Shown: one piece after another, positions 1 through 64,000 of the stretch | Numbering within the stretch: position 1 is the first letter of the stretch | How the letters are laid out: each line of letters opens with the position of its first letter | Assembly (NCBI RefSeq): GCF_003569045.1 | Contig: NZ_BFCB01000002.1 | Span: forward strand, 930,001-994,000 | DNA length: 64,000 nt | Reading direction: 5' to 3' | Origin: Aggregatilinea lenta | GTDB lineage: Bacteria > Chloroflexota > Anaerolineae > Aggregatilineales > Aggregatilineaceae | The notes under the pieces: model-generated | Databases searched by the model: none | The model's input: only the letters and a program-made list of their open reading frames with translations | What the model was told of the DNA's origin: nothing | Position numbers and translations under genes: made by a program

Positions 1-507
1 GCGTGGCGCACTACCTGCGAGCAGTGCAGCGCGCGCCTGCCCCGCCTGGAAGACGTTCCCCCGCCGCCAAAGCCGCACGTCGAGCGGCCCGGCTGCGTGA
101 CACTGTGGCTGCTGCTGCTGGGCATGTACGTGTCCGTTTACGTCGTGGTGCTGCTGCTCGACACCGCCGCTGGGGATGCGCTGTCCGCGCGCGACGTGCT
201 GATCCTGGGTGCGGCGGGGATCGGCCTGGCGATCGGAGCCGTGATCGTGGGCGGTTTCTGGCGCATGAAGCCCTGGGCGCGCGTTCCGGCCATCGCGGTG
301 CACGCCGTGCTGCTGGTGCTGTTCGGCTACAGCGAGCTGACCGGCGACACGGCGGACGGCGCGGAAGGCTTCTTCGAGCGCACAGCCAGCCTGATCTGGC
401 TGGCCGCGCTGGCCACCGTGATCGGCTGGCTGGCGACGCATCGCGCGGACTTTCACCGCACGCCGCACGTCGCGCCATACGGGGAAGATGCGCAGGAGCA
501 ACCATAG
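1..507 (+). CDS. Membrane protein with zinc-ribbon-like N-terminus (5' partial)
   Basis: The frame is open from base 1, so the start lies left of the window. The visible part begins with a Cys-x-x-Cys pair (TCEQCSARL), a Pro-rich linker and a third Cys, which resembles the end of a small zinc ribbon. Four hydrophobic segments follow (about residues 34-52, 62-83, 93-111 and 125-141 of the visible frame), so it is an integral membrane protein with a cytosolic zinc-binding head. A GTG at position 97 would drop the CxxC part; I prefer the longer frame because the cysteines fit a known zinc-ribbon plus TM architecture. No enzymatic function can be assigned. Confidence 0.6.
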   Translation, partial: AWRTTCEQCSARLPRLEDVPPPPKPHVERPGCVTLWLLLLGMYVSVYVVVLLLDTAAGDALSARDVLILGAAGIGLAIGAVIVGGFWRMKPWARVPAIAVHAVLLVLFGYSELTGDTADGAEGFFERTASLIWLAALATVIGWLATHRADFHRTPHVAPYGEDAQEQP

Positions 508-640
508 AGGCACCCTACCCCCGCCCCGCACCTTACACTCCCTAAATGTCTCGTGAGAATGTGCGACAATCACTGGCTGGACGGCAAACTTAGGGTTATT
601 GTCTTAAGAATACGCTTAGGCTGCATGATAAAGGTGCTGT

Positions 641-2560
641 ATGGCCCACTCCCCCCGACGACTGATCGCGACGCTGGCGCTGGCTGCCGCGCTGATCCTG
701 ACCACGATCGGCGTATCATTCGCGCAGACGGACGAGCCAACCGAGGCCCCGGCCACCGAGCCGCCGACCGCCGAGCCAACCGAAGCGCCCGCCACAGAAC
801 CGCCCGTCCCGGCCACGGAAGCGCCAACGGACGCCGCCGCAGACGGCACGATCCCCGCGCCGGAAGCGACCGAAGCGCCCGCCGAGCGGCCCACGTTCAG
901 CCTGCCGTTCGCGGAAGCGCCGGGGCCGTCCACGTGGCTCTACGAGCAGCACTACGGCAACACGCTTTCCGCCTATAACTTTGGCACGGACTGGTATTTC
1001 AGCGGCCAGGGGCTGCACTTCGGCATCGACCTGGAAGCGAAATGCGGCACGCCCGTGCTGGCGATCGGCGACGGCGTGGTGCGCTACGTGGACGCGGAAG
1101 GCTTCGGCTCCTTGCCGCACAACCTGATCATCGACCATACCGGGACCGGCTACAGCTCGCTGTACGGCCACCTGAACGCCGTGCCCGTCGTCAGCCCCGG
1201 CGACGCCGTGACGCGCGGGCAGGTCGTGGCCGAATCGGGCGACCCGGACAACACGTGCGGATCGCGCCCGCACCTTCACCTGGAAATCCGCAACGCCGAT
1301 TACACCTACGCCTATAATCCCACCGAGTTCATCGACGCCAACTGGCACATGCTGGCCAGTATCGGCCTCGTGTACAGCATCTTCGAGCAAGACCTGGAGC
1401 ACCCGTACTTTGGCATGACACTCGAAGGCCAGCCGGATGTCAAGTTCGGCGCGAACTGGCTGAACCACTTCGCGCGGGCGTGGCCGGTCAAGCTGGAGCG
1501 GCAGCCGCCGGACAACCCGCCGCTGGCCCGCCACCTCGATCCGCTGCCGGAGGGCGTGACCGTGACGCGCACGCCGGTGTCGCTGGACGCCTGGAACCTG
1601 GGAACGTGGTGGGACGCGTCCGACCCGGACGCGATCTACCTCGTGGATCAGGTGCCGGATCAGGGTGAAACGGGCGTCTTCCGCCAGCCGCTCGACGGAT
1701 CGGCGCGCACCTATGCCGGAACGGTCCCGCCGCCCGTGCTCTCGCCGGACGGCAGCGTGCAGGTCGTGTATCAGGTGAATGGATCGATGCAGGTTACGCG
1801 CACAGCGGACGGGTCGCAGTGGGAGGTGCTCACCCAGGGCAGCTATCCCGCCGTCTCGCCGGACGGGACGCGCCTGCTGTGGCAGGTCTACTACGCGGAC
1901 ATCCTGCCCGGCACGCAGCCGCCCGGCATGGAGGTGTGGATCAGCAACCTGGACGGCAGCGTGCCGCGCCTCGTCTACCGGCAGTCCGGCGGGTGGACGA
2001 TGTGGCTCGACGCGCACCGGCTGTTGATCGCCAAGCGCATCGCGTATCAAGCCGACGAGCAGTTGTTCATCCTGGACGTGGACGACCCCGGCCTGACACC
2101 GCAGCTGCTCGGCAATTACACCTTCCTGCGGCGCGTCGAAGTCGCGCCCGGCGGCGGAAAGATCGCCTATTACGTGGCGTTCCAGGGAGACCCGAACGCC
2201 AGCGGGATCTACGTGCAGGACACGCAGCCCGGATCGCAGCCGCAGAAGCTGGACGTGTTCGGCGCTTATCACTGGCGCGACGACCAGTCGCTGTACATGC
2301 TCAGCTACGACCCGGCGCAGACCGTGCACACGCTCGGCGTGTACGACGTCGCGGCGGCCAGCTACCGCACGCTGACCGACCCGGCCACCACGCCGATCCG
2401 CGTGGCGAACAGCGACTGGAGCGTCTCGCCGGACGGCACGCGCATTGTGTACGTCGATCCCGAGGACTACGGGCTGTACATGCTGACCTTTGGCGAAGCC
2501 GCCGCGCCCGCCGATCCCGGCGCGGAAACGCCCGCCGCCACGCCGGAGGCGGTCGGGTAG
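641..2560 (+). CDS. Secreted M23 peptidase fused to TolB-like beta-propeller
   Basis: A signal peptide (residues 1-28) leads into a Thr/Glu/Pro-rich linker with repeated 'PTEAPATEPP'-type units (about 31-85). The M23 (LytM/lysostaphin-type) zinc peptidase domain follows at about 115-220, with the metal ligands visible as H126-x3-D130 (HFGIDL) and H211/H213 (HLHLE), so it should be active. The rest (about 290-615) contains PD40/WD40-like strands with repeated S-P-D-G motifs, as in TolB propellers. M23 enzymes cut peptide cross-links in cell walls; the propeller probably binds a partner or substrate. It is a 639-residue single-gene unit followed by a repeat-filled gap. The exact target is unknown. 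Confidence 0.85.
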   Translation: MAHSPRRLIATLALAAALILTTIGVSFAQTDEPTEAPATEPPTAEPTEAPATEPPVPATEAPTDAAADGTIPAPEATEAPAERPTFSLPFAEAPGPSTWLYEQHYGNTLSAYNFGTDWYFSGQGLHFGIDLEAKCGTPVLAIGDGVVRYVDAEGFGSLPHNLIIDHTGTGYSSLYGHLNAVPVVSPGDAVTRGQVVAESGDPDNTCGSRPHLHLEIRNADYTYAYNPTEFIDANWHMLASIGLVYSIFEQDLEHPYFGMTLEGQPDVKFGANWLNHFARAWPVKLERQPPDNPPLARHLDPLPEGVTVTRTPVSLDAWNLGTWWDASDPDAIYLVDQVPDQGETGVFRQPLDGSARTYAGTVPPPVLSPDGSVQVVYQVNGSMQVTRTADGSQWEVLTQGSYPAVSPDGTRLLWQVYYADILPGTQPPGMEVWISNLDGSVPRLVYRQSGGWTMWLDAHRLLIAKRIAYQADEQLFILDVDDPGLTPQLLGNYTFLRRVEVAPGGGKIAYYVAFQGDPNASGIYVQDTQPGSQPQKLDVFGAYHWRDDQSLYMLSYDPAQTVHTLGVYDVAAASYRTLTDPATTPIRVANSDWSVSPDGTRIVYVDPEDYGLYMLTFGEAAAPADPGAETPAATPEAVG

Positions 2561-2669
2561 AGATCGAAGATCAGGGAAAACTGCAGGGGCGTATTGTGCT
2601 ATACGCCCCATTCCCGTCAATATAAGAGGGAAACGCCACTATTTCCCGAACGTGTCCTGCCGTTTTTCC

Positions 2670-2812
2670 GTAGGGGTAGAGCTTGCTCTACCCGGCTTTC
2701 CGCCCAACGGGCGGAGCAAGCTCCGCCCCTACGGGGCATGCGTGATCATGCCTGTCTCCCCTCTCCAACTTGATGTATAGACTGGAGAGAGGGGTCGGGG
2801 GTGAGGTCTCCA
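2670..2812. repeat. Composite intergenic repeat (palindromic GTAGGGG module plus CTCACCCC-type module)
   Basis: Positions 2670-2732 begin GTAGGGG and end CCCCTAC and enclose two palindromes (GGTAGAGC/GCTCTACC and GGGCGGAGC/GCTCCGCCC). Positions 2751-2811 hold the second module, TCTCCCCTCTCC ... GGAGAG ... GGGGTGAGGT. Both modules recur throughout the window. Nothing else is visible in the 304-bp gap between the flanking genes. Confidence 0.75.
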
Positions 2813-2864
2813 CGCAAACCGCCCCGCCCGTTGATCCGATTCAACCCGGCCCACGCGTCACGCG

Positions 2865-3266
2865 CTACGCGATGCGCACGGCATTATCGGGCGTGGGGGA
2901 CGCGCTGCCCACCAGCCGGTTCATGTGACGCAGGCGCTGCGCGATGGTGCTCATGATCATCAGCGCAAAGCTGGGCGTCTCGGCGGTCAGGAACATAAAG
3001 CCGAGCTGATCGACCGGGGCAACGACGCAGTCCGTCGCGGCGATCACCGTCGCAGAGCGCGGCGCTTGCTCGATCAGCGCCATTTCGCCGAAGATCCCGC
3101 CCGATCCCACGACCTCGACCACCTGCCCGTTGACGACGATCTGCACCTCACCCGCCTGCACGCCGTACATCACCCTGCCGGGATCGCCCTCGCGGAAGAT
3201 GAACTCGCCTGCCGCGAAGTGCAGCGCGTTGTTCCATTTCTTGAAGTAATTCGAATCCGCCGACAT
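2865..3266 (-). CDS. Small cyclic-nucleotide-binding-domain protein
   Basis: The 133-residue protein is essentially one cNMP-binding (CRP-type) beta-barrel with no HTH or kinase part. The phosphate-binding cassette is intact: FGEMALIEQAPRSATV contains the conserved Gly-Glu and the Arg that contacts the cyclic phosphate. The ATG at 3266 is chosen because GGAGG lies 8 bases upstream; the frame stays open further upstream but without a better site. A paralogue lies at 4256-4627 on the same strand, with an unrelated membrane protein gene between them on the other strand. It may act as a stand-alone second-messenger sensor; partners are not evident. Confidence 0.8.
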   Translation of the reverse strand: MSADSNYFKKWNNALHFAAGEFIFREGDPGRVMYGVQAGEVQIVVNGQVVEVVGSGGIFGEMALIEQAPRSATVIAATDCVVAPVDQLGFMFLTAETPSFALMIMSTIAQRLRHMNRLVGSASPTPDNAVRIA

Positions 3267-3465
3267 CGCTCTGCCTCCGTTCGCTGCGCGCGGGGTTGCG
3301 GCAGTCATCCATCGAACAACCCCAGTATAGGGCCGGGGCGCGCCGCGGTCATGGGGCTTAGGGGGTAAATGCGAGTCCGACTTAAGGCGGAGGCGGGCGA
3401 TCCGTGTCGGCGACCTCAACGCCAGGGGTCCCTCAAATCGCCCCCGCTCATGGCGCAATCTCGCG

Positions 3466-3471
3466 TATAAT
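3466..3471 (+). promoter_or_regulatory. Putative -10 hexamer TATAAT
   Basis: A perfect TATAAT lies 36 bases before the ATG at 3508. No good -35 is visible. Confidence 0.4.
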
Positions 3472-3507
3472 GGGGATTGTGCATCGCTTCACGAGGAGAA
3501 ATTTGGC

Positions 3508-4182
3508 ATGGAGTTCGAAAAAATTGACATTACGCAGATCGTGGTGGCGCTCATTAGCCTGCTGGGGATGATCTGGGGCGCGTCGCAGCGGCCCACCGTC
3601 GTCGAAAGCACCACGACGACAGGCTCCGCGTCCGGCAAGGGACAAATGGTGCGCCCTGGAGCCAAAGACTCTACGCCGGGCCAACCTCCAAACGCGCGCC
3701 TGTTCATCAAGAACAACTGGCCCAACCTGCTGATCGGCGCGTGTAGCCTGATCTTCCTCGTCAATATCGGTTACACGGTGATGCGGCTCGCTGACGATGG
3801 CGAACCCGTAGTGACGATCACCTCGCCCAGCGACAACGGCGCGGCGGAATATATGCAGGCCGTGCGCGGCACATCCGACCACATCCCCGACGACAAAACG
3901 CTGTGGCTGGTCATCGTCCCGCATGCCAACAACCGCTACTATCCCGCCAACAAGCCCGCCGATATGCAGGTGTCCGGGGAATGGACCTCGTTGGCATATG
4001 TAGGACTACCCGAAACGACCGGTGAATCCTTCGACGTGATCGCTATACTGCTGGATGAACAGAGCAAAGCCGATTTCGAAGACTATATTGACTGGTGCAA
4101 GGCCAACAACAGTTGGTCCGGCTACGAGGCGCTGCCGGACGGGACGCAGGAATACGACCGGATCACCGTAACACGCGGGTAA
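3508..4182 (+). CDS. Two-TM membrane protein with external C-terminal domain
   Basis: A GAGGAG ribosome site precedes the ATG. Residues 9-26 and about 74-93 are hydrophobic, separated by a polar Ser/Thr/Lys-rich cytosolic loop. The C-terminal 125 residues contain an Ig-like start (VTITSPSDN) and motifs such as LWLVIVPHANNRYYP and SGEWTSLAYVG, a pattern I associate with extracytoplasmic beta-domains of uncharacterised bacterial membrane proteins, not with a named enzyme. The gene sits between two minus-strand cNMP-domain genes, a placement that hints at a link with them but does not prove it. Function unknown. Confidence 0.7.
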   Translation: MEFEKIDITQIVVALISLLGMIWGASQRPTVVESTTTTGSASGKGQMVRPGAKDSTPGQPPNARLFIKNNWPNLLIGACSLIFLVNIGYTVMRLADDGEPVVTITSPSDNGAAEYMQAVRGTSDHIPDDKTLWLVIVPHANNRYYPANKPADMQVSGEWTSLAYVGLPETTGESFDVIAILLDEQSKADFEDYIDWCKANNSWSGYEALPDGTQEYDRITVTRG

Positions 4183-4193
4183 CCCTGCCACTT

Positions 4194-4226
4194 AAAAAAA
4201 ACGCGCCCGGCGGCAAACCGGGCGCG
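4194..4226 (-). terminator. Rho-independent terminator of the 4256-4627 gene
   Basis: On the minus strand a perfect 9-bp GC stem (CGCGCCCGG / CCGGGCGCG, 7-base loop) is followed by eight T residues, 30 bases after the stop codon. Confidence 0.9.
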
Positions 4227-4255
4227 AGGACATCAAACGGGGAACGCTGGCAGGC

Positions 4256-4627
4256 TTACGCGGCGACGGTGTCGCCCTTGTCCGCGCCGCGCAGGCGCTT
4301 GAGCAGCGTCTGCATCACCATCAGCGCGAAGCCGGGCATTTCGTTGGTCAGGAACTGGAAGTACCAGCGATCCACGGGGATCAGAGTGCAGTCGGTCAGT
4401 GCGACGGCAGCCATCGTGTGCGGCCTGCGCTCGATCAGCCCGACCTCGCCGAAGATGCCGCCCGGCCCCACTCGCTCCAGCGTGCCGTCCGCGTGAATCA
4501 GCCGGACCTCGCCGGACTGCACGCCGTACATCAGCTCGCCCGGCGCACCCGCGTCAAAGATCAAGTCACCGCAAGAAAACGATGCTGCGCGCTGAGACCG
4601 CTTGAAGTAGTTGATTTCGACGGTCAT
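4256..4627 (-). CDS. Small cyclic-nucleotide-binding-domain protein, degenerate cassette
   Basis: This 123-residue paralogue of the 2865-3266 product shares the start (NYFKR/NYFKK), the MYGVQ-GEV strand and the C-terminal helix. The GGIFGEVGLIE part of the phosphate cassette is kept, but the usual PR-x-A becomes PHTMAAV, so the Arg that binds the cyclic phosphate is a His. It may therefore not bind cAMP or cGMP in the usual way. The start at 4627 is set by GGGAGG 6 bases upstream; the frame is open further upstream into AT-rich promoter DNA. A strong terminator follows the stop. Confidence 0.75.
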   Translation of the reverse strand: MTVEINYFKRSQRAASFSCGDLIFDAGAPGELMYGVQSGEVRLIHADGTLERVGPGGIFGEVGLIERRPHTMAAVALTDCTLIPVDRWYFQFLTNEMPGFALMVMQTLLKRLRGADKGDTVAA

Positions 4628-4685
4628 CGTGGCCTCCCTGGGTTTACGCAGTACAATCGTTAAACATATTTTACTTATTTTAACA

Positions 4686-4701
4686 CCATTTAACCAAATG
4701 G
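4686..4701. promoter_or_regulatory. Palindrome in divergent intergenic region
   Basis: CCATTT-AACC-AAATGG is a perfect 6+6 inverted repeat in the AT-rich DNA between the divergent genes at 4627 and 4809. It is a candidate operator; the cognate regulator is unknown. Confidence 0.4.
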
Positions 4702-4761
4702 AGTGTGAAATTGATGTAAATATTTCCTGAATAGGGTGGCGCGGCAGGGACCACACGGGCT

Positions 4762-4767
4762 TATAAT
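4762..4767 (+). promoter_or_regulatory. Putative -10 hexamer TATAAT
   Basis: Perfect TATAAT 41 bases upstream of the ATG at 4809. Confidence 0.35.
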
Positions 4768-4808
4768 CAACACCATTCGCGCTATTCTCAATTCAGGTGG
4801 AAACGCTT

Positions 4809-5300
4809 ATGTCTCTCCCGCCCAGTGCTCAAAAGGTACAGGATACGCTCAATGCGCTCGGGTTCGGCGGCTGCGAAGTGGTCGAGATGCCGGACACGAC
4901 GCGCACCTCCGCCGAAGCGGCGGCGGCCATCGGCTGCACCGTCGCGCAGATCGCCAAGTCGCTCGTGTTCAAGGGCCGCCAGTCCGGCGACGCGGTGCTG
5001 GTCATCGCCAGCGGCACCAACCGCGTGGACACCAAGAAGCTGGCCGCGCTCATCGGGGAAAAGACCGACCGGCCCGACGCCGACTACGTGCGTGAGCGGA
5101 CCGGCTACGCCATCGGCGGCATTCCCCCTGTAGGGCACGCCGCGCCGCTGCGCACCTACATCGACCGCGACCTGCTCCAGTTCGACGTGATCTGGGCCGC
5201 GGCAGGCACGCCGCACGCCGTCTTCCGCCTGACGCCCAACGATCTGGTCCGCATGACCGGCGGCGAGGTCGTCGAGATCGCCAGCCCGCCCACCGCATGA
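4809..5300 (+). CDS. YbaK/EbsC-family aminoacyl-tRNA deacylase
   Basis: The 163-residue protein is a single YbaK/ProX editing domain. Family landmarks are AAAIGCTVAQIAKSLVF with the conserved Lys, the VIASGTNRVD strand, and IGGIPPVGH, the glycine-rich loop lining the editing pocket. Relatives hydrolyse mischarged Cys-tRNA(Pro) or Ala-tRNA(Pro); which substrate applies here cannot be told. The ATG at 4809 follows AGGTGG at good spacing; a GTG 12 bases upstream is less likely. The stop overlaps the next start by four bases (ATGA), so the two genes are probably translationally coupled. Confidence 0.85.
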   Translation: MSLPPSAQKVQDTLNALGFGGCEVVEMPDTTRTSAEAAAAIGCTVAQIAKSLVFKGRQSGDAVLVIASGTNRVDTKKLAALIGEKTDRPDADYVRERTGYAIGGIPPVGHAAPLRTYIDRDLLQFDVIWAAAGTPHAVFRLTPNDLVRMTGGEVVEIASPPTA

Positions 5301-6334
5301 GCGTTCCCACGCCGCAGATCCCCCGCCGCACGCCGATCGTGCTGGCCGCGCTGCTCGCGCTGGCCGGACTGGTCGCGGCGGGACTGCGGCCCGTCCTGCC
5401 CGCGAACGCCTTCCCGCTGGCGACGCCGATTTCCTCCCCCACCCCAAACGCACGCCCCGACGGTACGCTCGAATCGACGCGGCTGCTGCTCGACACCGGC
5501 ACGACCGCCTACTACACGATTACCTATTGGAGCGACGGGCTGCGCGTCACGGGCTATCTGGGGCGGCCCAAAGGCGACGGCCCCTTCCCCGCCGTGATCT
5601 ACAATCGGGGCGGCTTCCAGGCTACCGGAGAACTCACCGGCGCGGAGATCGTGCCGCTGGTGGAATCGGGCTTCGTCGCGGCGGCGTCGCAGTACCGGGG
5701 CAACGCGGGCGGTGAGGGCGTAGAGGACTTCGGCGGGGCGGACGTGCACGACGTGACCAACCTCGTGATCGCGCTGCAAGCCCTGCCCACCGTGGACGCC
5801 GAGCGCATCGGCATGATGGGCGGATCGCGGGGCGGGATGATGACGTACCTGGCGCTCAAGCAGGACACGCTCGACGGTACGCACGCGATCAAAGCCGCCG
5901 TGACGGTCGGCGGGCTGGCGGACCTGTTCGCGTGGGCGCGGCAGCAGGGCTACGTGGTCGGGCAAGTGTACGTGCCGCTGGTCGGCGTCTCGCCCTACAG
6001 CGATCCAGCCCCGTTCGAAGCGCGCTCCGCCGTCTACTGGCCGGAACTGATCGACGCGCCGCTGCTGCTGCTTCACGGCGAGGCGGACACCACCATCTCG
6101 GTGCAGCAGAGCCGCACGTTAGCCGAGGCGCTGACCGGGGCCGGAAAAACGGTAAAGCTCGTCACGTTCCCCGGCGGCGACCACCCCCTGACGCGCTTCC
6201 ACTCCGGCTATCCCGAAGCGCTCGACTGGTTCGCACGCTACATCGGCACGCCGGGCGTCGATTATTCGTTCACGGCGCACGAGCAGGCCATCGCCAACAT
6301 CGCCACGTGGTTCGTGGTGCGAGCGGGACGGTAA
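5297..6334 (+). CDS. Secreted or membrane-anchored alpha/beta hydrolase (S9-like)
   Basis: An N-terminal hydrophobic stretch (about 12-30) acts as a signal or anchor. The catalytic triad of an alpha/beta hydrolase is visible: nucleophile S177 in GGSRGG, D264 in LLHGEADTT and H296 in GGDHPL. The layout resembles prolyl-oligopeptidase/dienelactone-hydrolase-type peptidases or esterases acting on small substrates. It overlaps the YbaK-like gene by four bases, which suggests one transcript. Substrate unknown. Confidence 0.8.
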   Translation: MSVPTPQIPRRTPIVLAALLALAGLVAAGLRPVLPANAFPLATPISSPTPNARPDGTLESTRLLLDTGTTAYYTITYWSDGLRVTGYLGRPKGDGPFPAVIYNRGGFQATGELTGAEIVPLVESGFVAAASQYRGNAGGEGVEDFGGADVHDVTNLVIALQALPTVDAERIGMMGGSRGGMMTYLALKQDTLDGTHAIKAAVTVGGLADLFAWARQQGYVVGQVYVPLVGVSPYSDPAPFEARSAVYWPELIDAPLLLLHGEADTTISVQQSRTLAEALTGAGKTVKLVTFPGGDHPLTRFHSGYPEALDWFARYIGTPGVDYSFTAHEQAIANIATWFVVRAGR

Positions 6335-6349
6335 CGGCAGCGATCTGCG

Positions 6350-6460
6350 AAATACCTCGCCTCTTACCCCCCCGGCCCCTCAAGTTGGGATCGGAGAATG
6401 GGGAATAGGGATCAGCGAAAAACAAAGGCCGGGCGGAGCAAACTCGCCCCTGCGAAAACC
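6350..6460. repeat. Degenerate composite intergenic repeat
   Basis: Contains decayed pieces of the CCTCACCCCC/GGCCCCTC module, a GGGGAATAGGGA module (6398-6411) and a 'gggcggagcaaactcgcccctgc' remnant. No gene is seen between 6335 and the T-box leader. Confidence 0.5.
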
Positions 6461-6535
6461 GGGGAAGGCGCGCAGCCACCCGCGCAGATGCCTTGACAAG
6501 CGTCCCTCTCCACGCGTATGATAAGCGACAGATGA

Positions 6536-6788
6536 CGCTGAACCGGATGAGTACGCTGGCACGCGCCGACCAGGGAGCCGCCTCACAGACTGCGAGGGCG
6601 GCACGGACCGCGACAGCCGAATGGGCCGGGGAGTCGCGCGGAGGAAATGCCGCGCCGGGATCGCCCCCGTTATCCAGGCGCAATGAGTGAGGTGGGCCAC
6701 GCTGCGGATGCGCAGGCGGACCACCTAATCAGGGTGGCACCACGGGAAATAACGCCCGTCCCTGACCGATCGGGGATGGGCGTTTTTG
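6536..6788 (+). promoter_or_regulatory. Tryptophan T-box riboswitch leader
   Basis: The leader has the Stem I GATGAGTA (GA) motif at about 6547-6554, a GAA-TGG specifier-loop candidate (TGG codon 6622-6624, Trp), and the T-box proper AGGGTGGCACCACGG (6731-6745). Its TGGC bulge (6735-6738) pairs with a tRNA ending GCCA, as expected for tRNA-Trp. A GC-rich terminator hairpin with five Ts (6751-6787) follows, competing with the antiterminator. Uncharged tRNA-Trp should allow read-through into trpB2. Exact pairing of Stems II and III was not derived. Confidence 0.88.
6751..6787 (+). terminator. T-box attenuator terminator
   Basis: AACGCCCGTCCC pairs with GGGATGGGCGTT around a 9-base loop and ends in TTTTT. 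It is the off-state of the tryptophan T-box. Confidence 0.88.
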
Positions 6789-6857
6789 CGTCTCGTGCGC
6801 GGCGCGCGGCCCCGTGATCTGCTTCCACTCTCTCATTGTTTTGAAAGGAGCACCACC

Positions 6858-8243
6858 ATGCCCGACCAACAGCACGTCAAGTATTTGCTCTCCGAAGACC
6901 AGATCCCCCGCGCGTGGTACAACATCATCCCCGACCTGCCGCGCCCACTCTCGCCCGTGCTGCATCCCGGCACGAAGCAGCCGGTCACGCCGGACGACCT
7001 CGCGCCGCTGTTCCCGATGGCGCTGATCATGCAGGAAATGAGTCCAGACCGGTACATCGAGATCCCGGAGCCGGTGCGCGACGTCTACCGCCAGTGGCGG
7101 CCCAGCCCGCTCTACCGGGCGCGCCGCCTGGAAAAAGCGCTGGACACGCCCGCGCGCATCTATTACAAGTACGAAGGCATCAGCCCGGTCGGCAGCCACA
7201 AGCCGAACACCGCCGTCGCGCAGGCGTTTTACAACAAGGAAGAGGGCGTCAAGAAGATCGCCACGGAAACCGGCGCGGGCCAGTGGGGATCGTCGCTGGC
7301 GATGGCGGGCGCATTCTTCGGCATCGAGATCGAAGTGTTCATGGTCAAGATCAGCTACCAGCAGAAACCGTACCGCCGCAGCATGATGCAGGCGTACGGC
7401 GCGACGGTGCACGCCAGCCCCACCAACCTGACCAACGCGGGCCGCAGCATGCTGGCGAAAGATCCCAATAACATGGGCACCCTGGGATTGGCGATCAGCG
7501 AGGCAGTCGAGCGCGCGGCAACCAGCGGCGGCACAGTCAAGTACTCGCTGGGCAGCGTGCTGAATCACGTGCTGCTGCACCAGACGGTGATCGGTGAAGA
7601 GTCGCTGCTGCAAATGGCGATGGCCGACGACTACCCGGACGTGGTGATCGGCTGCGCGGGCGGCGGCAGCAACATGGCGGGCCTGATCATCCCGTTCGTG
7701 CGCGAGCGGCTGGGCAAGGATCTGAATACGCGCTTCCTGGCCGCCGAACCGACCGCCTGCCCCAGCATGACCAAGGGCGTGTACGCGTACGACTTCGGCG
7801 ACGCGGTGGGCATGACGCCGATCATGAAGATGGCGACGCTCGGCCACGACTTCATGCCGCCAGGCATCCACGCGGGCGGGCTGCGCTATCATGGCATGTC
7901 CCCCATCATGTCGCTGCTGCACGAGGAAGGCATCCTCGAAGCGCAGGCCTACCACCAGAACGGCATCTTCGAGGCGGCGGTTCAGTTCACGCGCAGCGAG
8001 GGCATCGTGCCCGCGCCGGAAAGCGCGCACGCCATCCGCGCGGCCATCGACGAAGCGCTGGAAGCCAAAGAAGCAGGTGAGGAGCGCGTGATCCTGTTCA
8101 ACCTGAGCGGGCACGGTCACTTCGACATGGGCGCGTACGACTCCTACTTCGCGGGCCAGTTGCAAGACTACGAGTATCCTGTGGAAGAAGTGCGGGCCGC
8201 GCAGGGCCGCATGCCGCAGGTGGACGAGGCGGCGCTGGCATAG
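6858..8243 (+). CDS. trpB: Tryptophan synthase beta chain, TrpB2 type
   Basis: The 461-residue length and start (YLLSEDQIPRAWYNI) are typical of the TrpB2 group, which is longer than classical TrpB. The PLP Lys is K115 in GSHKPNTA, and the cofactor phosphate loop is GCAGGGSN. TrpB converts indole (or indole made by TrpA) plus serine to tryptophan. No trpA or other trp gene is nearby, which is usual for TrpB2, thought to salvage free indole. AAGGAG lies 7 bases before the ATG at 6858. Transcription is controlled by the Trp T-box immediately upstream. Confidence 0.95.
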   Translation: MPDQQHVKYLLSEDQIPRAWYNIIPDLPRPLSPVLHPGTKQPVTPDDLAPLFPMALIMQEMSPDRYIEIPEPVRDVYRQWRPSPLYRARRLEKALDTPARIYYKYEGISPVGSHKPNTAVAQAFYNKEEGVKKIATETGAGQWGSSLAMAGAFFGIEIEVFMVKISYQQKPYRRSMMQAYGATVHASPTNLTNAGRSMLAKDPNNMGTLGLAISEAVERAATSGGTVKYSLGSVLNHVLLHQTVIGEESLLQMAMADDYPDVVIGCAGGGSNMAGLIIPFVRERLGKDLNTRFLAAEPTACPSMTKGVYAYDFGDAVGMTPIMKMATLGHDFMPPGIHAGGLRYHGMSPIMSLLHEEGILEAQAYHQNGIFEAAVQFTRSEGIVPAPESAHAIRAAIDEALEAKEAGEERVILFNLSGHGHFDMGAYDSYFAGQLQDYEYPVEEVRAAQGRMPQVDEAALA

Positions 8244-8249
8244 AAGCTA

Positions 8250-8466
8250 TCAAGCGGTGGCGATTAGCTGACGAAAGCACCTCACCCCCGGCCCCTCTCC
8301 AATCGGATTGGAGAGGGGAAAAGGGGCTGGGGGTTAAGGGGTGAGGTGAATTGCGCATTGCCCCACATGCCAGCTACTTTCGACAAAGTACTTAGCGATG
8401 AGCGGTTAGCCAAGAACAAAAGCAGTATGTGTTGATCTGTCGGGGCGGGATAAAACCCGCCCTGAT
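8250..8466. repeat. Composite intergenic repeat
   Basis: Positions 8278-8347 form a long imperfect hairpin from CACCTCACCCCC through CTCTCC-AATCGGATT-GGAGAG to GGGGTGAGGTG. A 'gcggttagcc' module (8401-8412) and a 'ggggcgggataaaacccgccc' palindrome (8440-8461) follow. The order matches the copies at 12722 and 41745. Confidence 0.7.
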
Positions 8467-8471
8467 GTTTG

Positions 8472-8774
8472 TCACTGTTCGCCGATCTCGGCCTGGATCT
8501 GCTCGATAATTTCCTGAAGACGCTCGACGGTGAGCGCGTGCGCGGCGTCCCCACCGGGGTATAGCGTGAGGTTCGGCCCTTCGTCGCACATGTCCAGGCA
8601 GCTTGCCACCTCCCACGACACCGGGCCGCGCGCCATGAACGCCGGGCCGGGATCGCCAAACGCGGCGCGCAGACACTCGTAAAATGGCTCGGCGCGCCCG
8701 CTCATGTTGCAGGTCGCGCCCATGCACAACACGATCCGTCTGCGCCGGGGCCTGTCGTCGCGTTCGTCTGCCAT
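8472..8774 (-). CDS. Thioredoxin-like [2Fe-2S] ferredoxin
   Basis: The 100-residue protein has the cysteine pattern of the thioredoxin-like 2Fe-2S ferredoxin family (related to NuoE): CMGATC near the N-terminus, then CLDMCDEGPNLTLYP about 40 residues later, giving four likely cluster ligands. The C-terminal helix (VERLQEIIEQIQAEI) is also typical. Such proteins are small cytosolic electron carriers, often with no fixed operon partner. The ATG at 8774 is the only in-frame ATG before the first Cys; an AGGAAAGGG lies rather far upstream. A short Arg-rich N-terminus precedes the domain. Confidence 0.82.
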   Translation of the reverse strand: MADERDDRPRRRRIVLCMGATCNMSGRAEPFYECLRAAFGDPGPAFMARGPVSWEVASCLDMCDEGPNLTLYPGGDAAHALTVERLQEIIEQIQAEIGEQ

Positions 8775-8823
8775 GCCCGGCTCGCATCCCTTTCCTGTTT
8801 GCCAAGTTACCGCTAATTCTACC

Positions 8824-8853
8824 TTGACCGCCCCTATTGGCGCATGGTACAAT
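8824..8853 (+). promoter_or_regulatory. Promoter of tRNA-Glu
   Basis: TTGACC (8824-8829), an 18-base spacer and TACAAT (8848-8853) lie just before the tRNA, whose mature 5' end is 14 bases downstream. Confidence 0.7.
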
Positions 8854-8866
8854 TCGCCGCGTGTTG

Positions 8867-8939
8867 GCCCCCATCGTCTAGAGGCCCAGGACGTGGCCCT
8901 TTCAAGGCCAAGACAGGAGTTCGAATCTCCTTGGGGGCA
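8867..8939 (+). tRNA. tRNA-Glu (anticodon UUC)
   Basis: A full cloverleaf is visible. The acceptor GCCCCCA pairs perfectly with TGGGGGC, followed by discriminator A. The D arm is GTC/GAC. The anticodon arm TGGCC-CTTTCAA-GGCCA carries anticodon TTC. The T arm is AGGAG-TTCGAAT-CTCCT. The 3' CCA is not encoded. It reads GAA and GAG glutamate codons. Confidence 0.97.
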
Positions 8940-8944
8940 CACCC

Positions 8945-8971
8945 AAAACGCTCGCGCACGCGAGCGTTTTT
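8945..8971 (+). terminator. Terminator after tRNA-Glu
   Basis: AAACGCTCGCG / CGCGAGCGTTT is a perfect stem with a short loop and ends in TTTTT, five bases after the tRNA. Confidence 0.9.
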
Positions 8972-9011
8972 GATTCATAGCCCCGCCTGCAACCCGCCTG
9001 CCGATCTCCCG

Positions 9012-9017
9012 TATAAT
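9012..9017 (+). promoter_or_regulatory. Putative -10 hexamer TATAAT
   Basis: Perfect TATAAT 36 bases before the ATG at 9054; the -35 is weak. Confidence 0.4.
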
Positions 9018-9053
9018 CCCCATAGGGTTACCACTCACATGAAGGAGACTCGC

Positions 9054-10151
9054 ATGAAGCACCTTGCTCGTTTGATCCCCGCGTTGGCGCTGCTGTGCGC
9101 GCTCGGCGCGCCGCTGGCGGTGGTGAACGCTCAGGGCGACGAACCACCCGCGATCCCGACCGACTATGCGGCGGTGGCGGACGACTATGCGGCGCTGGAA
9201 AACACAGCGCAAACGCTCGGATCGGCGGCGATTGACCTGTTCCTGGCGCAGGATTTCGAGATGCTGTACGAGCAGTTTGGCGAACAACTGGCCGCTGTCG
9301 TCACGGCGGACGCGCTGGAACAAGGCTATACACAGCTCACGGCGATGTCGCCGATCGGAGAACAATCCTCCGCGCGCATCATGCCCCTGGGCGGCGCGTT
9401 GGTCTACATGGCCGATTACGCCTGGAACGACGCCGGCCTGACGTTCAGCCTGGCGTTCAACGCCAGCGACGAGATCGATGGGCTGAACATCGCGCCCAGC
9501 CCGGCCCTGCCCGACGATCCCGCGCAGGACTACGTGAGCAACACGGCCTTCCAGCTGCCGCTGGACGGGCTGTGGTATACGGCCTGGGGCGGCGGCGATC
9601 GCATCCACAATTACCACGTAGACGCCGCGCCGCAGCGCCACGCGTACGACTTCGTGGTGTGGCAGGACGGCAGCAGCTTCTCCGGCGACGGCGCGGCGAA
9701 CGAGGATTACTACGCCTACGGCCAGCCGGTCTACGCGCCCGCCGCTGGCACGGTGGTCAAGGTCGCGGACGGCCTGCCCGAAAGCGCGCCCCAGATCGAG
9801 ACGGACACGGAGCATCCGGCGGGCAACCATGTCGTAATCCAGACGGCGGAGGCGGAATACCTCTATCTGGCGCACATGCAGCCGGGCAGCATCGTCGTCG
9901 CGGAAGGGGACACGGTCGAAGCCGGAGATCTGATCGGGCTGGTGGGCAACTCCGGCAACACGTCCGAGCCGCACCTGCACATCCACCTGCAAGATCAGCT
10001 CGAGATGCTCACCACGGACGAGAATGGCACGATCACGGGCCTCACCGACGCAATCGGGCTGCCGCTGACGTTCTCGAACATGCTCGAAAACGGCGAGACG
10101 GTCGAGCAGAGCGCGCCGCTGGGCGGCACGTTCGTGCAGAGCGCGGAGTAA
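9054..10151 (+). CDS. Secreted M23 peptidase with DUF3887-like N-domain
   Basis: A signal peptide (1-25, ending VVNAQG) precedes a roughly 110-residue alpha+beta region (ALENTAQTLG ... FEMLYEQFGEQ) that resembles DUF3887. The M23 domain follows, with ligands H196-x2-D199 (HAYDF) and H307/H309 (HLHIH). The spacing in the first motif is H-x2-D, not the H-x3-D seen in the 641-2560 protein, a known variant. It probably trims wall peptides or acts on another extracellular peptide. GAAGGAG lies 6 bases before ATG 9054; an in-frame ATG at 9039 is less well placed. A strong terminator follows. Confidence 0.85.
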   Translation: MKHLARLIPALALLCALGAPLAVVNAQGDEPPAIPTDYAAVADDYAALENTAQTLGSAAIDLFLAQDFEMLYEQFGEQLAAVVTADALEQGYTQLTAMSPIGEQSSARIMPLGGALVYMADYAWNDAGLTFSLAFNASDEIDGLNIAPSPALPDDPAQDYVSNTAFQLPLDGLWYTAWGGGDRIHNYHVDAAPQRHAYDFVVWQDGSSFSGDGAANEDYYAYGQPVYAPAAGTVVKVADGLPESAPQIETDTEHPAGNHVVIQTAEAEYLYLAHMQPGSIVVAEGDTVEAGDLIGLVGNSGNTSEPHLHIHLQDQLEMLTTDENGTITGLTDAIGLPLTFSNMLENGETVEQSAPLGGTFVQSAE

Positions 10152-10169
10152 GCGCCCCGGAACTTGTGC

Positions 10170-10203
10170 AGCGCCCGGTCAGCCGATCGGGCGCTCATTT
10201 TTT
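10170..10203 (+). terminator. Rho-independent terminator
   Basis: AGCGCCCG / CGGGCGCT stem with a 10-base loop, then CATTTTTT, 18 bases after the M23 stop. Confidence 0.9.
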
Positions 10204-10292
10204 ACGCAGCGCCTCGTATAGCAGCACATTCCGCCGCGTGCTATAGTTTTGGTCAATAAACTTCCCCCTCACTCGAAGGAGACTTTTCTCGA

Positions 10293-11405
10293 ATGATCGA
10301 TAATTTTGCTCCCAAGCTCGCTCGCGTGCTGACCGAGTACTCGTGCCCCGTGCAGAAGGGCGCTCTGGTCGTCATCGTGAGCACGACCGCTGCCGCGCCG
10401 CTGATCGAAGCGCTGTACGAGGCGATCCTGGCGCGCGGCGGACATCCCGTGGTGCAGGCCAGCCTGCCGAACCTGAACGAGATCTACCTGCGCAACGCCA
10501 CCGACGAGCAGCTCGCGTTCTGCGACCCGTTCGGGCTGTACATAATGGACAAAGCCGACGTGCTGTTCCAGATCATCGCGCCGGTGAATACGCGCAGCCG
10601 CAGCCAGATCCCGGCGGAGCGCATCGCCAAGTCGCAGCAGGGCAGCCGCCCGATCATGGAAAAGTACATGAGCCGCCTCAACGACCAATCGCTGCGCTGG
10701 AACATCACCGCATGGCCGACGCAGGCCAGCGCCCAGGAAGCCGAAATGGGCCTGCTGGCCTACAGCGAGTTCATTTACCAGGCGTGCGCGCTCGATCAGG
10801 ACGACCCCATCGCGTTCTGGAAGGCGTTCCAGAACCGGCAGACGAAGCTGGCCGGCTGGCTGGAAGGCAAGTCGCACGCGGAAGTGCGCGGGCCGGGCAT
10901 CGAGATGTCGTTCGACTTCACGGGCCGCCCGTGGGTAAGCTGCCACGGCACGGTGAACTTCCCCGACGGCGAGATCTTCACCAGCCCAATCGAGGACTCG
11001 GTCAACGGGCACGTGGCCTTCAGCTACCCGACCATGCACGGCGGGCGCGAAGTAAGCGGCATTGAGTTAACGTTCAAGGACGGGCGCGCGACCGGCGCCT
11101 CGGCGGCGAAGGGCGAGGAGTACCTGCTGGCCCAGCTCGACATCGACGCGGGCGCGCGCACCCTGGGCGAGTTCGCCATCGGCACCAACATGGGCATCCA
11201 GCGCTTCACGGGCCAGACGCTGTTCGACGAGAAGATCGGCGGCTCGATCCACATGGCGCTGGGCGAATCGATCTCCGAATCCAAGGGCGTGAACAAGAGC
11301 GCGATCCACTGGGATATCGTGCACAGCATGCGCGACGGCGGCGAAATCTGGATTGATGGCGAGCTGTTCTACCAGAGCGGCGATTTTGTCATCGAGGGCA
11401 AGTAG
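10293..11405 (+). CDS. M29-family aminopeptidase (copy 1)
   Basis: The 370-residue length and sequence match the thermophilic aminopeptidase (M29, AmpS/PepS) family. The dinuclear metal site is visible: Glu in NFPDGEIFTSP, Glu in RTLGEFAIGTN, His in GGSIHMALG, and His/Asp in SAIHWDIV. These cytosolic enzymes remove N-terminal residues from peptides and need Co, Zn or Mn. GAAGGAG precedes the ATG, and a TATAGT -10 lies at 10242-10247. A paralogue follows at 11590 after a repeat-filled gap, so the pair arose by tandem duplication. Confidence 0.93.
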   Translation: MIDNFAPKLARVLTEYSCPVQKGALVVIVSTTAAAPLIEALYEAILARGGHPVVQASLPNLNEIYLRNATDEQLAFCDPFGLYIMDKADVLFQIIAPVNTRSRSQIPAERIAKSQQGSRPIMEKYMSRLNDQSLRWNITAWPTQASAQEAEMGLLAYSEFIYQACALDQDDPIAFWKAFQNRQTKLAGWLEGKSHAEVRGPGIEMSFDFTGRPWVSCHGTVNFPDGEIFTSPIEDSVNGHVAFSYPTMHGGREVSGIELTFKDGRATGASAAKGEEYLLAQLDIDAGARTLGEFAIGTNMGIQRFTGQTLFDEKIGGSIHMALGESISESKGVNKSAIHWDIVHSMRDGGEIWIDGELFYQSGDFVIEGK

Positions 11406-11454
11406 TGATTTAACCAGTCCGGCGAAAAGATCTGGAAATCGGGTGATGTGCCCG

Positions 11455-11532
11455 ACTCACCTCACCCCTGAACCCCCAGCCCGTTTTCCCCTCTCCAATC
11501 TGATTGGAGAGGAGCCAGGGGTGAGGTGCTCT
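11455..11532. repeat. Composite intergenic repeat (hairpin module)
   Basis: CACCTCACCCCTGAACCCCCAG ... CTCTCC-AATCTGATT-GGAGAG ... AGGGGTGAGGTG. It separates the two M29 genes. Confidence 0.7.
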
Positions 11533-11589
11533 TTCCTCAGTTCTTTTCGGCGTTTCACTTAGCCAACACACTCAAGGGAGCAGCACAGC

Positions 11590-12717
11590 ATGAGTTTTGA
11601 TCTGGCCCCAAAACTGGCAAAGATTCTGACCGAGTACTCGATCCCGATCAAAGAAGGCGACCGCGTGGCGATCATCGGCAACGTGAACACCGCCGGGCCG
11701 CTGATCGAGGCGCTGGTCTCGGCGACCCTGCGGCGCGGCGGATCGCCCAGCGTGCAGGGCGCGGCGATGATCTCGCCCGACTACACCGACTACTTCGAGT
11801 TGTTCCTGCGCGAAGCGAGCGACGCGCAGCTCGACGCGTTCGACAGCAACCTGCTGCACTTCATCGATACGTCCGACGTGTTGTACTTCATCAAAGCGCC
11901 GGGCAACACCAAAGCGCTGGCCTCCGTCGATCCGGCGCGCATCGCGCGCTTCCGCCGCACGAACAAGCCGTTTAGCGACCGCTACCTGGAACGTTACGAC
12001 GCCGGGGAGTTGATGTGGAACGTAACCGCGTGGCCGACCGCCGCCCTGGCACAAAACGCCGAGATGGGCCTGCACGCCTACACCGAGTTCGTCGCGAAGG
12101 CGTGCGGCCTGGACCAGCCCGACCCGGTCGCGTATTGGAGCGGATTCCGCGAGCGGCAGACAGCGCTCGTCGAGTGGCTGGCGGGCAAGAAGCACGCTGA
12201 AGTCACCGGCCCCGGCATCGAGCTATCGTTCGACTTCCAGGATCGCCCCTGGGTGAGCTGCCACGGCGAGCTGAACTTCCCCGACGGCGAGATCTTCACC
12301 AGCCCGGTGGAGGACTCGGTCAACGGGTATGTGAACTTCAACATGCGCTCGGTGTACCTGAGCAGCGAGGTGGACGGCGTCAAGCTGCGCTTCGAGGATG
12401 GCGTCGCGGTCGATGCCAGCGCATCCAAGGGCGAGGCGTTCCTGCTCTCGCAGCTCGACGTGGACGAGGGCGCGCGCACCCTGGGCGAGTTCGCCATCGG
12501 CACGAACTGGGGCGTGCAGGACGTCACCGGCAATATCCTGTTCGACGAGAAGATCGGCGGCTCGATCCACATGGCGCTCGGCAAGAGCTACGCCGAATCG
12601 AACGGCACGAACCAGAGCGCGATCCACTGGGACATGGTCAACAGCATGAAGGACGGCGGGCGGATCGTGATCGACGGGGAGCTGTTCTACGACAGCGGCA
12701 AGTTCCTGGTCGAGTAG
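11590..12717 (+). CDS. M29-family aminopeptidase (copy 2)
   Basis: This 375-residue paralogue of the 10293-11405 product keeps all metal-site motifs: NFPDGEIFTSP, RTLGEFAIGTN, GGSIHMALG and SAIHWDMV. It differs mainly in the N-terminal substrate-facing domain, where it has a five-residue longer loop (PDYTDYFELFLRE), which suggests a different peptide preference. AAGGGAG lies 10 bases upstream of the ATG. The downstream gap contains another copy of the composite repeat. Confidence 0.93.
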   Translation: MSFDLAPKLAKILTEYSIPIKEGDRVAIIGNVNTAGPLIEALVSATLRRGGSPSVQGAAMISPDYTDYFELFLREASDAQLDAFDSNLLHFIDTSDVLYFIKAPGNTKALASVDPARIARFRRTNKPFSDRYLERYDAGELMWNVTAWPTAALAQNAEMGLHAYTEFVAKACGLDQPDPVAYWSGFRERQTALVEWLAGKKHAEVTGPGIELSFDFQDRPWVSCHGELNFPDGEIFTSPVEDSVNGYVNFNMRSVYLSSEVDGVKLRFEDGVAVDASASKGEAFLLSQLDVDEGARTLGEFAIGTNWGVQDVTGNILFDEKIGGSIHMALGKSYAESNGTNQSAIHWDMVNSMKDGGRIVIDGELFYDSGKFLVE

Positions 12718-12721
12718 CGAA

Positions 12722-12872
12722 GAGGTAGCGGTTAGCGGTTAGCTGTCGGTGATTCGCTAAAAGCAAGGCAAAAGCACCTCACCCCCGGTTCCTCTCGAAT
12801 CAAGTTGGAGACGAGCGGCAGGCAAAGTACGGCGGTTTTGGTAGGAGCGGGTCTGTGACCCGCTCCTTTACA
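12722..12872. repeat. Composite intergenic repeat (three modules in order)
   Basis: Order: AGCGGTTAGCGGTTAGC (12728-12744), 'aaggcaaaagcacctcacccccgg' with a decayed CTCTC-TTGGAGA hairpin (12764-12815), then GGTAGGAGCGGGTCTGTGACCCGCTCC (12840-12866). The same order occurs at 41745-41905. Confidence 0.7.
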
Positions 12873-12992
12873 TATCCGGTCGGGCACGGAAACGGATAGT
12901 GACGTGAGATTATATAATCTCTATAACGCAGCCCGTGTTGAGACCCTCAAAAATCCTGTGAAGCGCATTATCAAATAGGGATAAGCTGGCAT

Positions 12993-13619
12993 ATGAGTGA
13001 ATTTTGGGAAGACGCCTTCCAGGAAAAGAAACTGATGTGGGGGGAAGAACCAACCACCTTAGCGATCGAAGCCTCTGAGATTTTTAAGCAACTAGCCTTT
13101 CGGAAGATATTGATTCCCGGATTTGGGTATGGAAGGAATGCGAGGCCGTTCTATGAGAAGGGATTTGAAGTCACCGGGATTGAAATCTCTAGCACAGCCA
13201 TAAAACTGGCCCATAAACTGTTGGGTCGAGAAATCCAGGTTTTCCATGGATCTGTTGATGACATGCCATTTAACCAGGATGTCTATGATGGAATTTTCTG
13301 TCATGCATTGATCCACCTCCTGGCTTCGGGCCAAAGAAAGAAATTGATACTAGACTGCACCCGTCAACTCCGGCACGGCGGCATGATGTTCTTCACAGCA
13401 ATAACGAAGGATGCAAGTACCTATGGGGTCGGGGAGAAATTAGGTACGGATCGTTATAGAACAAAGGACGGGGTCAACCTCTACTTTTACGACACAGACT
13501 CTATCGAGGAAGAATTTGGAGGGTTTGGATTGACTGAGGCGACAAAAATCGACGAGGCCGGTCACGGAAAACCGGCAACAACGTTTTGGAAGATTGTCTG
13601 TAAAACGACGGCGACGTGA
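12993..13619 (+). CDS. Class I SAM-dependent methyltransferase, probably acquired
   Basis: The 208-residue protein is a Rossmann-fold methyltransferase. Motif I is LIPGFGYGRNARPF, the acidic motif II end is VTGIEIS, and VHGSV/DDMPF plus YDGIFCHALIH give motifs III and IV, as in the TehB/thiopurine-type group acting on small molecules. Codon use is clearly AT-richer than in all neighbours (many AAA, ATT, TTT), and composite repeats flank it on both sides, so recent transfer is likely. A weak AGGGATAA precedes the ATG. The substrate cannot be named. Confidence 0.8.
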   Translation: MSEFWEDAFQEKKLMWGEEPTTLAIEASEIFKQLAFRKILIPGFGYGRNARPFYEKGFEVTGIEISSTAIKLAHKLLGREIQVFHGSVDDMPFNQDVYDGIFCHALIHLLASGQRKKLILDCTRQLRHGGMMFFTAITKDASTYGVGEKLGTDRYRTKDGVNLYFYDTDSIEEEFGGFGLTEATKIDEAGHGKPATTFWKIVCKTTAT

Positions 13620-13629
13620 AATTATCACG

Positions 13630-13884
13630 CACCTCCCGCAAAGCTTGATCCGCCCCTACGGGGCATCCGGCCTAATCCGGGCAACAAACAGGGCAGGTCA
13701 CAGACCCGCCCCCCCTACAAAAACTGCCGAGCAGTTGCTTTTCGCTAGCCGCCAACGGTTAACAGCTAAGTAATCTATCGAACGAAACTGGCATTTGGGG
13801 CGACGCGCCGTTCACCTCACCCCTTAACCTCCGGCCCCTTTTCCCCTCGCCAATCAGATTGGAGAGGGGCCAGGGGTGAGGTGC
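13630..13884. repeat. Composite intergenic repeats
   Basis: Holds GCCCCTACGGGGC, a 'gggcaggtcacagacccgcccc' palindrome (13690-13715), a decayed 'tagccgccaacggttaacagc' module (13746-13766), and the full hairpin module CACCTCACCCC ... CTCGCC-AATCAGATT-GGAGAG ... GGGGTGAGGTG (13813-13882). No gene is visible in this 309-bp gap. Confidence 0.7.
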
Positions 13885-13928
13885 TTTTTGCCAGATCCTT
13901 TCGCGGATTTACTTAACCGCTGCCCGCC

Positions 13929-15071
13929 CTACCCCTGCGGCTCCCACTTGAAGAAGCGCACGGCCAGCACACCACACACCAGCAGCCACGCCGACAGGAT
14001 CAGCACGCTGGTCGTCAGGCTGTAGTAGGACCCGGCGTCGATCATGACCTTGCGCAGCGCATCGGCCAGATAGGTGAGCGGGATCGCGTCCACCACCGGG
14101 CGCAGCCAGGACGGCATCATGTCCACCGGGAAGAAGATGCCGGACAGGAACATGAACACGAAGTTCGGAAGCTGCACGATGCCCTGCACGGCTTCTTCGG
14201 TCTTGGCGAGGCCCGACAGGAAGTAGCCGAGTGTGATGAACATCGTCGAGCCGAGCGCCGCGATACCGATGATCGCCGGGATGTTTTTGATCTCGACGTG
14301 CACGTTGAACGCCAGCGCGCCCACCCCGATGATCAGCGCCAGTTGCACGCCCGCGATCGCCAGCCGGAACAGCACCTGCGAGATCAGCAGCGTCGTGCGC
14401 GAGAGCGGCGTCGCGCCCATGCGGCGCAGCACCTGCTTTTCGCGCAGGCTGACCAGCGGCGCAGCGGTGGCGAACAGGCCAAGCTGCATCAGGCTCATGG
14501 CGATCACGCCCGGCAGCAGGTAGTCGATGTTGCGCAGGCCGGTGCTGGTGACCGTGCGCTGGTCGAGCGTCACGACCGGCTGCACGCCGGTGATGCCCTG
14601 GTTGATGCCGCCGACGACCTTATCTACAATGTTGAGCACGATCTGCGACGTGTTTGCGCTGGCCGGGTCGTAGTAGACGTCCAGCGCGACCTGTGACGCC
14701 GTTTCACTGCCGCCGCCCGTGGGCAGCTCGCCTTCGGGGCGGTTCGCCAGTTGCAGTGCGCTGGCCGCGTCGGCGGGAATCACGATCACCGCCGAGCGGT
14801 CGCCATCCTTCAGCGCAGCCAGCTCGTCGTCGAGCGTGCCGGTCGTCACGTCGAAGGCGTCGATCGACTTGAACGTATTGACCACCATTTGTCCGGCATC
14901 ACCGGCCTCGTTGACGATGCCCAGGTCGAAGGACACGTCGTTGTCGCCGGAGAAGATCACGCCGAAAATAAAGATGAAGAACAGCGGAAACGCGAAGGTC
15001 CAGAACAGCGCGGTGATGTCGCGCGTGAACTCGCGGATGCTGGCCATGAACAAATAGAACAGTGAGCGCAT
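13929..15071 (-). CDS. ABC-2 type export permease
   Basis: This 380-residue permease has the DrrB/YhhJ-type layout: one N-terminal TM (about 20-41), a long extracytoplasmic domain (about 42-180), then five TMs with LREKQVLRRMGATPLSR, the cytosolic coupling segment typical of ABC-2 permeases. It starts 15 bases after the stop of the ATPase gene and is clearly co-transcribed with it. Together they would export a small hydrophobic compound, drug or lipid. Confidence 0.9.
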   Translation of the reverse strand: MRSLFYLFMASIREFTRDITALFWTFAFPLFFIFIFGVIFSGDNDVSFDLGIVNEAGDAGQMVVNTFKSIDAFDVTTGTLDDELAALKDGDRSAVIVIPADAASALQLANRPEGELPTGGGSETASQVALDVYYDPASANTSQIVLNIVDKVVGGINQGITGVQPVVTLDQRTVTSTGLRNIDYLLPGVIAMSLMQLGLFATAAPLVSLREKQVLRRMGATPLSRTTLLISQVLFRLAIAGVQLALIIGVGALAFNVHVEIKNIPAIIGIAALGSTMFITLGYFLSGLAKTEEAVQGIVQLPNFVFMFLSGIFFPVDMMPSWLRPVVDAIPLTYLADALRKVMIDAGSYYSLTTSVLILSAWLLVCGVLAVRFFKWEPQG

Positions 15072-15086
15072 CGGTGTTTTTCTCCC

Positions 15087-16004
15087 TTAATCCCGAATCC
15101 GGCGGCCCGTCAGCTTGAGGAACACGTCCTCCAGGGTGGCGCTGCGCACGCGCAGGTCGGTGAACTGGAACGCGCCCTCGCGCGCGACGTCCAGCAGCCC
15201 TTCAATGGTGCGCGGCGTGTCACGCGTGTACAGCGTCACGAGCGCCCCGTCGCGGCCCGCGTCCGTGACCCCGCGCAGCGCCTTCAGCGTCTCCAGCGCC
15301 ACGTCACCCCGCGCCTCGAACTCGATGGCCGTCGTTTCGAAGTGCTCTGCGATCAGGCCCTGCGGCGAGTTGAGCGCGATGATCTGGCCCACGTCCATCA
15401 CTGCCACGCGGTCGCAAAGCGCCTGGGCTTCTTCCATGTAGTGGGTGGTCATCATCACGGTTTTGCCCTGCGTCTTGAGGTCGCTGACGATGTTCCAGAT
15501 CTGGCGGCGCGACTGCGGATCGAGGCCCGTAGTCGGCTCGTCGAGGAACACCAGGCTCGGATCGTTCACCAGCGCCAGAGCCAGCGAGAGCCGCTGCCGC
15601 TGCCCGCCGGACAGGTTCTTGCTGTGCGTATTGCGCTTGTCTTCCAGGCTGATCAGCTTGATCAGATCTTCGGCGGGAACCGGGTGCTGGTAAAACGAGC
15701 CAAAAAGCGTCAGCAGCTCGTAAACCGTGTGCAGCGGATAGAGGCCAGTGGTTTGAAGCTGGATGCCGATCTGCTCTTTTAAGCCGTTCATGCTGCCGTG
15801 GTTCAGCGTATGTCCTAACACTGCGATCGTTCCGTCGTCCGGCTGGCGCAGCCCTTCGAGGCACTCGACGGTGGTGGTTTTGCCCGCACCGTTCGGTCCG
15901 AGCAGCCCAAAGACTTCGCCTTCACGGACTTCAAAACTAATGTCGTTGACCGCGGGTACGCCGTTGTACACTTTGCGGAGGTTAGACACTTCAATCGCGG
16001 ACAT
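15087..16004 (-). CDS. ABC transporter ATPase (export)
   Basis: The 305-residue ATPase has Walker A GPNGAGKTT, signature LSGGQRQRL, Walker B LVFLDEP and the H-loop TTHYMEE. A C-terminal accessory region follows (about 220-305), usual in DrrA-type exporters. ATG 16004 is preferred to the ATG two codons upstream (16010) because AAAGGA would then sit 6 bases upstream instead of abutting the start. The 5' untranslated region carries two 17-bp tandem repeats. Pairs with the permease at 13929-15071. Confidence 0.92.
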   Translation of the reverse strand: MSAIEVSNLRKVYNGVPAVNDISFEVREGEVFGLLGPNGAGKTTTVECLEGLRQPDDGTIAVLGHTLNHGSMNGLKEQIGIQLQTTGLYPLHTVYELLTLFGSFYQHPVPAEDLIKLISLEDKRNTHSKNLSGGQRQRLSLALALVNDPSLVFLDEPTTGLDPQSRRQIWNIVSDLKTQGKTVMMTTHYMEEAQALCDRVAVMDVGQIIALNSPQGLIAEHFETTAIEFEARGDVALETLKALRGVTDAGRDGALVTLYTRDTPRTIEGLLDVAREGAFQFTDLRVRSATLEDVFLKLTGRRIRD

Positions 16005-16016
16005 GCACATTCCTTT

Positions 16017-16050
16017 CTTCTAGCAACTCTAGTCTTCTGGCAACTCTAGT
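16017..16050. promoter_or_regulatory. Two tandem 17-bp repeats in leader of ABC exporter operon
   Basis: CTTCTAGCAACTCTAGT (16017-16033) is followed directly by CTTCTGGCAACTCTAGT (16034-16050), one mismatch. The pair lies 13-46 bases upstream of the ATPase start. It looks like a double binding site for a regulator or a small duplication in the leader. Confidence 0.6.
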
Positions 16051-16234
16051 GCGGGTTCATATCCCGACTCTAACAGCTACCCCTACCGTAGAGTCAAGTT
16101 TGTGAGGTGAATACACTTCACTGTACGCAAACGAAGCGCCGCCTGTTGCAGCGATACCTGTAAAAAACGGATAACAATAACCGTCTGGCGCGGCAGCGCC
16201 ATGTTGCCAGTTCCCCCTCAGAAGTGGGCTAACT

Positions 16235-16263
16235 TTGCCGCGCGCGATCCAGAGTGGTACACT
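16235..16263 (+). promoter_or_regulatory. Putative promoter for the 16313 gene
   Basis: TTGCCG (16235-16240), 17-base spacer, TACACT (16258-16263). The small palindrome GAGTG-GTA-CACTC overlaps the -10. Confidence 0.45.
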
Positions 16264-16312
16264 CATGCTAGCAACTCCCCTGATCGATCCTATTAGAAGG
16301 CGATACAACTCA

Positions 16313-17005
16313 ATGGCAAACGTGCAGCTTAACAAGGCACTTGCACAGTGGACTGCCGAAATCGCAGCGCCGCACATGGAAATCGTGGAGGCGGAAATCA
16401 ACAAGCGCATGGAGCCGTATCCCGAGCTTGAGCTGATCCTCAACAGCAGCCCGATGGATGTCATGCGATTCTACAAGCTGGTGCAGCGCACCACGGTTAT
16501 GATCGAGACGTCGAGGTACCAGAGCACGTCGTTGGGCAAATTCTTTGCAGACGAGCAGCAGGCGCGCGGTCAGATCCGGCGGTTTAAGCGGCAGATCCCG
16601 ACGACATACGACGCACTGCCCGAATACTTCGACACCTTTGTCGACCGGTGGGCGCGAATCTGCGAGCTGCCGAAACACTCGACCAGCGTGCTGTTAAGCC
16701 TGGTCCTCACGCTCGCCTATCCGGCCCGGTTTGTCGACTTTGGCGTCCAAAAGTGGTGGGTGGACTTCGCTCAGGCGCTGTCCTTTGGGCTGCCCACGGC
16801 CCCCGGACGGCGCGCAACACCCGGCGTATGGATCGCGTGGTCCGGCGCATTCACCCAGGAGATCGCCGAAACGGCCACCTTCAAGAAGTCATGGCAGCGC
16901 AGTGAACAGGAGCGACAATACCCCATGTGGGTAATTGCCGGATTATGCTGGGCGAACAAGCAAGTGACCGTTCAGGCAGAGCAGAGTGTAGCCCTACCAC
17001 ACTGA
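16313..17005 (+). CDS. Uncharacterised soluble protein
   Basis: This 230-residue protein is mostly helical, with no signal peptide and no motif I recognise. Notable stretches are a Glu-rich first helix (HMEIVEAEINKRMEPYPELE), a basic segment ARGQIRRFKRQIP around residue 82, and a Trp-rich C-terminal half (FGVQKWWVDFAQALSFG, GVWIAWSGAF). In-frame ATG codons upstream at 16265 and 16235 are possible; ATG 16313 is chosen since GAAGG precedes it and a plausible promoter overlaps the longer forms. It stands alone, divergent from the ABC exporter operon. Confidence 0.55.
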   Translation: MANVQLNKALAQWTAEIAAPHMEIVEAEINKRMEPYPELELILNSSPMDVMRFYKLVQRTTVMIETSRYQSTSLGKFFADEQQARGQIRRFKRQIPTTYDALPEYFDTFVDRWARICELPKHSTSVLLSLVLTLAYPARFVDFGVQKWWVDFAQALSFGLPTAPGRRATPGVWIAWSGAFTQEIAETATFKKSWQRSEQERQYPMWVIAGLCWANKQVTVQAEQSVALPH

Positions 17006-17126
17006 GTCATGTTGCGTTCCGATCACACGTTGTTTTGTGGCTCCCTGACACCTGTCGTTGACCAGACGGTGGGCATGCGAGGGATAAAAAACCTGTTAAG
17101 GCGCGCCATCTGCCGCCTTTTTGCCG

Positions 17127-17132
17127 TAGAAT
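17127..17132 (+). promoter_or_regulatory. Putative -10 hexamer TAGAAT
   Basis: TAGAAT lies 44 bases before the ATG at 17176, preceded by a T-rich stretch. Weak support only. Confidence 0.3.
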
Positions 17133-17175
17133 GAAATAAGTAAAGGTTACCAGCACGGACAGGAGCCACTGCTAG

Positions 17176-18999
17176 ATGAAGGTCGTTCGCAGCATCACCC
17201 TTATCATGTTATTGATCCTTTCAGTCGCCGCCCTGCTCCCCGCCTCTGGTGCGCAAGCCCAGGGCGAGTGCGCCGGTGCGCCCGCGCCGCGCCTGACGAA
17301 GGGCCAGATGGCCCGCGTCACGCTGAGCGAGGGCACGGGTAACAACCTGCGCGCCACGCCGAGCAGCGCGGGGACCGTGCTGGGCGTCATGTCCGAAGGC
17401 GAAATCTTTACCGTGACGTCCGATCCGCAGTGCGTCGAGGGGTTCTACTGGTGGCAGATCCGCCGCTGGGACGGCCAGGGCGGCTTCACTGCCGAGGGCG
17501 CAAACGGCGAGTACTGGGTCGAGCCGTGGCCTCAGGATGGCGCGACGATTCCCACCGTTGCAGCGCCCACCGCCGAGACGGGCCTGATCGCGTTCGGGCG
17601 ATCCACGGACGAAACTACCGGGCAGATCTTCGTGATGGTCGCGGATGGGTCGCGCGAAGTGCTCGTCAGCGGGGAGGTCGTATCCGCCGGGCAGCCCGCG
17701 TGGTCCCCTGACGTCACCCGGATCGCGTTCACCGGCGGATCTGAGGAAGCCGTGACCACTGTGTACGTGGTCGATGCCGATGGGCAGAACCTGATCACGA
17801 TGCCCGGTGACTTTTCCACCGTGCGCGATCCGCAGTGGTCGCCGGATGGCACGCAGATCGTATTCGCGGCGGCGGGTTCAGCGGCAGCACCAAACAGCCC
17901 GTTTGACCTGTACGTGGTCAACGCGGACGGGACCGGCCTGAAGAACCTCAGCAACACTCCCGACATCGACGAAACCAATCCGGCATGGTCGCCGGACGGC
18001 GGGCAGATCGCGTTCACTTCGACTCAAGAAGGCAGCGCGGATGTGATTGTGACCGACGCGGGCGGCTTCAGCGCGACGATAATCGCTGCTACGAACGCCA
18101 TAGAGTTCAAGCCCGCCTGGTCGCCAGATGGGGCATGGATCGCCTATTACGCCACGAACGAGGACGGCGTCGCCCTGATGATCGCCGATCCGCTGGGGAC
18201 CAGTTCGGCCCAGATCGGGCAGATCTACGACGAGCGCAGCAACTCGCATGCGCCGGTGTTCAGCCCCGACGGCACACGGATCGCGTACTCGACCGTTTCC
18301 AGTCTGGCCGACAGCGCGACCAGCGAGCTGTTCAGCGTGCGCACGGATGGGACCGATCCGATCCAGTACACGGCAGATGGCGCGATCGCGCTTGCGCCAA
18401 GCTGGTCCCCAGACGGGCAGTGGCTGGTCTTTTCGTCCACGCGTGCCGATACCTTCGACCTGTGGGCCATGCGCGCCAACGGCGCAGGCATCGCCCAACT
18501 GACGCGCGGCGCGGACATGGAATACACGCCGCAGTGGTCGCCGCGCAGTGCCACGCTGCCCGCCGCGACCGGAACCCCGGCGGAGCCTGCCGTCACGACC
18601 GTGCCCGGCGAAGCCGAGCTGCTGTTGATCTACGACGCGGGCGTGCCGATGTTCACGCTGAAGAACCAGTCGAGCGCCGCGCTGAACCTGCTGCCGGTCA
18701 GTTTTTCGGGCGCGGGCGTGGTCGTCCCGGCGACGATCTGGAGCACGGAATTCCTCGCCTCGCCGCTGAACGCGTTCAAGGCGGGCGGCTGCCTGCAAAT
18801 GTGGCAGTTTGGACTGCCGCAGCAGGACGCTCCGGCGGAATGCGGCGACTCGCGCCAGGGCTGGATCAGCGAGGAGACGGGCTTCTTCTGGACGCAGGGC
18901 ACGTTCGACGTGCTGTACGACGGCGCGGTGGTCGCCACGTGCGAGACGGGCGCGGGCCGCTGCGAGGCCGATCTGCCCATCGTGCAGCCGGTGGGGTAA
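17176..18999 (+). CDS. Secreted SH3b plus TolB-like propeller protein
   Basis: The 607-residue protein has a signal peptide (1-28, ending AQAQG), a bacterial SH3-like domain (about 45-120, with LRATPSSAGTVLGVM), and a six-bladed TolB/PD40 propeller (about 135-455) whose blades show W-S-P-D-G-x-x-I-A/V-F repeats. A C-terminal beta domain (about 475-605) has Cys pairs that could form disulfides. SH3b domains often bind peptidoglycan or surface peptides, so it is likely a surface-bound binding protein. No enzymatic motif is seen. A terminator follows. Confidence 0.8.
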   Translation: MKVVRSITLIMLLILSVAALLPASGAQAQGECAGAPAPRLTKGQMARVTLSEGTGNNLRATPSSAGTVLGVMSEGEIFTVTSDPQCVEGFYWWQIRRWDGQGGFTAEGANGEYWVEPWPQDGATIPTVAAPTAETGLIAFGRSTDETTGQIFVMVADGSREVLVSGEVVSAGQPAWSPDVTRIAFTGGSEEAVTTVYVVDADGQNLITMPGDFSTVRDPQWSPDGTQIVFAAAGSAAAPNSPFDLYVVNADGTGLKNLSNTPDIDETNPAWSPDGGQIAFTSTQEGSADVIVTDAGGFSATIIAATNAIEFKPAWSPDGAWIAYYATNEDGVALMIADPLGTSSAQIGQIYDERSNSHAPVFSPDGTRIAYSTVSSLADSATSELFSVRTDGTDPIQYTADGAIALAPSWSPDGQWLVFSSTRADTFDLWAMRANGAGIAQLTRGADMEYTPQWSPRSATLPAATGTPAEPAVTTVPGEAELLLIYDAGVPMFTLKNQSSAALNLLPVSFSGAGVVVPATIWSTEFLASPLNAFKAGGCLQMWQFGLPQQDAPAECGDSRQGWISEETGFFWTQGTFDVLYDGAVVATCETGAGRCEADLPIVQPVG

Positions 19000-19009
19000 A
19001 ACGCAGCGG

Positions 19010-19037
19010 TGAGCGATTAGCCGTTAGCGGTTAGCCA
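19010..19037. repeat. GCGGTTAGC repeat module
   Basis: Tandem 'gcgattagccgttagcggttagcc', the first module of the composite intergenic repeats, sits between the stop codon and the terminator. Confidence 0.6.
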
Positions 19038-19050
19038 AAATCAGAACAGA

Positions 19051-19085
19051 AACGGGCGAGTCACAATGACCCGCCCGTTTTTTTA
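19051..19085 (+). terminator. Rho-independent terminator
   Basis: AACGGGCG / CGCCCGTT stem, 13-base loop, then a run of Ts, about 50 bases after the SH3b-propeller stop. Confidence 0.88.
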
Positions 19086-19208
19086 CCCACCACAGGAACG
19101 GCGTAGGAGCAGTTCACGAATTGCCTCATGAGTGCCAAGTTAACGGATCGATAGGTGTCTGATCTCTACGATGAACAGGCGATCAGGGAGCAAGTCGCCA
19201 AACCGGAT

Positions 19209-19277
19209 GTGCGTAGGGGTAGAGCAAGCTCTACCCGGCTTTGCTGTGCACGGGCGATGCAAGCATCGCCCCTACGA
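19209..19277. repeat. Palindromic GTAGGGG...CCCCTAC repeat
   Basis: Begins GTAGGGGTAGAGC-AA-GCTCTACC and ends GGGCGATGC-AA-GCATCGCCCCTAC. Same architecture as 2670-2732 but with a different inner palindrome. The rest of the 371-bp gap shows no gene. Confidence 0.65.
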
Positions 19278-19370
19278 AAGACAGAGTCGTCCATCGCGCG
19301 GCTGAATGCTTAACTTGCTGTGTACAGGCCAGTTCACGAAGTGCCGCCTACCCGCCCCGTCGAGAACCAA

Positions 19371-20693
19371 TCACCCCCGTACCCGCACGCGCATCCGCAG
19401 GCCAGCGCCTCCCATACGTGGTTCAAGCGTCGCGCCCATGTGCACGCGAATCGGCCCCGGTTCCAGCGCGAACGTGAAGCGCTGCAGCAGCCGCGCCAGC
19501 ACGATCTTGCCCTCCACTTGCGCGAACGGCATGCCGATGCAGGTCCGCGCGCCGCCGCCAAACGGCACGTAGGCGTAGTGCGGGCGGTCCTGACTGCGCT
19601 CCGGCAGGAAGCGATCAGGGTCGAAGCGCGCCGGATCGTCCCACAGCACGGGGTGGCGGTGCGTCAGGTAGGGCGAATAGACCACGCGCGACCCCGCCGG
19701 AATGCGGTAGTCCTCGAACTCCAGATCCTCGACGGCCAGCCGGTTGCCCAGATGCGCCGGAGGAAAGAGCCGCAGCGACTCCTTTAGCACGCGGTCCAGA
19801 ACGTCGAGCCGGTCCAGGTGCGCCACGCCGGGATCGTCCGCGCCGATCACCGCGTCCACTTCCGCCTGGGCGCGCGCCATGACGTCGGGATGTTGGCCCA
19901 GCAGCGCGAAGGTCCAGGCGAGCATGGCCGTGCTGGTATCGTGCCCGGCGATGACCATCGTCAGAAGCTGGTCGCGGATCATGTCGTCGGAGACACCCGG
20001 CGCGGCGACGAGAATGCTCAGCAGATCGGTGCAGACTTCGCGCGCATGGATCGATGCGCGGCGCTCGCGGACGAGGCGATACAGCCAGTCGTCGATCTGG
20101 CGCTGCGCCCAGCCGTAACCGGGTCGCGGCACGCCGGGCCAGACGAGCCACGCCCCCGGCGAAATGAACTTGAGCAGCTTCAGCACTGCGTCCCACAGCG
20201 TATTCAAATCGGGCAGAATATCCACGTCAAACAGCGTGCCCGTCAGGATCGGCAGCGCGATGCGGCGGATCTCGTCCAGCAGGTCGAGCGGCTGATCCAG
20301 GTGCGGCCAGCGCGCGCTGATCACGTCGGTGAAATGCACCATCTGCGCGACGTACCCCGGCAGCGCCTGCCGGTGCAGCGCGGGACTCATCACGCGGCGC
20401 ATCTCGTCGTGCAGCACGCCGTCCGTGACGAGCAGCCCATCACGCAGCAAGCGATCGATGGGATCGGATTCCAGCCGCCAGCGCAGTTGATCGCGCGCGG
20501 TGACCAGCACGAAGCGGTTCGCCGCCGGACCAATCAGGAATACGGGCGCGAAGCCGGGCAAATTGAGCCGGAACACGTCACCCAGGCTCGCGTGAAACGC
20601 TTCCAGCCCGGCCATCACGCTGCGTTCGCGGATCATGGCGCGCAGCGCGGCGAGCGCCGCAGCGTTATCGGGAACCGGAATGGCCTGGGGCAT
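19371..20693 (-). CDS. Cytochrome P450
   Basis: The 440-residue enzyme has all P450 hallmarks: I-helix AGHDTSTAML with the acid-Thr/Ser pair, K-helix KESLR (ExxR), and the heme-thiolate loop FGGGARTCIG with ligand C385. It lacks a membrane anchor, as is normal for bacterial P450s. It would hydroxylate or otherwise oxidise an organic substrate using electrons from a ferredoxin. No dedicated redox partner lies adjacent; the small 2Fe-2S protein at 8472 is distant. AAAGGCGG precedes ATG 20693. Sequence style resembles CYP110/CYP102-like soluble enzymes, but the subfamily is uncertain. Confidence 0.95.
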   Translation of the reverse strand: MPQAIPVPDNAAALAALRAMIRERSVMAGLEAFHASLGDVFRLNLPGFAPVFLIGPAANRFVLVTARDQLRWRLESDPIDRLLRDGLLVTDGVLHDEMRRVMSPALHRQALPGYVAQMVHFTDVISARWPHLDQPLDLLDEIRRIALPILTGTLFDVDILPDLNTLWDAVLKLLKFISPGAWLVWPGVPRPGYGWAQRQIDDWLYRLVRERRASIHAREVCTDLLSILVAAPGVSDDMIRDQLLTMVIAGHDTSTAMLAWTFALLGQHPDVMARAQAEVDAVIGADDPGVAHLDRLDVLDRVLKESLRLFPPAHLGNRLAVEDLEFEDYRIPAGSRVVYSPYLTHRHPVLWDDPARFDPDRFLPERSQDRPHYAYVPFGGGARTCIGMPFAQVEGKIVLARLLQRFTFALEPGPIRVHMGATLEPRMGGAGLRMRVRVRG

Positions 20694-20759
20694 CGTGCCG
20701 CCTTTGGGGTACGGAATGCTGCGCTATTCCAATCATAACACGGGGCATGAAGCGCGGCT

Positions 20760-20907
20760 GAGAACGGGATTAGGGAATGGGGAATAGGGATCAGGACGGA
20801 TTGTAAAACAAGGGCGGGCTTTAAACCCGCCCCTGCAAAACCCCGTCGGACGCGGTCTGTCTCCCCTCTCCAACTTGATTGGAGAGGGGCCGGGGGTGAG
20901 GTCGCGG
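20760..20907. repeat. Composite intergenic repeat (mirror order)
   Basis: Order: GGGAATGGGGAATAGGGA (20774-20791), 'gggcgggctttaaacccgcccctgc' (20812-20836), then TCTCCCCTCTCC-AACTTGATT-GGAGAGGGGCCGGGGGTGAGGTC (20861-20904). It is the mirror image of the copy at 31029-31160. Confidence 0.7.
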
Positions 20908-20922
20908 TTGCCTTGTGCCCGC

Positions 20923-21729
20923 TCATACCCCCACGTCGCGGCGCTCGAAGCCGAGCATGGCGACGACGACCAGCGCGGCGGCCAGCCCCAGCAGCAGCGC
21001 GACCGATCCCAGGCTCACGCCGCGCACCAGCACCACGTCGCCGTTGAAGTGATACCAGGGCGACAGCACCTGGATCGCCTTCGGGATGCCCGCCAGCGCG
21101 GCCATCGTGTCGAGCAGGTACGTGATCCCGGCCAGGCCGCCCGCGATGCCCGCCGCGCCGCCGCGACCGGGCCGCAGACAGGTGATCGCCAGCGTCAGCG
21201 CGCCGAAAAACAGCGCCATCGGCGCGATGTCGAGCGTGCCCGCCAGCAGCCGCCCCAGGTTCAGCTCCTCGAACGCATCGACCGGGATGCTGCCCAGCAC
21301 CAGGCCTGCATACGCACCCAGCAGCGCGAGCATCGTGACCAGAACCACCGCCGCGAACTTTTCCAGCACGATGCGACCGCGTTGGGTCGGCGTGGACAGC
21401 AGCAGATCGAGCGTGCCGCGCTCTTCCTCGCCGCCGATGAGACTCGCGCCGTAGCTGATGGTGATCGCCAGCGCCAGCACCGGGAAGAAGCTGCTGAGCG
21501 CCTTCGACGACAGATAGCCGTTGACCGTGTTGAAGTCGGTCGCCTCGCCTGCCAGCGCCTGGATCGGCGCGGGCATCCGGTCGAGCAGATCTTCCACCTG
21601 CCCCATGCTGTCGCGGATGGCCGGGTAGAAGCTCATGAACAACAGACCGGTCAGGAACATGCCGACCGTCCACGCGACGAGCGCCCCGCGCATGTCGCGG
21701 AGCGTCTTGAGAAACACCACACCTTGCAT
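20923..21729 (-). CDS. ABC-2 type permease (second of pair)
   Basis: The 268-residue protein has six predicted TMs and the SLIGGEEERGTLDLLLSTP motif typical of the ABC-2 (NatB/YhaP-like) family, followed by RGRIVLEKFAA. It is a paralogue of the 21872-22675 permease, so the transporter is probably a heterodimer. GGAGG occurs upstream of ATG 21729. A terminator hairpin sits between the two permease genes, so this one may be made at a lower level or from its own start. Confidence 0.88.
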   Translation of the reverse strand: MQGVVFLKTLRDMRGALVAWTVGMFLTGLLFMSFYPAIRDSMGQVEDLLDRMPAPIQALAGEATDFNTVNGYLSSKALSSFFPVLALAITISYGASLIGGEEERGTLDLLLSTPTQRGRIVLEKFAAVVLVTMLALLGAYAGLVLGSIPVDAFEELNLGRLLAGTLDIAPMALFFGALTLAITCLRPGRGGAAGIAGGLAGITYLLDTMAALAGIPKAIQVLSPWYHFNGDVVLVRGVSLGSVALLLGLAAALVVVAMLGFERRDVGV

Positions 21730-21809
21730 GCCCGCCTCCCTCCGCTGCCTCCCTGCGGGCAGCCCGCACACAACCCCCCATGCAACCGTGTTGCGCGAGG
21801 ACCTTAGAC

Positions 21810-21844
21810 AAAAAACCGGGACAGCTCTTGCGAACTGCCCCGGT
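21810..21844 (-). terminator. Terminator between paired permease genes
   Basis: Minus strand: ACCGGGGCAG-TTCGCAAGAG-CTGTCCCGGT, then TTTTTT. It lies between the two permease genes of one ABC system, so read-through or a second promoter is needed for the distal gene. Confidence 0.85.
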
Positions 21845-21871
21845 CGAAAAAACCGAAACTGCCAGTCGCGC

Positions 21872-22675
21872 TTACACGCCGAGATCGCGCCGTTGGAAGC
21901 CCCACAAGCTCACGCCCACCAGGGCCACGCTGAGCACCAGCAGCAGCGCGACATTCCCGGCGCTGAAACCGTCCACGATGGCGCGCGCGCCGTTGTAGTA
22001 GTACCACGGCGACAGGCGCTGGAGCCATTCGGGAATGCCCGCCAGATCGGCCATCGAGTGCAGCAGGTACGTCCCGGCGGCCAGCCCGGCGGCGATGCCC
22101 GACGCCGTGCCGCGCCCGCCCCGGACGCCGTTCAGGCACATCGCCAGCGCCGCGAAGAACAGCGTCAGCGGCAGCATATTGTACGTCCCGGCCAGCACAT
22201 CGCCGAAGCTTATCTCATCCACGCCGCTTACGACGGCGCCCGCTACGAAGCCGAGATAGATCGCCAGCAGCACGATCGTGGTGAAGACCGCCAGCGCCAG
22301 AAACTTTTCGAGCGCGACGCGCCAGCGCGGGCTGGGTGTCGCCAGCAGCACTTCGAGCGTGCGGCTTTCCTCTTCCCCGCCCATCAAGCCAGAGCCATAG
22401 GCGATGCCGAACGCCAGCAGGAAGATCGGGTAGAAGAAGCTGAACGCCTCCGCCGCCAGGAAGCCGTTGACCGTGGTCATGTCCATCTCGCCACCGAACA
22501 GCGCCATCATACTGTCGGGCAGGTTATCGATGTACGACTGGATGTCCTCACTGCTCTCCTGTAGCGAGGGGAACAGCGCCATGTAGTACAGGCTAAACAG
22601 GAACATGAGAATCGCCCACCACATGAGCGACTTGCGCATGTCGTAGAGTGTTTTCAGGAAGACATTACTGAACAT
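21872..22675 (-). CDS. ABC-2 type permease (first of pair)
   Basis: The 267-residue six-TM permease carries GLMGGEEESRTLEVLLATP followed by RWRVALEKFLA, aligning closely with the second permease (20923-21729). Its ATG (22675) lies inside the last codons of the ATPase gene, an 11-base overlap that implies translational coupling; GGAGG precedes it. Both permeases end in the same tail (FxRRDxGV). Confidence 0.9.
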   Translation of the reverse strand: MFSNVFLKTLYDMRKSLMWWAILMFLFSLYYMALFPSLQESSEDIQSYIDNLPDSMMALFGGEMDMTTVNGFLAAEAFSFFYPIFLLAFGIAYGSGLMGGEEESRTLEVLLATPSPRWRVALEKFLALAVFTTIVLLAIYLGFVAGAVVSGVDEISFGDVLAGTYNMLPLTLFFAALAMCLNGVRGGRGTASGIAAGLAAGTYLLHSMADLAGIPEWLQRLSPWYYYNGARAIVDGFSAGNVALLLVLSVALVGVSLWGFQRRDLGV

Positions 22676-23576
22676 GCGTGCCCTCCTTCGCATAGAACGT
22701 GAGGAAGATTTCTTCCAGGTCCGGCTGTTCGCTGAGCAGGTTGATCACGGTGAACTCCGCCGCGCGCTTGACCAGCGCATCCAGCGAGCCTTCGACCGTG
22801 AAGCGCAGGTGACTGTTTTCGGTCGTGACCTCGCGCACGCCGGGCAGCCCGGCGAACTGGTCCGCCGACACCGGCTCGCCGAAGGTGATGTCCAGGCGGC
22901 GCAGCGCCTTCGCCTTGATCTCGGACACTGCCTCGACCGCGATCAGCTTGCCCTCGCGGATGATACCCACGCGGTCGCAGACGCGCTCGACCTCGTGCAG
23001 ATTGTGCGAGGACAGGAACACGGTCTGCCCGTTGGCCTGCGCCTCGTGCACCATCTTGTAGAACTCCTGCTGGACCAGCGGGTCCAGGCCGCTCGTCGGC
23101 TCGTCGAGGATCAGCAGCTCCGGCTGGTGCATCAATGCCTGAAGCAGCCCGATCTTCTGGCGGTTGCCGGACGAGTAGTTCTTGACCTGCTTCGATAGGT
23201 CCGCGTCCAGGCGCTCGGCCAGGCCGCGCACGAACGTCCAGTCTACGCCGCCGCGTAGATTGGCGAGATAGCGCAGGTTTTGCTCGCCCGTAAGCTTGGG
23301 ATAGAGGGCGAGATCGCCCGGCAAGTAGCCCAGGCGTTTATGGATATCGAGCATGTTGTCATGCGAGTCGAGGCCGAAGATCAGGGCGCGCCCGGCGCTG
23401 GGCCGGATAAAATCGAGCAGCGTGCGAATCGTGGTCGATTTGCCCGCGCCGTTTGGGCCCAGGAAGCCGAAGACTTCCGCCTGCTGCACGCCGAGATCGA
23501 TGTCGATGATTCCGCGTGACTTGCCGTAGTGCTTGGTGAGACTTTCTGTTTGAATGATCACTTTCGTTTCCCCCAT
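22665..23576 (-). CDS. ABC transporter ATPase
   Basis: The 303-residue ATPase has Walker A GPNGAGKST, Walker B LLILDEPTSGLDP and H-loop SSHNLHE. The signature motif is YSSGNRQKIGL rather than LSGGQ, a variant common in the NatA/YtrB-like exporters paired with ABC-2 permeases. ATG 23576 (MGETKVII) is chosen; the frame stays open for 29 codons upstream, but the segment is atypical and contains the leader. It heads the operon with the two permeases and lies downstream of the GbsR/MarR gene. Confidence 0.92.
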   Translation of the reverse strand: MGETKVIIQTESLTKHYGKSRGIIDIDLGVQQAEVFGFLGPNGAGKSTTIRTLLDFIRPSAGRALIFGLDSHDNMLDIHKRLGYLPGDLALYPKLTGEQNLRYLANLRGGVDWTFVRGLAERLDADLSKQVKNYSSGNRQKIGLLQALMHQPELLILDEPTSGLDPLVQQEFYKMVHEAQANGQTVFLSSHNLHEVERVCDRVGIIREGKLIAVEAVSEIKAKALRRLDITFGEPVSADQFAGLPGVREVTTENSHLRFTVEGSLDALVKRAAEFTVINLLSEQPDLEEIFLTFYAKEGTHVQ

Positions 23577-23666
23577 GATCCGCCGGGATAGAGTCCCCGG
23601 ACCACAGAATTTCCGATACGCTGCACCCAGCATAGGCAGCCGCGGGCGAGTGCACAACCCCAAAAT

Positions 23667-23702
23667 TTAGGGTAATTGATAAAATTTGTTAGGATTACCT
23701 AA
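23667..23702. promoter_or_regulatory. AT-rich imperfect inverted repeat upstream of ABC operon
   Basis: TTAGGGTAAT and ATTACCTAA are opposed across 17 AT-rich bases, about 90 bases upstream of the ATPase start and downstream of the regulator gene. Candidate operator/promoter region of the ABC operon. Confidence 0.4.
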
Positions 23703-23753
23703 TTATTTGTACAAAAAAGCCCGATGCCCGGTCGCATCTTCGCCGCCACGCGC

Positions 23754-24230
23754 TTACTGGCGCGCCTGGCGTTCCTGCTTGAATTTCTCGATGAGACCCG
23801 GCATCTCGCGCTCGAAGAAGCCGTACACGTCGCGCATATCTTCGAGGCGCGCCCGCGCTTCGGGCGGTTCGTCTTCCAGCAGCCCCAGCCCGCGCTCGGC
23901 CAACTGCCGGAAGCGCGCGTATTCATCCACGCCCCCTTCGACGACCGCCGCCCAGCCGCCCGACCGCACCCGGAACAAATCGCGGCGCTGGCCGGGAATG
24001 CCGAAGCGCTCGACGATGCCCATCTGGATCAGCGCGCGGGTCATGGTGCTGATCGACCCCTTGCTGGCTTGCAGCGCGTCCGCCAATTCGTTGATCGTCT
24101 GGTGCGGCGGATCGCACACCATCAGCCAGCCGAGGATGCGCCCGGCCATACGCGTCAGGCCAAGATGCTCGAAGTACAGGCCCACTTCTTCTGCGTAAGC
24201 CTGCTTCGATTCCGGCATCCGTTCGTGCAT
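23754..24230 (-). CDS. GbsR/MarR-family transcriptional regulator
   Basis: The 158-residue protein has a winged helix of the GbsR/MarR type: RMAGRILGWLMVCDP, the recognition region INELADALQASKGSISTMTRAL, then a wing with VRSGGW and a C-terminal dimerisation helix pair. ATG 24230 is chosen because AAGG lies 8 bases upstream; an ATG seven codons earlier (24251) is possible. It is the first gene of a block with the ABC-2 exporter on the same strand, so local control of that exporter is likely. Its own promoter contains a perfect palindrome. Confidence 0.88.
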   Translation of the reverse strand: MHERMPESKQAYAEEVGLYFEHLGLTRMAGRILGWLMVCDPPHQTINELADALQASKGSISTMTRALIQMGIVERFGIPGQRRDLFRVRSGGWAAVVEGGVDEYARFRQLAERGLGLLEDEPPEARARLEDMRDVYGFFEREMPGLIEKFKQERQARQ

Positions 24231-24263
24231 TCCTACCGCCTTCCGCTTCATTCACATGGCTTC

Positions 24264-24300
24264 ATTATAGTTTCGATCAATCTATTCAGTCAATACTGAA
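24264..24300 (-). promoter_or_regulatory. Promoter and operator palindrome of the GbsR/MarR gene
   Basis: On the minus strand TTGACT, an 18-base spacer and TATAAT (24269-24264) form a good promoter. The perfect inverted repeat TTCAGT-ATTG-ACTGAA (24300-24285) covers the -35, as expected for autorepression. Confidence 0.7.
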
Positions 24301-24593
24301 CAAACTGATCGGACCCGATCGTGAGCCGTGCGGACCCGGCAGAATGGCACGCGGCCAGCGCATGACCTCTATTTTACGCCCCCTCCGCCGCGAAAACGGG
24401 GCTAACCTGTAAAATCGGTGTAAAATCGCCGCACCTGACCCGGTGACCGCCCGTCCGTTAAAAGGGATGTCCGAAGGCAGCGATTAAGGTGTGGATTGAC
24501 CTGATTAAAAAACCTATCTTGAGGTAGACTTAAACAGCATTAACGCCGCATCCTTCATCATGACGTACGAGACACATGCTAGCAGGCAAAACC

Positions 24594-24881
24594 ATGGCAT
24601 CACGCACCAGAAACGAACGCGAATTCCAGTTTTGGCAAGACCTACCTGACGGCAGACGGCGCTATTGGAACGAGCGCGCGGGGCTGACGGGGGGACACTT
24701 GCGCATCAGCAAAACCGTCGACGCTCAAGAAGCGGTCGTACAGATCATTCACGAGCTTTTTGACAACGAGAACCAGCTTGTCCATTGGCGTCAAAGCTTC
24801 CCCTTCGACAGCGGACCCCACGCCTCCCACACCGTACCGCAGCCAGGAGACGATCATGATTACGCGACATCAGGTAAGTGA
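24594..24881 (+). CDS. Small uncharacterised protein, first of overlapping pair
   Basis: The 95-residue protein begins MASRTRNEREFQFWQD and contains RRYWNERAG, an acidic central helix (EAVVQIIHELFDNENQLVHW) and FPFDSGPH. The central layout resembles small proteins found next to short partner genes in Chloroflexota and cyanobacteria, but I cannot name the family. ATG 24594 is used (AGCAGG 8 bases before); ATG 24576 is possible. The end overlaps the next gene by 26 bases in another frame, so the two are coupled. The 363-bp gap before it contains only the regulator promoter and AT-rich DNA. Confidence 0.5.
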   Translation: MASRTRNEREFQFWQDLPDGRRRYWNERAGLTGGHLRISKTVDAQEAVVQIIHELFDNENQLVHWRQSFPFDSGPHASHTVPQPGDDHDYATSGK

Positions 24882-25122
24882 CAAACTGCTGGCCTATCTG
24901 AACCAGAAGATGACCCTGGCCGAACTGGTCGACTGGGCGGCGGACTGTTTCGCCATCGGCGGCTTCGGGCCGGAAGAAGACATCCCGCTGCTGCGCGACG
25001 TGTTGATGTACCTCGCCGCTGCCGACACCAGCGCGTTCCCCCTCACCTGGGATGTGTGCGTGGACTTCATGCACCAGTTGGGCACGCCGGTCAAGGTTGT
25101 GCCGATCAACGCCAGGAACTAA
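24856..25122 (+). CDS. Small uncharacterised helical protein, second of overlapping pair
   Basis: The 88-residue acidic protein starts MITRHQVSDKLLAYLNQKMTL with AGGAG 6 bases upstream of the ATG, a strong ribosome site inside the preceding gene. The LLAYLNxxMTLAELVDWAAD helix pair and a second helical part (DIPLLRDVLMYLAAADTS) are the only recognisable features. The overlapping two-small-gene layout resembles toxin-antitoxin pairs, but no toxin motif is evident, so this is only a possibility. Confidence 0.55.
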   Translation: MITRHQVSDKLLAYLNQKMTLAELVDWAADCFAIGGFGPEEDIPLLRDVLMYLAAADTSAFPLTWDVCVDFMHQLGTPVKVVPINARN

Positions 25123-25249
25123 GAGTGTGTACGGAAGCCCTCATCCCCCGGCCCCTTCTCCCCCAGGAAGAAGGGGAGCAAGACAGCGGAAAGCGCTGGC
25201 GGTGGGTAACACGAAGGAGTGTAAAGCCGCTTTCCACACACGCTCTAAG
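25120..25249. repeat. MITE-like element with imperfect terminal inverted repeats
   Basis: Left end TAAGAGTGTGTACGGAAGC and right end GCTTTCCACACACGCTCTAAG are inverted copies with a few mismatches. The interior is a GGCCCCTTCTCCCCCAGG-AAGAAGGGGAGC hairpin of the composite-repeat type. The left end supplies the stop codon of the 24856 gene. Confidence 0.5.
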
Positions 25250-25280
25250 CCCGCTCTGACAGCCTGACGAGGCGATCCGT

Positions 25281-26204
25281 ATGGCTTATACGATCCTGAC
25301 CGACGCCGACCTCGACCGCACGTTGAGCTATCCGCGCGCCATCGCGCAGATCGAGCAGGCGCTGCGCGAGCACGCCGCCGGGACGCTGAGCGCGCCGCCG
25401 CGTTTTTACGTGGGCATGGGCACGGGCGATCTGGTGTTTACGGTCGGCGCGGGCGAGCAAGCCCACGCCGCCGGGTTCCGCGTCTACACCGCCCTGCCCG
25501 GCAGCCACGACGACCGCGACCAGATCGTGGCCGTGTTTGATTCCCAGACGGGCAAGCTGCGCGGACTGGTGATCGGCAACCAGCTCGGCGCGATCCGCAC
25601 CGGGGCCATCGGCGGGACCGCGATCAAGCACATGGCGCGGCAGGATGCGCGCGTGCTGGGCATCATCGGCACGGGACGGCAGGCGCGCACGCAGATCGAG
25701 GCTGCCGCTGCCGCCCGCCCCCTGGAACAGGTCCGCGTGTACAGCCGTACCCCGGCCACGCGCGAGGCGTTCGCCGCCGAGATGCAGCAGCGAACCGGCA
25801 TCCCGGTCGAGGCGGTGGACTCGCCCGAAGCCGCTGTGCGCGGCGCGGATATCGTGATCGGCGCGACGAACAGCCGCACCCCCGTGCTCGACGCGGCCTG
25901 GATCGCGCCCGGCACGCACGTCACCACCATCGGGCCGAAGTTCTCGGCGGGGCACGAAATGCCGCTCGACCTCGCGCCGCGCTGCGCGATCGTCGCCACC
26001 GACTCCCCCGCCCAGATCGATGCCTACCCCGAGCCGTATTTCCTGAGCGCGCCGGACCGCGCCCGCACGATCCCGCTGAGCGCGATCGTCACCGGGCAGC
26101 AGCCGGGCCGCACAAGCGACGACGACATCACGCTGTTTTGTTCGGTCGGGCTGGCGGGCACGGAGGTGTTCGTCGCGCTGGCCGCGCTGGAACACAGCGC
26201 CTAG
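25281..26204 (+). CDS. Ornithine cyclodeaminase / mu-crystallin family protein
   Basis: The 307-residue protein spans the whole family. The NAD(P)-binding Rossmann motif is IIGTGRQARTQ, preceded by LGAIRTGAIGG, the family signature near the active site, and followed by VIGATNSRTPVL. Members act as ornithine cyclodeaminase, alanine dehydrogenase or imine reductases (ketimine, pyrroline carboxylate), and sequence alone does not separate these. No amino-acid operon surrounds it, so the substrate remains open. Confidence 0.88.
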   Translation: MAYTILTDADLDRTLSYPRAIAQIEQALREHAAGTLSAPPRFYVGMGTGDLVFTVGAGEQAHAAGFRVYTALPGSHDDRDQIVAVFDSQTGKLRGLVIGNQLGAIRTGAIGGTAIKHMARQDARVLGIIGTGRQARTQIEAAAAARPLEQVRVYSRTPATREAFAAEMQQRTGIPVEAVDSPEAAVRGADIVIGATNSRTPVLDAAWIAPGTHVTTIGPKFSAGHEMPLDLAPRCAIVATDSPAQIDAYPEPYFLSAPDRARTIPLSAIVTGQQPGRTSDDDITLFCSVGLAGTEVFVALAALEHSA

Positions 26205-26211
26205 CCGTTAC

Positions 26212-26302
26212 GGTGTGATGCACTTTTTGAGCGAGAGAACTGGTTTCTCACCTGTTCATTCCCCCGCGATCTGTAGGGGCGGGGCCTGCTCCGCCCGTCT
26301 AC
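26212..26302. repeat. Truncated copy of the 45738-45945 element
   Basis: GTGATGCACTTTTTGAGCGAG followed by GAACTGGTTT and CGCGATCTGTAGGGGCGGGG matches the left half of the MITE-like element at 45738 over about 75 bases but lacks the end repeats. Confidence 0.55.
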
Positions 26303-26345
26303 CTGACAGACTCAGCATTCAGTCCGCACCGAGGAGATCGATCGT

Positions 26346-27164
26346 ATGCTGCCCCAGGAGGACATGATCGCGCGCCTGCGCGCCGTGTGCGCTGCGGATG
26401 AGACACTGGACGCCGCGATGATGTACGGCTCGTTCACGCGCGGCGAGGGCGACGCCTATTCGGACATCGAGTTTCTGCTGTTCTTCCGCGACGACGCGCT
26501 GCCGGACCTGGACAGGCGCGCATGGCTGGCGCAGATCCGCCCGGTCGAGCTGCTGTTCGTGAACGAGTTCGGCCACCACACGGCAATCTTCGACAACCTC
26601 GTGCGCGGGGAGTTCCACTTTCACGCGGCGAGTGAGGTCACACTCGCGGCGGGCTGGCCGGGTGTCGTGCACTTCCCCTCGCTGGCGTCCACACTGATCG
26701 CCGACAAATCCGGCGCGCTAACGCCGTACCTCAACGCGATCGTCGCGCCGCCGCCCGCGCAGGGCGGGCCAGAAAAAACCCAATCGTTAGCGGACAACTT
26801 CGTCAACTGGAGCTGGTTCGGCGTGAATGTGCTGCGGCGGGGAGAATACGCCCGCGCGCTGGAACTGCTGGGGTCGGCGCACCGCTACCTGCTGTGGATG
26901 GCGCGGCTGTTGGCGGGACGAACGGACAACTGGCTGACACCCTCCAAAAGCGCGGAGCTAGACCTGCCGCCGGAGGTGATGGCGCGCTACCGGGCCTGTA
27001 CCGCGACGAGCGATCCCGGCGCGCTGTGGGCTGCGTATGGGGCGCTGTGGGCATGGGGCGGCGAGATGCTCGACACGCTGGCCGCGCGCGAGGGGATCGA
27101 TCCGCACGCGGCGCTGCGGACGCGCATGGCCGAGGTCATGCGGGAGGCCGAAAAAGTGGGCTAG
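26346..27164 (+). CDS. Lincosamide nucleotidyltransferase homologue (Lnu(F)/Lnu(B)-like)
   Basis: The 272-residue protein aligns along its whole length, from memory, with Lnu(F) and Lnu(B). The nucleotidyltransferase core is MMYGSFTRGEGDAYSDIEF with G28-S29 and the metal-binding D40 and E42. IFDNLVRGEFHF and NVLRRGEYARALELL are also family-specific blocks. Lnu enzymes inactivate lincomycin and clindamycin by adenylating a hydroxyl. Codon use matches the chromosome and no mobile element is adjacent, so this looks like a resident gene rather than a recent import. GGAG lies 9-10 bases upstream of the ATG. Activity on lincosamides is untested. Confidence 0.82.
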   Translation: MLPQEDMIARLRAVCAADETLDAAMMYGSFTRGEGDAYSDIEFLLFFRDDALPDLDRRAWLAQIRPVELLFVNEFGHHTAIFDNLVRGEFHFHAASEVTLAAGWPGVVHFPSLASTLIADKSGALTPYLNAIVAPPPAQGGPEKTQSLADNFVNWSWFGVNVLRRGEYARALELLGSAHRYLLWMARLLAGRTDNWLTPSKSAELDLPPEVMARYRACTATSDPGALWAAYGALWAWGGEMLDTLAAREGIDPHAALRTRMAEVMREAEKVG

Positions 27165-27194
27165 CAAGACACGCGAGGGTGAAACAAGACGGTT

Positions 27195-28181
27195 ATGGGG
27201 CGTATTCGGCAAGGCTTGTCGATCCTTCCAGCGGTGTGGGGCTTGCTCACTAACGCATACCTGGCGCTGCATTTCGCCTGCAACGACTGTGCCCCGGTCG
27301 CGGCGCAGGCCACGCATGCGGCGCACTGGCTGACCGGGATCGCGCTGCTGATGCTGATCATCGCTGCCCTGCTGCGTGCGCCCTGGGTCGCGCTGTGGTT
27401 GGTGCCGGGCGCAATCGCGTTCGCGGTGTGGTTCGGCCCGCTGTGGATCCCGACGCCCACGCCGGACGCCTCCGGTCCCAGCTTCACGGCGGCGACGTAC
27501 AACGTGCTGGGCTTCATGGCCGATCCTGACCAGACCTTCGCGGTGATTGCGGCGATGGACGCGGACATCGTCGCGCTGGAAGAATTACGGCCCATGCTCG
27601 AAGGCAAGGTGCGCGACGAGTTGAGCGACCGTTATCCGTATCAGGTCTCGAAGGTGATCCAGGGCTTCGACGGCTACGCGCTACTCAGCCGCTACCCGAT
27701 CCTCGACAGTCACGTCGAGCTGGATATCGACTTCGAGCACGTGGATCTCGCGCAGCCGCGCTACCTGCGCGCGGTGCTGGACGTGGACGGGCACACGGTG
27801 GTGGTGTACGTGCTGCACCCGTCGATCCCCCGGTTCGAGATCGGGAAAACCTACGACGAGACGGCTCTGGCGGCACAAATCGACCACCTCGCCGGGCTGA
27901 TTGCGGCGGAAAGCGATCCGGTGCTGCTGCTGTGCGACTGCAACACGTCGCCGATCGCGCGGCCTTACGCGGCGCTCGACGCCGTGCTGGACGATTCGTT
28001 CCGCGAGCGCGGCTGGGGCATGGGCAATACGCACCCGGCGGATCCGTTCCCGTTCCTGCGCATCGATTACGTGTGGCACAGCGCGGGCATCACGGCGCTG
28101 GAGGCGCGCGTCTGGCCGGACGCGGGCACGTCGGATCACCATCCGCTGTGGGCGCGGTTGGCGGTGGAGAGCAGCGAGTAG
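27195..28181 (+). CDS. Membrane-anchored endonuclease/exonuclease/phosphatase-fold protein
   Basis: Three hydrophobic segments (about 8-27, 45-64 and 67-84) anchor a C-terminal EEP domain (about 97-325). Its motifs are TYNVLG (Asn), ALEELRP (metal-binding Glu), CDCNTSP in place of the usual GDFN (Asp and Asn retained), RIDYVWHS and GTSDHHPL with the catalytic Asp-His. Family members are phosphodiesterases acting on DNA, sphingomyelin or inositol phosphates; the topology suggests the domain faces outward. The gene starts 31 bases after the Lnu-like gene and may share its transcript. Confidence 0.85.
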   Translation: MGRIRQGLSILPAVWGLLTNAYLALHFACNDCAPVAAQATHAAHWLTGIALLMLIIAALLRAPWVALWLVPGAIAFAVWFGPLWIPTPTPDASGPSFTAATYNVLGFMADPDQTFAVIAAMDADIVALEELRPMLEGKVRDELSDRYPYQVSKVIQGFDGYALLSRYPILDSHVELDIDFEHVDLAQPRYLRAVLDVDGHTVVVYVLHPSIPRFEIGKTYDETALAAQIDHLAGLIAAESDPVLLLCDCNTSPIARPYAALDAVLDDSFRERGWGMGNTHPADPFPFLRIDYVWHSAGITALEARVWPDAGTSDHHPLWARLAVESSE

Positions 28182-28373
28182 CGGATAGCGATTAGCCAGG
28201 AGCAAAGGCACCCGCGACCTCACCCCCGGCCCCTCTCCAATCTGGGTTGGAGAGGGGAGACAGGCAAATGCTCGGCGGTTCTGTAGGGGCGGGTTTGCAA
28301 CCCGCCCTGGCTTTTTAACCCTACCCGCGCGGTACAAAAACGCGTAGGGGCGTATCGCATACGCCCCTACCAA
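28178..28373. repeat. Composite intergenic repeat
   Basis: Order: 'tagcggatagcgattagcc', 'cgacctcacccccggcccc' hairpin with CTCTCC-AATCTGGGTT-GGAGAG, 'gtaggggcgggtttgcaacccgccc', then GTAGGGGCGTATCGCATACGCCCCTAC (28345-28371), a perfect-looking palindrome. Confidence 0.75.
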
Positions 28374-28399
28374 GAAATCAATGCGTGCGCGGTGTGTCG

Positions 28400-29032
28400 T
28401 TACAGCAGCTTGCGGATGCCGTCCGCGATGATGGCCGGGTCGGTGTCGTAGGGGTAAATGATGCGCAGGCGGCCCTCCGGCCCGACGACGAACGTCGAGG
28501 CGGTGTGATCGACGAGGTAGTTCTCGCCGCTGTCGTCGTAGGTGTGGCGCTGGAAGAACACGCCGAACTGCTGCGCGATGCCCCGCAGCGTCAGCTCGTC
28601 GCCCGTGATGCCGATGAAGGTCGGGTCGAAGTTGCCCAGGTACGTCGCCAGACGATCCGGCGTGTCGCGGTCGGGATCGACGCTGACGAACACGAACGCC
28701 ACCTGCGACGCATCATCACCCAGATCGGTCTTCACGCGCTTGAAGTCGGAAATCGTCACCGGGCAGACGTCCGGGCAGCTCGTATAGCCGAAGAACATTA
28801 CCGCCACTTTGCCCTGCAGGTCGCTGAGGCTCAGCGGCTCCCCGGCCTGATCGGTCAGCGTGAAGTCTTCGAGATCCTTGGGCGGATCGAGCACCGTGCC
28901 GGGCAGCGGCGTCGGGCTGGGACCGGGCGTCGGATCGTCGCCGGACGACAGCGCGCCGCAGCCCGCCAGCACGATCGCGCCGAGCAGTGCGAGCGCGACG
29001 ATCCGCACCAGAGACAGCCGGGAGCGGTTCAT
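28400..29032 (-). CDS. SCO1/SenC family copper protein (lipoprotein)
   Basis: A lipobox (VLAGC, lipidated C25) anchors the protein. A Pro/Thr linker leads to the thioredoxin-like SCO domain with copper ligands C86 and C90 (SCPDVC) and H176 (DHTAS). SCO proteins load copper into the CuA site of cytochrome c oxidase subunit II. It begins four bases after the stop of the PCuAC gene, in one operon. It forms the last step of the copper path encoded here. Confidence 0.95.
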   Translation of the reverse strand: MNRSRLSLVRIVALALLGAIVLAGCGALSSGDDPTPGPSPTPLPGTVLDPPKDLEDFTLTDQAGEPLSLSDLQGKVAVMFFGYTSCPDVCPVTISDFKRVKTDLGDDASQVAFVFVSVDPDRDTPDRLATYLGNFDPTFIGITGDELTLRGIAQQFGVFFQRHTYDDSGENYLVDHTASTFVVGPEGRLRIIYPYDTDPAIIADGIRKLL

Positions 29033-29036
29033 CGCC

Positions 29037-29657
29037 CTACTCCATCCCTGTGCGGACTTCGGCGTCCACCGTCAGTTCTTTGCCGGACGCGAAGGTCAGC
29101 ACAAGTTCCACGGTCTGGCCCGGCTCGAATGCGGCATCGATGCCGATCAGCATCATGTGAAATCCGCCCGGCTCCAGCGTCACACTGCTGTCGGCGGGGA
29201 TAGTCAGGCCATCGGTGAGCGGGCGCATCTGCATCACGTCGCCGTTCATCGTCGTCTCGTGGATCTGGACCTCACGTGCATCGGCGCAGGTGACGCCCGT
29301 CAGCACATCGTCCTCATCGGCGTTGTTGGTGATGGTCATGTAGGCGGCGGTGATCGTCTCGGCGGGCGTGCCCATATCCATTCCGGCCATCGACTCGGTG
29401 GCGTCGGCGGCGGGCATTTCCATTTCGCCCATCGACTCGGTGGCGTCGGCGAACCCGGTGGTCGCGCGCACCCACGCGTTTTCGATCACAATCCCGCTCG
29501 ACGCGGCGTCCCCGTTGTCCTCGTCGCCGTCATCCGAGCCGCTCTGCCATACGTATACGACTGCAAGCACCGCGACCAGCAGCACCAGTACGATCACCCA
29601 CGACAGCCACCCGCCCCGGATTCCTCCGCGCGGTTCGACCGGCTGCATTTCCGTCAT
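29037..29657 (-). CDS. PCuAC copper chaperone with Met-rich insertion
   Basis: One N-terminal TM (17-37) anchors an external PCuAC domain. The Cu(I) ligands H133, M144, H167 and M169 fit the family pattern H-x10-M-x(21-22)-H-x-M. Between the first strand (NAWVRAT) and TAAYMTI, where relatives have about five residues, there is an insertion (about 68-100) with ADATESM twice (70-76, 84-90) and MGEMEM/MAGMDMG, so seven Met in a short acidic stretch. It could bind extra copper. The protein should hand copper to SCO or directly to oxidase. RBS AGGAGG precedes ATG 29657. Confidence 0.9.
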   Translation of the reverse strand: MTEMQPVEPRGGIRGGWLSWVIVLVLLVAVLAVVYVWQSGSDDGDEDNGDAASSGIVIENAWVRATTGFADATESMGEMEMPAADATESMAGMDMGTPAETITAAYMTITNNADEDDVLTGVTCADAREVQIHETTMNGDVMQMRPLTDGLTIPADSSVTLEPGGFHMMLIGIDAAFEPGQTVELVLTFASGKELTVDAEVRTGME

Positions 29658-29711
29658 GTGTTCCTCCTATATGTGCTTAAGTTAGGCATTCGCTCCCCTT
29701 GAGCCGGTGGA

Positions 29712-30785
29712 TCACCCCGCGACCGGCTGCGACGGATCCGGCAGCGTAAAGGTACCGGTCACCGCGTTGCGCGGCAGGCTGATCGCGGCCCCGGCGTGAC
29801 GCAGAAAGTCGAAGTCGCTCACGGTCACCTCGACCTGCCATTCGCCCGGCCCCACCGCGACGTTCGCGCCGTAATGGAACCCGTACGTGGGCGAGATCAC
29901 CGCCGGGGCATCGACCGTAAACGTCTCGTCGCCCTGGGTGAAGGTCAGCGTGACCGTCACCCCGACCATCTTTTCTTCCAGGTTCACGGCGTGGTCGGTG
30001 ACGTCCACCACAAAATACGTGCTGCCCTCGGGCAGCTCCTCCGCGACGCTGGACCCGGCGCCCGTCACGTCATACAACTGCACGGCGTCCTGGCGGCTCA
30101 GCGTGACGTGCAGACCCGCCTGGGTGAAGTCCCCAATCACCGCCGGACTCGCCCCCTTGCCCGTCACCGTGCCGTCCGGCTCCAACGTGAACTCGCCCTG
30201 CCAGCGCACCGGCTCCAGCCAGACGTCCTGCGCGCCGGACTGCCGCAGCGCCTTGACCGGGCTGACTTCGACATCCCAGGTGTAGGTCGCGCCGTTGGGC
30301 ACCAGGAAGTTGTCGCCGTAGTGGTAGCCGTGGCCCACCGCGACCATCGCCGGGGCCAGCGCGTCGAGCACGACTTCGCCGGTGTCGCTGCGGCTGACGG
30401 TCAGGTGCACGTCTACGGGCAGGCGCTCGCCCAGCAGCAGGCGCGCGTCGTTCACGTCGAGCGTGATGTGCTTCATCTGCGCGCCCGCCTCGCCGGTCAG
30501 GTCGCCGCTGCACGCCTGAAGCTCGCCGTCCACCACCTGATACAGTTCCGCCGCCGGGCTGACGTTGAAGATCATCTGCACGTCGTCTTTGACGACCGAC
30601 GCGATGCCCGATCCGTGCGAGTGCGGGGGAACGGTGACGGTCTGGGCCGTGGCATTCGTGGGACAGTCCGCCGCGTTGACGCCGCTCTGCGACGCAATCA
30701 CGATGACGCCCACCACCACGGCGACGATCAGGAGAAATACAGCCGGGACCGCCAGGGCATTCCTATTTTTGAGTAGCGTATTCAT
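29712..30785 (-). CDS. Membrane-anchored protein with two P19-like metal-binding domains
   Basis: An N-terminal TM (11-31) is followed by two copies of a P19/Tp34-type (Fe2+ transport protein) beta-sandwich. Copy 1 shows PHSHGSG, a Met in LAPAM and GYHYGDNF; copy 2 shows PAVISPTYGFHYGAN. The His-Tyr-Gly segment is near the known copper/iron site of P19. The first copy contains more likely ligands (His57 region, Met, His) than the second, which may be structural. P19 proteins bind Cu(II)/Fe outside the membrane; here the operon with PCuAC and SCO points to copper. The double-domain form is unusual, since P19 is usually a single domain. Confidence 0.72.
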   Translation of the reverse strand: MNTLLKNRNALAVPAVFLLIVAVVVGVIVIASQSGVNAADCPTNATAQTVTVPPHSHGSGIASVVKDDVQMIFNVSPAAELYQVVDGELQACSGDLTGEAGAQMKHITLDVNDARLLLGERLPVDVHLTVSRSDTGEVVLDALAPAMVAVGHGYHYGDNFLVPNGATYTWDVEVSPVKALRQSGAQDVWLEPVRWQGEFTLEPDGTVTGKGASPAVIGDFTQAGLHVTLSRQDAVQLYDVTGAGSSVAEELPEGSTYFVVDVTDHAVNLEEKMVGVTVTLTFTQGDETFTVDAPAVISPTYGFHYGANVAVGPGEWQVEVTVSDFDFLRHAGAAISLPRNAVTGTFTLPDPSQPVAG

Positions 30786-30836
30786 CGACTCCTGCTCATA
30801 TCTTTGCTCAATTTAGCGGACGATTGAATGCGGGGC

Positions 30837-31160
30837 AGCCATGCGACCTCGGCCCGGCCCCTCTCCAGTCGGCGCTGGAGAGGGGCGACAAACTGAATCG
30901 TAGGGGCGGGGCTTGCTCCGCCCGTTTTTTCTTCTTCAACGCAGGGGATGATGTTGGCGAGCGCAGCGTCTACAGGTCTCGTAGGGGCGGGTTTGATGCG
31001 ATCTCAACGAACTGGTCCGGTCATCACCGCGACCTCACCCCCGGCCCCTCTCCAATCAAGTTGGAGAGGGGAGACAAGTCGTCTCAACGGGTTTTGGAGG
31101 GGCGGGCTTCAGATCCGCCTGCTTTTTCCTATTCCCTATTCCCTGTTCCCCAATCCCAAA
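30837..31160. repeat. Cluster of composite intergenic repeats
   Basis: Two hairpin modules (30840-30885; 31029-31078), three GTAGGGGCGGG-type palindromes (30900-30930, 30981, 31096) and a CCTATTCCCTATTCCCTGTTCCCC module (31128-31152). They fill the 380-bp gap between the copper operon promoter and the pheA stop. Confidence 0.75.
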
Positions 31161-31166
31161 CCCCGC

Positions 31167-32006
31167 TCACGTGCTGTTGGGGCCGCCGCTGGCCGCCGGA
31201 TAGGACCCCAGCATCTTGACCATCGACGCGCGGTGCAGCAGCGCGACCAGCGCCGCTTCGGAATCAGGGTCCTGCCAGTGACCCTCGAAATCCAGGTAGA
31301 ACCAGTACTGCCACGGACGCCCGCGAATGGGCCGCGACTCGATCTTAGTCAGGTTGATGTCACGCTCGGCAAACGCGCCAATGCAGTCGTACAGCGCGCG
31401 CGGGCGGTGGCGCACGCCGAACACCAGCGACGTCTTGCTCGGATCGTGGCGCGGGGCGTCGTCAGGGCCGATGACGAAAAAGCGGGTGGAGTTCATCGGG
31501 TCGTCTTCGATGCCGCTTTCGAGCGTGGTCAGGCCGTACAGCTCGCCCGCGAACGCGCTGGCAATAACCGCGGTGTGCGGCTCCGGCTTTTCGGCAAGAT
31601 CGTGCGCCGCGCCCGCCGTGTCGTACGTCGCCACCGGCTCCCAGCCGCGCCGCTGCAGCGTGTCGGCGCACTGCGCCAGCGCCTGCGGGTGCGACTTGAC
31701 GCGCCGCACGTCGTCCAGCGCGATGCCCTCCGGCGCAAGCAGATGGTGCCGGATCGCCAGCAGGACCTCGGCCTGCACGCGGAAGTCGTACTCCATCAGC
31801 AGCTCGTACGACTGGGCGACGGTGCCCGCCAGCGCGTTTTCGACCGGCAGCATGCCGTACGTCGCGTCGCCGCGCTGCACCGCCTGGAAGATGCCCGTAA
31901 AACTCTCGCACGGCAGCGTCTGCGCGTCCGGCCCGAAGTGCCGCCGGATCGCCTCCTCCGAATACGCGCCATGCTCGCCTTGAAAGGCTACGATCATGGA
32001 ATTCAC
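31167..32006 (-). CDS. pheA: Prephenate dehydratase
   Basis: The 279-residue protein is a monofunctional prephenate dehydratase without chorismate mutase. The catalytic part shows FQGEHGAYSEEA, LPVENALAGTV and NSTRFFVIG with the Thr-Arg-Phe active-site motif. A C-terminal ACT domain contains KIESRPIRGRPWQYWFY, the phenylalanine-binding ESRP segment, so feedback inhibition by Phe is expected. It makes phenylpyruvate for phenylalanine. GTG 32006 (GGGGG 6 bases upstream) is chosen; ATG 31997 is an equally possible start. A pterin dehydratase gene lies just upstream on the same strand. Confidence 0.95.
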   Translation of the reverse strand: MNSMIVAFQGEHGAYSEEAIRRHFGPDAQTLPCESFTGIFQAVQRGDATYGMLPVENALAGTVAQSYELLMEYDFRVQAEVLLAIRHHLLAPEGIALDDVRRVKSHPQALAQCADTLQRRGWEPVATYDTAGAAHDLAEKPEPHTAVIASAFAGELYGLTTLESGIEDDPMNSTRFFVIGPDDAPRHDPSKTSLVFGVRHRPRALYDCIGAFAERDINLTKIESRPIRGRPWQYWFYLDFEGHWQDPDSEAALVALLHRASMVKMLGSYPAASGGPNST

Positions 32007-32074
32007 TCTACGATCCCCCTCATGGATGGTAGATGCACGCCCGCGCCGGGCGTTTCAAAAGTGCTTGAACCGGG

Positions 32075-32380
32075 TTATGCATAACGCGGCAGCGCGTCGA
32101 TCTGCGTGACGAGGTCGAAGTCCTTGGACGTGATGCTGCCCTCGCTGTGGGTCATCAGGCGCACCGACACCTGCTTGTAGTCGTGAATGCAAAGGTCCGG
32201 GTGATGGTCCGCAACCTCGGCATAGTGCGCGATCGCGTTGACGAACAGCACCGCCTGATGAAAGTTCTTGAACATGAACTCGGCGTGAAGCTGCCCATCG
32301 CCCTCCAACCGCCAATCCGGGTGAGCTTGCAGCCGGGACTGGATCTCGACGTCGCTGTAGACCTGCAACTCGCGGGGCAT
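32075..32380 (-). CDS. Pterin-4a-carbinolamine dehydratase
   Basis: The 101-residue protein shows the full PCD active-site pattern ADHHPDLCIHDYKQVSVRL followed by the Thr-His-Ser and a conserved Asp (SKDFDL). The enzyme dehydrates 4a-hydroxytetrahydrobiopterin and recycles pterin cofactors; some bacterial forms serve molybdopterin or folate metabolism. GAGGAG lies 6 bases upstream of ATG 32380. It is 68 bases upstream of pheA on the same strand and diverges from folE, placing it between aromatic amino acid and pterin genes. Confidence 0.93.
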   Translation of the reverse strand: MPRELQVYSDVEIQSRLQAHPDWRLEGDGQLHAEFMFKNFHQAVLFVNAIAHYAEVADHHPDLCIHDYKQVSVRLMTHSEGSITSKDFDLVTQIDALPRYA

Positions 32381-32570
32381 CGCCGCTCCTCTCGAAGTAC
32401 CCAACGGGAAACGCCGGGGCGGACTGTAGTCGTGCTGTGCTGCGTGTGACTTCACCCCGATTATAGCGGTTCCGCTTGTGCGCTGGGGCACGAAGTGTTA
32501 CGCGGTTTCCGGTGAAATCGCCGCAGCCCGCCGCCGATTATGGCATCAAATGTTGTTTCAGGGTGTTAAA

Positions 32571-32595
32571 ATAGATTAACTTTATGTAAATCTAT
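32571..32595. promoter_or_regulatory. Inverted repeat upstream of folE
   Basis: ATAGATT and AATCTAT are perfect inverted 7-mers across 11 AT-rich bases, about 107 bases before the folE ATG, and a TAAAAT (32567-32572) -10-like element touches it. Candidate operator or divergent promoter. Confidence 0.45.
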
Positions 32596-32701
32596 TGGAA
32601 TTCTAAACTGTTCCTAACGTCCGTGCAGTATCCTGACCTTACTATCCCTGCATCTAACAGGTATACGGCATTTTACCTACAGTCAACGATAGGATAAACA
32701 C

Positions 32702-33349
32702 ATGGCCAGCACGCTCAAGCTACAATCCAACGGCAACGGGCACGTCCCCCGGCTCTCCGAACATCTGCATGAGCACGTCGAGGACGAACGACACGCCGCG
32801 ATTGAAGACGCCGTGCGCCAGATTTTGCTCCACGTGGGCGAAGATCCCGAACGCGACGGCCTGCTGCGCACGCCGCACCGCGTCGCCAACATGTACGACG
32901 AACTGCTCGAAGGCTATGGCCAGAGCGTGGACACGATCATCAACGGCGCGCTGTTCGACGTCCAGTATGGCGAAGGCGAAATGATCGTCGTCGCCGATAT
33001 CGACTACAACTCCCTGTGCGAGCACCACATGCTGCCGTTCGTGGGCAAAGTGCACGTCGCCTACATCCCGCGCAGCAAGGTGGTCGGCCTCAGCAAGATC
33101 CCGCGCCTCGTGGACATGTTCGCGCACCGGCTGCAAATTCAGGAGCGTTTGACCAACGAGATCGCGGACGCGATCCAGCAGGCGCTGGACCCGGTCGGCG
33201 TGATGGTGGTGGTCGAGGGCCAGCACAGTTGCGCGTCGCTGCGCGGCGTGAAAAAGCACGATACGAACATGGTCACCACCGCCAAACGCGGCGAGTTCCG
33301 CACCAACCGCGAGCTGCGCGACGAGTTCTACCGGCTGATCGGCAAATAG
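32702..33349 (+). CDS. folE: GTP cyclohydrolase I
   Basis: The 215-residue type I enzyme makes dihydroneopterin triphosphate from GTP, the first step of folate and biopterin synthesis. The zinc ligands are C106 and H109 ([10 protein letters not shown]) and C177 ([12 protein letters not shown]). The N-terminal 35 residues are a variable extension. It heads the plus-strand pterin/folate block that continues with the reductase at 33517 and, after an inserted island, with folB and folK. Confidence 0.96.
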
Positions 33350-33369
33350 CGCACGCGGCGATCCGTGAA

Positions 33370-33432
33370 GATCATGCTTGTCTCCCCTCTCCAGCCCAGA
33401 CTGGAGAGGGGCCGGGGGTGAGGTCGCGGTTG
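33370..33432. repeat. Composite intergenic repeat (hairpin module)
   Basis: TGTCTCCCCTCTCC-AGCCCAGACT-GGAGAGGGGCCGGGGGTGAGGTCGCGG lies between folE and the reductase gene. Confidence 0.7.
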
Positions 33433-33516
33433 TAGGGTAGTTTATAACTACGCCCAACGCCGCCCGGCATTGTGGCTTTCGGCCATACTACCTCAAACAA
33501 TCAGGGGGAATATCCC

Positions 33517-34284
33517 GTGGATCTCGATGGCAAAGTGGCGCTGGTGACCGGCGCGGCGCACAGGGTCGGCAAGGCGATCGCGCTGGCGTTGGCGGGTGAA
33601 GGCGCGCATATCGTCGTGCATTACGGCGGCAGTGTAGACGCCGCCCATGCAACGGCGGACGAGATCGAGGCGCTGGGCGTCGAGGCGCTGCCGGTCCAGG
33701 CGGATTTGAGCCAGCCGGAGACCATCAACCAGTTATTCGAGGCGGTCGAAGCGCGCTTTGGGCGTCTTGACGTGCTGGTCAACAGCGCGTCGAACTTCAT
33801 GAAACAACCGCTGGATGTTGTCGGGCTGGACGACTGGCAGATCACGATGGCGATCAACCTGCAGGCCCCGTTCCTATGCACGCAGCGCGCCGCCCCCCTG
33901 ATGCGCGCCGTCGAACGCCCCGCCGACCAACCCGCGCTGATCGTCAACATCACCGATCTGGCGGGCCTGTACCCCTGGCGCAGCTTCGTGCAGCACGGCG
34001 TCAGCAAAGCGGGGCTGGTCCACCTGACCAAGGTGTCCGCCCGCGAGCTGGCCCCGGCGATCCGCGTGAACGCCATCGCGCCTGGCCCGGTGCTGCCGCC
34101 CGCCTACATGGACCCGGACGGCGAGGCGTGGCAGCGCGTCTATGCCGCCGTGCCGCTCCAGCGCGCAGGCAAGCCGGAGCACGTCGCGCAAACGGTCGTG
34201 TTTTTAGCCCAGAATGATTTCATCACCGGGGCAGTGATCCCGGTGGACGGAGGCGAAAGCCTGCTCGGCGCAGCCAACCACTGA
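33517..34284 (+). CDS. Pteridine reductase/FolM-like SDR with Tyr-to-His active-site change
   Basis: The 255-residue SDR has the NAD(P) motif TGAAHRVG and NSASN. The block IVNITDLAG has Asp (D147) where most SDRs have Ser, the hallmark of FolM and PTR1, which reduce dihydromonapterin, dihydrofolate or biopterin. The active-site Tyr of YxxxK is replaced: H160-G-V-S-K164. A downstream APGPVLPP loop also fits this group. The start is GTG 33517 with AGGGGG upstream; an ATG 45 bases earlier lacks a ribosome site. Its last 169 bases are repeated at 37552-37720. Location next to folE supports a pterin role. Confidence 0.82.
   Translation: MDLDGKVALVTGAAHRVGKAIALALAGEGAHIVVHYGGSVDAAHATADEIEALGVEALPVQADLSQPETINQLFEAVEARFGRLDVLVNSASNFMKQPLDVVGLDDWQITMAINLQAPFLCTQRAAPLMRAVERPADQPALIVNITDLAGLYPWRSFVQHGVSKAGLVHLTKVSARELAPAIRVNAIAPGPVLPPAYMDPDGEAWQRVYAAVPLQRAGKPEHVAQTVVFLAQNDFITGAVIPVDGGESLLGAANH
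34116..34284 (+). repeat. 169-bp direct repeat, copy 1 (3' end of reductase gene)
   Basis: Identical to 37552-37720 except one base (A at 34167, C at 37603), a synonymous Ala codon change. It ends exactly at the TGA stop codon. It forms the left boundary of the inserted island. Confidence 0.97.
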
Positions 34285-34301
34285 GGTGATGCAATAGAAC
34301 C

Positions 34302-35906
34302 TTATTTTTTGGGGAGCGCATTAATGGCGGTATCCAGAAATTTTGCAACATCCGGCGACAATCGGTGCGGATAAACAATAATAAACAACAAAAGGAGTTC
34401 TGGTTGATCCTGAAATAGTTTTGGAATCTTAGCCACGCTTACTTGTTCTGCTTGCTTCCGCAAAGCCGCCCAACTTTGAGGCATTTGAGGGCGTGAAAGT
34501 CTCAGTGAACCAGAATCTTCCGATTGCCATAAGCAGAATTGCCAGGGTGATTCTGGTTGAAATTCAGCATAGTCCACATGCGTGATACTGGGCCATAAAG
34601 CTCGCATCGTTTGTCGCCAATTACGACGAGCAAAAAGCTGTACTAAACTCTCCAAAGTATATGAGCGACCCTTATATCTCTCCCTAGATTCATATGGTCC
34701 AATGCCGTATATCTGGCTTACTACTTCTGGTAAATCGTGATATGGATTTGCTAACTCACTCACTTGCTCAATATTGTTTGCATCGCAGATTGCTCTGATA
34801 ATCTGCACAAGTAACTTGTCAGCTTCAGGTTTCCCAGGTGTTACGCGCAAGAACCACATAGTTGCCAAAAACTGTGGAACTGCGGCTTCGCCCCACAACA
34901 TCAATTTATCTCGATAGAAAAGTACAAACGACCTAAACCAAGTATCTTTATAGGCTTCAATGCCAGAAAAACGCAACCAAAGCGCATAGGCAGATACAAG
35001 CCCTACCAACCATGTCACTCGCCCTCGGTAAAATGGCGCATCAACTAACGGTTGCCCCTCCACTAAGTGTGTACGTGATTGGAGTTCATCACAGAGATCG
35101 ACAAATGCTTGATGAATAGCATTTTTCGAAATTAACACGGAGTCAGTCCAATACTTTTCGTTCAAGTTCCGTTTTTCAACTAACGTGGTTAAGCAAGCAA
35201 TATACACCATCCAACCTTCTATCAAAGCTACATGGTTTGCTTTGGCTGTATATGCAGATAGGGAATAAGCCGTCATAATTGCCGCGCTAGCGAGCGCTCG
35301 ACTACAGTCGAGATTGCTTAACGCATCATCGTCAAGTGGAAGTAGCGAGAATATGAACTCAGCTAGTTTTGCTTTGTTCAGATAGTCTGTTCCATCAGAG
35401 AGAAATAATTCTAATAGTGTTTTTTCCGATGCCAATTGAATAGGCCAAAAATTAGTATGAAGCGCCTGGAAACGGTTCAGCAGTTGACCTTTAACAACAA
35501 CCTCCAGTTTCGGAAGTTGTCTCCTTTCCCAATCGCGGTTCCTATGATCGATTTCTATCCTTACTTCTTCATCTAACTCGCCGTTCGTCACAAAAAAAAC
35601 TCGTCGAGGGCTATCAGGGTCAATAGAGGGGTGTACAATTGGTATCTCGACAAGCCGAACGATCTGGGATATATACCTCTCCCATGCTGCCGCTGTAATT
35701 TTTCCGTGAGACGCACTTTTCAGTTGAAAAGCACACGGAGTTCTTTCTGGGGATATCGCTAATACATCTTTGCCTTCCTCGGCTGGCCCATGTCTAGTAC
35801 GGTGTATAACCTGATACCCTTCCCCTGTCAGGAGTTGGCAGAAAGGAATTTCAAAAGAACGCTCATTTACTCTAGTCAACCAGTTTTCGATTACTCTCTC
35901 GAACAC
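34302..35906 (-). CDS. Restriction-endonuclease-like protein (PD-(D/E)xK, QxK type)
   Basis: The N-terminal 130 residues look like a PD-(D/E)xK nuclease of the Mrr/QxK kind: E19 (SFEIPF) in the first helix, D47 (EEGKDVLAI) and Q61-L-K63 (AFQLKS). The large C-terminal part (about 140-534) is helical and unlike known domains to me; it may recognise the target or sense infection. The start is GTG 35906 with GAGGA 7 bases upstream, inside the end of the partner gene (35-base overlap). Codon use is much AT-richer than the host. A role in defence against foreign DNA is inferred from the nuclease fold and mobile setting. Confidence 0.7.
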   Translation of the reverse strand: MFERVIENWLTRVNERSFEIPFCQLLTGEGYQVIHRTRHGPAEEGKDVLAISPERTPCAFQLKSASHGKITAAAWERYISQIVRLVEIPIVHPSIDPDSPRRVFFVTNGELDEEVRIEIDHRNRDWERRQLPKLEVVVKGQLLNRFQALHTNFWPIQLASEKTLLELFLSDGTDYLNKAKLAEFIFSLLPLDDDALSNLDCSRALASAAIMTAYSLSAYTAKANHVALIEGWMVYIACLTTLVEKRNLNEKYWTDSVLISKNAIHQAFVDLCDELQSRTHLVEGQPLVDAPFYRGRVTWLVGLVSAYALWLRFSGIEAYKDTWFRSFVLFYRDKLMLWGEAAVPQFLATMWFLRVTPGKPEADKLLVQIIRAICDANNIEQVSELANPYHDLPEVVSQIYGIGPYESRERYKGRSYTLESLVQLFARRNWRQTMRALWPSITHVDYAEFQPESPWQFCLWQSEDSGSLRLSRPQMPQSWAALRKQAEQVSVAKIPKLFQDQPELLLLFIIVYPHRLSPDVAKFLDTAINALPKK

Positions 35907-36459
35907 GCCAGTCCTCGCGTTTACGATCTATAATTTGGCTATGCTGTTTCTCAAATTCAGGATCTTGCTCCCATTTGGGAATATCGTCTTTGATAGCATC
36001 CCAAAGCATGGGGGACATTACAATTGTTGGATTAACAGGATTTCCACTTGAGTCAAAAGATAGGTCGATTTTTTCTAAGGCGTGTAGAAATGTATCAGGC
36101 CCAATTGGTTCAGATTCTACATTCCCATCAGTTACTGCATATTCACTAAGCTTTTTAAATGTTGAGCGACTTACTTTCCCAGCTATTTCACGAGCCACTT
36201 GATCTAATTTTTGGGCAATTTCGGCGGGAGTTAAAAAAGGAATTTCATCGTTTTGAAGAGTGAAATTAGCTTCAATGGCTTCATAGCCTGATTCGCTTAC
36301 AGATCCGTCAATCCTTTCAATACGCCATTTTCCCCCTTCGTGATGTCGAAAAGATGGTATATTGCCTACAAAACCGGCATAGTGATATTGTTTTCGAATG
36401 AGATATTCATTCCAGAAGTCCATTAATTTGTTTTTTTGAATGGGGAAATCTGGAAGCAT
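35872..36459 (-). CDS. Uncharacterised partner of the QxK nuclease
   Basis: The 195-residue acidic protein has no recognised motif. It contains DFWNEYLIRKQYHYAGF near the start, a helical part around AEIAQKLDQVAREIAGKVS and a Lys/Arg/Glu-rich end. Its last 35 bases overlap the nuclease start, so expression is coupled. It could be an antitoxin-like inhibitor, a DNA-recognition subunit or a sensor. ATG 36459 is selected because AGGTG lies 6 bases upstream. An IS ends 31 bases before this start, so the native promoter is displaced about 1 kb. Confidence 0.55.
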   Translation of the reverse strand: MLPDFPIQKNKLMDFWNEYLIRKQYHYAGFVGNIPSFRHHEGGKWRIERIDGSVSESGYEAIEANFTLQNDEIPFLTPAEIAQKLDQVAREIAGKVSRSTFKKLSEYAVTDGNVESEPIGPDTFLHALEKIDLSFDSSGNPVNPTIVMSPMLWDAIKDDIPKWEQDPEFEKQHSQIIDRKREDWRVRESNRKLVD

Positions 36460-36490
36460 TTCTACACCTATTGCATAACAGATATAGCTA

Positions 36491-37483
36491 ACCCGATGTA
36501 CAAGTTTAATCGGACAGAAGGGCAGCGAACTGGAGCGGCGACGCCAAGCCAGCCTGCTGAGCCAGGAAAACCGCAAACGTATGACTGAGCAGCTTGCGCA
36601 ACCAGCGCGAACACAAATGCCAGGGATCACGGGCCCAGACACGCTTGCCTTGAAAGCGCTCGACCAATTGGCCGATGACGGTTTCGACACGGCGGCGGGT
36701 CTGGGTCAGCCAGCGCGGCCAGGGACGATGGTCACGCTTGACCGATGTTTTGCGCGGGGCGAGCAGGCAAGCGCCTTGCCGGACCAGATCGTCACGCAGC
36801 ATCGGGCTCCAGTAGTTGGTATCCCCCAGGACCCAGCCGTGGGCGTTGGCGAGCAGGTCTTCAGCCGCCCAGCGGTCATGCACATCGGCAGGAAAGACGG
36901 CCAGTCCCACAATCACGCCGGGCCAGCAGATGCGGACATGCACCCGCATCCCGAAGAAACGCTGCTTGGCCACATCGTCGTAGCCCCATGCCGACCACTC
37001 GCGCAGTCGTCGGCAGCGGTACGCGCGCCCAAAACGGCACACCGGCAGGGGAAAGCTGTCCACCACCGACAGCGCCGGGTCAAATGCCACCTGCGTCAGC
37101 AGATGCTGCCACAGTCGCTCTTTGACCCGCCACAGATTCGCCGCTTGACGCACAAATGTGACCCGGTCTACCTGCCGCAGCTTTGGAAACCACTCACTAT
37201 AGTGGCGACAGAAATGCTGATAGATCGCGTGGTCCGTATCGATGCTCAGGTATTCGCCGACGATTTCCATCGTCAGCACTTCGCTGTCGGCCAGGATCGG
37301 CTGCGGTCCGCGCTGTCGCACGCGCGGCTGCGTCTTGAGCCAGTCGTCAATGTAGCAGAAGATCGTGACCATAAACGTGATATGATCCATCTTGGAGCTC
37401 CTTGGTCGGATTTTTGGTGTCAGCTACCTCAGATCCTACAAGCAGCTCCTTTTTTTGTCAGTCCATAAACCTGTACATCGGGT
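36491..37483 (-). mobile_element. IS982-family insertion sequence, complete
   Basis: A 993-bp element with 18-bp inverted ends (ACCCGATGTACARGTTTA, one mismatch) at 36491-36508 and 37466-37483. It is flanked by TAGCTA on both sides (36485-36490 and 37484-37489), a 6-bp target duplication. The ACCC ends and transposase type fit IS982. Intact ends, target duplication and ORF suggest a recent insertion. Confidence 0.92.
36506..37390 (-). CDS. IS982-family transposase
   Basis: The 294-residue DDE transposase has VVDSFPLPVC (first Asp), VLGDTNYWS (second Asp) and RRRVETVIGQL (Glu), in the IS982 arrangement. Its stop codon lies within the left inverted end. AAGGAG is 9 bases before ATG 37390. It is intact, so the element may still move. 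Base composition is GC-rich, unlike the AT-rich island it sits in, which shows that it entered the island separately. Confidence 0.93.
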   Translation of the reverse strand: MDHITFMVTIFCYIDDWLKTQPRVRQRGPQPILADSEVLTMEIVGEYLSIDTDHAIYQHFCRHYSEWFPKLRQVDRVTFVRQAANLWRVKERLWQHLLTQVAFDPALSVVDSFPLPVCRFGRAYRCRRLREWSAWGYDDVAKQRFFGMRVHVRICWPGVIVGLAVFPADVHDRWAAEDLLANAHGWVLGDTNYWSPMLRDDLVRQGACLLAPRKTSVKRDHRPWPRWLTQTRRRVETVIGQLVERFQGKRVWARDPWHLCSRWLRKLLSHTFAVFLAQQAGLASPLQFAALLSD

Positions 37484-37551
37484 TAGCTAATAAATAAGCC
37501 CATGAATACTCTATCATAAGGTGCTTATAAACGATAGTATGCAGTGCGATT

Positions 37552-37720
37552 GGACGGCGAGGCGTGGCAGCGCGTCTATGCCGCCGTGCCGCTCCAGCGC
37601 GCCGGCAAGCCGGAGCACGTCGCGCAAACGGTCGTGTTTTTAGCCCAGAATGATTTCATCACCGGGGCAGTGATCCCGGTGGACGGAGGCGAAAGCCTGC
37701 TCGGCGCAGCCAACCACTGA
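37552..37720 (+). repeat. 169-bp direct repeat, copy 2 (reductase 3' end remnant)
   Basis: A promoterless fragment encoding the last 55 residues of the reductase, with the stop codon at 37718-37720. It is followed by the DNA that leads to the heliorhodopsin gene 60 bases later, so this junction is probably the original chromosomal order. Confidence 0.95.
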
Positions 37721-37780
37721 TCCGTCACCCCTTTTCACCTGCTTGTTCTGCGGCCTGCCCGCTTTAATGGAGATCTGACG

Positions 37781-38557
37781 ATGGAAACCAACGCCGATCG
37801 TTCGACGTTTCGTTCGCTGCGCCGCTTCAACGTGGCGATGGGGGTGCTGCACCTGATTCAAGGCGTGCTGATGCTGGCGCTCAGCAACGATTTCAGCGTG
37901 CCGATCAGCACCTATTTTTTGAAGTTCCAGGAGGGAGACGGGCTGGTCACGAACCCAAAGATTTTGTTCGATCTGCCGCTGGGACCGTTCATCGCGTCGT
38001 TCCTGTTCATGTCCGCGCTGGCGCATTTCGCCGTCTCGATGCCGGGCATTTACGAGTGGTACGTGCATAATCTACAGCGGGGCATCAACAAAGCCCGCTG
38101 GATCGAGTACTCGTTCAGCGCCTCGGTGATGATCGTCGCCATCGCAGCCCTGTTCGGCCTGTACGACATCGCGGCCCTGCTGCTGATCTTCGCCCTCAAC
38201 GCCGCCATGATCCTGTTCGGCTGGATGATGGAGCTGCACAACCAGACGACCGAAAAAGTCAACTGGACCGCGTTCATCTTCGGCTGCATCGTCGGGATCG
38301 TGCCGTGGATCGCGGTGGGCATTTACTTCGTCGGGTCGGTGAGCAGCGGCGAGCAGGTGCCGGGCTTCGTCTATGCGATTTATGTATCGCTGTTCTTGTT
38401 CTTTAACGTGTTTGCCGTCAATCAGGTGCTGCAATATGCAAAGGTCGGGCGCTGGCGCGATTACGTGTACGGCGAGCGCGCCTACATCGTGCTCAGCCTG
38501 GTCGCCAAGTCGCTGCTGGCGTGGCAGGTCTTTTTCGGCACGCTGCAGCCATCCTAG
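37781..38557 (+). CDS. Heliorhodopsin
   Basis: The 258-residue seven-TM protein carries the heliorhodopsin signatures. The retinal Schiff-base Lys is K243 in SLVAKSLLAWQ, the counterion is E109 in RWIEYSFSASVM, and H24 and H82 match the two conserved pocket histidines. YGERAYIVLSLVAK and NVFAVNQ are also typical. The N-terminus should face the cytosol, opposite to other rhodopsins. Heliorhodopsins are light sensors of still debated function and do not pump ions in known cases. GGAG lies 8 bases upstream of the ATG. No retinal-synthesis gene is in the window. It stands between the pterin reductase remnant and an epimerase gene, inside a folate cluster. Confidence 0.96.
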   Translation: METNADRSTFRSLRRFNVAMGVLHLIQGVLMLALSNDFSVPISTYFLKFQEGDGLVTNPKILFDLPLGPFIASFLFMSALAHFAVSMPGIYEWYVHNLQRGINKARWIEYSFSASVMIVAIAALFGLYDIAALLLIFALNAAMILFGWMMELHNQTTEKVNWTAFIFGCIVGIVPWIAVGIYFVGSVSSGEQVPGFVYAIYVSLFLFFNVFAVNQVLQYAKVGRWRDYVYGERAYIVLSLVAKSLLAWQVFFGTLQPS

Positions 38558-38634
38558 CGGCAAGTCACCGCGCCGTGTGGCGCAGCTTAGGCGTAGAATA
38601 GAAGTAGCGCAGCGGATCCCGGAGGTAGAAAGAA

Positions 38635-39585
38635 ATGGCTGTCGATCAGGGACTTCACGTCGTCCTGGGGACCGGTCCGATTGGGCTGGCCGTCATCGAA
38701 GAACTGGCCGCGACCGGCCAGCGCGTCCGCGCGGTGAACCGCAGCGGCAAGGCCAGCGTCCCGGCGAGCGTCGAGATGGCGACCGCCGACATCACCGATC
38801 CGGCCCAGGCGCGTACCGTGTGTGCGGGGGCCAGCGTCATTTACAATTGCACTAACCCGCCCGCCTACCAGGGTTGGCCCGAACTGCTGCCCCGCCTGCA
38901 AACGGGTATTCTGGCGGGCGCAGAAGCCGCCGGCGGGGCCAAGCTGATCGTCATGGACAACCTGTACATGTACGGCAACGTGCACGGCAAGCCCATGACG
39001 GAGGATATGCCCAACGCGGCCACGACCAAAAAGGGCGCGCTCCGGGCGCGTATTTCGGACAACTGGATGGCCGCGCACCACGCGGGCCGCGTGCGCGTGG
39101 TCATCGCCCGCGCCTCGGACTATTTTGGCCCGAACGGGCGCGGCTCCGGCATGGGCGACATCGTGTTCGGGCGCGCCGTGCAGGGCAAGTCCGCGCAGGC
39201 GATCGGGAATCCCGATATGCCGCACACGTATACCTACATCCCCGACATCGGCAGGGCGCTGGCGATTCTGGGCGCGCGCGACGAGGCGCTGGGCGAGATC
39301 TGGCACGTGCCCAGCCCGGAGACGATCACCACGCGCGCGTTCATCGAGCGCATCGAGCAGGCGCTGGGGCGTCCGGTCAAGATCCAGGTCGCGCCAACGC
39401 TGCTGATCCGCGCGCTGGGCCTGTTCCAGCCCGTCATGCGCGAGCTGGTCGAGATGATGTACGAGTTCAACGAGCCGTTCATCCTGGATACCAGCAAGTT
39501 CGCGGCGGCGTTTGGGGACATCAGCACGCCGCTCTCTGAAGCCATCCCTGCGACGGCGGCGTGGTTCAAGGAACACAGTGGTTAG
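38635..39585 (+). CDS. NAD(P)-dependent epimerase/dehydratase family protein
   Basis: The 316-residue extended-SDR protein has an atypical nucleotide motif, VVLGTGPIGLAV (GxGxxG), and lacks the Y-x3-K pair in its usual place: the segment reads DNLYMYGN and later SDNWMAAHH. It resembles the atypical SDRs that act as isoflavone-reductase-like or NmrA-type proteins. GGAGG lies 8 bases before the ATG. It follows heliorhodopsin by 77 bases on the same strand and could share its transcript. Substrate unknown. Confidence 0.78.
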   Translation: MAVDQGLHVVLGTGPIGLAVIEELAATGQRVRAVNRSGKASVPASVEMATADITDPAQARTVCAGASVIYNCTNPPAYQGWPELLPRLQTGILAGAEAAGGAKLIVMDNLYMYGNVHGKPMTEDMPNAATTKKGALRARISDNWMAAHHAGRVRVVIARASDYFGPNGRGSGMGDIVFGRAVQGKSAQAIGNPDMPHTYTYIPDIGRALAILGARDEALGEIWHVPSPETITTRAFIERIEQALGRPVKIQVAPTLLIRALGLFQPVMRELVEMMYEFNEPFILDTSKFAAAFGDISTPLSEAIPATAAWFKEHSG

Positions 39586-39599
39586 TCGTTCGTTTTTAG

Positions 39600-40040
39600 T
39601 GGTTAGTAAAGGCAAGATCAAACGCGACCTCACCCCCTGGCCCCCTCTCCAATCGAGGTTGGAGAGGGGGAAAAGGCGGGTTAAGCCGTGGCCTCTTCCT
39701 TCCGCTTGCGATACGGTTGGCGAACGCGACGCGATGGTGTTTCGAAGGGGCGGGTTCATGCTCTTTAACGTTTAAATCCGGACAAAATCAGGGCGGGTTA
39801 GAAACCCGCCCCTACAACCCCCGTTGAGACGGCTTGTCTCCCCTCTCCAGCCCAGACTGGAGAGGGGCCGGGGGTGAGGTCGCGGTGATGACCGGATTAT
39901 TTTATTAAACTGCATCAAACCCGCCCGGTAGGGGCCGTTCATGAACTGCCCCTACAAAATCAATTCGCCAACAGGTTCGCTGGCGTGGGGAAGGGAAAAA
40001 AGCAAGATCTGGGCGGAGCAAGCCCCGCCCCTACGGGGAA
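39600..40040. repeat. Cluster of composite intergenic repeats
   Basis: Two hairpin modules (39625-39675 and 39833-39887) in opposite orientation and four GTAGGGGCGGG-like palindromes (39745, 39789-39824, 39923-39955, 40008-40036). Positions 39758-39898 are nearly identical to 53822-53965. They fill the 493-bp gap before folB. Confidence 0.75.
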
Positions 40041-40078
40041 ATTATACGACAGCGGAACAAAGGAGAGTGCGGCAGACC

Positions 40079-40450
40079 ATGCCCGCCCAAGACAAGATCA
40101 TCGTGAAGGACCTGCTGCTGCGCGGCATCATCGGCCTGAATGACTGGGAGCGCGAGAAACGGCAGGACATCCTGATCAACCTGACGCTGTTCACCGACAT
40201 GCGCGCCGCCGGGCGCTCCGACGATGCGGCGGACATCCTGAACTACCGCACGATCACGAAAGCGATCATCGCGTACGTCGAGTCGTCGCAGCACACTCTC
40301 GTCGAGGCGCTGGCAACCGAGATCGCGCGCATCTGCGTGGTGGATCACGACGCGGCGCGGGCCATCGTGCGCGTGGAGAAACCCGGCGCGCTGCGTTTTG
40401 CCGGATCGGTGGGCGTGGAGATCGAGCGGGAGCGCGCCGACTTTGCGTAA
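40079..40450 (+). CDS. folB: Dihydroneopterin aldolase
   Basis: The 123-residue protein matches FolB: VKDLLLRGIIGLNDWERE with the substrate-binding region, YRTITKAI and the catalytic Lys in VRVEKPGA. It converts dihydroneopterin to 6-hydroxymethyl-dihydropterin plus glycolaldehyde. ATG 40079 is chosen; AAGGAG lies 13 bases upstream and a GTG four codons earlier would abut it. Its end overlaps the probable folK start by eight bases. Confidence 0.94.
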   Translation: MPAQDKIIVKDLLLRGIIGLNDWEREKRQDILINLTLFTDMRAAGRSDDAADILNYRTITKAIIAYVESSQHTLVEALATEIARICVVDHDAARAIVRVEKPGALRFAGSVGVEIERERADFA

Positions 40451-40979
40451 CGGCCCGATCATCATCCTGCTCGGCTCCAACATCGCCCCGCGCGCGAACC
40501 TGCTGGCGGCGGTGCGCCTGCTGGCCGCGCACGAGCACGTGACCGTGCGCGCCGCGTCGCGCGTCTACCAAAGCGCGCCGGTCGATGCGCAGGGGCGGAT
40601 CGACCCGGCGCAGGACCCGTTCCTCAACGCCGCGCTGTGCGTCGAGACGGATCTGGCGCCCGTCGAGCTGAAGTTCGGCGTGCTGCGCGCCGTCGAGGCG
40701 CAGTTGGGCCGCGTGCGCACCGAAGACAAGTTCGCGCCGCGCCCGATTGACCTGGACATCGTGCTGTACGGTGACCTCGTGTTGGACGACGCCGAGAACG
40801 GCATCACCCTGCCCGACCCGGACCTGCTGCGGCGCGCGCACGTCGCGCTGCCCGCCGCCGACGTCGCGCCGGACGCGACCCACCCCGTCACCGGGCAGCG
40901 GCTGGCCGAGATCGCCGCGTCGCTGAGCGGCACGGATCTCCGGCTGGCCGACGACCTCGATCTCGCTTGCGCAATTTAG
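40443..40979 (+). CDS. folK: 6-hydroxymethyl-dihydropterin pyrophosphokinase
   Basis: HPPK motifs are clear: LLGSNIAPRANL, VYQSAPV, QDPFLNAA and FAPRPIDLDIVLYGD with the two metal-binding Asp. It attaches pyrophosphate to the FolB product. No ATG is well placed; TTG 40443 overlaps the folB stop by eight bases with GGGAG 10 bases upstream and gives 178 residues. An ATG at 40398 inside folB would add 15 residues. No folP is seen in the window. Confidence 0.92.
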   Translation: MRNGPIIILLGSNIAPRANLLAAVRLLAAHEHVTVRAASRVYQSAPVDAQGRIDPAQDPFLNAALCVETDLAPVELKFGVLRAVEAQLGRVRTEDKFAPRPIDLDIVLYGDLVLDDAENGITLPDPDLLRRAHVALPAADVAPDATHPVTGQRLAEIAASLSGTDLRLADDLDLACAI

Positions 40980-41059
40980 GGACATCCCTCACACTTATTA
41001 AAGTGAGTGTTCCACAACCACCCGCTTCCATATCCGAGCTAGAGCAGTTGGAGGTCGCG

Positions 41060-41743
41060 ATGAGCGAAGACTCTGATCGCACGAACATGCCGCCGGAATC
41101 CCCCCTTCCCGGTAACCCGCCCCCACCGCCGCGCACACAACCGCCCGCTGGCCAGCCGCCAACCGGGACACCGCCCCCTGTGGGCCAATATCCGCCGCCG
41201 CCCGGCCAACGTCAGGAGCCGGTTCAGGGCGCGCCTGCGAGCGCGCGTCCACAAGTCACCCCACTGCGTCCCGCCGGGAGCAACACGAACAGCCGACCGC
41301 AGGCCGCGCAGGTGGATGAGGTCCGGCGCAAAGCCACCGCCGCCCTGGTCGAGGCCGGGATCGACGTGCCGGTCGCGATCCAAACGTTGATCATTGCCGC
41401 CGTGGGCGGGCTGCTGGCCGCCCTGCTGGATGAAATCCTGGGCCTGCCGACCGGCGCGCTGTGGTTCACCTTCGGCTGGATCGTGGCCGCCTTCAGCGGC
41501 GCGACGTATGCGATGGTGAAGAACGCGAAGGGGCTGCCCGCCGCGATCATGAGTCTCGTCGCGGGTATCGTGGCGTTCCTGCTGTACTTCATTTTGACCG
41601 AGATCATCGGGGATGAGTACGGCTGGACCTATTCGCTGAACGTGTTCAAGGCCATCATTACGGGGGCCATCGTCGGGCTGATCGGCTTCGGCTGGTTCGC
41701 GCTGATGAAGTGGCTGCCCGCTAAGCTGCCGCGCATCGGGTGA
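41060..41743 (+). CDS. Pro-rich four-TM membrane protein
   Basis: The 227-residue protein starts with about 85 residues of Pro/Gln/Gly-rich disordered sequence (PPPPPRTQPPAG). A short helix (VRRKATAALVEAGIDV) leads to four TM segments (about 104-122, 128-147, 155-175 and 193-212). GGAGG precedes ATG 41060. It is 80 bases downstream of folK but unrelated in function as far as can be seen. The architecture occurs in many uncharacterised Chloroflexota and actinobacterial proteins. Confidence 0.65.
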   Translation: MSEDSDRTNMPPESPLPGNPPPPPRTQPPAGQPPTGTPPPVGQYPPPPGQRQEPVQGAPASARPQVTPLRPAGSNTNSRPQAAQVDEVRRKATAALVEAGIDVPVAIQTLIIAAVGGLLAALLDEILGLPTGALWFTFGWIVAAFSGATYAMVKNAKGLPAAIMSLVAGIVAFLLYFILTEIIGDEYGWTYSLNVFKAIITGAIVGLIGFGWFALMKWLPAKLPRIG

Positions 41744-41744
41744 G

Positions 41745-41905
41745 GCACGAAGCGATTAGCCGTTAGCGGTTGGCGGTTAGCTGAAGCGCAAAGGCAAGAG
41801 CAAAAAAGCACCTCACCCCCGGCCCCTCTCCAATCTGGGTTGGAGAGGGGAGACAGGCAAAATCAGGTGTGATCGTGTAGGGCGGGTCTATGACCCGCCC
41901 GTTTG
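41745..41905. repeat. Composite intergenic repeat (three modules in order)
   Basis: Order: GCGATTAGCCGTTAGCGG and GGCGGTTAGC (41754-41780), CACCTCACCCCCGGCCCC hairpin with CTCTCC-AATCTGGGTT-GGAGAG (41810-41855), then GTAGGGCGGGTCTATGACCC (41877-41896) continuing to CGCCC. Same order as 12722-12872 and 28178-28310. Confidence 0.75.
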
Positions 41906-41949
41906 CTGCCGCGCTGTGCTGCGGGGGGAAAATGTGAGCCGGTGCGCCG

Positions 41950-42672
41950 TCAGTCCGCCACGACCCGGCGCGTGCCGCCAAACGCGGGCGACCACGAATA
42001 ATCGGAGCGCCAGAAGTCCGGGTGCGCCGGATCGGTGAAGCGGCGCAGGTCGATGCCCGGCGTCCAATGGCTGCGGTCGGGCAGGTACGTCTCCTCGTCA
42101 AACTCGGCCTGATCCAGAATCGCGCCCTGCAAGTTTGCGTCGTAGAGCCGCGTACCCTGCAACCGTGCCCGCCACAGATTCGCCCCGGTGAGATCCGCCC
42201 CGGTCAGGTCCGCGCCCTGCAAGTCCGCCCGGCCCAGCACCGCGTGCTGGAGCTTCGCGCCTTCCAGCACGGCGCGGGGCAGCGCCGCCTGGTAGAGCCG
42301 CGCGCTCTGCAAGTTCGCGCCCGCCAGATCCGCGCCGCGCAGCACGCCGTCGCTCAGCCACCCCATGCGCCGCAGCTCCTCGACGGCCCGCGTCGCCTCG
42401 TCGTTCATGCGGCTCCCCATCTGCGCTAGCAGACTGGACTTGGTGCGGCTGGTGCCCAGGATCTGGTCCAGCAGCACGAACGTGATCGACGCGCCCGCCA
42501 GCTCCGTGCCCAGGTTCAGGAACAGCCCGGCCCAGTCGCCGCTGATGATCACGGCGGGGATCACCGACGCCACCGCCACGCCGACCAGCGCCACCAGGAT
42601 CTGCTGCGAGGTGCGGTCCAGCATACGCCACCACCGCCCCGGTGTCAGTTTGCGATTGCGTGTTTCGCCCAT
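41950..42672 (-). CDS. Membrane-anchored pentapeptide-repeat protein
   Basis: Two hydrophobic segments (about 24-45 and 51-72) are followed by a basic linker and about 16 pentapeptide repeats of the A(D/N)LxX type (about 110-190, for example LRGADLAGANLQSARL and ADLTGADLTGANL). Such repeats form a right-handed beta-helix. ATG 42672 is preferred, with AGGGGG upstream, over an ATG 21 bases earlier. Function of this type is mostly unknown; some pentapeptide proteins mimic DNA or protect gyrase, but nothing shows that here. Confidence 0.82.
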   Translation of the reverse strand: MGETRNRKLTPGRWWRMLDRTSQQILVALVGVAVASVIPAVIISGDWAGLFLNLGTELAGASITFVLLDQILGTSRTKSSLLAQMGSRMNDEATRAVEELRRMGWLSDGVLRGADLAGANLQSARLYQAALPRAVLEGAKLQHAVLGRADLQGADLTGADLTGANLWRARLQGTRLYDANLQGAILDQAEFDEETYLPDRSHWTPGIDLRRFTDPAHPDFWRSDYSWSPAFGGTRRVVAD

Positions 42673-42788
42673 GACGGCCCCCTGCAACTGCATGCTCGTT
42701 TCGATACGACTGTGCCCACCATACCACGAACCAGCCCCGGCGGGAAAACCAGCCCACGCAACCCATGTTGTGTGGGGACTCCGGAGAA

Positions 42789-42814
42789 ACAAAAAAACCG
42801 GGCAGCAGCCCGGT
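42789..42814 (-). terminator. Terminator of heme O synthase gene
   Basis: Minus strand ACCGGGC-TGCT-GCCCGGT, then TTTTTTT, 25 bases after the stop. Confidence 0.92.
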
Positions 42815-42838
42815 CATTAACACGCACTTACATCCGCG

Positions 42839-43753
42839 TCAGATCAGGGTGGCAAAAACGACCGCCAGCAGGATAAGGCTCAGGTAGATATTCGACACCT
42901 TGAACACGCTCATCGCGCGCGGACCGGTGTAGTCCCGGATCAGGCGCGCCGATTCGACCAGCAGCCACACGGTCGAGGGGATCACCGGCAGGAGGTAGAG
43001 CACGCCGAGGGACCGATCCAGACCGAGCAGCAGGCCAAATGCACCGGTCGCAATCGCGTGCGCCACCATCCAGAAGATCGACCAGCGCGGCGAGGTCACC
43101 ACCGGCAGCATCGGCACGCCCGCCCGCGCGTAATCAGCGCGATAGGCCAGCGACAGCGCCCAGAAGTGAATCGGTGACCATGTGAACAGCAGCAGCGAGA
43201 GCACGATCACGCCCGGATCGTTCCACGCGCCGACCGCCGCCCCGCCGCTCAGCACGGCAGCGCTGCCCGCCGCCCCGCCGATCACCACGTTCCATACGCT
43301 GCGCGGCTTGAGCCAGATGGTGTACACGCCCACGTAAATAAACGCGCCCAGGCCCAGGAAGACGGCCAGCGCGGGATTGCCCGCCAGCAGCGCCAGGATC
43401 AGCGACGCCGCGATCATGCCCGACGCCACAGCAAACACGACCGTCGCGTTATACTGCCCCGTCACCAGCGGGCGGCGGCGCGTGCGCTTCATATCGGCGT
43501 CTTTGAAGCGCTCCACGTACTGGTTCAGCGCGGACGCGCCCGACGCGGAGAGCGTGCCCGTCACGGCCAGCAGTGCCAGCTCGCCCAGCGACGGCGCGCC
43601 GCCGCTGCCTAACATCGCGCCGCCCAGCGCCGCGAACAGCAGCAGCATCACCACGCGCAGCTTGAACAGCACGGCCAGCGATGCCAGCGTCCCGCTGCGT
43701 TCGCGGGTCGTCGATGCTGTCGCAGCGGACGGAGATTGAACAACATGCGTCAT
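42839..43753 (-). CDS. ctaB: Protoheme IX farnesyltransferase (heme O synthase)
   Basis: The 304-residue polytopic UbiA-family enzyme has the two prenyl-diphosphate motifs NQYVERFKDADMKRTRRRP (N-x3-D-x-D region) and YTIWLKPRSVWNVVIGG. It farnesylates heme B to heme O for terminal oxidases. About nine TM helices are visible. GAGAGG precedes ATG 43753. It stands alone here; the cytochrome oxidase genes are not in the window, but the SCO/PCuAC operon at 28400 serves the same enzyme, so aerobic respiration is supported. Confidence 0.94.
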   Translation of the reverse strand: MTHVVQSPSAATASTTRERSGTLASLAVLFKLRVVMLLLFAALGGAMLGSGGAPSLGELALLAVTGTLSASGASALNQYVERFKDADMKRTRRRPLVTGQYNATVVFAVASGMIAASLILALLAGNPALAVFLGLGAFIYVGVYTIWLKPRSVWNVVIGGAAGSAAVLSGGAAVGAWNDPGVIVLSLLLFTWSPIHFWALSLAYRADYARAGVPMLPVVTSPRWSIFWMVAHAIATGAFGLLLGLDRSLGVLYLLPVIPSTVWLLVESARLIRDYTGPRAMSVFKVSNIYLSLILLAVVFATLI

Positions 43754-43759
43754 AGAGAC

Positions 43760-44076
43760 CTCTCACGGAAATAGCGTGCGTGCAATAGGGTTGGGTGGAG
43801 CGTGCGGGGAACCAACAACGATAAGGCTCCACGCAGCAGCCTGGAGCGCGGCGGGCCGGTCACGGGAGCCTACCGGCGGCGATGAGGGCGGTGACGTTCC
43901 GTACGCGCAATAGTCAAATCGATTATAACGACAATCGAAACACATTGCGCCAAATTTTACACAATTAATATGATGCTTTTCAATATATTTCTTTCGGAAA
44001 GTCGCAGCGGGTGTTTTCATCAGAAAACCGGGAGCCTTCCGTCAGCCTGCAGCGCGGCGGGTCTGTTATGATCGAG
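43760..44076. other. Intergenic region with a short duplicated segment
   Basis: No gene is seen. 'cagcagcctggagcgcggcgggccggt' (43831-43857) and 'cagcctgcagcgcggcgggtctgtt' (44043-44067) are related, both near GGGAGCC. A TATAAT on the minus strand (43927-43922) may start the ctaB transcript. Confidence 0.4.
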
Positions 44077-44140
44077 TTTAGAGTGTGTTATGCACTTATG
44101 GCCCCCCGCCCCTGGACCCTGCCCTCCTTGCGGAGGAAGG
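44077..44140. repeat. Left end of the MITE-like element
   Basis: TTTAGAGTGTGTTATGCACTT matches the left end of the 45738-45945 element, followed by a 'gcccctggaccctgccctcc' hairpin. The right end is missing. Confidence 0.45.
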
Positions 44141-44245
44141 AGAACAAAGCACGGATACGGGTGGTCGCACAGCACAGCCTTGAGATGCCGCGCGTGATGA
44201 GGCGAGCGCGGGGCAGGTTCTATCCAGCAAGAAAGGACCTTTAAC

Positions 44246-45577
44246 ATGCCCACCGTGGCGTTCGAAATCGGGATCCTGGCGATCCTGATCCTGTTCAACG
44301 GCGTGTTCGCCCTGTCCGAAATGTCGGTTGTGTCGGCGCGCAAGGCACGGCTCCGGCAGTGGGCTAACGAGGGTCGCGGTCAGGCACGCGTCGCGCTCGA
44401 CCTGGCCGAAGACCCGAACGCGTTTCTGTCCACGATCCAGGTGGGCATCACGCTGATCGGCACGGTGTCCGGCGCGATTGGCGGACAGACGCTCAGCCGC
44501 AGCCTCTCGCGGCAGATCGAGCAGATCGAACCGCTGGCCCCCTACAGCGGCGCGCTCGGCTTCGGCATCGTCGTGGCGCTGATCACGTACGCGTCGCTGG
44601 TGATCGGGGAGCTGGTGCCCAAGCGGCTGGCACTGCAAAACCCGGAGCGCGCCGCGATGCTGGTCGCTCGCCCGATGCGCGCGCTCTCGACGGTCGCGTT
44701 CCCGGTCGTGCGACTGCTGTCGGCCTCCAACAACGCCGTACTGCGGCTGCTGGGCGTCAAGCCCTCGCAGAACGCGCCGATCACCGAAGACGAGATCCGG
44801 CTGCTGCTGGCCGAAGGGGCCGAGGCGGGCGTGTTCGAGGCGGCGGAACAGGACATGCTCGAGAGTGTGTTCCAGCTCGACGACCGCCCGGTGCGCAGCC
44901 TGATGACGCCGCACACCGAGATCGTGTGGCTGGACGTCACCGACGCGCCGGATGAGACGAAGGGCAAGATCGCGGCCAGCCTGCATTCGGTCTACCCCGT
45001 GTGCCAGGGCGGGCTGGATCACCTGCTGGGCGTGGTGCGCGCCAAAGCCCTGCTCGACCAGGCGCTGTCGGGCGCGCCGCTCGATCTGCACGCGCTGGTG
45101 CGGCCCGCGCCGTTCGTGCCGGAGAATGCCGCCGCCAACGACGCGCTCGACCTGTTCCGGCGGACCGGGGAGTCGCTGGCGATGGTCATCGACGAGCACG
45201 GCAGCATCCAGGGCTTCGTCACCGAGCACGACCTGCTGGAAGCGATCGTCGGCGGGCTGCCCTCTGCCGATCACGACGATACGCCGGAAATCGTGAGACG
45301 CGAGGACGGCTCGTGGCTGGCAGACGGCCTGACGCAGATCGAGGCGATCCAGGCGCTGATTGGTGCGTATGCCCTACCCGACGAGGCCCGCGCCGCGTAC
45401 CAGACGCTCGGCGGCTTCGTAATGGACCAGATCGACGCGATCCCCAGCGCGGGGCAGCATTTTAGCTGGAACGGGTTCCAGTTCGAGGTCATGGACATGG
45501 ACGGGCTGCGCGTGGACAAGGTACTGATCGCGCGGGAGGCAAGCGCGGGAACGAAGGACGGCGGCGAGGCGGCGTAA
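44246..45577 (+). CDS. CorC/HlyC-family membrane protein (DUF21-CBS-CorC)
   Basis: The 443-residue protein has the standard three-part layout. A DUF21/CNNM membrane domain (about 1-190) has LFNGVFALSEMSVVSARKARL and TLIGTVSGAIGG. Two CBS motifs follow (about 205-330, VRSLMTPHTEIVWLD, FVTEHDLLEAIVGG). A CorC_HlyC C-terminal domain (about 345-430) has GGFVMDQIDAIPSAGQHF. Relatives affect Mg2+/Co2+ homeostasis; the 'hemolysin' label is historical. The gene is preceded by a truncated repeat, and an antisense promoter with a LexA-type box lies just downstream. Confidence 0.92.
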   Translation: MPTVAFEIGILAILILFNGVFALSEMSVVSARKARLRQWANEGRGQARVALDLAEDPNAFLSTIQVGITLIGTVSGAIGGQTLSRSLSRQIEQIEPLAPYSGALGFGIVVALITYASLVIGELVPKRLALQNPERAAMLVARPMRALSTVAFPVVRLLSASNNAVLRLLGVKPSQNAPITEDEIRLLLAEGAEAGVFEAAEQDMLESVFQLDDRPVRSLMTPHTEIVWLDVTDAPDETKGKIAASLHSVYPVCQGGLDHLLGVVRAKALLDQALSGAPLDLHALVRPAPFVPENAAANDALDLFRRTGESLAMVIDEHGSIQGFVTEHDLLEAIVGGLPSADHDDTPEIVRREDGSWLADGLTQIEAIQALIGAYALPDEARAAYQTLGGFVMDQIDAIPSAGQHFSWNGFQFEVMDMDGLRVDKVLIAREASAGTKDGGEAA

Positions 45578-45662
45578 CGTCACCAGACAGCAAATGAGCG
45601 ACCCGGTTGGGGCCGCCCACTGTTGCCGGACGCTCCGCGGGGTGGGGAAAAGCGTTCCGACT

Positions 45663-45684
45663 AAGAGAGACAACGGCTGTGTGT
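45663..45684 (-). ncRNA. Candidate small RNA 5' hairpin from the SOS-box promoter
   Basis: Just downstream of the predicted start, AGACAAC-ACACAGCC-GTTGTCT forms a 7-bp hairpin. The first 11 codons from ATG 45696 (MTQTTHSRCLS) begin too close to the -10 to be translated normally. A short SOS-controlled RNA or a toxin-type transcript is possible but not shown. Confidence 0.3.
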
Positions 45685-45696
45685 TGTCTGAGTCAT

Positions 45697-45726
45697 AGTA
45701 TACCGAACATATGTTCGTTTTGTCAA
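45697..45726 (-). promoter_or_regulatory. Consensus promoter with LexA-type (SOS) box, reading leftward
   Basis: On the minus strand TTGACA (45726-45721), an 18-base spacer and TATACT (45702-45697). The spacer contains CGAACATATGTTCG (45704-45717), a perfect 14-bp palindrome matching the Gram-positive LexA/DinR consensus CGAAC-N4-GTTCG. Transcription would start near 45690 and run antisense into the end of the CorC/HlyC gene. No obvious protein gene lies in this direction. Confidence 0.72.
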
Positions 45727-45737
45727 GGTTTGACCTT

Positions 45738-45945
45738 AGAGCGTGTTATGCACTTTTTGAGTGAGGAAACTGGTTCGATCCCTGCCCATTGACGCATGAT
45801 CTGTAGGGGCGGGTTTGTAACCCGTCCGGATCTTGCTTACCCGGGGTCCCCGCGCAACAGGGTTGCGTGGGTGATTTTCCCCTTCCCTCCGCTGGCGTGG
45901 GGGAAGGGGCCAGGGGATGGGGGCTATAAGTTCATAACAGGCTCT
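45738..45945. mobile_element. MITE-like element, 208 bp
   Basis: AGAGCGTGTTATGCACTT (45738-45755) is inverted at 45928-45945 (AAGTTCATAACAGGCTCT), 16 of 18 matching. A TA dinucleotide flanks both ends, as in IS630/mariner-type elements. The inside contains GTAGGGGCGGGTTTGTAACC and a hairpin of the composite-repeat type, but no gene. It occupies the space between two convergent genes. Confidence 0.6.
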
Positions 45946-46024
45946 AGAGATTCGGGCGTGGACTGCTGTACGCCTCCGGAACGTCAAAATCAGGTGGAAA
46001 TAATTGTTATGCCGATGCAAGAAG

Positions 46025-48040
46025 CTACTTGTCGCAATAATCCTGAACGGCTTTGATTATTCCACGAGTGGGCTCTTGGAAATTTGGATAAAGTTTCCCA
46101 ATTTGTTCTTCAAGATCAAGGTTGCAGTCGAGAATCTCACGCCAGGCATCAGCTAGGGCGTGATAATCAGGATCGGGATGTTGCTTGTAATGCGTCAGTA
46201 GCTGCCTGACCCTTCCCTTTTTTTCTTCATCTGATTCACGAAGCGCTTGCACCAGCAAACTCGCCACAACATTTAAATCTACAAAGGTATGGACAGCACT
46301 ATCGAGCGTGTCGGCTTCACCAAGATCACCATAAAGTACACTTAGCATTGACAGTCGCTGGTGGATATAGACACTTATTGTTCCCTTAGCATCTTTTTCT
46401 TGCGCTGTAACAGGCTGAATCTCTAACACCGTTTTATAAGTTCTAAAGGCCTTTTGAGGTTGCCCAAAGGCTTCATATGCCTGCCCCAAGGTCGCTAATA
46501 CAGCAAAGCGACCAATGTCACTTTGGTATTGTTCTTGAAAGTCGATAGAAACTGCCCTTTCAAGGTAGATGATGCATTCTTTCTCACCGCGCGAGAGCAA
46601 TAACTCGCCTAATTGATAAACCAACTGCTGACTAAGTGGATTAGCCTGCACTGCATGACGAACGACCTCGATTGCTTCGTCTATACGTCCCAAAGTCTTT
46701 AAATAGTCCCCATAATTGGCCCATACTTTGATTTCGTGTGGTAGTTTCTCGACACCTGCATCTAGCTCATTAATGATTTGCTGCTCCAGGTCTGGCGTAT
46801 GAGGCAACTCTTGTAGCGCATCAGTGTAGAACACCACGGGACGCCAATTGCGCCAGTAACCTTCAGGGTATATTTGCTTCCAGCCTGCCATGAATTCACA
46901 CGCTTCTTCGACCGAACGAGAAATAGTCATGGCACGAGTCAGGGTCGCAGCCAAGTCCCAATCACTGGGATATCGGCCATGCCCCTTATGGGCAATTTCG
47001 TAGGCTAGAACATATTCATTTTGCCTAAAAGCTTGCATACAAGAGTTAAAGAAATTATTACGGGAGCCTGGTAAATCTCGTTCTACGATCAGTGCAAGCG
47101 CTTTTCTGGCCGATACCGAGTCTCCGGTCTCATGGAAACGATCAGCCAAGCGATGCGCTTGTTCCACTGAGGTAACTTGAATAACGCCAGACAGTTCTTT
47201 AAAATCCGATTCAACAGTTAGCCAGTGGTATTGGGCTAGCAGGGTTTCAACCCCAGCAATACGTTCCTCAATTTGCCCAGCCCGGCCTTCTAGCTGATTG
47301 ATAACTGTATCTTTTGACGTTTGAAAGCTTGTCAACGAACGTTCAACTCGTGCTTGGGTATCCTCCATCAACTTTTGCAGTTCGTCTTCCAGTTTTTCCA
47401 CCTGCTCATAAACATAAGCGCGTAAAATATTCTGATTATCTTCGGAACCGTCTTTAATTTGGATTCTTAATGAGTCACGTAAAGAAGTGATTTCTTGATC
47501 GATCGATCCTAGCCGTTGCAATCCTAACACACCAGCCACACCCAAGACAATCGCGCCCAACAAACCCAGTAGAATGTCTTGCAACGCCGAATCCGGTTTG
47601 GATTGCATTGTTTCAAGTGTATCCAATGCAGCTTGATTTTTTGCGTTGTAGTCCCTAAAAGTGCTGACCAGTTCTTCTTGATCGAGTTGCACTGTCCCTG
47701 TGATATTCTGTGAGGCGCTTGCAATCAATGCATCCGTAATTTCCTTGTTACTTTTTCGCAGTTCGTCGATGATATCTTCACCTTTGCCAGGAATAATCCC
47801 GAAACGGAAGCCAAGAACGATGCAGATAACCGTAACGACAACTATGAACCCACCGAGGAGCATGTTACGCTGTGTAGTTCTTCGATAATCTTGGATTGCT
47901 TCATCAATTTGATTCTTTATGATTTGCTCATGTATTACGGCCTTTTCTGGTTCGTTATTGATTGAGTTAGGCGAAGGGCCTATAGATTCAGGAAACTTTA
48001 CAACAGTCTCAGTCACTTGAGTCTTCCTTCCCAAAAGCAT
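46025..48040 (-). CDS. Membrane protein with coiled coil and TPR-like repeats, AT-rich
   Basis: The 671-residue protein has two TM segments (about 60-80 and 155-175), a long coiled coil (about 190-275, rich in E/L/Q/K) and a C-terminal region of TPR-like helix pairs (about 290-600; for example WANYGDYLKTLGRIDEAIEV and YQLGELLLSRGEKECIIYLE). Both termini appear cytosolic. GTG 48082 is rejected since a TATAAT -10 overlaps it; ATG 48040 is used, although no clear ribosome site is present. Base composition is far more AT-rich than neighbours, which suggests transfer. It could be a scaffold or defence-associated sensor; nothing proves this. Confidence 0.72.
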   Translation of the reverse strand: MLLGRKTQVTETVVKFPESIGPSPNSINNEPEKAVIHEQIIKNQIDEAIQDYRRTTQRNMLLGGFIVVVTVICIVLGFRFGIIPGKGEDIIDELRKSNKEITDALIASASQNITGTVQLDQEELVSTFRDYNAKNQAALDTLETMQSKPDSALQDILLGLLGAIVLGVAGVLGLQRLGSIDQEITSLRDSLRIQIKDGSEDNQNILRAYVYEQVEKLEDELQKLMEDTQARVERSLTSFQTSKDTVINQLEGRAGQIEERIAGVETLLAQYHWLTVESDFKELSGVIQVTSVEQAHRLADRFHETGDSVSARKALALIVERDLPGSRNNFFNSCMQAFRQNEYVLAYEIAHKGHGRYPSDWDLAATLTRAMTISRSVEEACEFMAGWKQIYPEGYWRNWRPVVFYTDALQELPHTPDLEQQIINELDAGVEKLPHEIKVWANYGDYLKTLGRIDEAIEVVRHAVQANPLSQQLVYQLGELLLSRGEKECIIYLERAVSIDFQEQYQSDIGRFAVLATLGQAYEAFGQPQKAFRTYKTVLEIQPVTAQEKDAKGTISVYIHQRLSMLSVLYGDLGEADTLDSAVHTFVDLNVVASLLVQALRESDEEKKGRVRQLLTHYKQHPDPDYHALADAWREILDCNLDLEEQIGKLYPNFQEPTRGIIKAVQDYCDK

Positions 48041-48071
48041 AAAATAATAATGGTTTTTAATCTTTAGTAGT

Positions 48072-48077
48072 ATTATA
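48072..48077 (-). promoter_or_regulatory. -10 hexamer of the 46025-48040 gene
   Basis: TATAAT on the minus strand, 32 bases before ATG 48040; the -35 (TTTCTT) is weak. Confidence 0.45.
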
Positions 48078-48138
48078 ACCACTGCAAGTAATATAAGAAA
48101 AATATATATCCACTGACAAAATGTGTCAATAAGAAATC

Positions 48139-50253
48139 TTAAAACCCGGAAACATCATTCCGTGACAAAACATAGTACAGCACGAACTGCTTGTCGACCG
48201 GCACGTCGGGATTGGTCGTGTAGTGTAGATCCTGACGGCCAAAGGCTGCCAGCAGCCGCCCGAAGGTCGTCAGGTCTTCGCGCCCAACGAAGAAGGCCAG
48301 CGTCTTGTCGCGCGGGAGCGCGGCGAGCATGTCCTGGTTGATCGCGCTCGGCGTGAACGTCTGCACGATCAGCCCGTCCGCGAGGTAGCTCAGGAAGTTC
48401 TGCGCGTCGCTCTGCGCCTGGATCTTGTCGCCCACGAGGTAGATCGGCGTGCCGGGCGGCAGCTCCGCCGCGCGCAGCAGCGCGTCGTCCGCGTCCAGGT
48501 CGAGGTAGTCGCGCGCCTCGGCGTTGAACGTGCGCAGGAACGGCCCGAAGTAAAACAGCACCTGCCACGCCGCGACGATCACCGCCAGCGCCGCGACGAG
48601 GCCCGTCTGCGCGCGGGCAGGCCAGCGCGGCGGCCACAGCAGCGGCAGCGTATGGCACAGCCCCAGCGCGATCAGCAGCGCCAGCGCCGGAAACACGACG
48701 TTGTAGCGCGCGGAGACGGCGCTTTCGATCAGCAGCGCGTTGCCCGCCGAGGTCGCCAGTACCCACAGCAGCGGCAGCACGCCCGGCCTGCGCCAGCGCC
48801 ACAGCGCGATCCCTCCCCCCAACAGCAGCAGCGGCACGAACCACTCCAGCACGAAGGGATGCTCGCCGCCGTAATACAGGAAGTAGAAGACAATCGTGTT
48901 TTCCGGCGCGTTGACGTACAGCATCAGCGAATGGCGGAAGTGCGCCAACCGCGTGGTCAGCGTGTCCGGCTCGCGGTCGCGCTGCCAGTACTCCACGTTC
49001 ATCTCGGTTTTTTCCAGGCGGCTGAACAACGGGAAGTCCAGCCCGGCGAGCGTGTAGTAGACCGGCATGGCAACCAGCAGAAACGCCAGCAGCGCAATGA
49101 GCGCGCCGCGCAGCGCAGGCCGGGGCCGCCACACGATCCAGCCGCCCACCAGCCACCCCAGCGCCAGCAGCGGGAACAGCAGCCGCCCCGCCTCGTAAAA
49201 ATACTGCGTGAGACCGAGCATCACGCCGCCGAGCGCCCAATCCAGGCGGGAGCCGCCGCGCAGCCCGCGCGCCAGGAACGCCAGCGCCAGCGTACCGAAG
49301 ACCGGGTCCGCGACGATGTTCATGCCCAACCGCGAAAAGTGCAGGTGCGGCGGGAAGGTCGCCAGCAGCAGCGCGGCGACGATGGCCGTCCGACGGTCGA
49401 ACAGGGTGCGCGCCAGCAGGTACAGCGCCGGGATTCCCAGTGCGCCGGCGAGTGCGCTCACCGCGCGCAGGCCGGTCAGGGTGCGGCCCAGCAGCTCGAC
49501 TGCGCCCGCCTGCCAGTAGGAGAAGACATAGGGCGACGAGGCGGCGGTCGGCATGGGCGTCAGCAGCTTCACGTCCGGCGCGGGGCGGTCCCAGAAAACG
49601 CGGATGCCCACCGTGAAGTGGTTCTCGTCCACCAGCACGCGCACCGTGTCGTCCAGTCCCCAGAGGCGCAGCCCCAACGCGGCCAGCGTGATCGCAGCGA
49701 CCAGCGCGATCTCGCGCCAGGGCACGGCCATCCGGTGCAGTCGCGGCGCGCCGCCGAGTCCCCACGCGACCAGCGCGCAGCCCCCGACCAGCAGCGCGAA
49801 CTGGACGTGATGCGACATGCCTTGCAGTGCGCCGATGCCGAGCACCTCGCCGTTCGCTTCGGCCAGGGCCAACAGCGCCAGCGTACCGATTCCGGCGACG
49901 AGCCATGCACGCCAGCGCCCTGACCCGATCCGCGCGGCGGCGACGTTGGGCAGCGGCAACGCGCGCGGCGAGACGGCCAGCGCCAGCCCCATCAGGAGCA
50001 CCCCGGCCAGCAAGTACCACGGCGCGACGGCCCGGAAGTGCGACTCCGGGCCGGGCGTGGGCCGGTAATGGATCAGGCTTTCGGGCATGGGGCGGAAGGC
50101 GTAGGCGCTGAGCGCCATCAATACGCAGGCCGCCAGCGCCAGCAGCCCGCCGATCAGCGTGCGGTGCGCGGCGATCCAGCGCAGCACGGCGCTGATCGGT
50201 CCGCGTTCGGACCGGCGCGCCGCCAGTCGTTCATGCAGTGGGAAATGTGACAC
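48139..50253 (-). CDS. GT39-like polytopic glycosyltransferase
   Basis: The 704-residue integral membrane protein has about 12-13 TMs and a C-terminal soluble part (about 580-700). The loop after the sixth TM contains VDENHFTVGI, with the Asp-Glu pair typical of dolichyl-phosphate-mannose protein mannosyltransferase-like (GT39/ArnT) enzymes, and HLHFSRLGMN and YFYEAGR later. Such enzymes move a sugar from a polyprenyl phosphate to a protein or lipid outside the membrane. GTG 50253 is used, with GAGGA close upstream; ATG 50319 is possible but would begin with an odd Cys/Trp-rich stretch. Confidence 0.8.
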   Translation of the reverse strand: MSHFPLHERLAARRSERGPISAVLRWIAAHRTLIGGLLALAACVLMALSAYAFRPMPESLIHYRPTPGPESHFRAVAPWYLLAGVLLMGLALAVSPRALPLPNVAAARIGSGRWRAWLVAGIGTLALLALAEANGEVLGIGALQGMSHHVQFALLVGGCALVAWGLGGAPRLHRMAVPWREIALVAAITLAALGLRLWGLDDTVRVLVDENHFTVGIRVFWDRPAPDVKLLTPMPTAASSPYVFSYWQAGAVELLGRTLTGLRAVSALAGALGIPALYLLARTLFDRRTAIVAALLLATFPPHLHFSRLGMNIVADPVFGTLALAFLARGLRGGSRLDWALGGVMLGLTQYFYEAGRLLFPLLALGWLVGGWIVWRPRPALRGALIALLAFLLVAMPVYYTLAGLDFPLFSRLEKTEMNVEYWQRDREPDTLTTRLAHFRHSLMLYVNAPENTIVFYFLYYGGEHPFVLEWFVPLLLLGGGIALWRWRRPGVLPLLWVLATSAGNALLIESAVSARYNVVFPALALLIALGLCHTLPLLWPPRWPARAQTGLVAALAVIVAAWQVLFYFGPFLRTFNAEARDYLDLDADDALLRAAELPPGTPIYLVGDKIQAQSDAQNFLSYLADGLIVQTFTPSAINQDMLAALPRDKTLAFFVGREDLTTFGRLLAAFGRQDLHYTTNPDVPVDKQFVLYYVLSRNDVSGF

Positions 50254-50407
50254 GGGTCCTCGTCCTACGAGCTTCGGGCAGCGGCCATACCATTTGGCGG
50301 CAGCCCCCACACAGCGCATAATTAGTGATTATATGCGTCCGGCAGGGATTGGGCTGGCCGGGCCGCAGGGCCATACCAAGCATCTGTACCATTATCGTCC
50401 ACCGAGC

Positions 50408-51496
50408 ATGGAGACGGCACAGAGCTTGAAGACTCTAACCAGTTTACCCCTTCAACTGCGAACGCACGCCGACAAAGTGATCCTCTCCCTCGTCAGCCTG
50501 GGGCTGTTCATCATCGCCCTGCAAATCATGAAGCTGGGCGCGCGCCCACTGGAGCCGCTGATCCACGAGCACCTGAAGGTGCACAGCCTGTGGGACGGCC
50601 TGGGCTTCGGCTGGATCACGGCCTCGGCTATCCTGAGCGGATCGCCGGTGGCGGCCATCGCCGTAACGCTCTACGACGGGCGCGCGATCTCGCGCTTCGC
50701 GGCGTTCGGCATGATCAACGGCTCGCGCATTGGGGCGGCGTTCATGGTGCTGCTGGTCGGCTACCTGTACTCGCTGCGCGGCCTGCGCAGCCGCGACGGG
50801 ATCGGCGTGGGGCTGCTGTCGGCGCTGGTGGCGCAGTCGGTGCACTTCCCGGCGCTGCTGCTCGGATCGGTGCTGCTGCGCCTGGGCCTGTTCGAGCGGC
50901 TACCGGTCGAGTCGATGGAGGACGTTACCTCGCTGATGGACCGCGCGCTCAAGCCGCTGCTGGACCTGCTGACGCGCCTGCTGCCGGACGTGGCGCTGTT
51001 CCCGCTGGGCGTGTTGATCATGCTGCTGTGCTTCCGCCTGTTCGACCGCGCCCTGCCGGAAGTCTCGCTGGAAGACGCGCGCTTCGGCCCGGACAACCAG
51101 CGGCTGTCCAACCCCTGGCTGATGTTCGGGCTAGGGCTGGGTATCACCTTCCTGACGCTGTCCGTCTCGGTATCGCTGGGGCTGCTGGTCCCGCTGGCAG
51201 CGAAACAGATCGTCAATCGCGAGCAACTCGTGCCGTATATCATGGGTGCGGGCATCTCGACCTTCGCGGACACGTTCGTCGCGGCAGTGATCCTGCAAGA
51301 TCCCAAGACCATCACGCTGGTGGCGGTCGCCATCCTGACGATCACGTTGATCTCGATGACGTACATCTTGGTTGCGTTCCGCGCGTACGAGCGCGCGCTG
51401 CTGCGCTTCACGGACCTGCTGCTGGCGGATCGTTGGGCGCTGCGGATTTACCTGGCGGCGTTCGTGCTGATCCCATTCGCGCTCATCCTGACCTGA
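50408..51496 (+). CDS. Polytopic membrane protein, possibly PNaS-type transporter
   Basis: The 362-residue protein has about nine TM segments in two halves. Each half holds a hinge-like stretch with small residues: GWITASAILSGSPVAAIAV and GAGISTFADTFVAAVI. Repeated small-residue hinges are seen in Na+/phosphate cotransporters (PNaS), but the QSSS motif is absent, so the call is tentative. ATG 50408 is chosen; an ATG at 50334 would add 25 non-conserved residues. The gene diverges from the GT39-like gene. Confidence 0.55.
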   Translation: METAQSLKTLTSLPLQLRTHADKVILSLVSLGLFIIALQIMKLGARPLEPLIHEHLKVHSLWDGLGFGWITASAILSGSPVAAIAVTLYDGRAISRFAAFGMINGSRIGAAFMVLLVGYLYSLRGLRSRDGIGVGLLSALVAQSVHFPALLLGSVLLRLGLFERLPVESMEDVTSLMDRALKPLLDLLTRLLPDVALFPLGVLIMLLCFRLFDRALPEVSLEDARFGPDNQRLSNPWLMFGLGLGITFLTLSVSVSLGLLVPLAAKQIVNREQLVPYIMGAGISTFADTFVAAVILQDPKTITLVAVAILTITLISMTYILVAFRAYERALLRFTDLLLADRWALRIYLAAFVLIPFALILT

Positions 51497-51613
51497 AAGC
51501 GCAACAGGGTTTGTAGGGGACTATAGCTCTAGAAACCAGAGGCACAGCACCTTATCCATGTCAGATGCGGCAGCAAAGCCGCACCCAGCCGAGATATCTT
51601 GGAGCATCAACCC

Positions 51614-52162
51614 ATGAAAACCCAGGTTTTGTTTATTCAAGGCGGTGGCAGCGGGGCACATCAGGAAGACGCTGCGTTAGTCGGCAGTTTGCGCCGGGAG
51701 CTTGGGACCAGCTACGACGTGCTATATCCCCAAATGCCGCACGAAGATTCGCCCGACTATCAGGCTTGGAAGCTGCAAATCCGTAAAGAGCTAGAGGGGC
51801 TGCAAGGAGAAATTATCCTTATCGGCCACTCTGTAGGCGGCTATATTCTCCTCAAGTATCTGAGCAAGGAGAAACAGCCGGATACATCGATTGTTGGCCT
51901 ATGCATTATCGCGGCCCCGTATCCCAGTGGCGATGAAAACTGGGAGTTTGAGGGTTTTGCCCTTCCAAAAGACTTTGGCGCTAAGCTTCCTGCCAATGCG
52001 GAGATATTCCTTTACCACAGCCACGACGACCAAATCGTGCCCTTTGCCCACGTTTTGCTGTACGCCAATGCGCTTTCGAAGGCGACGGTTCGTGAAACGA
52101 ACGGTGGACATCAGCTCAACAACAATCTGGTAATGGTTGCTGAGGACATCAAGGGCTTGTAA
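51614..52162 (+). CDS. Small serine hydrolase (RBBP9/YdeN-like)
   Basis: The 182-residue alpha/beta hydrolase lacks a lid domain. The triad is visible: Ser in IGHSVGG, Asp in HSHDDQIVPF and His in NGGHQL. The early FIQGGGSGAH loop supplies the oxyanion hole. The group is broadly esterase-like with unknown physiological substrates. GGAG lies 9 bases before ATG 51614. Codon use is slightly less GC-rich than the neighbourhood. Confidence 0.85.
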   Translation: MKTQVLFIQGGGSGAHQEDAALVGSLRRELGTSYDVLYPQMPHEDSPDYQAWKLQIRKELEGLQGEIILIGHSVGGYILLKYLSKEKQPDTSIVGLCIIAAPYPSGDENWEFEGFALPKDFGAKLPANAEIFLYHSHDDQIVPFAHVLLYANALSKATVRETNGGHQLNNNLVMVAEDIKGL

Positions 52163-52349
52163 ATTGCGCCGCAGCACATGTGACCGCGTGAAGCTTAATG
52201 TCTAAAACGCGTGTAAAGGTGATGTAGACCTGCGCCCCACCCGGCCTTGCGTCTGCGATAGGGCGAGCGCAGGGCATCCGTGTGTGACGGATGGGCGCGG
52301 TGTTGTTAGGATCGCCTGTATCGGTTCATACAGATAGGTGGATTGGCTC

Positions 52350-52985
52350 ATGGATGCACGTTATCCGCGCCGGAGGCGCCGTTTTCCGCTGGCACTGGTG
52401 ACCTGCCTGAGCGTGGTCGCCGTGCTGTGCTGCGCGGGAATGCTGGGCGTGGCGTACATGGTCACCGCCGAGGAGCCGGAACCGCCCGTCACCGAAGAGT
52501 TCGTGCCGGAAGTGGCGGAAGCGCAGACCTTCCAGCAAGTGATCTCGACGGCAGCGCAGCAGGCGCGTGACACGGACGCCTTTAGCGTCACGTTCACCGA
52601 AACGCAGTTGTCGTCGTGGATGGCGCTCGACGGCGCGGAGTACGCGCTGGCGCACGGCTACAGCTTCCCGTTCGAGGACATCCAGATCGGTGTGGATGAC
52701 GGGCAGTTCGACTTTTACGGCACACTGACGACCGCCGGGCTGAACCTGCCGCTGCAGGTGATCGTCGAGCCATACGTTGATCCGGTCGGGCACCTGGACT
52801 TCACCATCGACGAGGCGCACCTGGGCGGGCTGCCCGTGCCGCAGTTCATCCTCGACAGCCTGCTGGCGCAGGTGGACCGCCTGCTCACCCAGCCGATTCA
52901 GGACATGCGCAGCGATTACACGCTCGACCCGGCTGGCCTCGTCGCGGACGACGGTACGTTCTCCATGCGCGGCACGCTCCAGTAG
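52350..52985 (+). CDS. Membrane-anchored protein, paired paralogue 1
   Basis: One TM (about 14-37) with Cys residues (VLCCAG) is followed by an external alpha+beta domain of about 160 residues. The blocks FTETQLSSWMAL, FPFEDIQIGVDDG and PVPQFILDSLLAQVDRLL align with the protein encoded at 53084. The pattern (start helix, 'SFPFEDIQ', amphipathic strand pairs) resembles YpmS/LmeA-like lipid-binding folds, but this is a guess. AGGTGG lies 9 bases before ATG 52350. Confidence 0.65.
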   Translation: MDARYPRRRRRFPLALVTCLSVVAVLCCAGMLGVAYMVTAEEPEPPVTEEFVPEVAEAQTFQQVISTAAQQARDTDAFSVTFTETQLSSWMALDGAEYALAHGYSFPFEDIQIGVDDGQFDFYGTLTTAGLNLPLQVIVEPYVDPVGHLDFTIDEAHLGGLPVPQFILDSLLAQVDRLLTQPIQDMRSDYTLDPAGLVADDGTFSMRGTLQ

Positions 52986-53022
52986 AGGCTCCGCCCCACT
53001 CACCAAAATCGTCACATCAGGG

Positions 53023-53028
53023 TACAAT
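53023..53028 (+). promoter_or_regulatory. Putative -10 hexamer TACAAT
   Basis: TACAAT sits 55 bases before ATG 53084, so the second paralogue may have its own start of transcription. Confidence 0.3.
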
Positions 53029-53083
53029 ACGCAGCCGTGCATCATCGCTCAAACGTCTGATTCACCAACCGGGAGAGCAGCGC

Positions 53084-53695
53084 ATGTTTGAAGGCTGTGG
53101 AGGGTGCTGCCTGGCCCTCGTCGTGATTCCGCTGCTGTGCTGCGGACTGGTCGCGGGGGCGGTGGCCTACACCACGATCAACGCGCCCGACCCACCCATT
53201 CGCGATAATTACCAGGCCAGCCAGGCGGACGCCCAGGCATTCGACGCGGAAGTCGCCCGTGCCGCCAGTATGGCCGTCACGCAGGGGTGGTTCTGGACGG
53301 CGTTCACCCAGGAACAATTCTCGTCGTGGCTCTCGCTCAAAGGGCAGGACTTCGCCGAGAGCCAGGATCGCCGCTTCCCCTTCGAGGACGTGCAGGTGGG
53401 GTTCAACGGCGGCCTGATGCGGTTTTACGGCAAGTTCACGCAGAGCGGCGTGAAGGTCCCGCTGCTGGTCGAGCTGCGGCCCCGTGTGGACGGCAACGGC
53501 AAGCTGGCGATGGACATCGAGAACGCGAACGTCGGCGGGCTGGACTTGCCGGACTTCGTGCTCGGCGCGATCAAGGACCAGCTCGAAGCGGCGGTCAACC
53601 GCCCCTTCCAGGGCATGAATGGGGCCTATTTCCTCAACGCGGCGACGCTCACCGTGGACAACGGGCGGTTCGAGATCCAGGGGCAGCCGACCTAG
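53084..53695 (+). CDS. Membrane-anchored protein, paired paralogue 2
   Basis: The 203-residue protein repeats the plan of the 52350 gene: an N-terminal TM with many Cys (GCGGCCLALVV ... LLCCG), then FTQEQFSSWLSL, FPFEDVQVGFNGG and LPDFVLGAIKDQLEAAVNRPF. Identity between the two is moderate, so the duplication is old. The Cys clusters at the membrane face in both copies could be lipid-modified or disulfide bonded. Function unknown. Confidence 0.65.
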   Translation: MFEGCGGCCLALVVIPLLCCGLVAGAVAYTTINAPDPPIRDNYQASQADAQAFDAEVARAASMAVTQGWFWTAFTQEQFSSWLSLKGQDFAESQDRRFPFEDVQVGFNGGLMRFYGKFTQSGVKVPLLVELRPRVDGNGKLAMDIENANVGGLDLPDFVLGAIKDQLEAAVNRPFQGMNGAYFLNAATLTVDNGRFEIQGQPT

Positions 53696-53715
53696 CGGCG
53701 AACGGCGCGACGTCT

Positions 53716-53966
53716 GTTGTAGGGGCAGTTCATGAATTGCCCCCTACGTGGAAATCAGCCCTTCGTAGGGGCGGGGCTTGCTCCGCCCGGCTCTTGCACG
53801 ACGTTTGGCGTCGGGAACACAATGCTCTTTTACGTTTAAATCCGGCCAAAAACCAGGGCGGGTTAGAAACCCGCCCCTACAACACCCCGTTGGGCGCTGC
53901 CTATCTCCCCTCGCCAGCCCAGACTGGAGAGGGGCCGGGGGTGAGGTCGCGGTAACGACCGGATTC
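53716..53966. repeat. Cluster of composite intergenic repeats
   Basis: GTAGGGGCAGTTCATGAATTGCCCC (53719-53743) type palindrome, GTAGGGGCGGGGCTTGCTCC (53766-53785), then 53822-53965, a near copy of 39758-39898 including 'tacgtttaaatccgg', 'gggcgggttagaaacccgcccctac' and the hairpin module. Confidence 0.75.
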
Positions 53967-54103
53967 ACGCACTAAACCGCACCAGCAGCCAGCGCGAGCA
54001 CAACAATTCGCGCGGCGCTGCGTAAATCTGAACAGTGAGATCGGGCCTCTTTATCATCCTGCCGGTCGCGGCAAGGTCGCGGCAGCAGAAAGGTCTTGGC
54101 CGT

Positions 54104-55087
54104 ATGGCGATTCTGGTGACGGGCGGTGCGGGCTTCATCGGGAGCCACCTCGCGGATGCCCTGCTGGCGCGCGGCGATTCGGTCGTCGTCATCGACAACT
54201 TCAACGACTACTACGATCCGGCCATCAAACGCGCCAACGCGCGGCGACTGGCGGCACATCCCAACTTTACGCTGGTTGAGGCGGACATCCGCGACCGCGC
54301 CGCCGTGGATGCGCTGTTCGGCGCGCACGACATTCGCGGCGTGGCGCACCTCGCGGCGATGGCAGGCGTGCGCGAGAGCGTGCGGCAGCCGCATCTCTAC
54401 GTGGAGGTCAACCTCAACGGCACGCTGAACCTGCTCGACGCGGCGCAACGCCACGGCACGGCGATCTTCGTGCAGGCGTCCACCTCGTCGGTGTACGGGG
54501 AAACGAAGCAGCTCCCGTTCGTGGAGACGGACAACGCGGACCGCCCGCTGGCGGCGTATCCGGCCAGCAAGCGCGCGGCGGAGCTGATCGGCCACACGTT
54601 TTATCACCTGCACGGCCTGAACGTGACCGTGCTGCGCTTCTTCAACGTCTACGGCCCGGCGGGGCGTCCCGACATGATGCCGCTGCGCGTGATGAACGCG
54701 ATCCTGGACGGCACCGAAATCCCGATCTTCAACGGCGGCGACATTCACCGCGACTGGACGTACGTGGACGACACGGTCGCGGGCGTGATGGCCGCGCTGG
54801 ATAAGCCGCTCGGCTACGAGGTGATGAACCTGGGCTGTGGCAGCCCAATCTCGCTGCGCGAGTTCATCGACGTGATCGAGGCGCAGGCTGGGCGCAAGCT
54901 GAACACGCGCGACGTCCCTACCCCGCCCAGCGATCCGCCGATCACGTTCTGCGACAACACCAAAATCCGCACGCTGCTGGGCTTCCAGCCGCAAACCTCC
55001 GTGCATGACGGGTTGGTGAAGACCTGGGAATGGTTCCGGCAGTGGCGCATCGACAGCGGCACGTGGCCGGGTGACCAGCCGGAATAA
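54104..55087 (+). CDS. UDP-glucuronate 4-epimerase-like NAD-dependent epimerase
   Basis: The 327-residue extended SDR has [15 protein letters not shown] (NAD), [13 protein letters not shown] (Ser/Thr) and [11 protein letters not shown] (Tyr, Lys). The early [13 protein letters not shown] block is typical of UDP-glucuronate 4-epimerases (CapI/WbpP-like). It would supply UDP-galacturonate or a similar sugar for surface polysaccharide, in line with the GT39-like enzyme nearby. ATG 54104 removes a 23-residue non-homologous upstream extension; AAAGG lies 11 bases upstream. Confidence 0.88.
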
Positions 55088-55163
55088 TGCTATGATCCAT
55101 TTTGGCGGGCCGCCGCGCTGGCGGCCCGGTCTGTCTCACACTCAAGGTTAAGGGACTGTTGTT

Positions 55164-55796
55164 ATGCTGATCGCCCTACTCTCCGTGCTCGTCGTTCTCT
55201 CCGCCGGGATCACGATCCTGGCGCAGTACCGGGAATCCGCCCGGCTGGAGTACGTGTTCAAGCCGCTGACGACCACCCTGATCATCATTGTCGCGCTGGT
55301 GGGCGGCGAAGGATTTTTCACGTCGCGTTACCAGACATTCATTCTGCTGGGACTGGCGGCGTCGCTGGCCGGGGACGTGCTGCTGATGTTCCCGACGCGC
55401 TTCGCGCAGGGGCTGGCCGCGTTCCTGACCGCGCACCTGCTGTACATCGCCGCGTTCACCCTGGCGGGCACGGGGCGCGCGTCGCTGTGGTACGCGGTCC
55501 CGTTCGTCGTCTACGGGGCGATCATTCTGTGGCGGCTGTGGCCGTCGCTCGGCCCGATGAAGATCCCGGTCCTGACGTACGTGGGCGTGATCCTGATCAT
55601 GGCGTGGCAGGCGGCGAACCGCTGGCTGGAAACGCGTGATGCAGCGGGCGCGCTGGCGCTGTTCGGCGCGTACCTGTTCGTCGCGTCGGACTCGGTGCTG
55701 GCGGTCGATCGCTTCCGAGGGCCGATCAAGCACGCGCCGTTCTGGGTTCTGAGCACGTACTTCGCGGCGCAGCTGCTGATCGCGCTGTCGATCTGA
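55164..55796 (+). CDS. YhhN/TMEM86-family protein (lysoplasmalogenase-like)
   Basis: The 210-residue, eight-TM protein has the family motifs FKPLTTTLI, LAGDVLLMFP, FLTAHLLYI and ASDSVLAVDRF. Mammalian and some bacterial members cleave the vinyl ether bond of lysoplasmalogens; the Asp residues in these motifs are thought to be catalytic. The substrate in this organism is not known. Confidence 0.88.
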   Translation: MLIALLSVLVVLSAGITILAQYRESARLEYVFKPLTTTLIIIVALVGGEGFFTSRYQTFILLGLAASLAGDVLLMFPTRFAQGLAAFLTAHLLYIAAFTLAGTGRASLWYAVPFVVYGAIILWRLWPSLGPMKIPVLTYVGVILIMAWQAANRWLETRDAAGALALFGAYLFVASDSVLAVDRFRGPIKHAPFWVLSTYFAAQLLIALSI

Positions 55797-55848
55797 GCGG
55801 ATCGCCGCGTCACTCGCCTGTTTATGCACGCCACTGAGGACCCCTGCC

Positions 55849-56316
55849 ATGCAGCTCATCCCGATGACCGACGCCGAGTTCGCGGATTATCTGGCTGTCA
55901 CAACGCCCGAATACGCCGCCGAGCACGTCCAGGCGGGCAACTGGACCGCCGAAGAAGCCGAAGAAAAGGCGTACGCGCAGATGAAGGAACTCCTGCCTGA
56001 GGGACCGCGCACGCCCGACAACTACATGTACATGCTGCACGTGGACGGCGAAACGGAACCGGTCGGGCTGATCTGGGTCGCCATCACGCGCAAACCGCAC
56101 AAAACCAGCGCGTTCATTTACGACATCATCGTACACGAACCGTACCGCCGCCGGGGCTACGCCACCGAGGCGCTGAACGCCGTCGCGGACAAGGCGCGTG
56201 AGCTGGGCGCGGACAGTCTGGGGCTGCACGTCTTCGCGTACAATACGGGTGCGCACGCGCTGTACCAGAAGCTCGGCTTCGTCGAGACGGATATCATCAT
56301 GAAGAAGCCCCTGTAG
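55849..56316 (+). CDS. GNAT family N-acetyltransferase
   Basis: The 155-residue protein carries the acetyl-CoA motif VHEPYRRRGYATEAL (RxxGxA). The preceding strand FIYDIIV and the final ALYQKLGFVETDIIM are typical. The N-terminal half has a helical region (AEEAEEKAYAQMKELL) often seen in acetyltransferases of small amines or peptides. Substrate unknown. It lies 52 bases after the YhhN gene. Confidence 0.88.
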   Translation: MQLIPMTDAEFADYLAVTTPEYAAEHVQAGNWTAEEAEEKAYAQMKELLPEGPRTPDNYMYMLHVDGETEPVGLIWVAITRKPHKTSAFIYDIIVHEPYRRRGYATEALNAVADKARELGADSLGLHVFAYNTGAHALYQKLGFVETDIIMKKPL

Positions 56317-56317
56317 A

Positions 56318-56470
56318 GTCACCAGGGAATAGGGACTGGGAATCAGGGACTAGGGAAAAGCAGAGGCAAGAGCCAGAAGCACCTCACCCCCGGCCCCGCT
56401 CCAATCGGATTGGAGAGGGGAGAAAAACACGATCTGTGGGGCCTGCTCTGCCCCTGCGGATCGCGTGTCA
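56318..56470. repeat. Composite intergenic repeat
   Basis: GGGAATAGGGACTGGGAATC (56326-56345) and GGGACTAGGGA modules, then CACCTCACCCCCGGCCCC with GCTCC-AATCGGATT-GGAG (56380-56420). The rest of the gap to 56661 is AT-richer and probably holds the kinase promoter. Confidence 0.65.
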
Positions 56471-56660
56471 GCCGGCGGGGGTGAAACCAATTCTTCCGTT
56501 CAAAAAATACATAACAGCCTTTTGCCTGTCGCTGCGACCGGGGCCACCGGGCATTTATCTCATTTTCATCAAAGTTTTTACGGGTTTTCACTTGCTTCTT
56601 TAAGGATTATCCAGTACGCTCAGTGACCATTATGCGCTTCCTCACCAGTAGAGTTGTTCT

Positions 56661-59600
56661 ATGGCAAGCGACGATCTGATCGGGGCACGTCTCGGGCAGT
56701 ACGAGATCAAATCCGTGCTGGGCCGGGGTGGTATGGCGATGGTCTACCTCGCCCGGCAGACCTCTATGGACCGCGATGTGGCGATCAAGGTCATGGCGCG
56801 CGAGCTGGCTGACGACGAGCAGTTCGTCCAGCGGTTCGAGCACGAAGCGCAGGTGATCGCCCGCCTCCAGCATCCCCACATCCTGCCCGTGATCGACTTC
56901 GGGCGCGAGGGCAAGAGCATCTACATCGTCATGCGCCTGGTGCGCGGCGGCAGCCTGGACGACCGGTTGCGCGGTGGCCCGCTTCCGCTGAAGACCGCCA
57001 GCCGTATGCTGACGCAGATCGCCAGCGCGCTGACCTTCGCGCACGAGCAGGGCGTCATCCACCGCGACCTGAAGCCGAACAATGTGCTGCTCGACGAACG
57101 CGACAACGCCTATCTGACCGACTTCGGCATCGCCAAGATGTTGGCCGGGACGAGCAAGCTCACGGCGACCGGCAACGTGCTCGGCACGCCCGCCTACATG
57201 GCCCCGGAGCAGTGGCGCGGCGAAGCCGTGGACGCGCGGACGGACATTTATTCGTTGGGCGTGGTGTTGTACGAAATGCTGTGCGGCTGCCTGCCGTTCT
57301 CCGGCGAGACGCCGTTCACGCTGATGTACAAGCACTTCAACGATCCGCCGCCGCTGCCGACCAGCATCAAGCCCGACCTGCCCAAGCCCATCGAAGCGGT
57401 GATCATGCGCGCGCTGGCCAAACATGCCGACGAGCGCTACCAATCCGCGGATGAAATGGCCGAGGACTTCAACCGCGCGGTGAACGGCCTGCCAACCGCC
57501 GCGCAGAACGTGCCCGCGCAGGACGCGCTGGACGCTACCCTCATCGGCGAGGGCGACTTCGCCACACAGGGCGGCGCGATGCGTCCCGGCGGCGACCAGC
57601 CCACGCTGGCCCCCCAGCCCGGCGGACCGCCTCCGGTCACGCCGCCGCCAATGGCCGCCGCGACCGCGTCCCCGGCGACGCCCGCCCCTTCGACCGTGGC
57701 TGCCGCGCAGAAACGCGGCCTCAGCCCCGTGCTGATCGCGGTCGCCGCAATCATCCTGATCGGGCTGATCGGCGGGGGCGGCTACTTGATATTCGGCGGC
57801 GGGGAAGACGAGCCAGATCCGACCCCGCTGGTGGTGCTGCCGACCGAGACCCCGACCGATACGCCTGCGCCTACTGACACGAACACGCCGCAGCCGACCG
57901 ACACGCACACGCCACAGCCGACGGCGACCGACACACCCGAACCGACCGCCACCAGCACCCCCGCCCCGACCAGCACGCCGCGCACCACCACGGCGACGGT
58001 CGTCACGGAGCGGGTCACCGTGCGGCGCGGGCCGGGCTTCGACTTTGAATCCATCGGCACGCTCGCGCGCGACGAAGAGGCGCTGGTCAACGGCGTCAGC
58101 AGCGACGGCGGCTGGTACCAGATCGTGTACGGCGCGCAGCTCGGCTGGATCTCCGCCGAATCGGTGCGGATCTCCGGTAACACGAATATTCTGGAGATCG
58201 ACTGGCCGACTGCCACGCCGGAGCCGTCCAACACACCGCTGCCGACCGACACCGACACGCCGGAACCAACGGCGACGCACACCCCCGAACCGACGCAGAC
58301 TGAGAGTGGCGCGACGCCGACGCTCGACCCGGCGCTGACCGATCCGGCGCTGTTCGTGCCGGCCAGCTTCGAGCCGATCACGCTGGACAACATCGACATC
58401 TCGCTCGATTACCCGACGGCGTGGGCTGAACCGACCTTCGTTGGCCGGGAGCATTCGCTCTATGCCGTGCCCGTGGCCGATCCGCTGTACGACCTTTACC
58501 CGTCGATCGTCATCGCACGCGGCACGCCGGACCAGCTCGTCACAGATGGCATGACCGACGACGCCACCGATCCGGCGACCGCCGTCGAGCACCCGTACGG
58601 CATCGACTTCGGGCCGGTGCACGAAGTAGTAAACGACTTCGCCTACCCCGCCTACAAGATCGACGTGCGCGAAGCGGACCTGCACGCCTGGGTGTGGCTG
58701 ATCGAAGTGGCCGGCGACGACTGGCTGTACGTCGTCGCGCTGGCCCCGACCGGCGACTACGACAAGGCGTTCGCCGATCAGGTGCTGAATCCGATGCTGG
58801 AAAGCCTGACAATCGACGACCAGCCGCTGGTGGCCGGGACAAGCACCACGGCCACGCCGGAATCGGGCCAGGTGCTGACCGATATGCCGCTCGTACTGGG
58901 GTCGCCCGTGCTGGATCGCTTCGACGACAACCAGAACCAGTGGCGCTTCGGCACCATCGCCGACGGCCACCTGACGCTGGAAATCCCGGAGCTGGACTTC
59001 CTGGGCTGGACGTTCTCCGACGTGCTGACGGACGTGGGTCCGGCGTTTTACATGCAGGCCACGATCCACCTCGTCGTGGAGCCGAATCGCTACGAGTACG
59101 GGCTGGTGTTCCGCACCGTCACCGACGCCGACTTCTACTTCTACTCGATCGACCACAACGGGCGCTACTCGTTCTTCAAGGCCGTGGACGGCGAATGGGT
59201 AGAGCTGATCCCGTATACGACGAACACGCTGACCCAAACGGGTCCGAACGCGGAAAACGTGCTCGGCGCGCTGGTGCTGGGCGACTACATCGAGTTGTAC
59301 CTGAACGGCGAGGTCATCGGCGCGGTGGTGGACGACTCGCACCTGACCGGCGACATGCGGCTGTCCGCGTACAGCTACTCGGATGCGGACGGTATGCCAA
59401 CCGTCACCTTCGACGACTTCGTGTACCTGCCGCTGAACATCCCCACCGACTCGACCTTTACCGAGCAGGCGACCGCCGTCATCGGCACGGTGCTGCCCGG
59501 CCAGGCGGAACTGCTGACGCTGCCGGAGTACACGTCGCAGCAGCTCGACACGTTCAATGAGGGCGATCAGGTGGTCATCTTCGCCCGCTCGCAGGACAGC

Positions 59601-60089
59601 CAGTTCCTGTTCGGCTATGGCAAGGATACGATCGGCTGGCTGGCCAGCAACCGCGTCAGCCTGACCCGCGCGGGTGAGGACGTAGCGCTGAACACGTTGC
59701 CGATGCTAGACGGCAACATCCAGGGCATCCGCGTGCAGGCATGGCCGATTGTGTGGACCGCCGCCGACGACGACGTGGGCCTGTCGTATGGGCAGACGGT
59801 AGACGCCGCGCTGGAAGAGGGCGGCACCGCGTCGTGGACCTTCAACGGGACCGAGGGCGACATCGTCACCGTGGCCGCCGAGGCCGCTTCCGGGCTGGAC
59901 ACATACCTGACGCTGACCGCGCCGGACGGCACGGTGCTGGTCGAGGATGACGACGACGGCCCCGGCCTGAACGCGCTGATCGAGGGCGAGGCGCTGCCCG
60001 CCACCGGCGTGTACACGGTCGAGCTGCGCAGCGTCAGCGGCGCGGGCACGGTCAACGTCACGCTGAGCAACGCCTCGGTCGGGCAGTAG
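56661..60089 (+). CDS. Transmembrane Ser/Thr protein kinase with multi-domain sensor
   Basis: This 1142-residue protein begins with a Hanks-type kinase (about 13-275): G-loop LGRGGMAMVY, K43, HRDLKPNN (D136), DFG (D154) and APEQW. A Pro-rich linker leads to a TM (about 355-377), then a Thr/Pro linker, an SH3b domain (about 444-505), another TP linker, a 150-residue alpha+beta domain (about 574-727), a LamG/DUF1080-like jelly roll (about 740-927), a second SH3-like part (about 935-1003) and a PPC-like beta domain (about 1045-1140). The kinase is likely active and senses wall or polysaccharide outside. The terminator follows. Confidence 0.92.
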   Translation: MASDDLIGARLGQYEIKSVLGRGGMAMVYLARQTSMDRDVAIKVMARELADDEQFVQRFEHEAQVIARLQHPHILPVIDFGREGKSIYIVMRLVRGGSLDDRLRGGPLPLKTASRMLTQIASALTFAHEQGVIHRDLKPNNVLLDERDNAYLTDFGIAKMLAGTSKLTATGNVLGTPAYMAPEQWRGEAVDARTDIYSLGVVLYEMLCGCLPFSGETPFTLMYKHFNDPPPLPTSIKPDLPKPIEAVIMRALAKHADERYQSADEMAEDFNRAVNGLPTAAQNVPAQDALDATLIGEGDFATQGGAMRPGGDQPTLAPQPGGPPPVTPPPMAAATASPATPAPSTVAAAQKRGLSPVLIAVAAIILIGLIGGGGYLIFGGGEDEPDPTPLVVLPTETPTDTPAPTDTNTPQPTDTHTPQPTATDTPEPTATSTPAPTSTPRTTTATVVTERVTVRRGPGFDFESIGTLARDEEALVNGVSSDGGWYQIVYGAQLGWISAESVRISGNTNILEIDWPTATPEPSNTPLPTDTDTPEPTATHTPEPTQTESGATPTLDPALTDPALFVPASFEPITLDNIDISLDYPTAWAEPTFVGREHSLYAVPVADPLYDLYPSIVIARGTPDQLVTDGMTDDATDPATAVEHPYGIDFGPVHEVVNDFAYPAYKIDVREADLHAWVWLIEVAGDDWLYVVALAPTGDYDKAFADQVLNPMLESLTIDDQPLVAGTSTTATPESGQVLTDMPLVLGSPVLDRFDDNQNQWRFGTIADGHLTLEIPELDFLGWTFSDVLTDVGPAFYMQATIHLVVEPNRYEYGLVFRTVTDADFYFYSIDHNGRYSFFKAVDGEWVELIPYTTNTLTQTGPNAENVLGALVLGDYIELYLNGEVIGAVVDDSHLTGDMRLSAYSYSDADGMPTVTFDDFVYLPLNIPTDSTFTEQATAVIGTVLPGQAELLTLPEYTSQQLDTFNEGDQVVIFARSQDSQFLFGYGKDTIGWLASNRVSLTRAGEDVALNTLPMLDGNIQGIRVQAWPIVWTAADDDVGLSYGQTVDAALEEGGTASWTFNGTEGDIVTVAAEAASGLDTYLTLTAPDGTVLVEDDDDGPGLNALIEGEALPATGVYTVELRSVSGAGTVNVTLSNASVGQ

Positions 60090-60145
60090 CGGCACGCAAA
60101 GCCGCGCGGCGCGCAACACACGACGCACTCCAACCGTAATACAGA

Positions 60146-60174
60146 AGGGCGGGCCTCATTAGCCCGCCCTTTTT
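60146..60174 (+). terminator. Rho-independent terminator after kinase gene
   Basis: AGGGCGGGC-CTCATTA-GCCCGCCCT followed by TTTTT. Confidence 0.92.
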
Positions 60175-60233
60175 CCACTGGGGTGGTCGGAATGAGCTGC
60201 TCCGTCACACTCCCGGCCCGGCCCACTTCCCGG

Positions 60234-60239
60234 TATAAT
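60234..60239 (+). promoter_or_regulatory. Putative -10 hexamer TATAAT
   Basis: Perfect TATAAT 30 bases before ATG 60270. Confidence 0.4.
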
Positions 60240-60269
60240 CTACGCGGAGCCACGAAACAAAGGACTGGT

Positions 60270-61667
60270 ATGATGAGCTTCGAACGCACGGACTTTCCTT
60301 TTCCAGACGACGAGCCGGACGAGACGCCTGCCGCCGAGGAACCCGCCACGGAGCCGCAGGACGACGCCGGCGCACTGCCGGACGTCGCACCGCCCCAGAT
60401 CGTGGCCGAAACGCCGATCGGCGGCATGCCGCGCCCGGTGATCCAGCCGCCCGCGCCGGATAGGGTTGAGCCGCCAGCCGCCGCACCTGCACCCGATCCG
60501 GACGCGGAGAGCGGCGGTCCGGATTCCGTTCCATCCATTGTGAGCAGCGTAGAGGCCGAAGCGGACGCCACACAGACGGACGCATCAGAAGCAGAAGCCG
60601 GGTCGGACGAGGGACCATCGCCGAGTGACGTCGCGCCCGCCACCGATGCACCGCTCGTGGAGGCGGTCGAAGCCGCCGAAGCACTGAAGGCGGCAGAAGC
60701 GGAGGCAGAAGCCAACGCGCCCGAGGAGCCGCCCGCGAGCGCCGCCCCGGTCGATGCGCCGGTTACCGGTGAACCCGCCATCGAGCAGCCTGTTCCGGAG
60801 TCGCCGACGCTGGTGTCACGCCCCACCGAGCCGAAGCCGCTGTTCGCCGCTGCGGATAAGATCGACAAGCCCGACGAGTGGGACGACGATCTCTCGCCGG
60901 AGCTGGCCGCGATCCTGTTCTCAGGCGAGGACGAGAAGCCCGCCCGGTCCCCGGACGCCGCACCGACGCCCGCTCCGGCGGCGACCGCGCATCCCGCGCC
61001 CGCGCCGACGCCGAAGACGCCCACACCTCCCGTCACCCGATCCGCCACGCCGTCCGCGATCACGCCGTCGCCCGCTACACCGCCACCGGCGCAGCCGGTC
61101 CACCTGACCGACACGGCGGACGCGCGCACGCTGCCGATCAGTGCGGAAGGCATCAGCGCCGCCGCGCCGGAGACGCGCCCGGAGGGTAAGGCCCGCTACG
61201 TGCGCGTCGAGGAGCCGCTGAAGGGCGACCAGGGCCAGCGCACGTCGGAAACGTGGGAGTACCAGGGGCCGGATCGCCCGCAGGTCAAGGGGCGCGAGCT
61301 GCGCACGGTGAAGATCGAGGAGTTCAGCTTCGCGGACGGGTCGTGGAAGTGGCGCTTCGAGCGCAAGTACGGCGATCGCGGCTACGACCGCCGCACGGTC
61401 CGCGCCAATGCGGATCGCTCGTACGTCGAGCGGGTGGACGAGATCAACGCGCCGGACGATCTGGCCGGGAAGCGTGTCAAGCGCCGCGACGAGGATGCGA
61501 TGATCCTGGCCGCGCCGGTGCAGGCCGCGCCGCCGCACCGGGGACTGCTCAGCCGCCTGTTCGGGCGCGGCGCGCAGCACGACGTGCCGCGCGGCGACCC
61601 GTCGTGGCGTTCGGCCACCCTCGACGAGGTCAAGCACGCCCGCAGAACTGGCGGCGACGCGTTCTAG
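60270..61667 (+). CDS. Charged Pro/Ala-rich protein with conserved C-terminal domain
   Basis: About 300 of 465 residues are low-complexity (Pro, Ala, Glu, Asp). One short conserved-looking segment (DEWDDDLSPELAAILFSGED) interrupts them near residue 200-220. The C-terminal 150 residues are ordered: strands such as RYVRVEEPLKGDQ, TSETWEYQGP, RTVKIEEFSF and SWKWRFERKYGDRGYD form a basic beta domain, then an Arg-rich tail. No signal peptide, so it is cytosolic. It lies directly after the kinase and may be one of its substrates, since disordered acidic regions suit phosphorylation, but this is only inferred. AAAGGA precedes ATG 60270. Confidence 0.72.
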   Translation: MMSFERTDFPFPDDEPDETPAAEEPATEPQDDAGALPDVAPPQIVAETPIGGMPRPVIQPPAPDRVEPPAAAPAPDPDAESGGPDSVPSIVSSVEAEADATQTDASEAEAGSDEGPSPSDVAPATDAPLVEAVEAAEALKAAEAEAEANAPEEPPASAAPVDAPVTGEPAIEQPVPESPTLVSRPTEPKPLFAAADKIDKPDEWDDDLSPELAAILFSGEDEKPARSPDAAPTPAPAATAHPAPAPTPKTPTPPVTRSATPSAITPSPATPPPAQPVHLTDTADARTLPISAEGISAAAPETRPEGKARYVRVEEPLKGDQGQRTSETWEYQGPDRPQVKGRELRTVKIEEFSFADGSWKWRFERKYGDRGYDRRTVRANADRSYVERVDEINAPDDLAGKRVKRRDEDAMILAAPVQAAPPHRGLLSRLFGRGAQHDVPRGDPSWRSATLDEVKHARRTGGDAF

Positions 61668-61686
61668 GCCAACCAACACCGGTCCC

Positions 61687-61733
61687 AAAAAAACCTAAGG
61701 TGAAGGGGCAGCAAACACACCCTTCACCTTAGG
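61687..61733 (-). terminator. Terminator of GAF-protein gene
   Basis: Minus strand CCTAAGGTGAAGGG / CCCTTCACCTTAGG, a perfect 14-bp stem with a 12-base loop, then TTTTTTT. Confidence 0.93.
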
Positions 61734-61762
61734 CCCCGCCAAAACCAGCTACTTACGTACCG

Positions 61763-62371
61763 TTACGCCACACCCTCTACCAGCATTCGCGCCGCCTGAT
61801 CACAAAATACGTCAAATACCCCCCGGTACAACCGGCTGCGAGCGGGATTATTGAGGTAGAGCACGCCGATGACTTCGTCGTCGGACCACAGCGGCCCGCA
61901 TAAGATCGACAGCGGCGTGTTGTCGTCCAGAGTGCGCACGAACAACTGCGATTCGCCCGATTTGACCGCCAGCGACACCGCCCGCCGGTCGGCGGCGACC
62001 AGGGTATGCGGCACGTAATGCCCCTGCATGTCGCGCCCGGTGCAGTAGCGCATGCGCCCGTCGTCCTCGTGCCGGATCACGTAGGCGTGCTCGGCGTGGA
62101 ATTGCTGAATGGCCCGCATCACCAGCGCATCCAGCCGGGAGCCGTAGCTCGCTATGCGACTCTGCCCGCCCGACGACGGCGCCGGAACGGGCGGCGAATA
62201 GGCATAGGGGGCCGTTGCTTCGGTAACCGGCTCTCCGGCCCAGGTTTGCTGCGCTTCCTGTGCCTCGAATGCGTCCCCCGCCTGAGGCACAGCCGCCCGA
62301 TCTTCACCCTCAGCCGCGTCGGGTTTCTTCAGAAACGCGATCAGCCTCCGTACAATGCTTGCGCTCGCCAT
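61763..62371 (-). CDS. GAF-domain protein
   Basis: The 202-residue protein has a short basic N-terminus, a disordered Ala/Glu/Pro linker (about 20-70) and a C-terminal GAF-like domain (about 75-200): LDALVMRAIQQFHAEHAYVI, LFVRTLDDNTPLSILCGPLW and EVIGVLYLNNP, the typical last GAF strand. GAF domains bind cyclic nucleotides or small effectors; there is no output domain. ATG 62371 is selected; a GTG at 62413 would add 14 residues. A perfect terminator follows the gene. Confidence 0.78.
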   Translation of the reverse strand: MASASIVRRLIAFLKKPDAAEGEDRAAVPQAGDAFEAQEAQQTWAGEPVTEATAPYAYSPPVPAPSSGGQSRIASYGSRLDALVMRAIQQFHAEHAYVIRHEDDGRMRYCTGRDMQGHYVPHTLVAADRRAVSLAVKSGESQLFVRTLDDNTPLSILCGPLWSDDEVIGVLYLNNPARSRLYRGVFDVFCDQAARMLVEGVA

Positions 62372-62561
62372 TGCAATAGTCACCCACCATTGCTTAAACA
62401 ACCCTTTTGGCACAGTTCTATACTCAGTATAGGAATAAGCCGCCGCCGTGCCTATAGCACTTGAATACTGTTAATTGTTTGGATCGCATTTACAACTGCT
62501 TTAATGATCCCGCAATGCTTGCCCACCGCAGATCGCGTGCGCGGCGGGCGGCAAGCTCGCC

Positions 62562-62567
62562 TATAAT
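62562..62567 (+). promoter_or_regulatory. Putative -10 hexamer TATAAT
   Basis: Perfect TATAAT 67 bases before GTG 62635. Confidence 0.35.
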
Positions 62568-62634
62568 GGAGACAGGAAGCCTTCGCGCGCCTTGCGCCGC
62601 GTGCCGCCCCGGCGGCAGAAATGGAACGCATCCG

Positions 62635-62826
62635 GTGAAGCTCACTCTCCGCACCCTGCTGCTCATCGTTGACGGGCTGGCGCTCGTCGGGTTGATCGCC
62701 TTCAGCGTGCTGGCGGCGCTCCATCCACGCCAGGACGGCTATCTCGTCGCGCAGATTGTGACGATCGTTGTCGTGCTGGTCCTGGCGCTGGTGCTGCGGC
62801 GGACGCGCCCGCCGCGGCTGCGGTGA
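62635..62826 (+). CDS. Small two-TM protein
   Basis: A 63-residue protein from GTG 62635 has two hydrophobic helices (RTLLLIVDGLALVGLIAFSV and LVAQIVTIVVVLVLALVL) joined by HPRQDG, and ends in an Arg/Pro tail. GGAA lies 8 bases before. It occupies a gap that has a good -10. No function can be given. Small membrane proteins of this size often modulate larger partners. Confidence 0.45.
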   Translation: MKLTLRTLLLIVDGLALVGLIAFSVLAALHPRQDGYLVAQIVTIVVVLVLALVLRRTRPPRLR

Positions 62827-62845
62827 CGGGAGCGGGAAACGGCGC

Positions 62846-62878
62846 AAAAAGCGGCGAGCCTCGGAAGAGACTCGCCGC
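62846..62878 (-). terminator. Terminator of LysM glycoside hydrolase gene
   Basis: Minus strand GCGGCGAG-TCTCTTCCGAGG-CTCGCCGC, then TTTTT, 40 bases after the stop. Confidence 0.92.
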
Positions 62879-62917
62879 GTGGTCAATCGAAAGGGTCGGA
62901 CGGTCGAGCGGTGGCGC

Positions 62918-64000
62918 TTACTGCAAGGCCGCGCCCAACGCCGAGCACGCCGGGCAGCCGCCACCCGGACGGACGATCGCGTATCCGGCAGCCGGGTCGG
63001 CGCCGTAGTCCGTGAAGTCCATGTTCCAGATGATCATCAGGCGGACCTTGCCGCTCTGGCGGGCGAGCTGTGCCGCACGGGCCAGCCACTGCGCCTGCTG
63101 CGCGACGGTGGTGTTGTTGCCCCACTCGAAGCCGGCGGGCAGCGCACCATAGCCCTCAGGGGTCACGTAGCCCAGCTCGGTGAAGCACAGAGGCCGCGAG
63201 CCGCCAAACGCGTTCCAGTAGGTGTTGACCATGCCCCAGAAGTAGCGCGTGTAGTAGTTGTCACGCGGGTCGCCCGTGGTCTGGTCCGGCGAGACGATGC
63301 CTTCGTTGTAGTGGATGCCGATGCAGTCCATGTAGTTGGCCGCACCCGCCGCCGCGAGGCCCGCGACGTAGCGGTCGTCGTTCCAGACGGCAGCCGAGCC
63401 AAACGCGCCTTCCGCGCCGGTCGGGGACGGGGCCGCGCTGATGACCATCACGCTGGAGTTCGCGCCCTTGATGGCGGAGTACGCCTTCTGGAGCATCTGG
63501 GTGTACATCTGCGGGCTGATCTGCCCGTTCGGCCATTCGCGGTCGAGGTTCGGCTCGTTCCAGACTTCGATCGCGTCCGGCCCCAGCGCGGCCACGCCGC
63601 CCAGGTAGCCCGCGAACTGGTCCATGTACGAGGTGCCGCCAGAGCCAAGCTGGCCCTTGTCGCCCACGATGCCGAGCAGGATGCGGAAGCCCTGGCCGTG
63701 CGCCTGATCGATCAGCGCCTTCACGCCGGACGGATCGTCACCCTGGGTGTAGCGCACCTGGCGTTTGATCCACGTCATTTGTGCCTGCCGCATCAGGTCA
63801 GGATAAGCGAAGCTGTCCACGTGCGCGCCCAAACCGAACGATCCGACCGGCTGGCCGGGGATCGGGGTGGCCTGCGGCGCAGTGGTGGGCTGCGGCTGGC
63901 CGGGGACCGCCGTCGGCTGCGGCGCGACGGTCGAACCCGGAATCGTCAGCACCTGACCGACGTAGATCAGGTTCGGGTTGGCGATGCCATTCGCTTGCGC
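62918..64000 (-). CDS. LysM protein with GH-A clan glycoside hydrolase domain (5' partial)
   Basis: The frame is open to the right edge, so the start lies outside. The visible N-terminus is the second half of a LysM domain (GIANPNLIYVGQVLTIPG), a peptidoglycan/chitin-binding unit. A Pro/Thr/Gln linker with repeated PGQPQPT leads to a TIM-barrel hydrolase (about 50-350). The acid/base Glu is in EVWNEPN and the nucleophile Glu is in CFTELGY, at clan GH-A positions (GH5/GH39-like). A Cys pair (GGGCPACSAL) ends the protein. It probably binds wall polysaccharide and cuts glycan outside the cell. A terminator follows. Confidence 0.85.
   Translation of the reverse strand, partial: AQANGIANPNLIYVGQVLTIPGSTVAPQPTAVPGQPQPTTAPQATPIPGQPVGSFGLGAHVDSFAYPDLMRQAQMTWIKRQVRYTQGDDPSGVKALIDQAHGQGFRILLGIVGDKGQLGSGGTSYMDQFAGYLGGVAALGPDAIEVWNEPNLDREWPNGQISPQMYTQMLQKAYSAIKGANSSVMVISAAPSPTGAEGAFGSAAVWNDDRYVAGLAAAGAANYMDCIGIHYNEGIVSPDQTTGDPRDNYYTRYFWGMVNTYWNAFGGSRPLCFTELGYVTPEGYGALPAGFEWGNNTTVAQQAQWLARAAQLARQSGKVRLMIIWNMDFTDYGADPAAGYAIVRPGGGCPACSALGAALQ

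What the first reader, a model, noticed from the sequence alone, without database searches (positions are those of the whole stretch)
34116..37720. Island bounded by a 169-bp direct duplication of a gene's 3' end
Positions 34116-34284 and 37552-37720 are identical over 169 bp except one synonymous Ala codon change. Copy 1 completes the pterin reductase gene; copy 2 is a headless fragment whose downstream DNA leads straight to heliorhodopsin. The 3.27 kb between them is AT-rich apart from the IS, and has no recombinase. This fits single-crossover integration of a circular molecule carrying a piece of the gene, or a site-specific element that restores its target. The synonymous change argues that one copy came from a related strain or that the event is not brand-new.
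Basis: partly seen in the sequence, partly recalled or inferred. Interest (0 to 1): 0.82.

Follow-up and report, generated by a model that had tools for sequence, protein, structure and literature searches.

The report
Nuclease gene pair between duplicated ends
A two-gene nuclease cassette, probably an anti-virus defence, has been dropped next to a vitamin-metabolism gene in a bacterial chromosome, leaving a second copy of that gene's last 169 letters and no sign of the enzyme that put it there; this way of moving defence genes is known but unexplained.

Summary
In 4 of 20 relatives' loci this gene lies directly beside heliorhodopsin, so 34285-37551 is an insertion. The cargo is an Mrr-type nuclease gene (34302-35906) and a 195-aa partner (35872-36459) overlapping by 35 nt. 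The pair accompanies 6 of 6 other copies found and is distantly related to OloB of the Olokun defence system. A 993-bp IS982 with a 6-bp target duplication lies inside. No integrase or resolvase match lies on the 1.91-Mb contig. Best reading: integrase-free insertion with long target duplication, as reported for restriction-modification genes; single-crossover integration of a circle is the main rival. None of the 6 other copies has comparable flanking repeats, so they belong to this event. In 1.98 Mb of this genome one other AT-rich block of 16 is so flanked (92 bp, 95%). Known kind of event, little-known cargo.

The parts
33517..34284 (+). Target gene: SDR, best NCBIfam match pteridine reductase; its last 169 bp are copy 1
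   Evidence: adh_short_C2 1.3e-49; best NCBIfam match PRK09135 pteridine reductase 5.6e-65 (219 bits, below its 288-bit cut-off)
34116..34284 (+). Copy 1 of the 169-bp duplication; ends on the last base of TGA
34285..37551 (.). Inserted DNA, 3267 bp (2274 bp without the 993-bp IS)
   Evidence: absent at the orthologous place in 4 of 20 relatives' loci that keep SDR beside heliorhodopsin
34302..35906 (-). Gene 1: 534-aa Mrr-type PD-(D/E)xK nuclease with long C-terminal region; distant OloB relative
   Evidence: (D47, Q61, K63 invariant in 7 of 7); no family hit of its own at E up to 1
35872..36459 (-). Gene 2: 195-aa partner of unknown fold, overlapping gene 1 by 35 nt
   Evidence: no hit in Pfam, NCBIfam or PADLOC at E up to 1; PHROGs only E 0.28 and 0.33
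36485..36490 (+). 6-bp target duplication TAGCTA of the IS, left
36491..37483 (.). IS982-family insertion sequence, 993 bp; one of 3 identical or nearly identical copies in the genome
   Evidence: (NF033520, 5.1e-52)
36506..37390 (-). IS982 transposase
37484..37489 (+). 6-bp target duplication TAGCTA of the IS, right
37490..37551 (.). Remaining upstream (leader) DNA of the two-gene cassette
   Evidence: role inferred from position
37552..37720 (+). Copy 2 of the 169-bp duplication: headless SDR end beside the native right flank
37781..38557 (+). Heliorhodopsin gene, native right neighbour
   Evidence: PF18761, 1.8e-104; same neighbour of SDR in 4 of 20 relatives' loci

Best explanation
A compact two-gene nuclease cassette (probably anti-phage defence) was inserted at the 3' end of a pteridine-reductase-like gene by a route needing no recombinase of its own, and the target's last 169 bp were duplicated in the process, so the gene stayed whole. 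[quoted passage not shown] An IS982 entered the cassette separately, 31 bp upstream of gene 2. The 99.4% identical direct repeats would let homologous or slippage recombination remove the island and restore one intact reductase gene. Shown: duplication, insertion by gene order, two-gene module, IS with its own target duplication inside the island, no integrase or resolvase match on the contig. Inferred: the repair route, defence function, ability to excise, and that the IS came after the cassette's arrival (it has near-identical copies elsewhere in this genome).
For: Exact 169-bp duplication unique to this place. Empty site by gene order in 4 of 20 loci. Cargo GC3 is 0.39 and 0.29 against 0.85-0.87 for four neighbouring genes. 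The pair accompanies 6 of 6 other gene-1 copies with 32-35-nt overlap, so the inserted unit is a module with little else: 17 bp beyond gene 1's stop, about 93 bp ahead of gene 2 without the IS. D47/Q61/K63 conserved in 7 of 7; Mrr_cat matches 2 of 7 at E up to 0.1. Recombinases: 0 of 10 PF00589 and 0 of 8 PF00239 matches on the contig. No exact inverted match longer than 7 nt between the outer 50 nt of the two ends. [quoted passage not shown] A second AT-rich block has 92-bp flanking repeats.
Against: One case only: 0 of 6 other copies of the pair have straddling repeats at E up to 0.001 within 1.5 kb. The block ends exactly on the stop codon, an unexplained coincidence if ends are free. No methyltransferase in the cargo, so it is not a restriction-modification system in the strict sense. 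No same-genus genome was among those searched, so the empty site is seen only at 67-79% protein identity, not base by base; and 9 of the 16 other loci had more than 3 kb downstream without heliorhodopsin, so the neighbourhood is not universal. The second AT-rich block shares part of its repeat with a common terminator-like repeat and has no empty-site support. How such insertions happen is not established in what I read.
Confidence: 0.55

Rival explanations
1. Single-crossover (Campbell) integration: a circle holding the cassette plus a 169-bp piece of the gene from a related strain recombined with the chromosomal gene. The circle could itself be an excision product of an older insertion of the same form, so this reading overlaps with the first.
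For: Gives exactly two direct copies around the insert; the one base difference would be the related strain's allele. GCA (copy 1) is the rarer Ala codon in the neighbouring genes, which would suit an imported copy 1.
Against: One difference is equally well one later mutation. A blastn search of plasmids with 34000-34700 gave 11 records; the 10 listed match only about 70-94 bases of the SDR gene ahead of the block, none the island. One exact 24-nt junction word was absent from viral contigs. It does not say how the circle got the gene piece.
Confidence: 0.28
2. Site-specific element whose attachment site is the gene's 3' end and whose integrase is lost or acts in trans (as in elements that replace the 3' end of icd; recalled).
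For: The block ends exactly at the stop codon and the gene is restored, as such elements do; 169 bp is within the range of known long identity blocks (recalled). H47 island: long repeats, no recombinase gene of its own, yet excision shown (PMC3191183, passages).
Against: No integrase or resolvase match on the contig; 0 of 17 relatives with at least 1 kb downstream show an adjacent AT-rich occupant or a duplicated end; six other copies lie at other places without comparable repeats.
Confidence: 0.12
3. Homology-facilitated illegitimate recombination: a donor fragment already carrying SDR end plus island recombined by homology on one side and joined by a few shared bases (GGAC) inside the gene on the other.
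For: GGAC begins the block at both left junctions, which allows a short shared word at the right-hand joint.
Against: Needs an earlier insertion in the donor; 4 shared bases are expected often by chance.
Confidence: 0.15
4. Assembly artefact or contamination joined at a repeat.
For: No reads were available; listed contamination is 4.66%.
Against: A 169-bp repeat is easily spanned by long reads, and the genome has 5 contigs for 6.2 Mb, though the read type is not known here; the structure keeps an intact gene and a 60-bp right junction like the 61-bp one in L026.
Confidence: 0.03

Closest known systems
Insertion with long target duplication of restriction-modification genes (Nobusato et al. 2000, seen only as cited; passages in PMC3031569, PMC1643837, PMC4978471)
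   Same: Small nuclease-bearing insert, no recombinase, long direct duplication of target, absent in relatives
   Different: Cargo here has a nuclease and an unknown partner, no methyltransferase; one event; comparison is across genera, not strains
Microcin H47 genomic island, E. coli (PMC3191183, passages read; PMC5426353, abstract read)
   Same: Integrase-less island between extensive direct repeats
   Different: H47 is 13 kb with imperfect repeats and excision was shown by PCR; here 3.3 kb, 99.4% identical repeats that are the end of a protein gene, excision untested
Olokun defence system (OloA + OloB)
   Same: Two genes (recalled); two of seven gene-1 proteins match OloB (best 1.9e-9; one nearly end to end at 3e-5)
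   Different: The window's own gene 1 does not reach E 1 against OloB, and no gene-2 protein has a PADLOC match
Mrr-type restriction endonucleases (PF04471)
   Same: N-terminal domain with D...QxK
   Different: Some 380 further residues of unknown fold and a partner gene found with every copy
Integrase islands at protein-gene 3' ends (icd of E. coli; recalled)
   Same: Target gene restored by an identical end carried on the element
   Different: No integrase; no other occupant seen at this site in relatives

Membership tests
Insertion with long target duplication | Insert absent at the orthologous place in relatives | tested here: met
   4 of 20 loci keep SDR-heliorhodopsin adjacency. Of the other 16, 7 had under 2.5 kb downstream and 9 had more than 3 kb without heliorhodopsin
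Insertion with long target duplication | Target present once when empty, twice when filled | tested here: met
   No second copy of the SDR end in any of 20 loci, 17 of them with at least 1 kb downstream; two copies here
Insertion with long target duplication | Cargo is a restriction-modification system | tested here: not met
   Nuclease plus unknown partner, no methyltransferase found
Insertion with long target duplication | Duplication lengths vary between events | tested here: inconclusive
   A second candidate of 92 bp in the same genome, without empty-site support
Integrase-type genomic island | Own tyrosine or serine recombinase | tested here: not met
   None in the insert nor on the contig
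Integrase-type genomic island | Same site used by other elements in relatives | tested here: not met
   0 of 17
H47-type integrase-less island | Excision and integration without island-encoded recombinase | not testable with these tools
   Needs PCR or reads
Olokun | OloB homologue | tested here: inconclusive
   2 of 7 gene-1 proteins match, the window's protein does not; as a genome search OloB rang in 1 of 298 genomes of the class, not in this one
Olokun | OloA homologue | tested here: not met
   0 of 7 gene-2 proteins match any PADLOC model at E up to 1
Mrr-type nuclease | PD-(D/E)xK motif with D...QxK (motif recalled) | tested here: met
   D47, Q61, K63 invariant in 7 of 7; Mrr_cat 1e-4 in the Rhodococcus member
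IS982 | Family transposase, inverted ends, target duplication | tested here: met

The most novel reading that the evidence does not exclude
The cassette moves by itself without transposase or integrase: its own Mrr-type nuclease cuts the target with widely spaced nicks and host repair fills in the long overhangs, so a defence nuclease doubles as insertion machinery and prefers gene 3' ends, where duplication spares the gene.
Probability: 0.06. Interest if true: 0.85.

Novelty: new member of a known kind. Interest (0 to 1): 0.42.

Why it matters
How defence genes without recombinases enter chromosomes is an old open question, raised for restriction-modification genes. This case gives both junctions nearly unchanged (one base in 169), an empty arrangement in relatives and a minimal two-gene cargo. 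The same nuclease-partner pair, with its nearly fixed overlap, was found at seven places in all (this one and six others) and is thinly covered by the family libraries searched, so it is also a candidate defence system to test.

Tried and rejected
IS982 as the cause of the insertion: rejected, it has its own 6-bp duplication inside the island and does not touch the 169-bp repeats. Shared hot spot at the SDR gene: rejected, 0 of 17. Long repeats as a trait of the gene pair: rejected, 0 of 6 other copies at E up to 0.001 within 1.5 kb (L043 had only 1250 bp on one side); ungapped searches of the fetched loci showed only short low-identity pairs astride the pair (25 nt at 80% in L042, 31 and 34 nt at 74-76% in L041, and a low-complexity family in L041), likely chance. 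Recurrent mechanism in this genome: weak. In 1.984 Mb (C2:370001-1554000 and C3:400001-1200000) 21 direct-repeat pairs of at least 60 bp and 85% identity lie within 12 kb; 2 enclose DNA under 52% GC (this one and C2:1049764-1050544), and 2 of 16 AT-rich blocks are so flanked. A control gave 0 of 400 random intervals with repeats of 40 bp or more at 90%. That same script missed this finding's own repeat, because its flank windows did not reach it (the IS shifts the block edge), and it showed 29- and 34-bp repeats at two further AT-rich stretches. The second block's empty site could not be shown: its right neighbour was not found in the 11 relatives' loci searched around the left neighbour's homologue. 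Structure predictions had low confidence (mean pLDDT 42 and 47), so no fold search was run. Gene 1 searches in viral contigs and phages found nothing; searches of solved structures gave nothing useful. Rfam gave nothing in 32000-40000 at E up to 0.1. Literature: 'long target duplication' 19 papers listed; 'Olokun' with two more terms 6 papers, passages read in two, without gene details; 'OloA/OloB' 17 papers, none relevant among the 8 listed; a combined search on defence and target duplication gave 0.
Full report
What is there. The window lies at 930001-994000 of contig C2 (1,911,206 bases) of an unnamed 6.2-Mb genome in 5 contigs. The two 169-bp blocks at 34116-34284 and 37552-37720 are identical except for one base (34167 A, 37603 C), a synonymous change in an alanine codon. 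They occur nowhere else in the genome. In 100 block-shuffled windows no 20-mer recurred. Both blocks stop on the last base of TGA. Sequences outside the blocks differ at once on both sides; GGAC, the first four bases, is counted in the block.

What was inserted. Genes to the left are folE (GTP cyclohydrolase I, PF01227) and the SDR gene; to the right are heliorhodopsin (PF18761, E 1.8e-104) and an epimerase-family gene. I fetched the 20 loci with the best SDR matches outside this genome, in 20 of the 60 relatives searched. In 4 of 20 (L019, L020, L021, L026) the SDR gene is followed directly by heliorhodopsin, with 61-170 bp between the match ends; L019 and L020 also keep the epimerase-family gene. 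Of the other 16, 7 had under 2.5 kb downstream, and 9 had more than 3 kb in which heliorhodopsin was not found, so the neighbourhood is not universal. I take SDR-heliorhodopsin as the order before insertion, copy 2 as the native right side (60 bp to heliorhodopsin) and 34285-37551 as the insert. No relative has a second SDR end; 17 of 20 had at least 1 kb downstream to look at, none of these is under 50% GC in the first kilobase, and only L024 has such DNA within 3.5 kb, starting about 1.5 kb away. In the four loci SDR is 67-69% and heliorhodopsin 76-79% identical in protein, so this is an empty site by gene order, not base by base. No genome of the same genus was among the 60 relatives.

The cargo. 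The insert is 43% GC in 34285-36490 and 34% in 37484-37551 against 63% for the window; GC3 is 0.39 and 0.29 for its two genes against 0.85-0.87 for folE, SDR, heliorhodopsin and the epimerase-family gene. Gene 1 (534 aa) gave no hit in Pfam, NCBIfam, PADLOC or PHROGs at E up to 1 and no relative in the 399 other genomes of the phylum searched with the single sequence. A plasmid search found one relative, annotated restriction endonuclease, on Rhodococcus qingshengii plasmid NZ_CP096567, next to a 195-aa hypothetical protein. A seven-sequence profile over 400 genomes of the phylum gave two weak partial matches besides its own. In 6 of 6 other full loci a gene-2 homologue precedes gene 1 in the same orientation; the Rhodococcus one is only weakly like the window's gene 2 directly (E 0.009) but matches the one in L044 at 7.7e-10. 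Gene-start choices in L017, L042 and L043 are mine, by homology. Overlap is 35 nt in 6 of 7 loci and 32 nt in L044. The seven-way alignment keeps E43, D47, Q61 and K63 of gene 1 invariant, the D...QxK pattern of Mrr-type nucleases (motif recalled); Mrr_cat (PF04471) matches 2 of 7 at E up to 0.1. PADLOC's OloB matches 2 of 7: P0015 at 1.9e-9, best over the N-terminal part, and P0013 at 3e-5 almost end to end; four others (P0006, P0008, P0009, P0011) gave nothing even at E 10, nor did the window's own at E 1. A search of 298 genomes of the class with OloB itself rang in one. None of seven gene-2 proteins matches any PADLOC model at E up to 1. The pair is therefore a distant relative of, or analogous to, Olokun, not a shown member. 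Defence function is inferred. I scanned nine neighbours from three of the six other loci: 4 of 9 matched PADLOC at 1e-5, a HamB-like helicase, a DEDDh exonuclease and a short GajA-like ATPase fragment in Rhodococcus and a type III methyltransferase in L043; 5 of 9 matched nothing, the one Roseomonas neighbour among them. Generic helicase and ATPase domains make some of these hits weak evidence.

The IS. 36491-37483 is a 993-bp IS982-family element (NF033520, 5.1e-52), one of three identical or nearly identical copies in the genome, each with a 6-bp target duplication (TAGCTA, TAGCTA, TAGCGG). It lies inside the island, 31 bp upstream of gene 2 and transcribed in the same direction. It entered the cassette on its own; that it did so after the cassette reached this place is inferred from its copies elsewhere in this genome. 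It may silence or drive the pair (inferred).

How it got in. The insert has no recombinase but the IS transposase, and 0 of 10 Phage_integrase and 0 of 8 Resolvase matches in the genome lie on this contig. The outer 50 nt of its ends share no exact inverted match longer than 7 nt. The layout is what has been called insertion with long target duplication in restriction-modification genes. I read citing passages only (PMC3031569, PMC4978471, PMC1643837); in PMC2614495 only the reference was met. I did not look the original paper up by id, and a later one (PMC2853133) is not held. The closest documented integrase-less island between long repeats in what I read is microcin H47 (PMC3191183, passages). 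It excises in E. coli K12, and no tested recombination function was found responsible (PMC5426353, abstract). A circle integrating by single crossover would look the same as the present case, and an island between 99% identical 169-bp repeats could make such circles, so the two readings may be two phases of one history; the odds given for the readings overlap for this reason and were not changed in checking.

Against my reading. Of seven copies of the pair only this one has straddling repeats by the test used. The block's end on the stop codon is not explained by free ends, though selection for an intact gene requires the end at or beyond it. The control across this genome is modest: 2 of 16 AT-rich blocks in 1.984 Mb are flanked by repeats of at least 60 bp, and 2 of 21 close repeat pairs enclose AT-rich DNA, while 3267-bp stretches under 50% GC make up 0.1% of the C2 region. 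The second block's 92-bp repeat is 95% identical, its last 60 nt or so belong to a common terminator-like repeat, and its empty site was not found.

Verdict. A real insertion of a conserved nuclease-partner pair with long target duplication, fairly recent if the single difference in 169 bp is a clock (gene conversion between the copies could also keep them alike). The event is of a known kind whose mechanism is open; the cargo is little known.

Noticed in passing
window 32075-40979: Heliorhodopsin sits in a pterin/folate gene cluster (pterin-4a dehydratase, folE, pteridine-reductase-like SDR, HPPK) and is beside the SDR gene in 4 of 20 relatives' loci: a possible lead to its function.
   Followed up: partly
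own genome C2:1049764-1050544 (L055): A 599-bp, 43% GC stretch with a 148-codon open frame (145 aa from its ATG) lies between 92-bp direct repeats (95%) just after a small gene that looks membrane-bound by eye.
   Followed up: partly
window 35872-35906 and L016, L017, L041, L042, L043, L044: The 35-nt gene 2/gene 1 overlap is kept in 6 of 7 loci (32 nt in the seventh), suggesting translational coupling.
   Followed up: partly
window 8279-56432, eight places: A GC-rich palindrome-like repeat (CCTCACCCCCGGCCCCTCTCC...) recurs, perhaps a REP-like or MITE-like element.
   Followed up: no
window 45862-48408: Another AT-rich block (46% GC) holding a 685-aa TPR-repeat protein gene at 46025-48082; no flanking repeats found by the test used.
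   Followed up: partly
own genome C3:2101495-2218197: Two of the 10 integrase and 7 of the 8 resolvase matches of the genome cluster here, probably a mobile-element region.
   Followed up: no
L017 11799-12395 and 12993-13589: Two stretches of 298 bp are each repeated perfectly in tandem with a one-base gap in the Roseomonas record, likely scaffolding artefacts.
   Followed up: no

Follow-up and report, generated by a model that had tools for sequence, protein, structure and literature searches.

The DNA stretch analysed here, hereafter the window (64,000 nucleotides of the Aggregatilinea lenta contig NZ_BFCB01000002.1, positions 930,001 to 994,000), contains a two-gene module in which a predicted PD-(D/E)xK nuclease is coupled to a partner protein with a probable truncated HK97 (capsid- or encapsulin-like) fold. 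That this module exists, is conserved and mobile, and has coupled genes is hardly open to doubt; its interpretation as a mobile immunity-type module, in which the capsid-fold partner would scaffold or restrain the Mrr-type nuclease, is a reading that we favor to a modest degree. Two-gene nuclease modules are a known kind of defence system. The genes and their overlap are located as follows:

35872-36459, minus strand: partner gene (195 aa, ATG start)
34302-35906, minus strand: nuclease gene (534 aa, GTG start)
35872-35906, minus strand: overlap of the nuclease and partner genes (35 nt)

The partner gene comes first and the nuclease gene second, with the GTG start of the latter positioned 35 bases inside the 3' end of the former. 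Read mechanically, the partner open reading frame extends upstream to a GTG at 36690 within an IS982-like element; since most of the homologous partners begin with M(L/I)PDFP at the position equivalent to the ATG at 36459, this ATG was assigned as the start. The GC content at 34-37 kb amounts to 0.44-0.51 versus approximately 0.64 for the whole window. An earlier note on this DNA had described a 534-residue and a 195-residue gene with the GTG start lying 35 bases inside the partner, both AT-rich, and the reading frames and GC values obtained here agree with that description.

A search of 200 relatives yielded one strong homologue, and nuclease carriers amounted to 5 of the 396 genomes of the class; scanning a single genome for each species gave sixteen loci, and one is situated on a mobilizable Rhodococcus plasmid (L005), the sole match in searches of IMG/VR, phage and plasmid records (no match to the module was obtained in IMG/VR and the phage records). 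After removal of duplicates, the set comprised 19 distinct loci, i.e. the window and 18 further ones. Both genes are present in constant order in all 19, which answers the earlier note's own reservation that homologues of the two might never occur together, and their overlap measures exactly 35 nt in 18 loci and 32 nt in the remaining one; therefore, the arrangement is not a product of chance. Indeed, the partner and nuclease profiles retrieved the identical five carriers among the 396 class genomes and no others, so that the partner was never found alone. According to the record titles, in which the labels of metagenome-assembled genomes may be wrong, the loci are spread over about ten phyla, with placements in Chloroflexota, Dadabacteria, Acidobacteria, Kiritimatiellae, Gammaproteobacteria, Myxococcota, Latescibacterota, Actinomycetota and a Nanoarchaeota-labelled assembly; the distribution is patchy. 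Both genes are under purifying selection (dN/dS of approximately 0.27 for the nuclease as well as for the partner in the closest pair of loci).

Two loci combine an intact partner with an interrupted nuclease reading frame (L026:1585-3099 and L027:6001-7594), which may reflect decay, a costly nuclease or an assembly error in these metagenome-assembled genomes. Such loci would also fit a toxin-antitoxin addiction module, in which the partner acts as antitoxin to a toxic nuclease, the element is stabilised and defence is at most a by-product. An antitoxin-first order with overlapping genes is typical of type II toxin-antitoxin modules; the gene order and overlap of the present module are compatible with it, as is its location on mobile DNA. 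However, the 534-residue nuclease and the structured 195-residue partner are far above the usual sizes, no antitoxin DNA-binding domain was recognised in the partner, and the two broken frames could be assembly errors; an addiction module is accordingly regarded as unlikely.

The module and an IS982-like element together form an island that is inserted between a short-chain dehydrogenase (SDR) gene and a heliorhodopsin gene and is bounded by long direct repeats:

34116-34284, plus strand: left copy of the 169-bp direct repeat (terminal part of the SDR gene with its stop codon)
34285-37551, no strand assigned: inserted island with the module and the IS982-like element (3.3 kb)
36485-37489, minus strand: IS982-like insertion sequence (24-nt terminal inverted repeats; TAGCTA on both sides)
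36506-37390, minus strand: DDE transposase of the IS982-like element
37552-37720, plus strand: right copy of the 169-bp direct repeat (1 mismatch; adjoins the heliorhodopsin gene)
37781-38557, plus strand: heliorhodopsin gene (Pfam E 1.8e-104)

The repeat corresponds exactly to the last 169 bp of the SDR gene. Four relatives of the same family (L032, L033, L034 and L039) exhibit the empty site, the SDR gene being followed directly by the heliorhodopsin gene; from this adjacency in the relatives and the repeat-bounded arrangement in the window, a recent insertion at the SDR stop codon was deduced. The module is thus mobile, as seen from the insertion with its empty site, the mobilizable plasmid and the patchy distribution, and the proposal of the earlier note that the genes travel in an island has found a concrete form. 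No integrase was found in the island, and target-site duplications or attachment sites do not usually measure 169 bp. Long flanking duplications at the module borders were absent from the other homologous loci with the exception of a Dehalococcoidia assembly (L019). There, the module fills one slot of an array in which the 3' end of another gene recurs in five diverged copies (L019:4075-12309, copies at 4117, 6639, 8887, 10690 and 12195) with different cargo after each copy; the arrangement looks like a cassette array that grew by successive insertions at the end of a gene. The repeated gene end encodes the terminus of a protein ending in ALQYRKREG(D/E/N), comM-like by eye. The window contains a second AT-rich gene (46025-48082, minus strand, GC approximately 0.44), the 685-residue product of which has a predicted membrane segment, a coiled coil and TPR-like repeats (by eye).

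The nuclease is composed of two parts, for which the following positions were assigned:

35451-35906, minus strand: PD-(D/E)xK nuclease domain (residues ~1-152; invariant columns and structural matches)
35862-35864, minus strand: E15 codon (invariant column)
35766-35768, minus strand: D47 codon (invariant column)
35718-35726, minus strand: Q61-x-K63 codons (invariant columns)
34305-35450, minus strand: helical C-domain (residues 153-534; without a named family)

In 17 aligned homologues, the residues E15, R16, E43, K46, D47, Q61 and K63 are invariant. The earlier note had predicted a PD-(D/E)xK-like N-domain with E19, D47 and Q61-x-K63 as catalytic residues; D47, Q61 and K63 are confirmed by this conservation, whereas position 19 is occupied by E, D or Q, and the first catalytic acid is consequently assigned to E15. 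The AlphaFold2 model (pLDDT 87, pTM 0.89) was searched for similarity to known structures, a search that could equally have placed the N-domain in a non-nuclease fold: the top match in Foldseek was MspJI (probability 1.00), and a second structure aligner returned FokI (Z 11.1), AF1548 (10.4), MspJI (9.7), LlaBIII (9.1) and the Avs4 nuclease (8.8). These matches are centred on residues 1-152, the full span of the FokI match, and the FokI and MspJI superpositions gave an rmsd of 3.2-3.4 over 131-140 residues; Pfam Mrr_cat matched 4 of the 17 nuclease members. According to the model, the N-domain is of the PD-(D/E)xK fold and Mrr-type, and DNA cutting is predicted. The C-domain, already noted as large, helical and unfamiliar, is all-helical in the model with a weak likeness to alpha-alpha toroids (LanCL1) and to 14-3-3/TPR-like repeats; as helical proteins may attain such scores through their common arrangement, it was left unnamed.

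The partner, which had been described as being of unknown type, matched no family at a meaningful level in the libraries searched, including the capsid families of PHROGs, and searches of PDB sequences with profiles gave chance matches only. ABC-3C CTD6 was considered and dropped, the match being restricted to a single member (E 0.0026). The structure model is of moderate confidence (pLDDT 77, pTM 0.50). HK97-fold proteins of different origin fill its first four places in the structural search, namely an encapsulin (Z 7.0), the T7 capsid (6.2), the Pyrococcus furiosus virus-like particle (5.1) and P22 (4.7), while all remaining matches to this model of pTM 0.50 have Z <= 4.0; in the set of predicted viral structures, a P22 coat protein ranks first (probability 0.97). 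The model features an N-terminal helix, an E-loop-like hairpin, a long spine helix and the start of the A-domain, most of which is missing; the 195 residues of the partner would not suffice for a complete HK97 protein. Accordingly, the feature predicted is:

Partner residues ~5-166: truncated HK97 fold, followed by a conserved charged C-terminal helix (RKREEW..RESNRKLVD)

In profile-profile comparisons of the partner homologues (n = 19), the alignment with the PF05065 capsids fell on the A-domain motif, and none of 100 column shuffles scored as well; PF25209 was aligned in the E-loop and spine register, as expected for capsids, with 8 of 100 shuffles as good. For encapsulin and P22, 19 and 41 of 100 column shuffles, respectively, reached the same level, and each capsid comparison was non-significant singly (E 0.14-0.36). 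Because the encapsulin and P22 profile scores are no better than shuffles, sequence alone gives no proof of the HK97 fold; taken with the structural matches, the model nevertheless makes a truncated HK97 fold of the partner quite probable.

The closest structural match being an encapsulin, the partner might self-assemble into a shell or facet in which the nuclease is kept as cargo away from host DNA, irrespective of the function that such a compartment finally serves. Family 4 encapsulins offer a precedent, as they are truncated HK97 proteins encoded in two-gene operons with an enzyme (PMC8346489). In contrast to the partner, which lacks most of the A-domain, Family 4 proteins keep only this domain, and their operons have the enzyme gene first, whereas it is second in the module. 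In addition, the encapsulin profile comparison does not exceed the shuffles, and the encapsulin survey (PMC8346489) makes no mention of nucleases or of restriction cargo. A compartment of this kind therefore appears improbable.

In the window, the module is flanked by housekeeping genes (folE, a dehydrogenase and heliorhodopsin) with no defence genes among them. Defence-type genes are frequent neighbours at the homologous loci: L025 has DNA methylases together with an MvaI/BcnI restriction enzyme, L019 a D12 methylase, L028 a type III-like methylase and L017 a RapA/SNF2 helicase; PIN proteins occur as well, and the Rhodococcus plasmid contributes an ATP-dependent endonuclease plus a helicase with matches to HamB and further SF2 helicases. 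By association with these defence-type neighbours, defence is the likely role of the module. Adjoining it on the plasmid, a 281-aa gene overlaps the large HamB-matching helicase (L005:6704-10372), possibly a Hachiman-like pair.

The methylases in the neighbourhood of the module (L019, L025 and L028), together with the likeness of the N-domain to Mrr_cat and to MspJI and AspBHI, are also consistent with a restriction-type enzyme (Mrr/Type IV-like or a Type II variant) that directly cuts modified or unmodified foreign DNA, the partner serving as recognition or assembly subunit; Mrr_cat-, MspJI- and AspBHI-type enzymes cut modified DNA. However, no methylase is constantly linked to the module (DNA methyltransferases are absent from the window island and present near the module in some homologous loci only), a DNA-recognition domain was identified in neither protein, and a capsid-like fold is not known to act as specificity subunit. 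On these grounds, direct restriction is considered quite improbable.

We return to the favored reading of an immunity-type module with a scaffolding or restraining partner. Because the nuclease is read from inside the end of the partner gene, its translation is probably coupled to that of the partner. Both proteins would associate at a fixed ratio into one complex, where the capsid-fold partner would scaffold or restrain the nuclease; the conserved charged C-terminal helix of the partner, which is partly encoded inside the overlap, may form the contact to the nuclease. Upon entry of a phage or plasmid, the nuclease would be released or activated and the DNA cut, the trigger perhaps being a phage structural protein. 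In a more specific version, which we put forward tentatively and hold to be doubtful, the partner would be a domesticated truncated capsid protein acting as sensor or restraint of the nuclease, and mimicry of, or co-assembly with, the capsid protein of an infecting phage would unleash the nuclease on DNA, so that immunity would rest on the assembly of capsids itself. Should the fold and the defence role be confirmed, the module would offer a direct test of the bacterial reuse of capsid proteins as phage sensors.

The pair is present in none of the libraries searched (single-sequence searches of Pfam, PADLOC, NCBIfam and PHROGs with the window proteins gave nothing notable), in line with the earlier view, in which it was not recognised as a named system. 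The fold of the nuclease, the pairing and the mobility had been recognised correctly in that view, the catalytic role of E19 has been replaced, and the HK97-like partner, the 169-bp repeat and the domain shared with Olokun had been overlooked. The PADLOC model of Olokun OloB matched 3 of the 17 nuclease members, mainly in the N-domain (the window nuclease itself gave no match), and the shared N-terminal domain occupies the same position (in L009, residues 8-150 aligned to profile positions 7-155, E 1.9e-9). Both systems consist of two genes, and OloB (556 positions) is similar in length to the nuclease (534 aa). In contrast, OloA, the defining partner of Olokun, is a different protein of 596 positions compared with the 195 residues of the partner, and its model matched none of the 19 partner members; as OloA is not at the locus, membership in Olokun was rejected. 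Lamassu LmuA likewise carries a PD-(D/E)xK N-domain, and its PADLOC model matched a single nuclease member weakly (E 0.0039); the SMC-like LmuB and LmuC were not recognised at the module loci, and Lamassu was dropped on account of this one marginal match. With Mrr-type restriction endonucleases (PF04471), the nuclease shares the PD-(D/E)xK catalytic domain with D...QxK, but it differs from them by its distinct large helical C-domain and the obligatory overlapping partner gene. The partner, in turn, resembles encapsulins and HK97 capsids (Family 1, Family 4, P22 coat) in its predicted fold and the encapsulins also in its operon with an enzyme, whereas its length of 195 aa, its own charged C-terminal helix and the pairing with a nuclease set it apart. 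A literature search, its scope excluding most subscription journals, found no capsid-fold protein combined with a nuclease in defence; if fold and defence are confirmed, the present module would be, as far as found, the first case of immunity in which a protein of capsid fold is joined to a nuclease.
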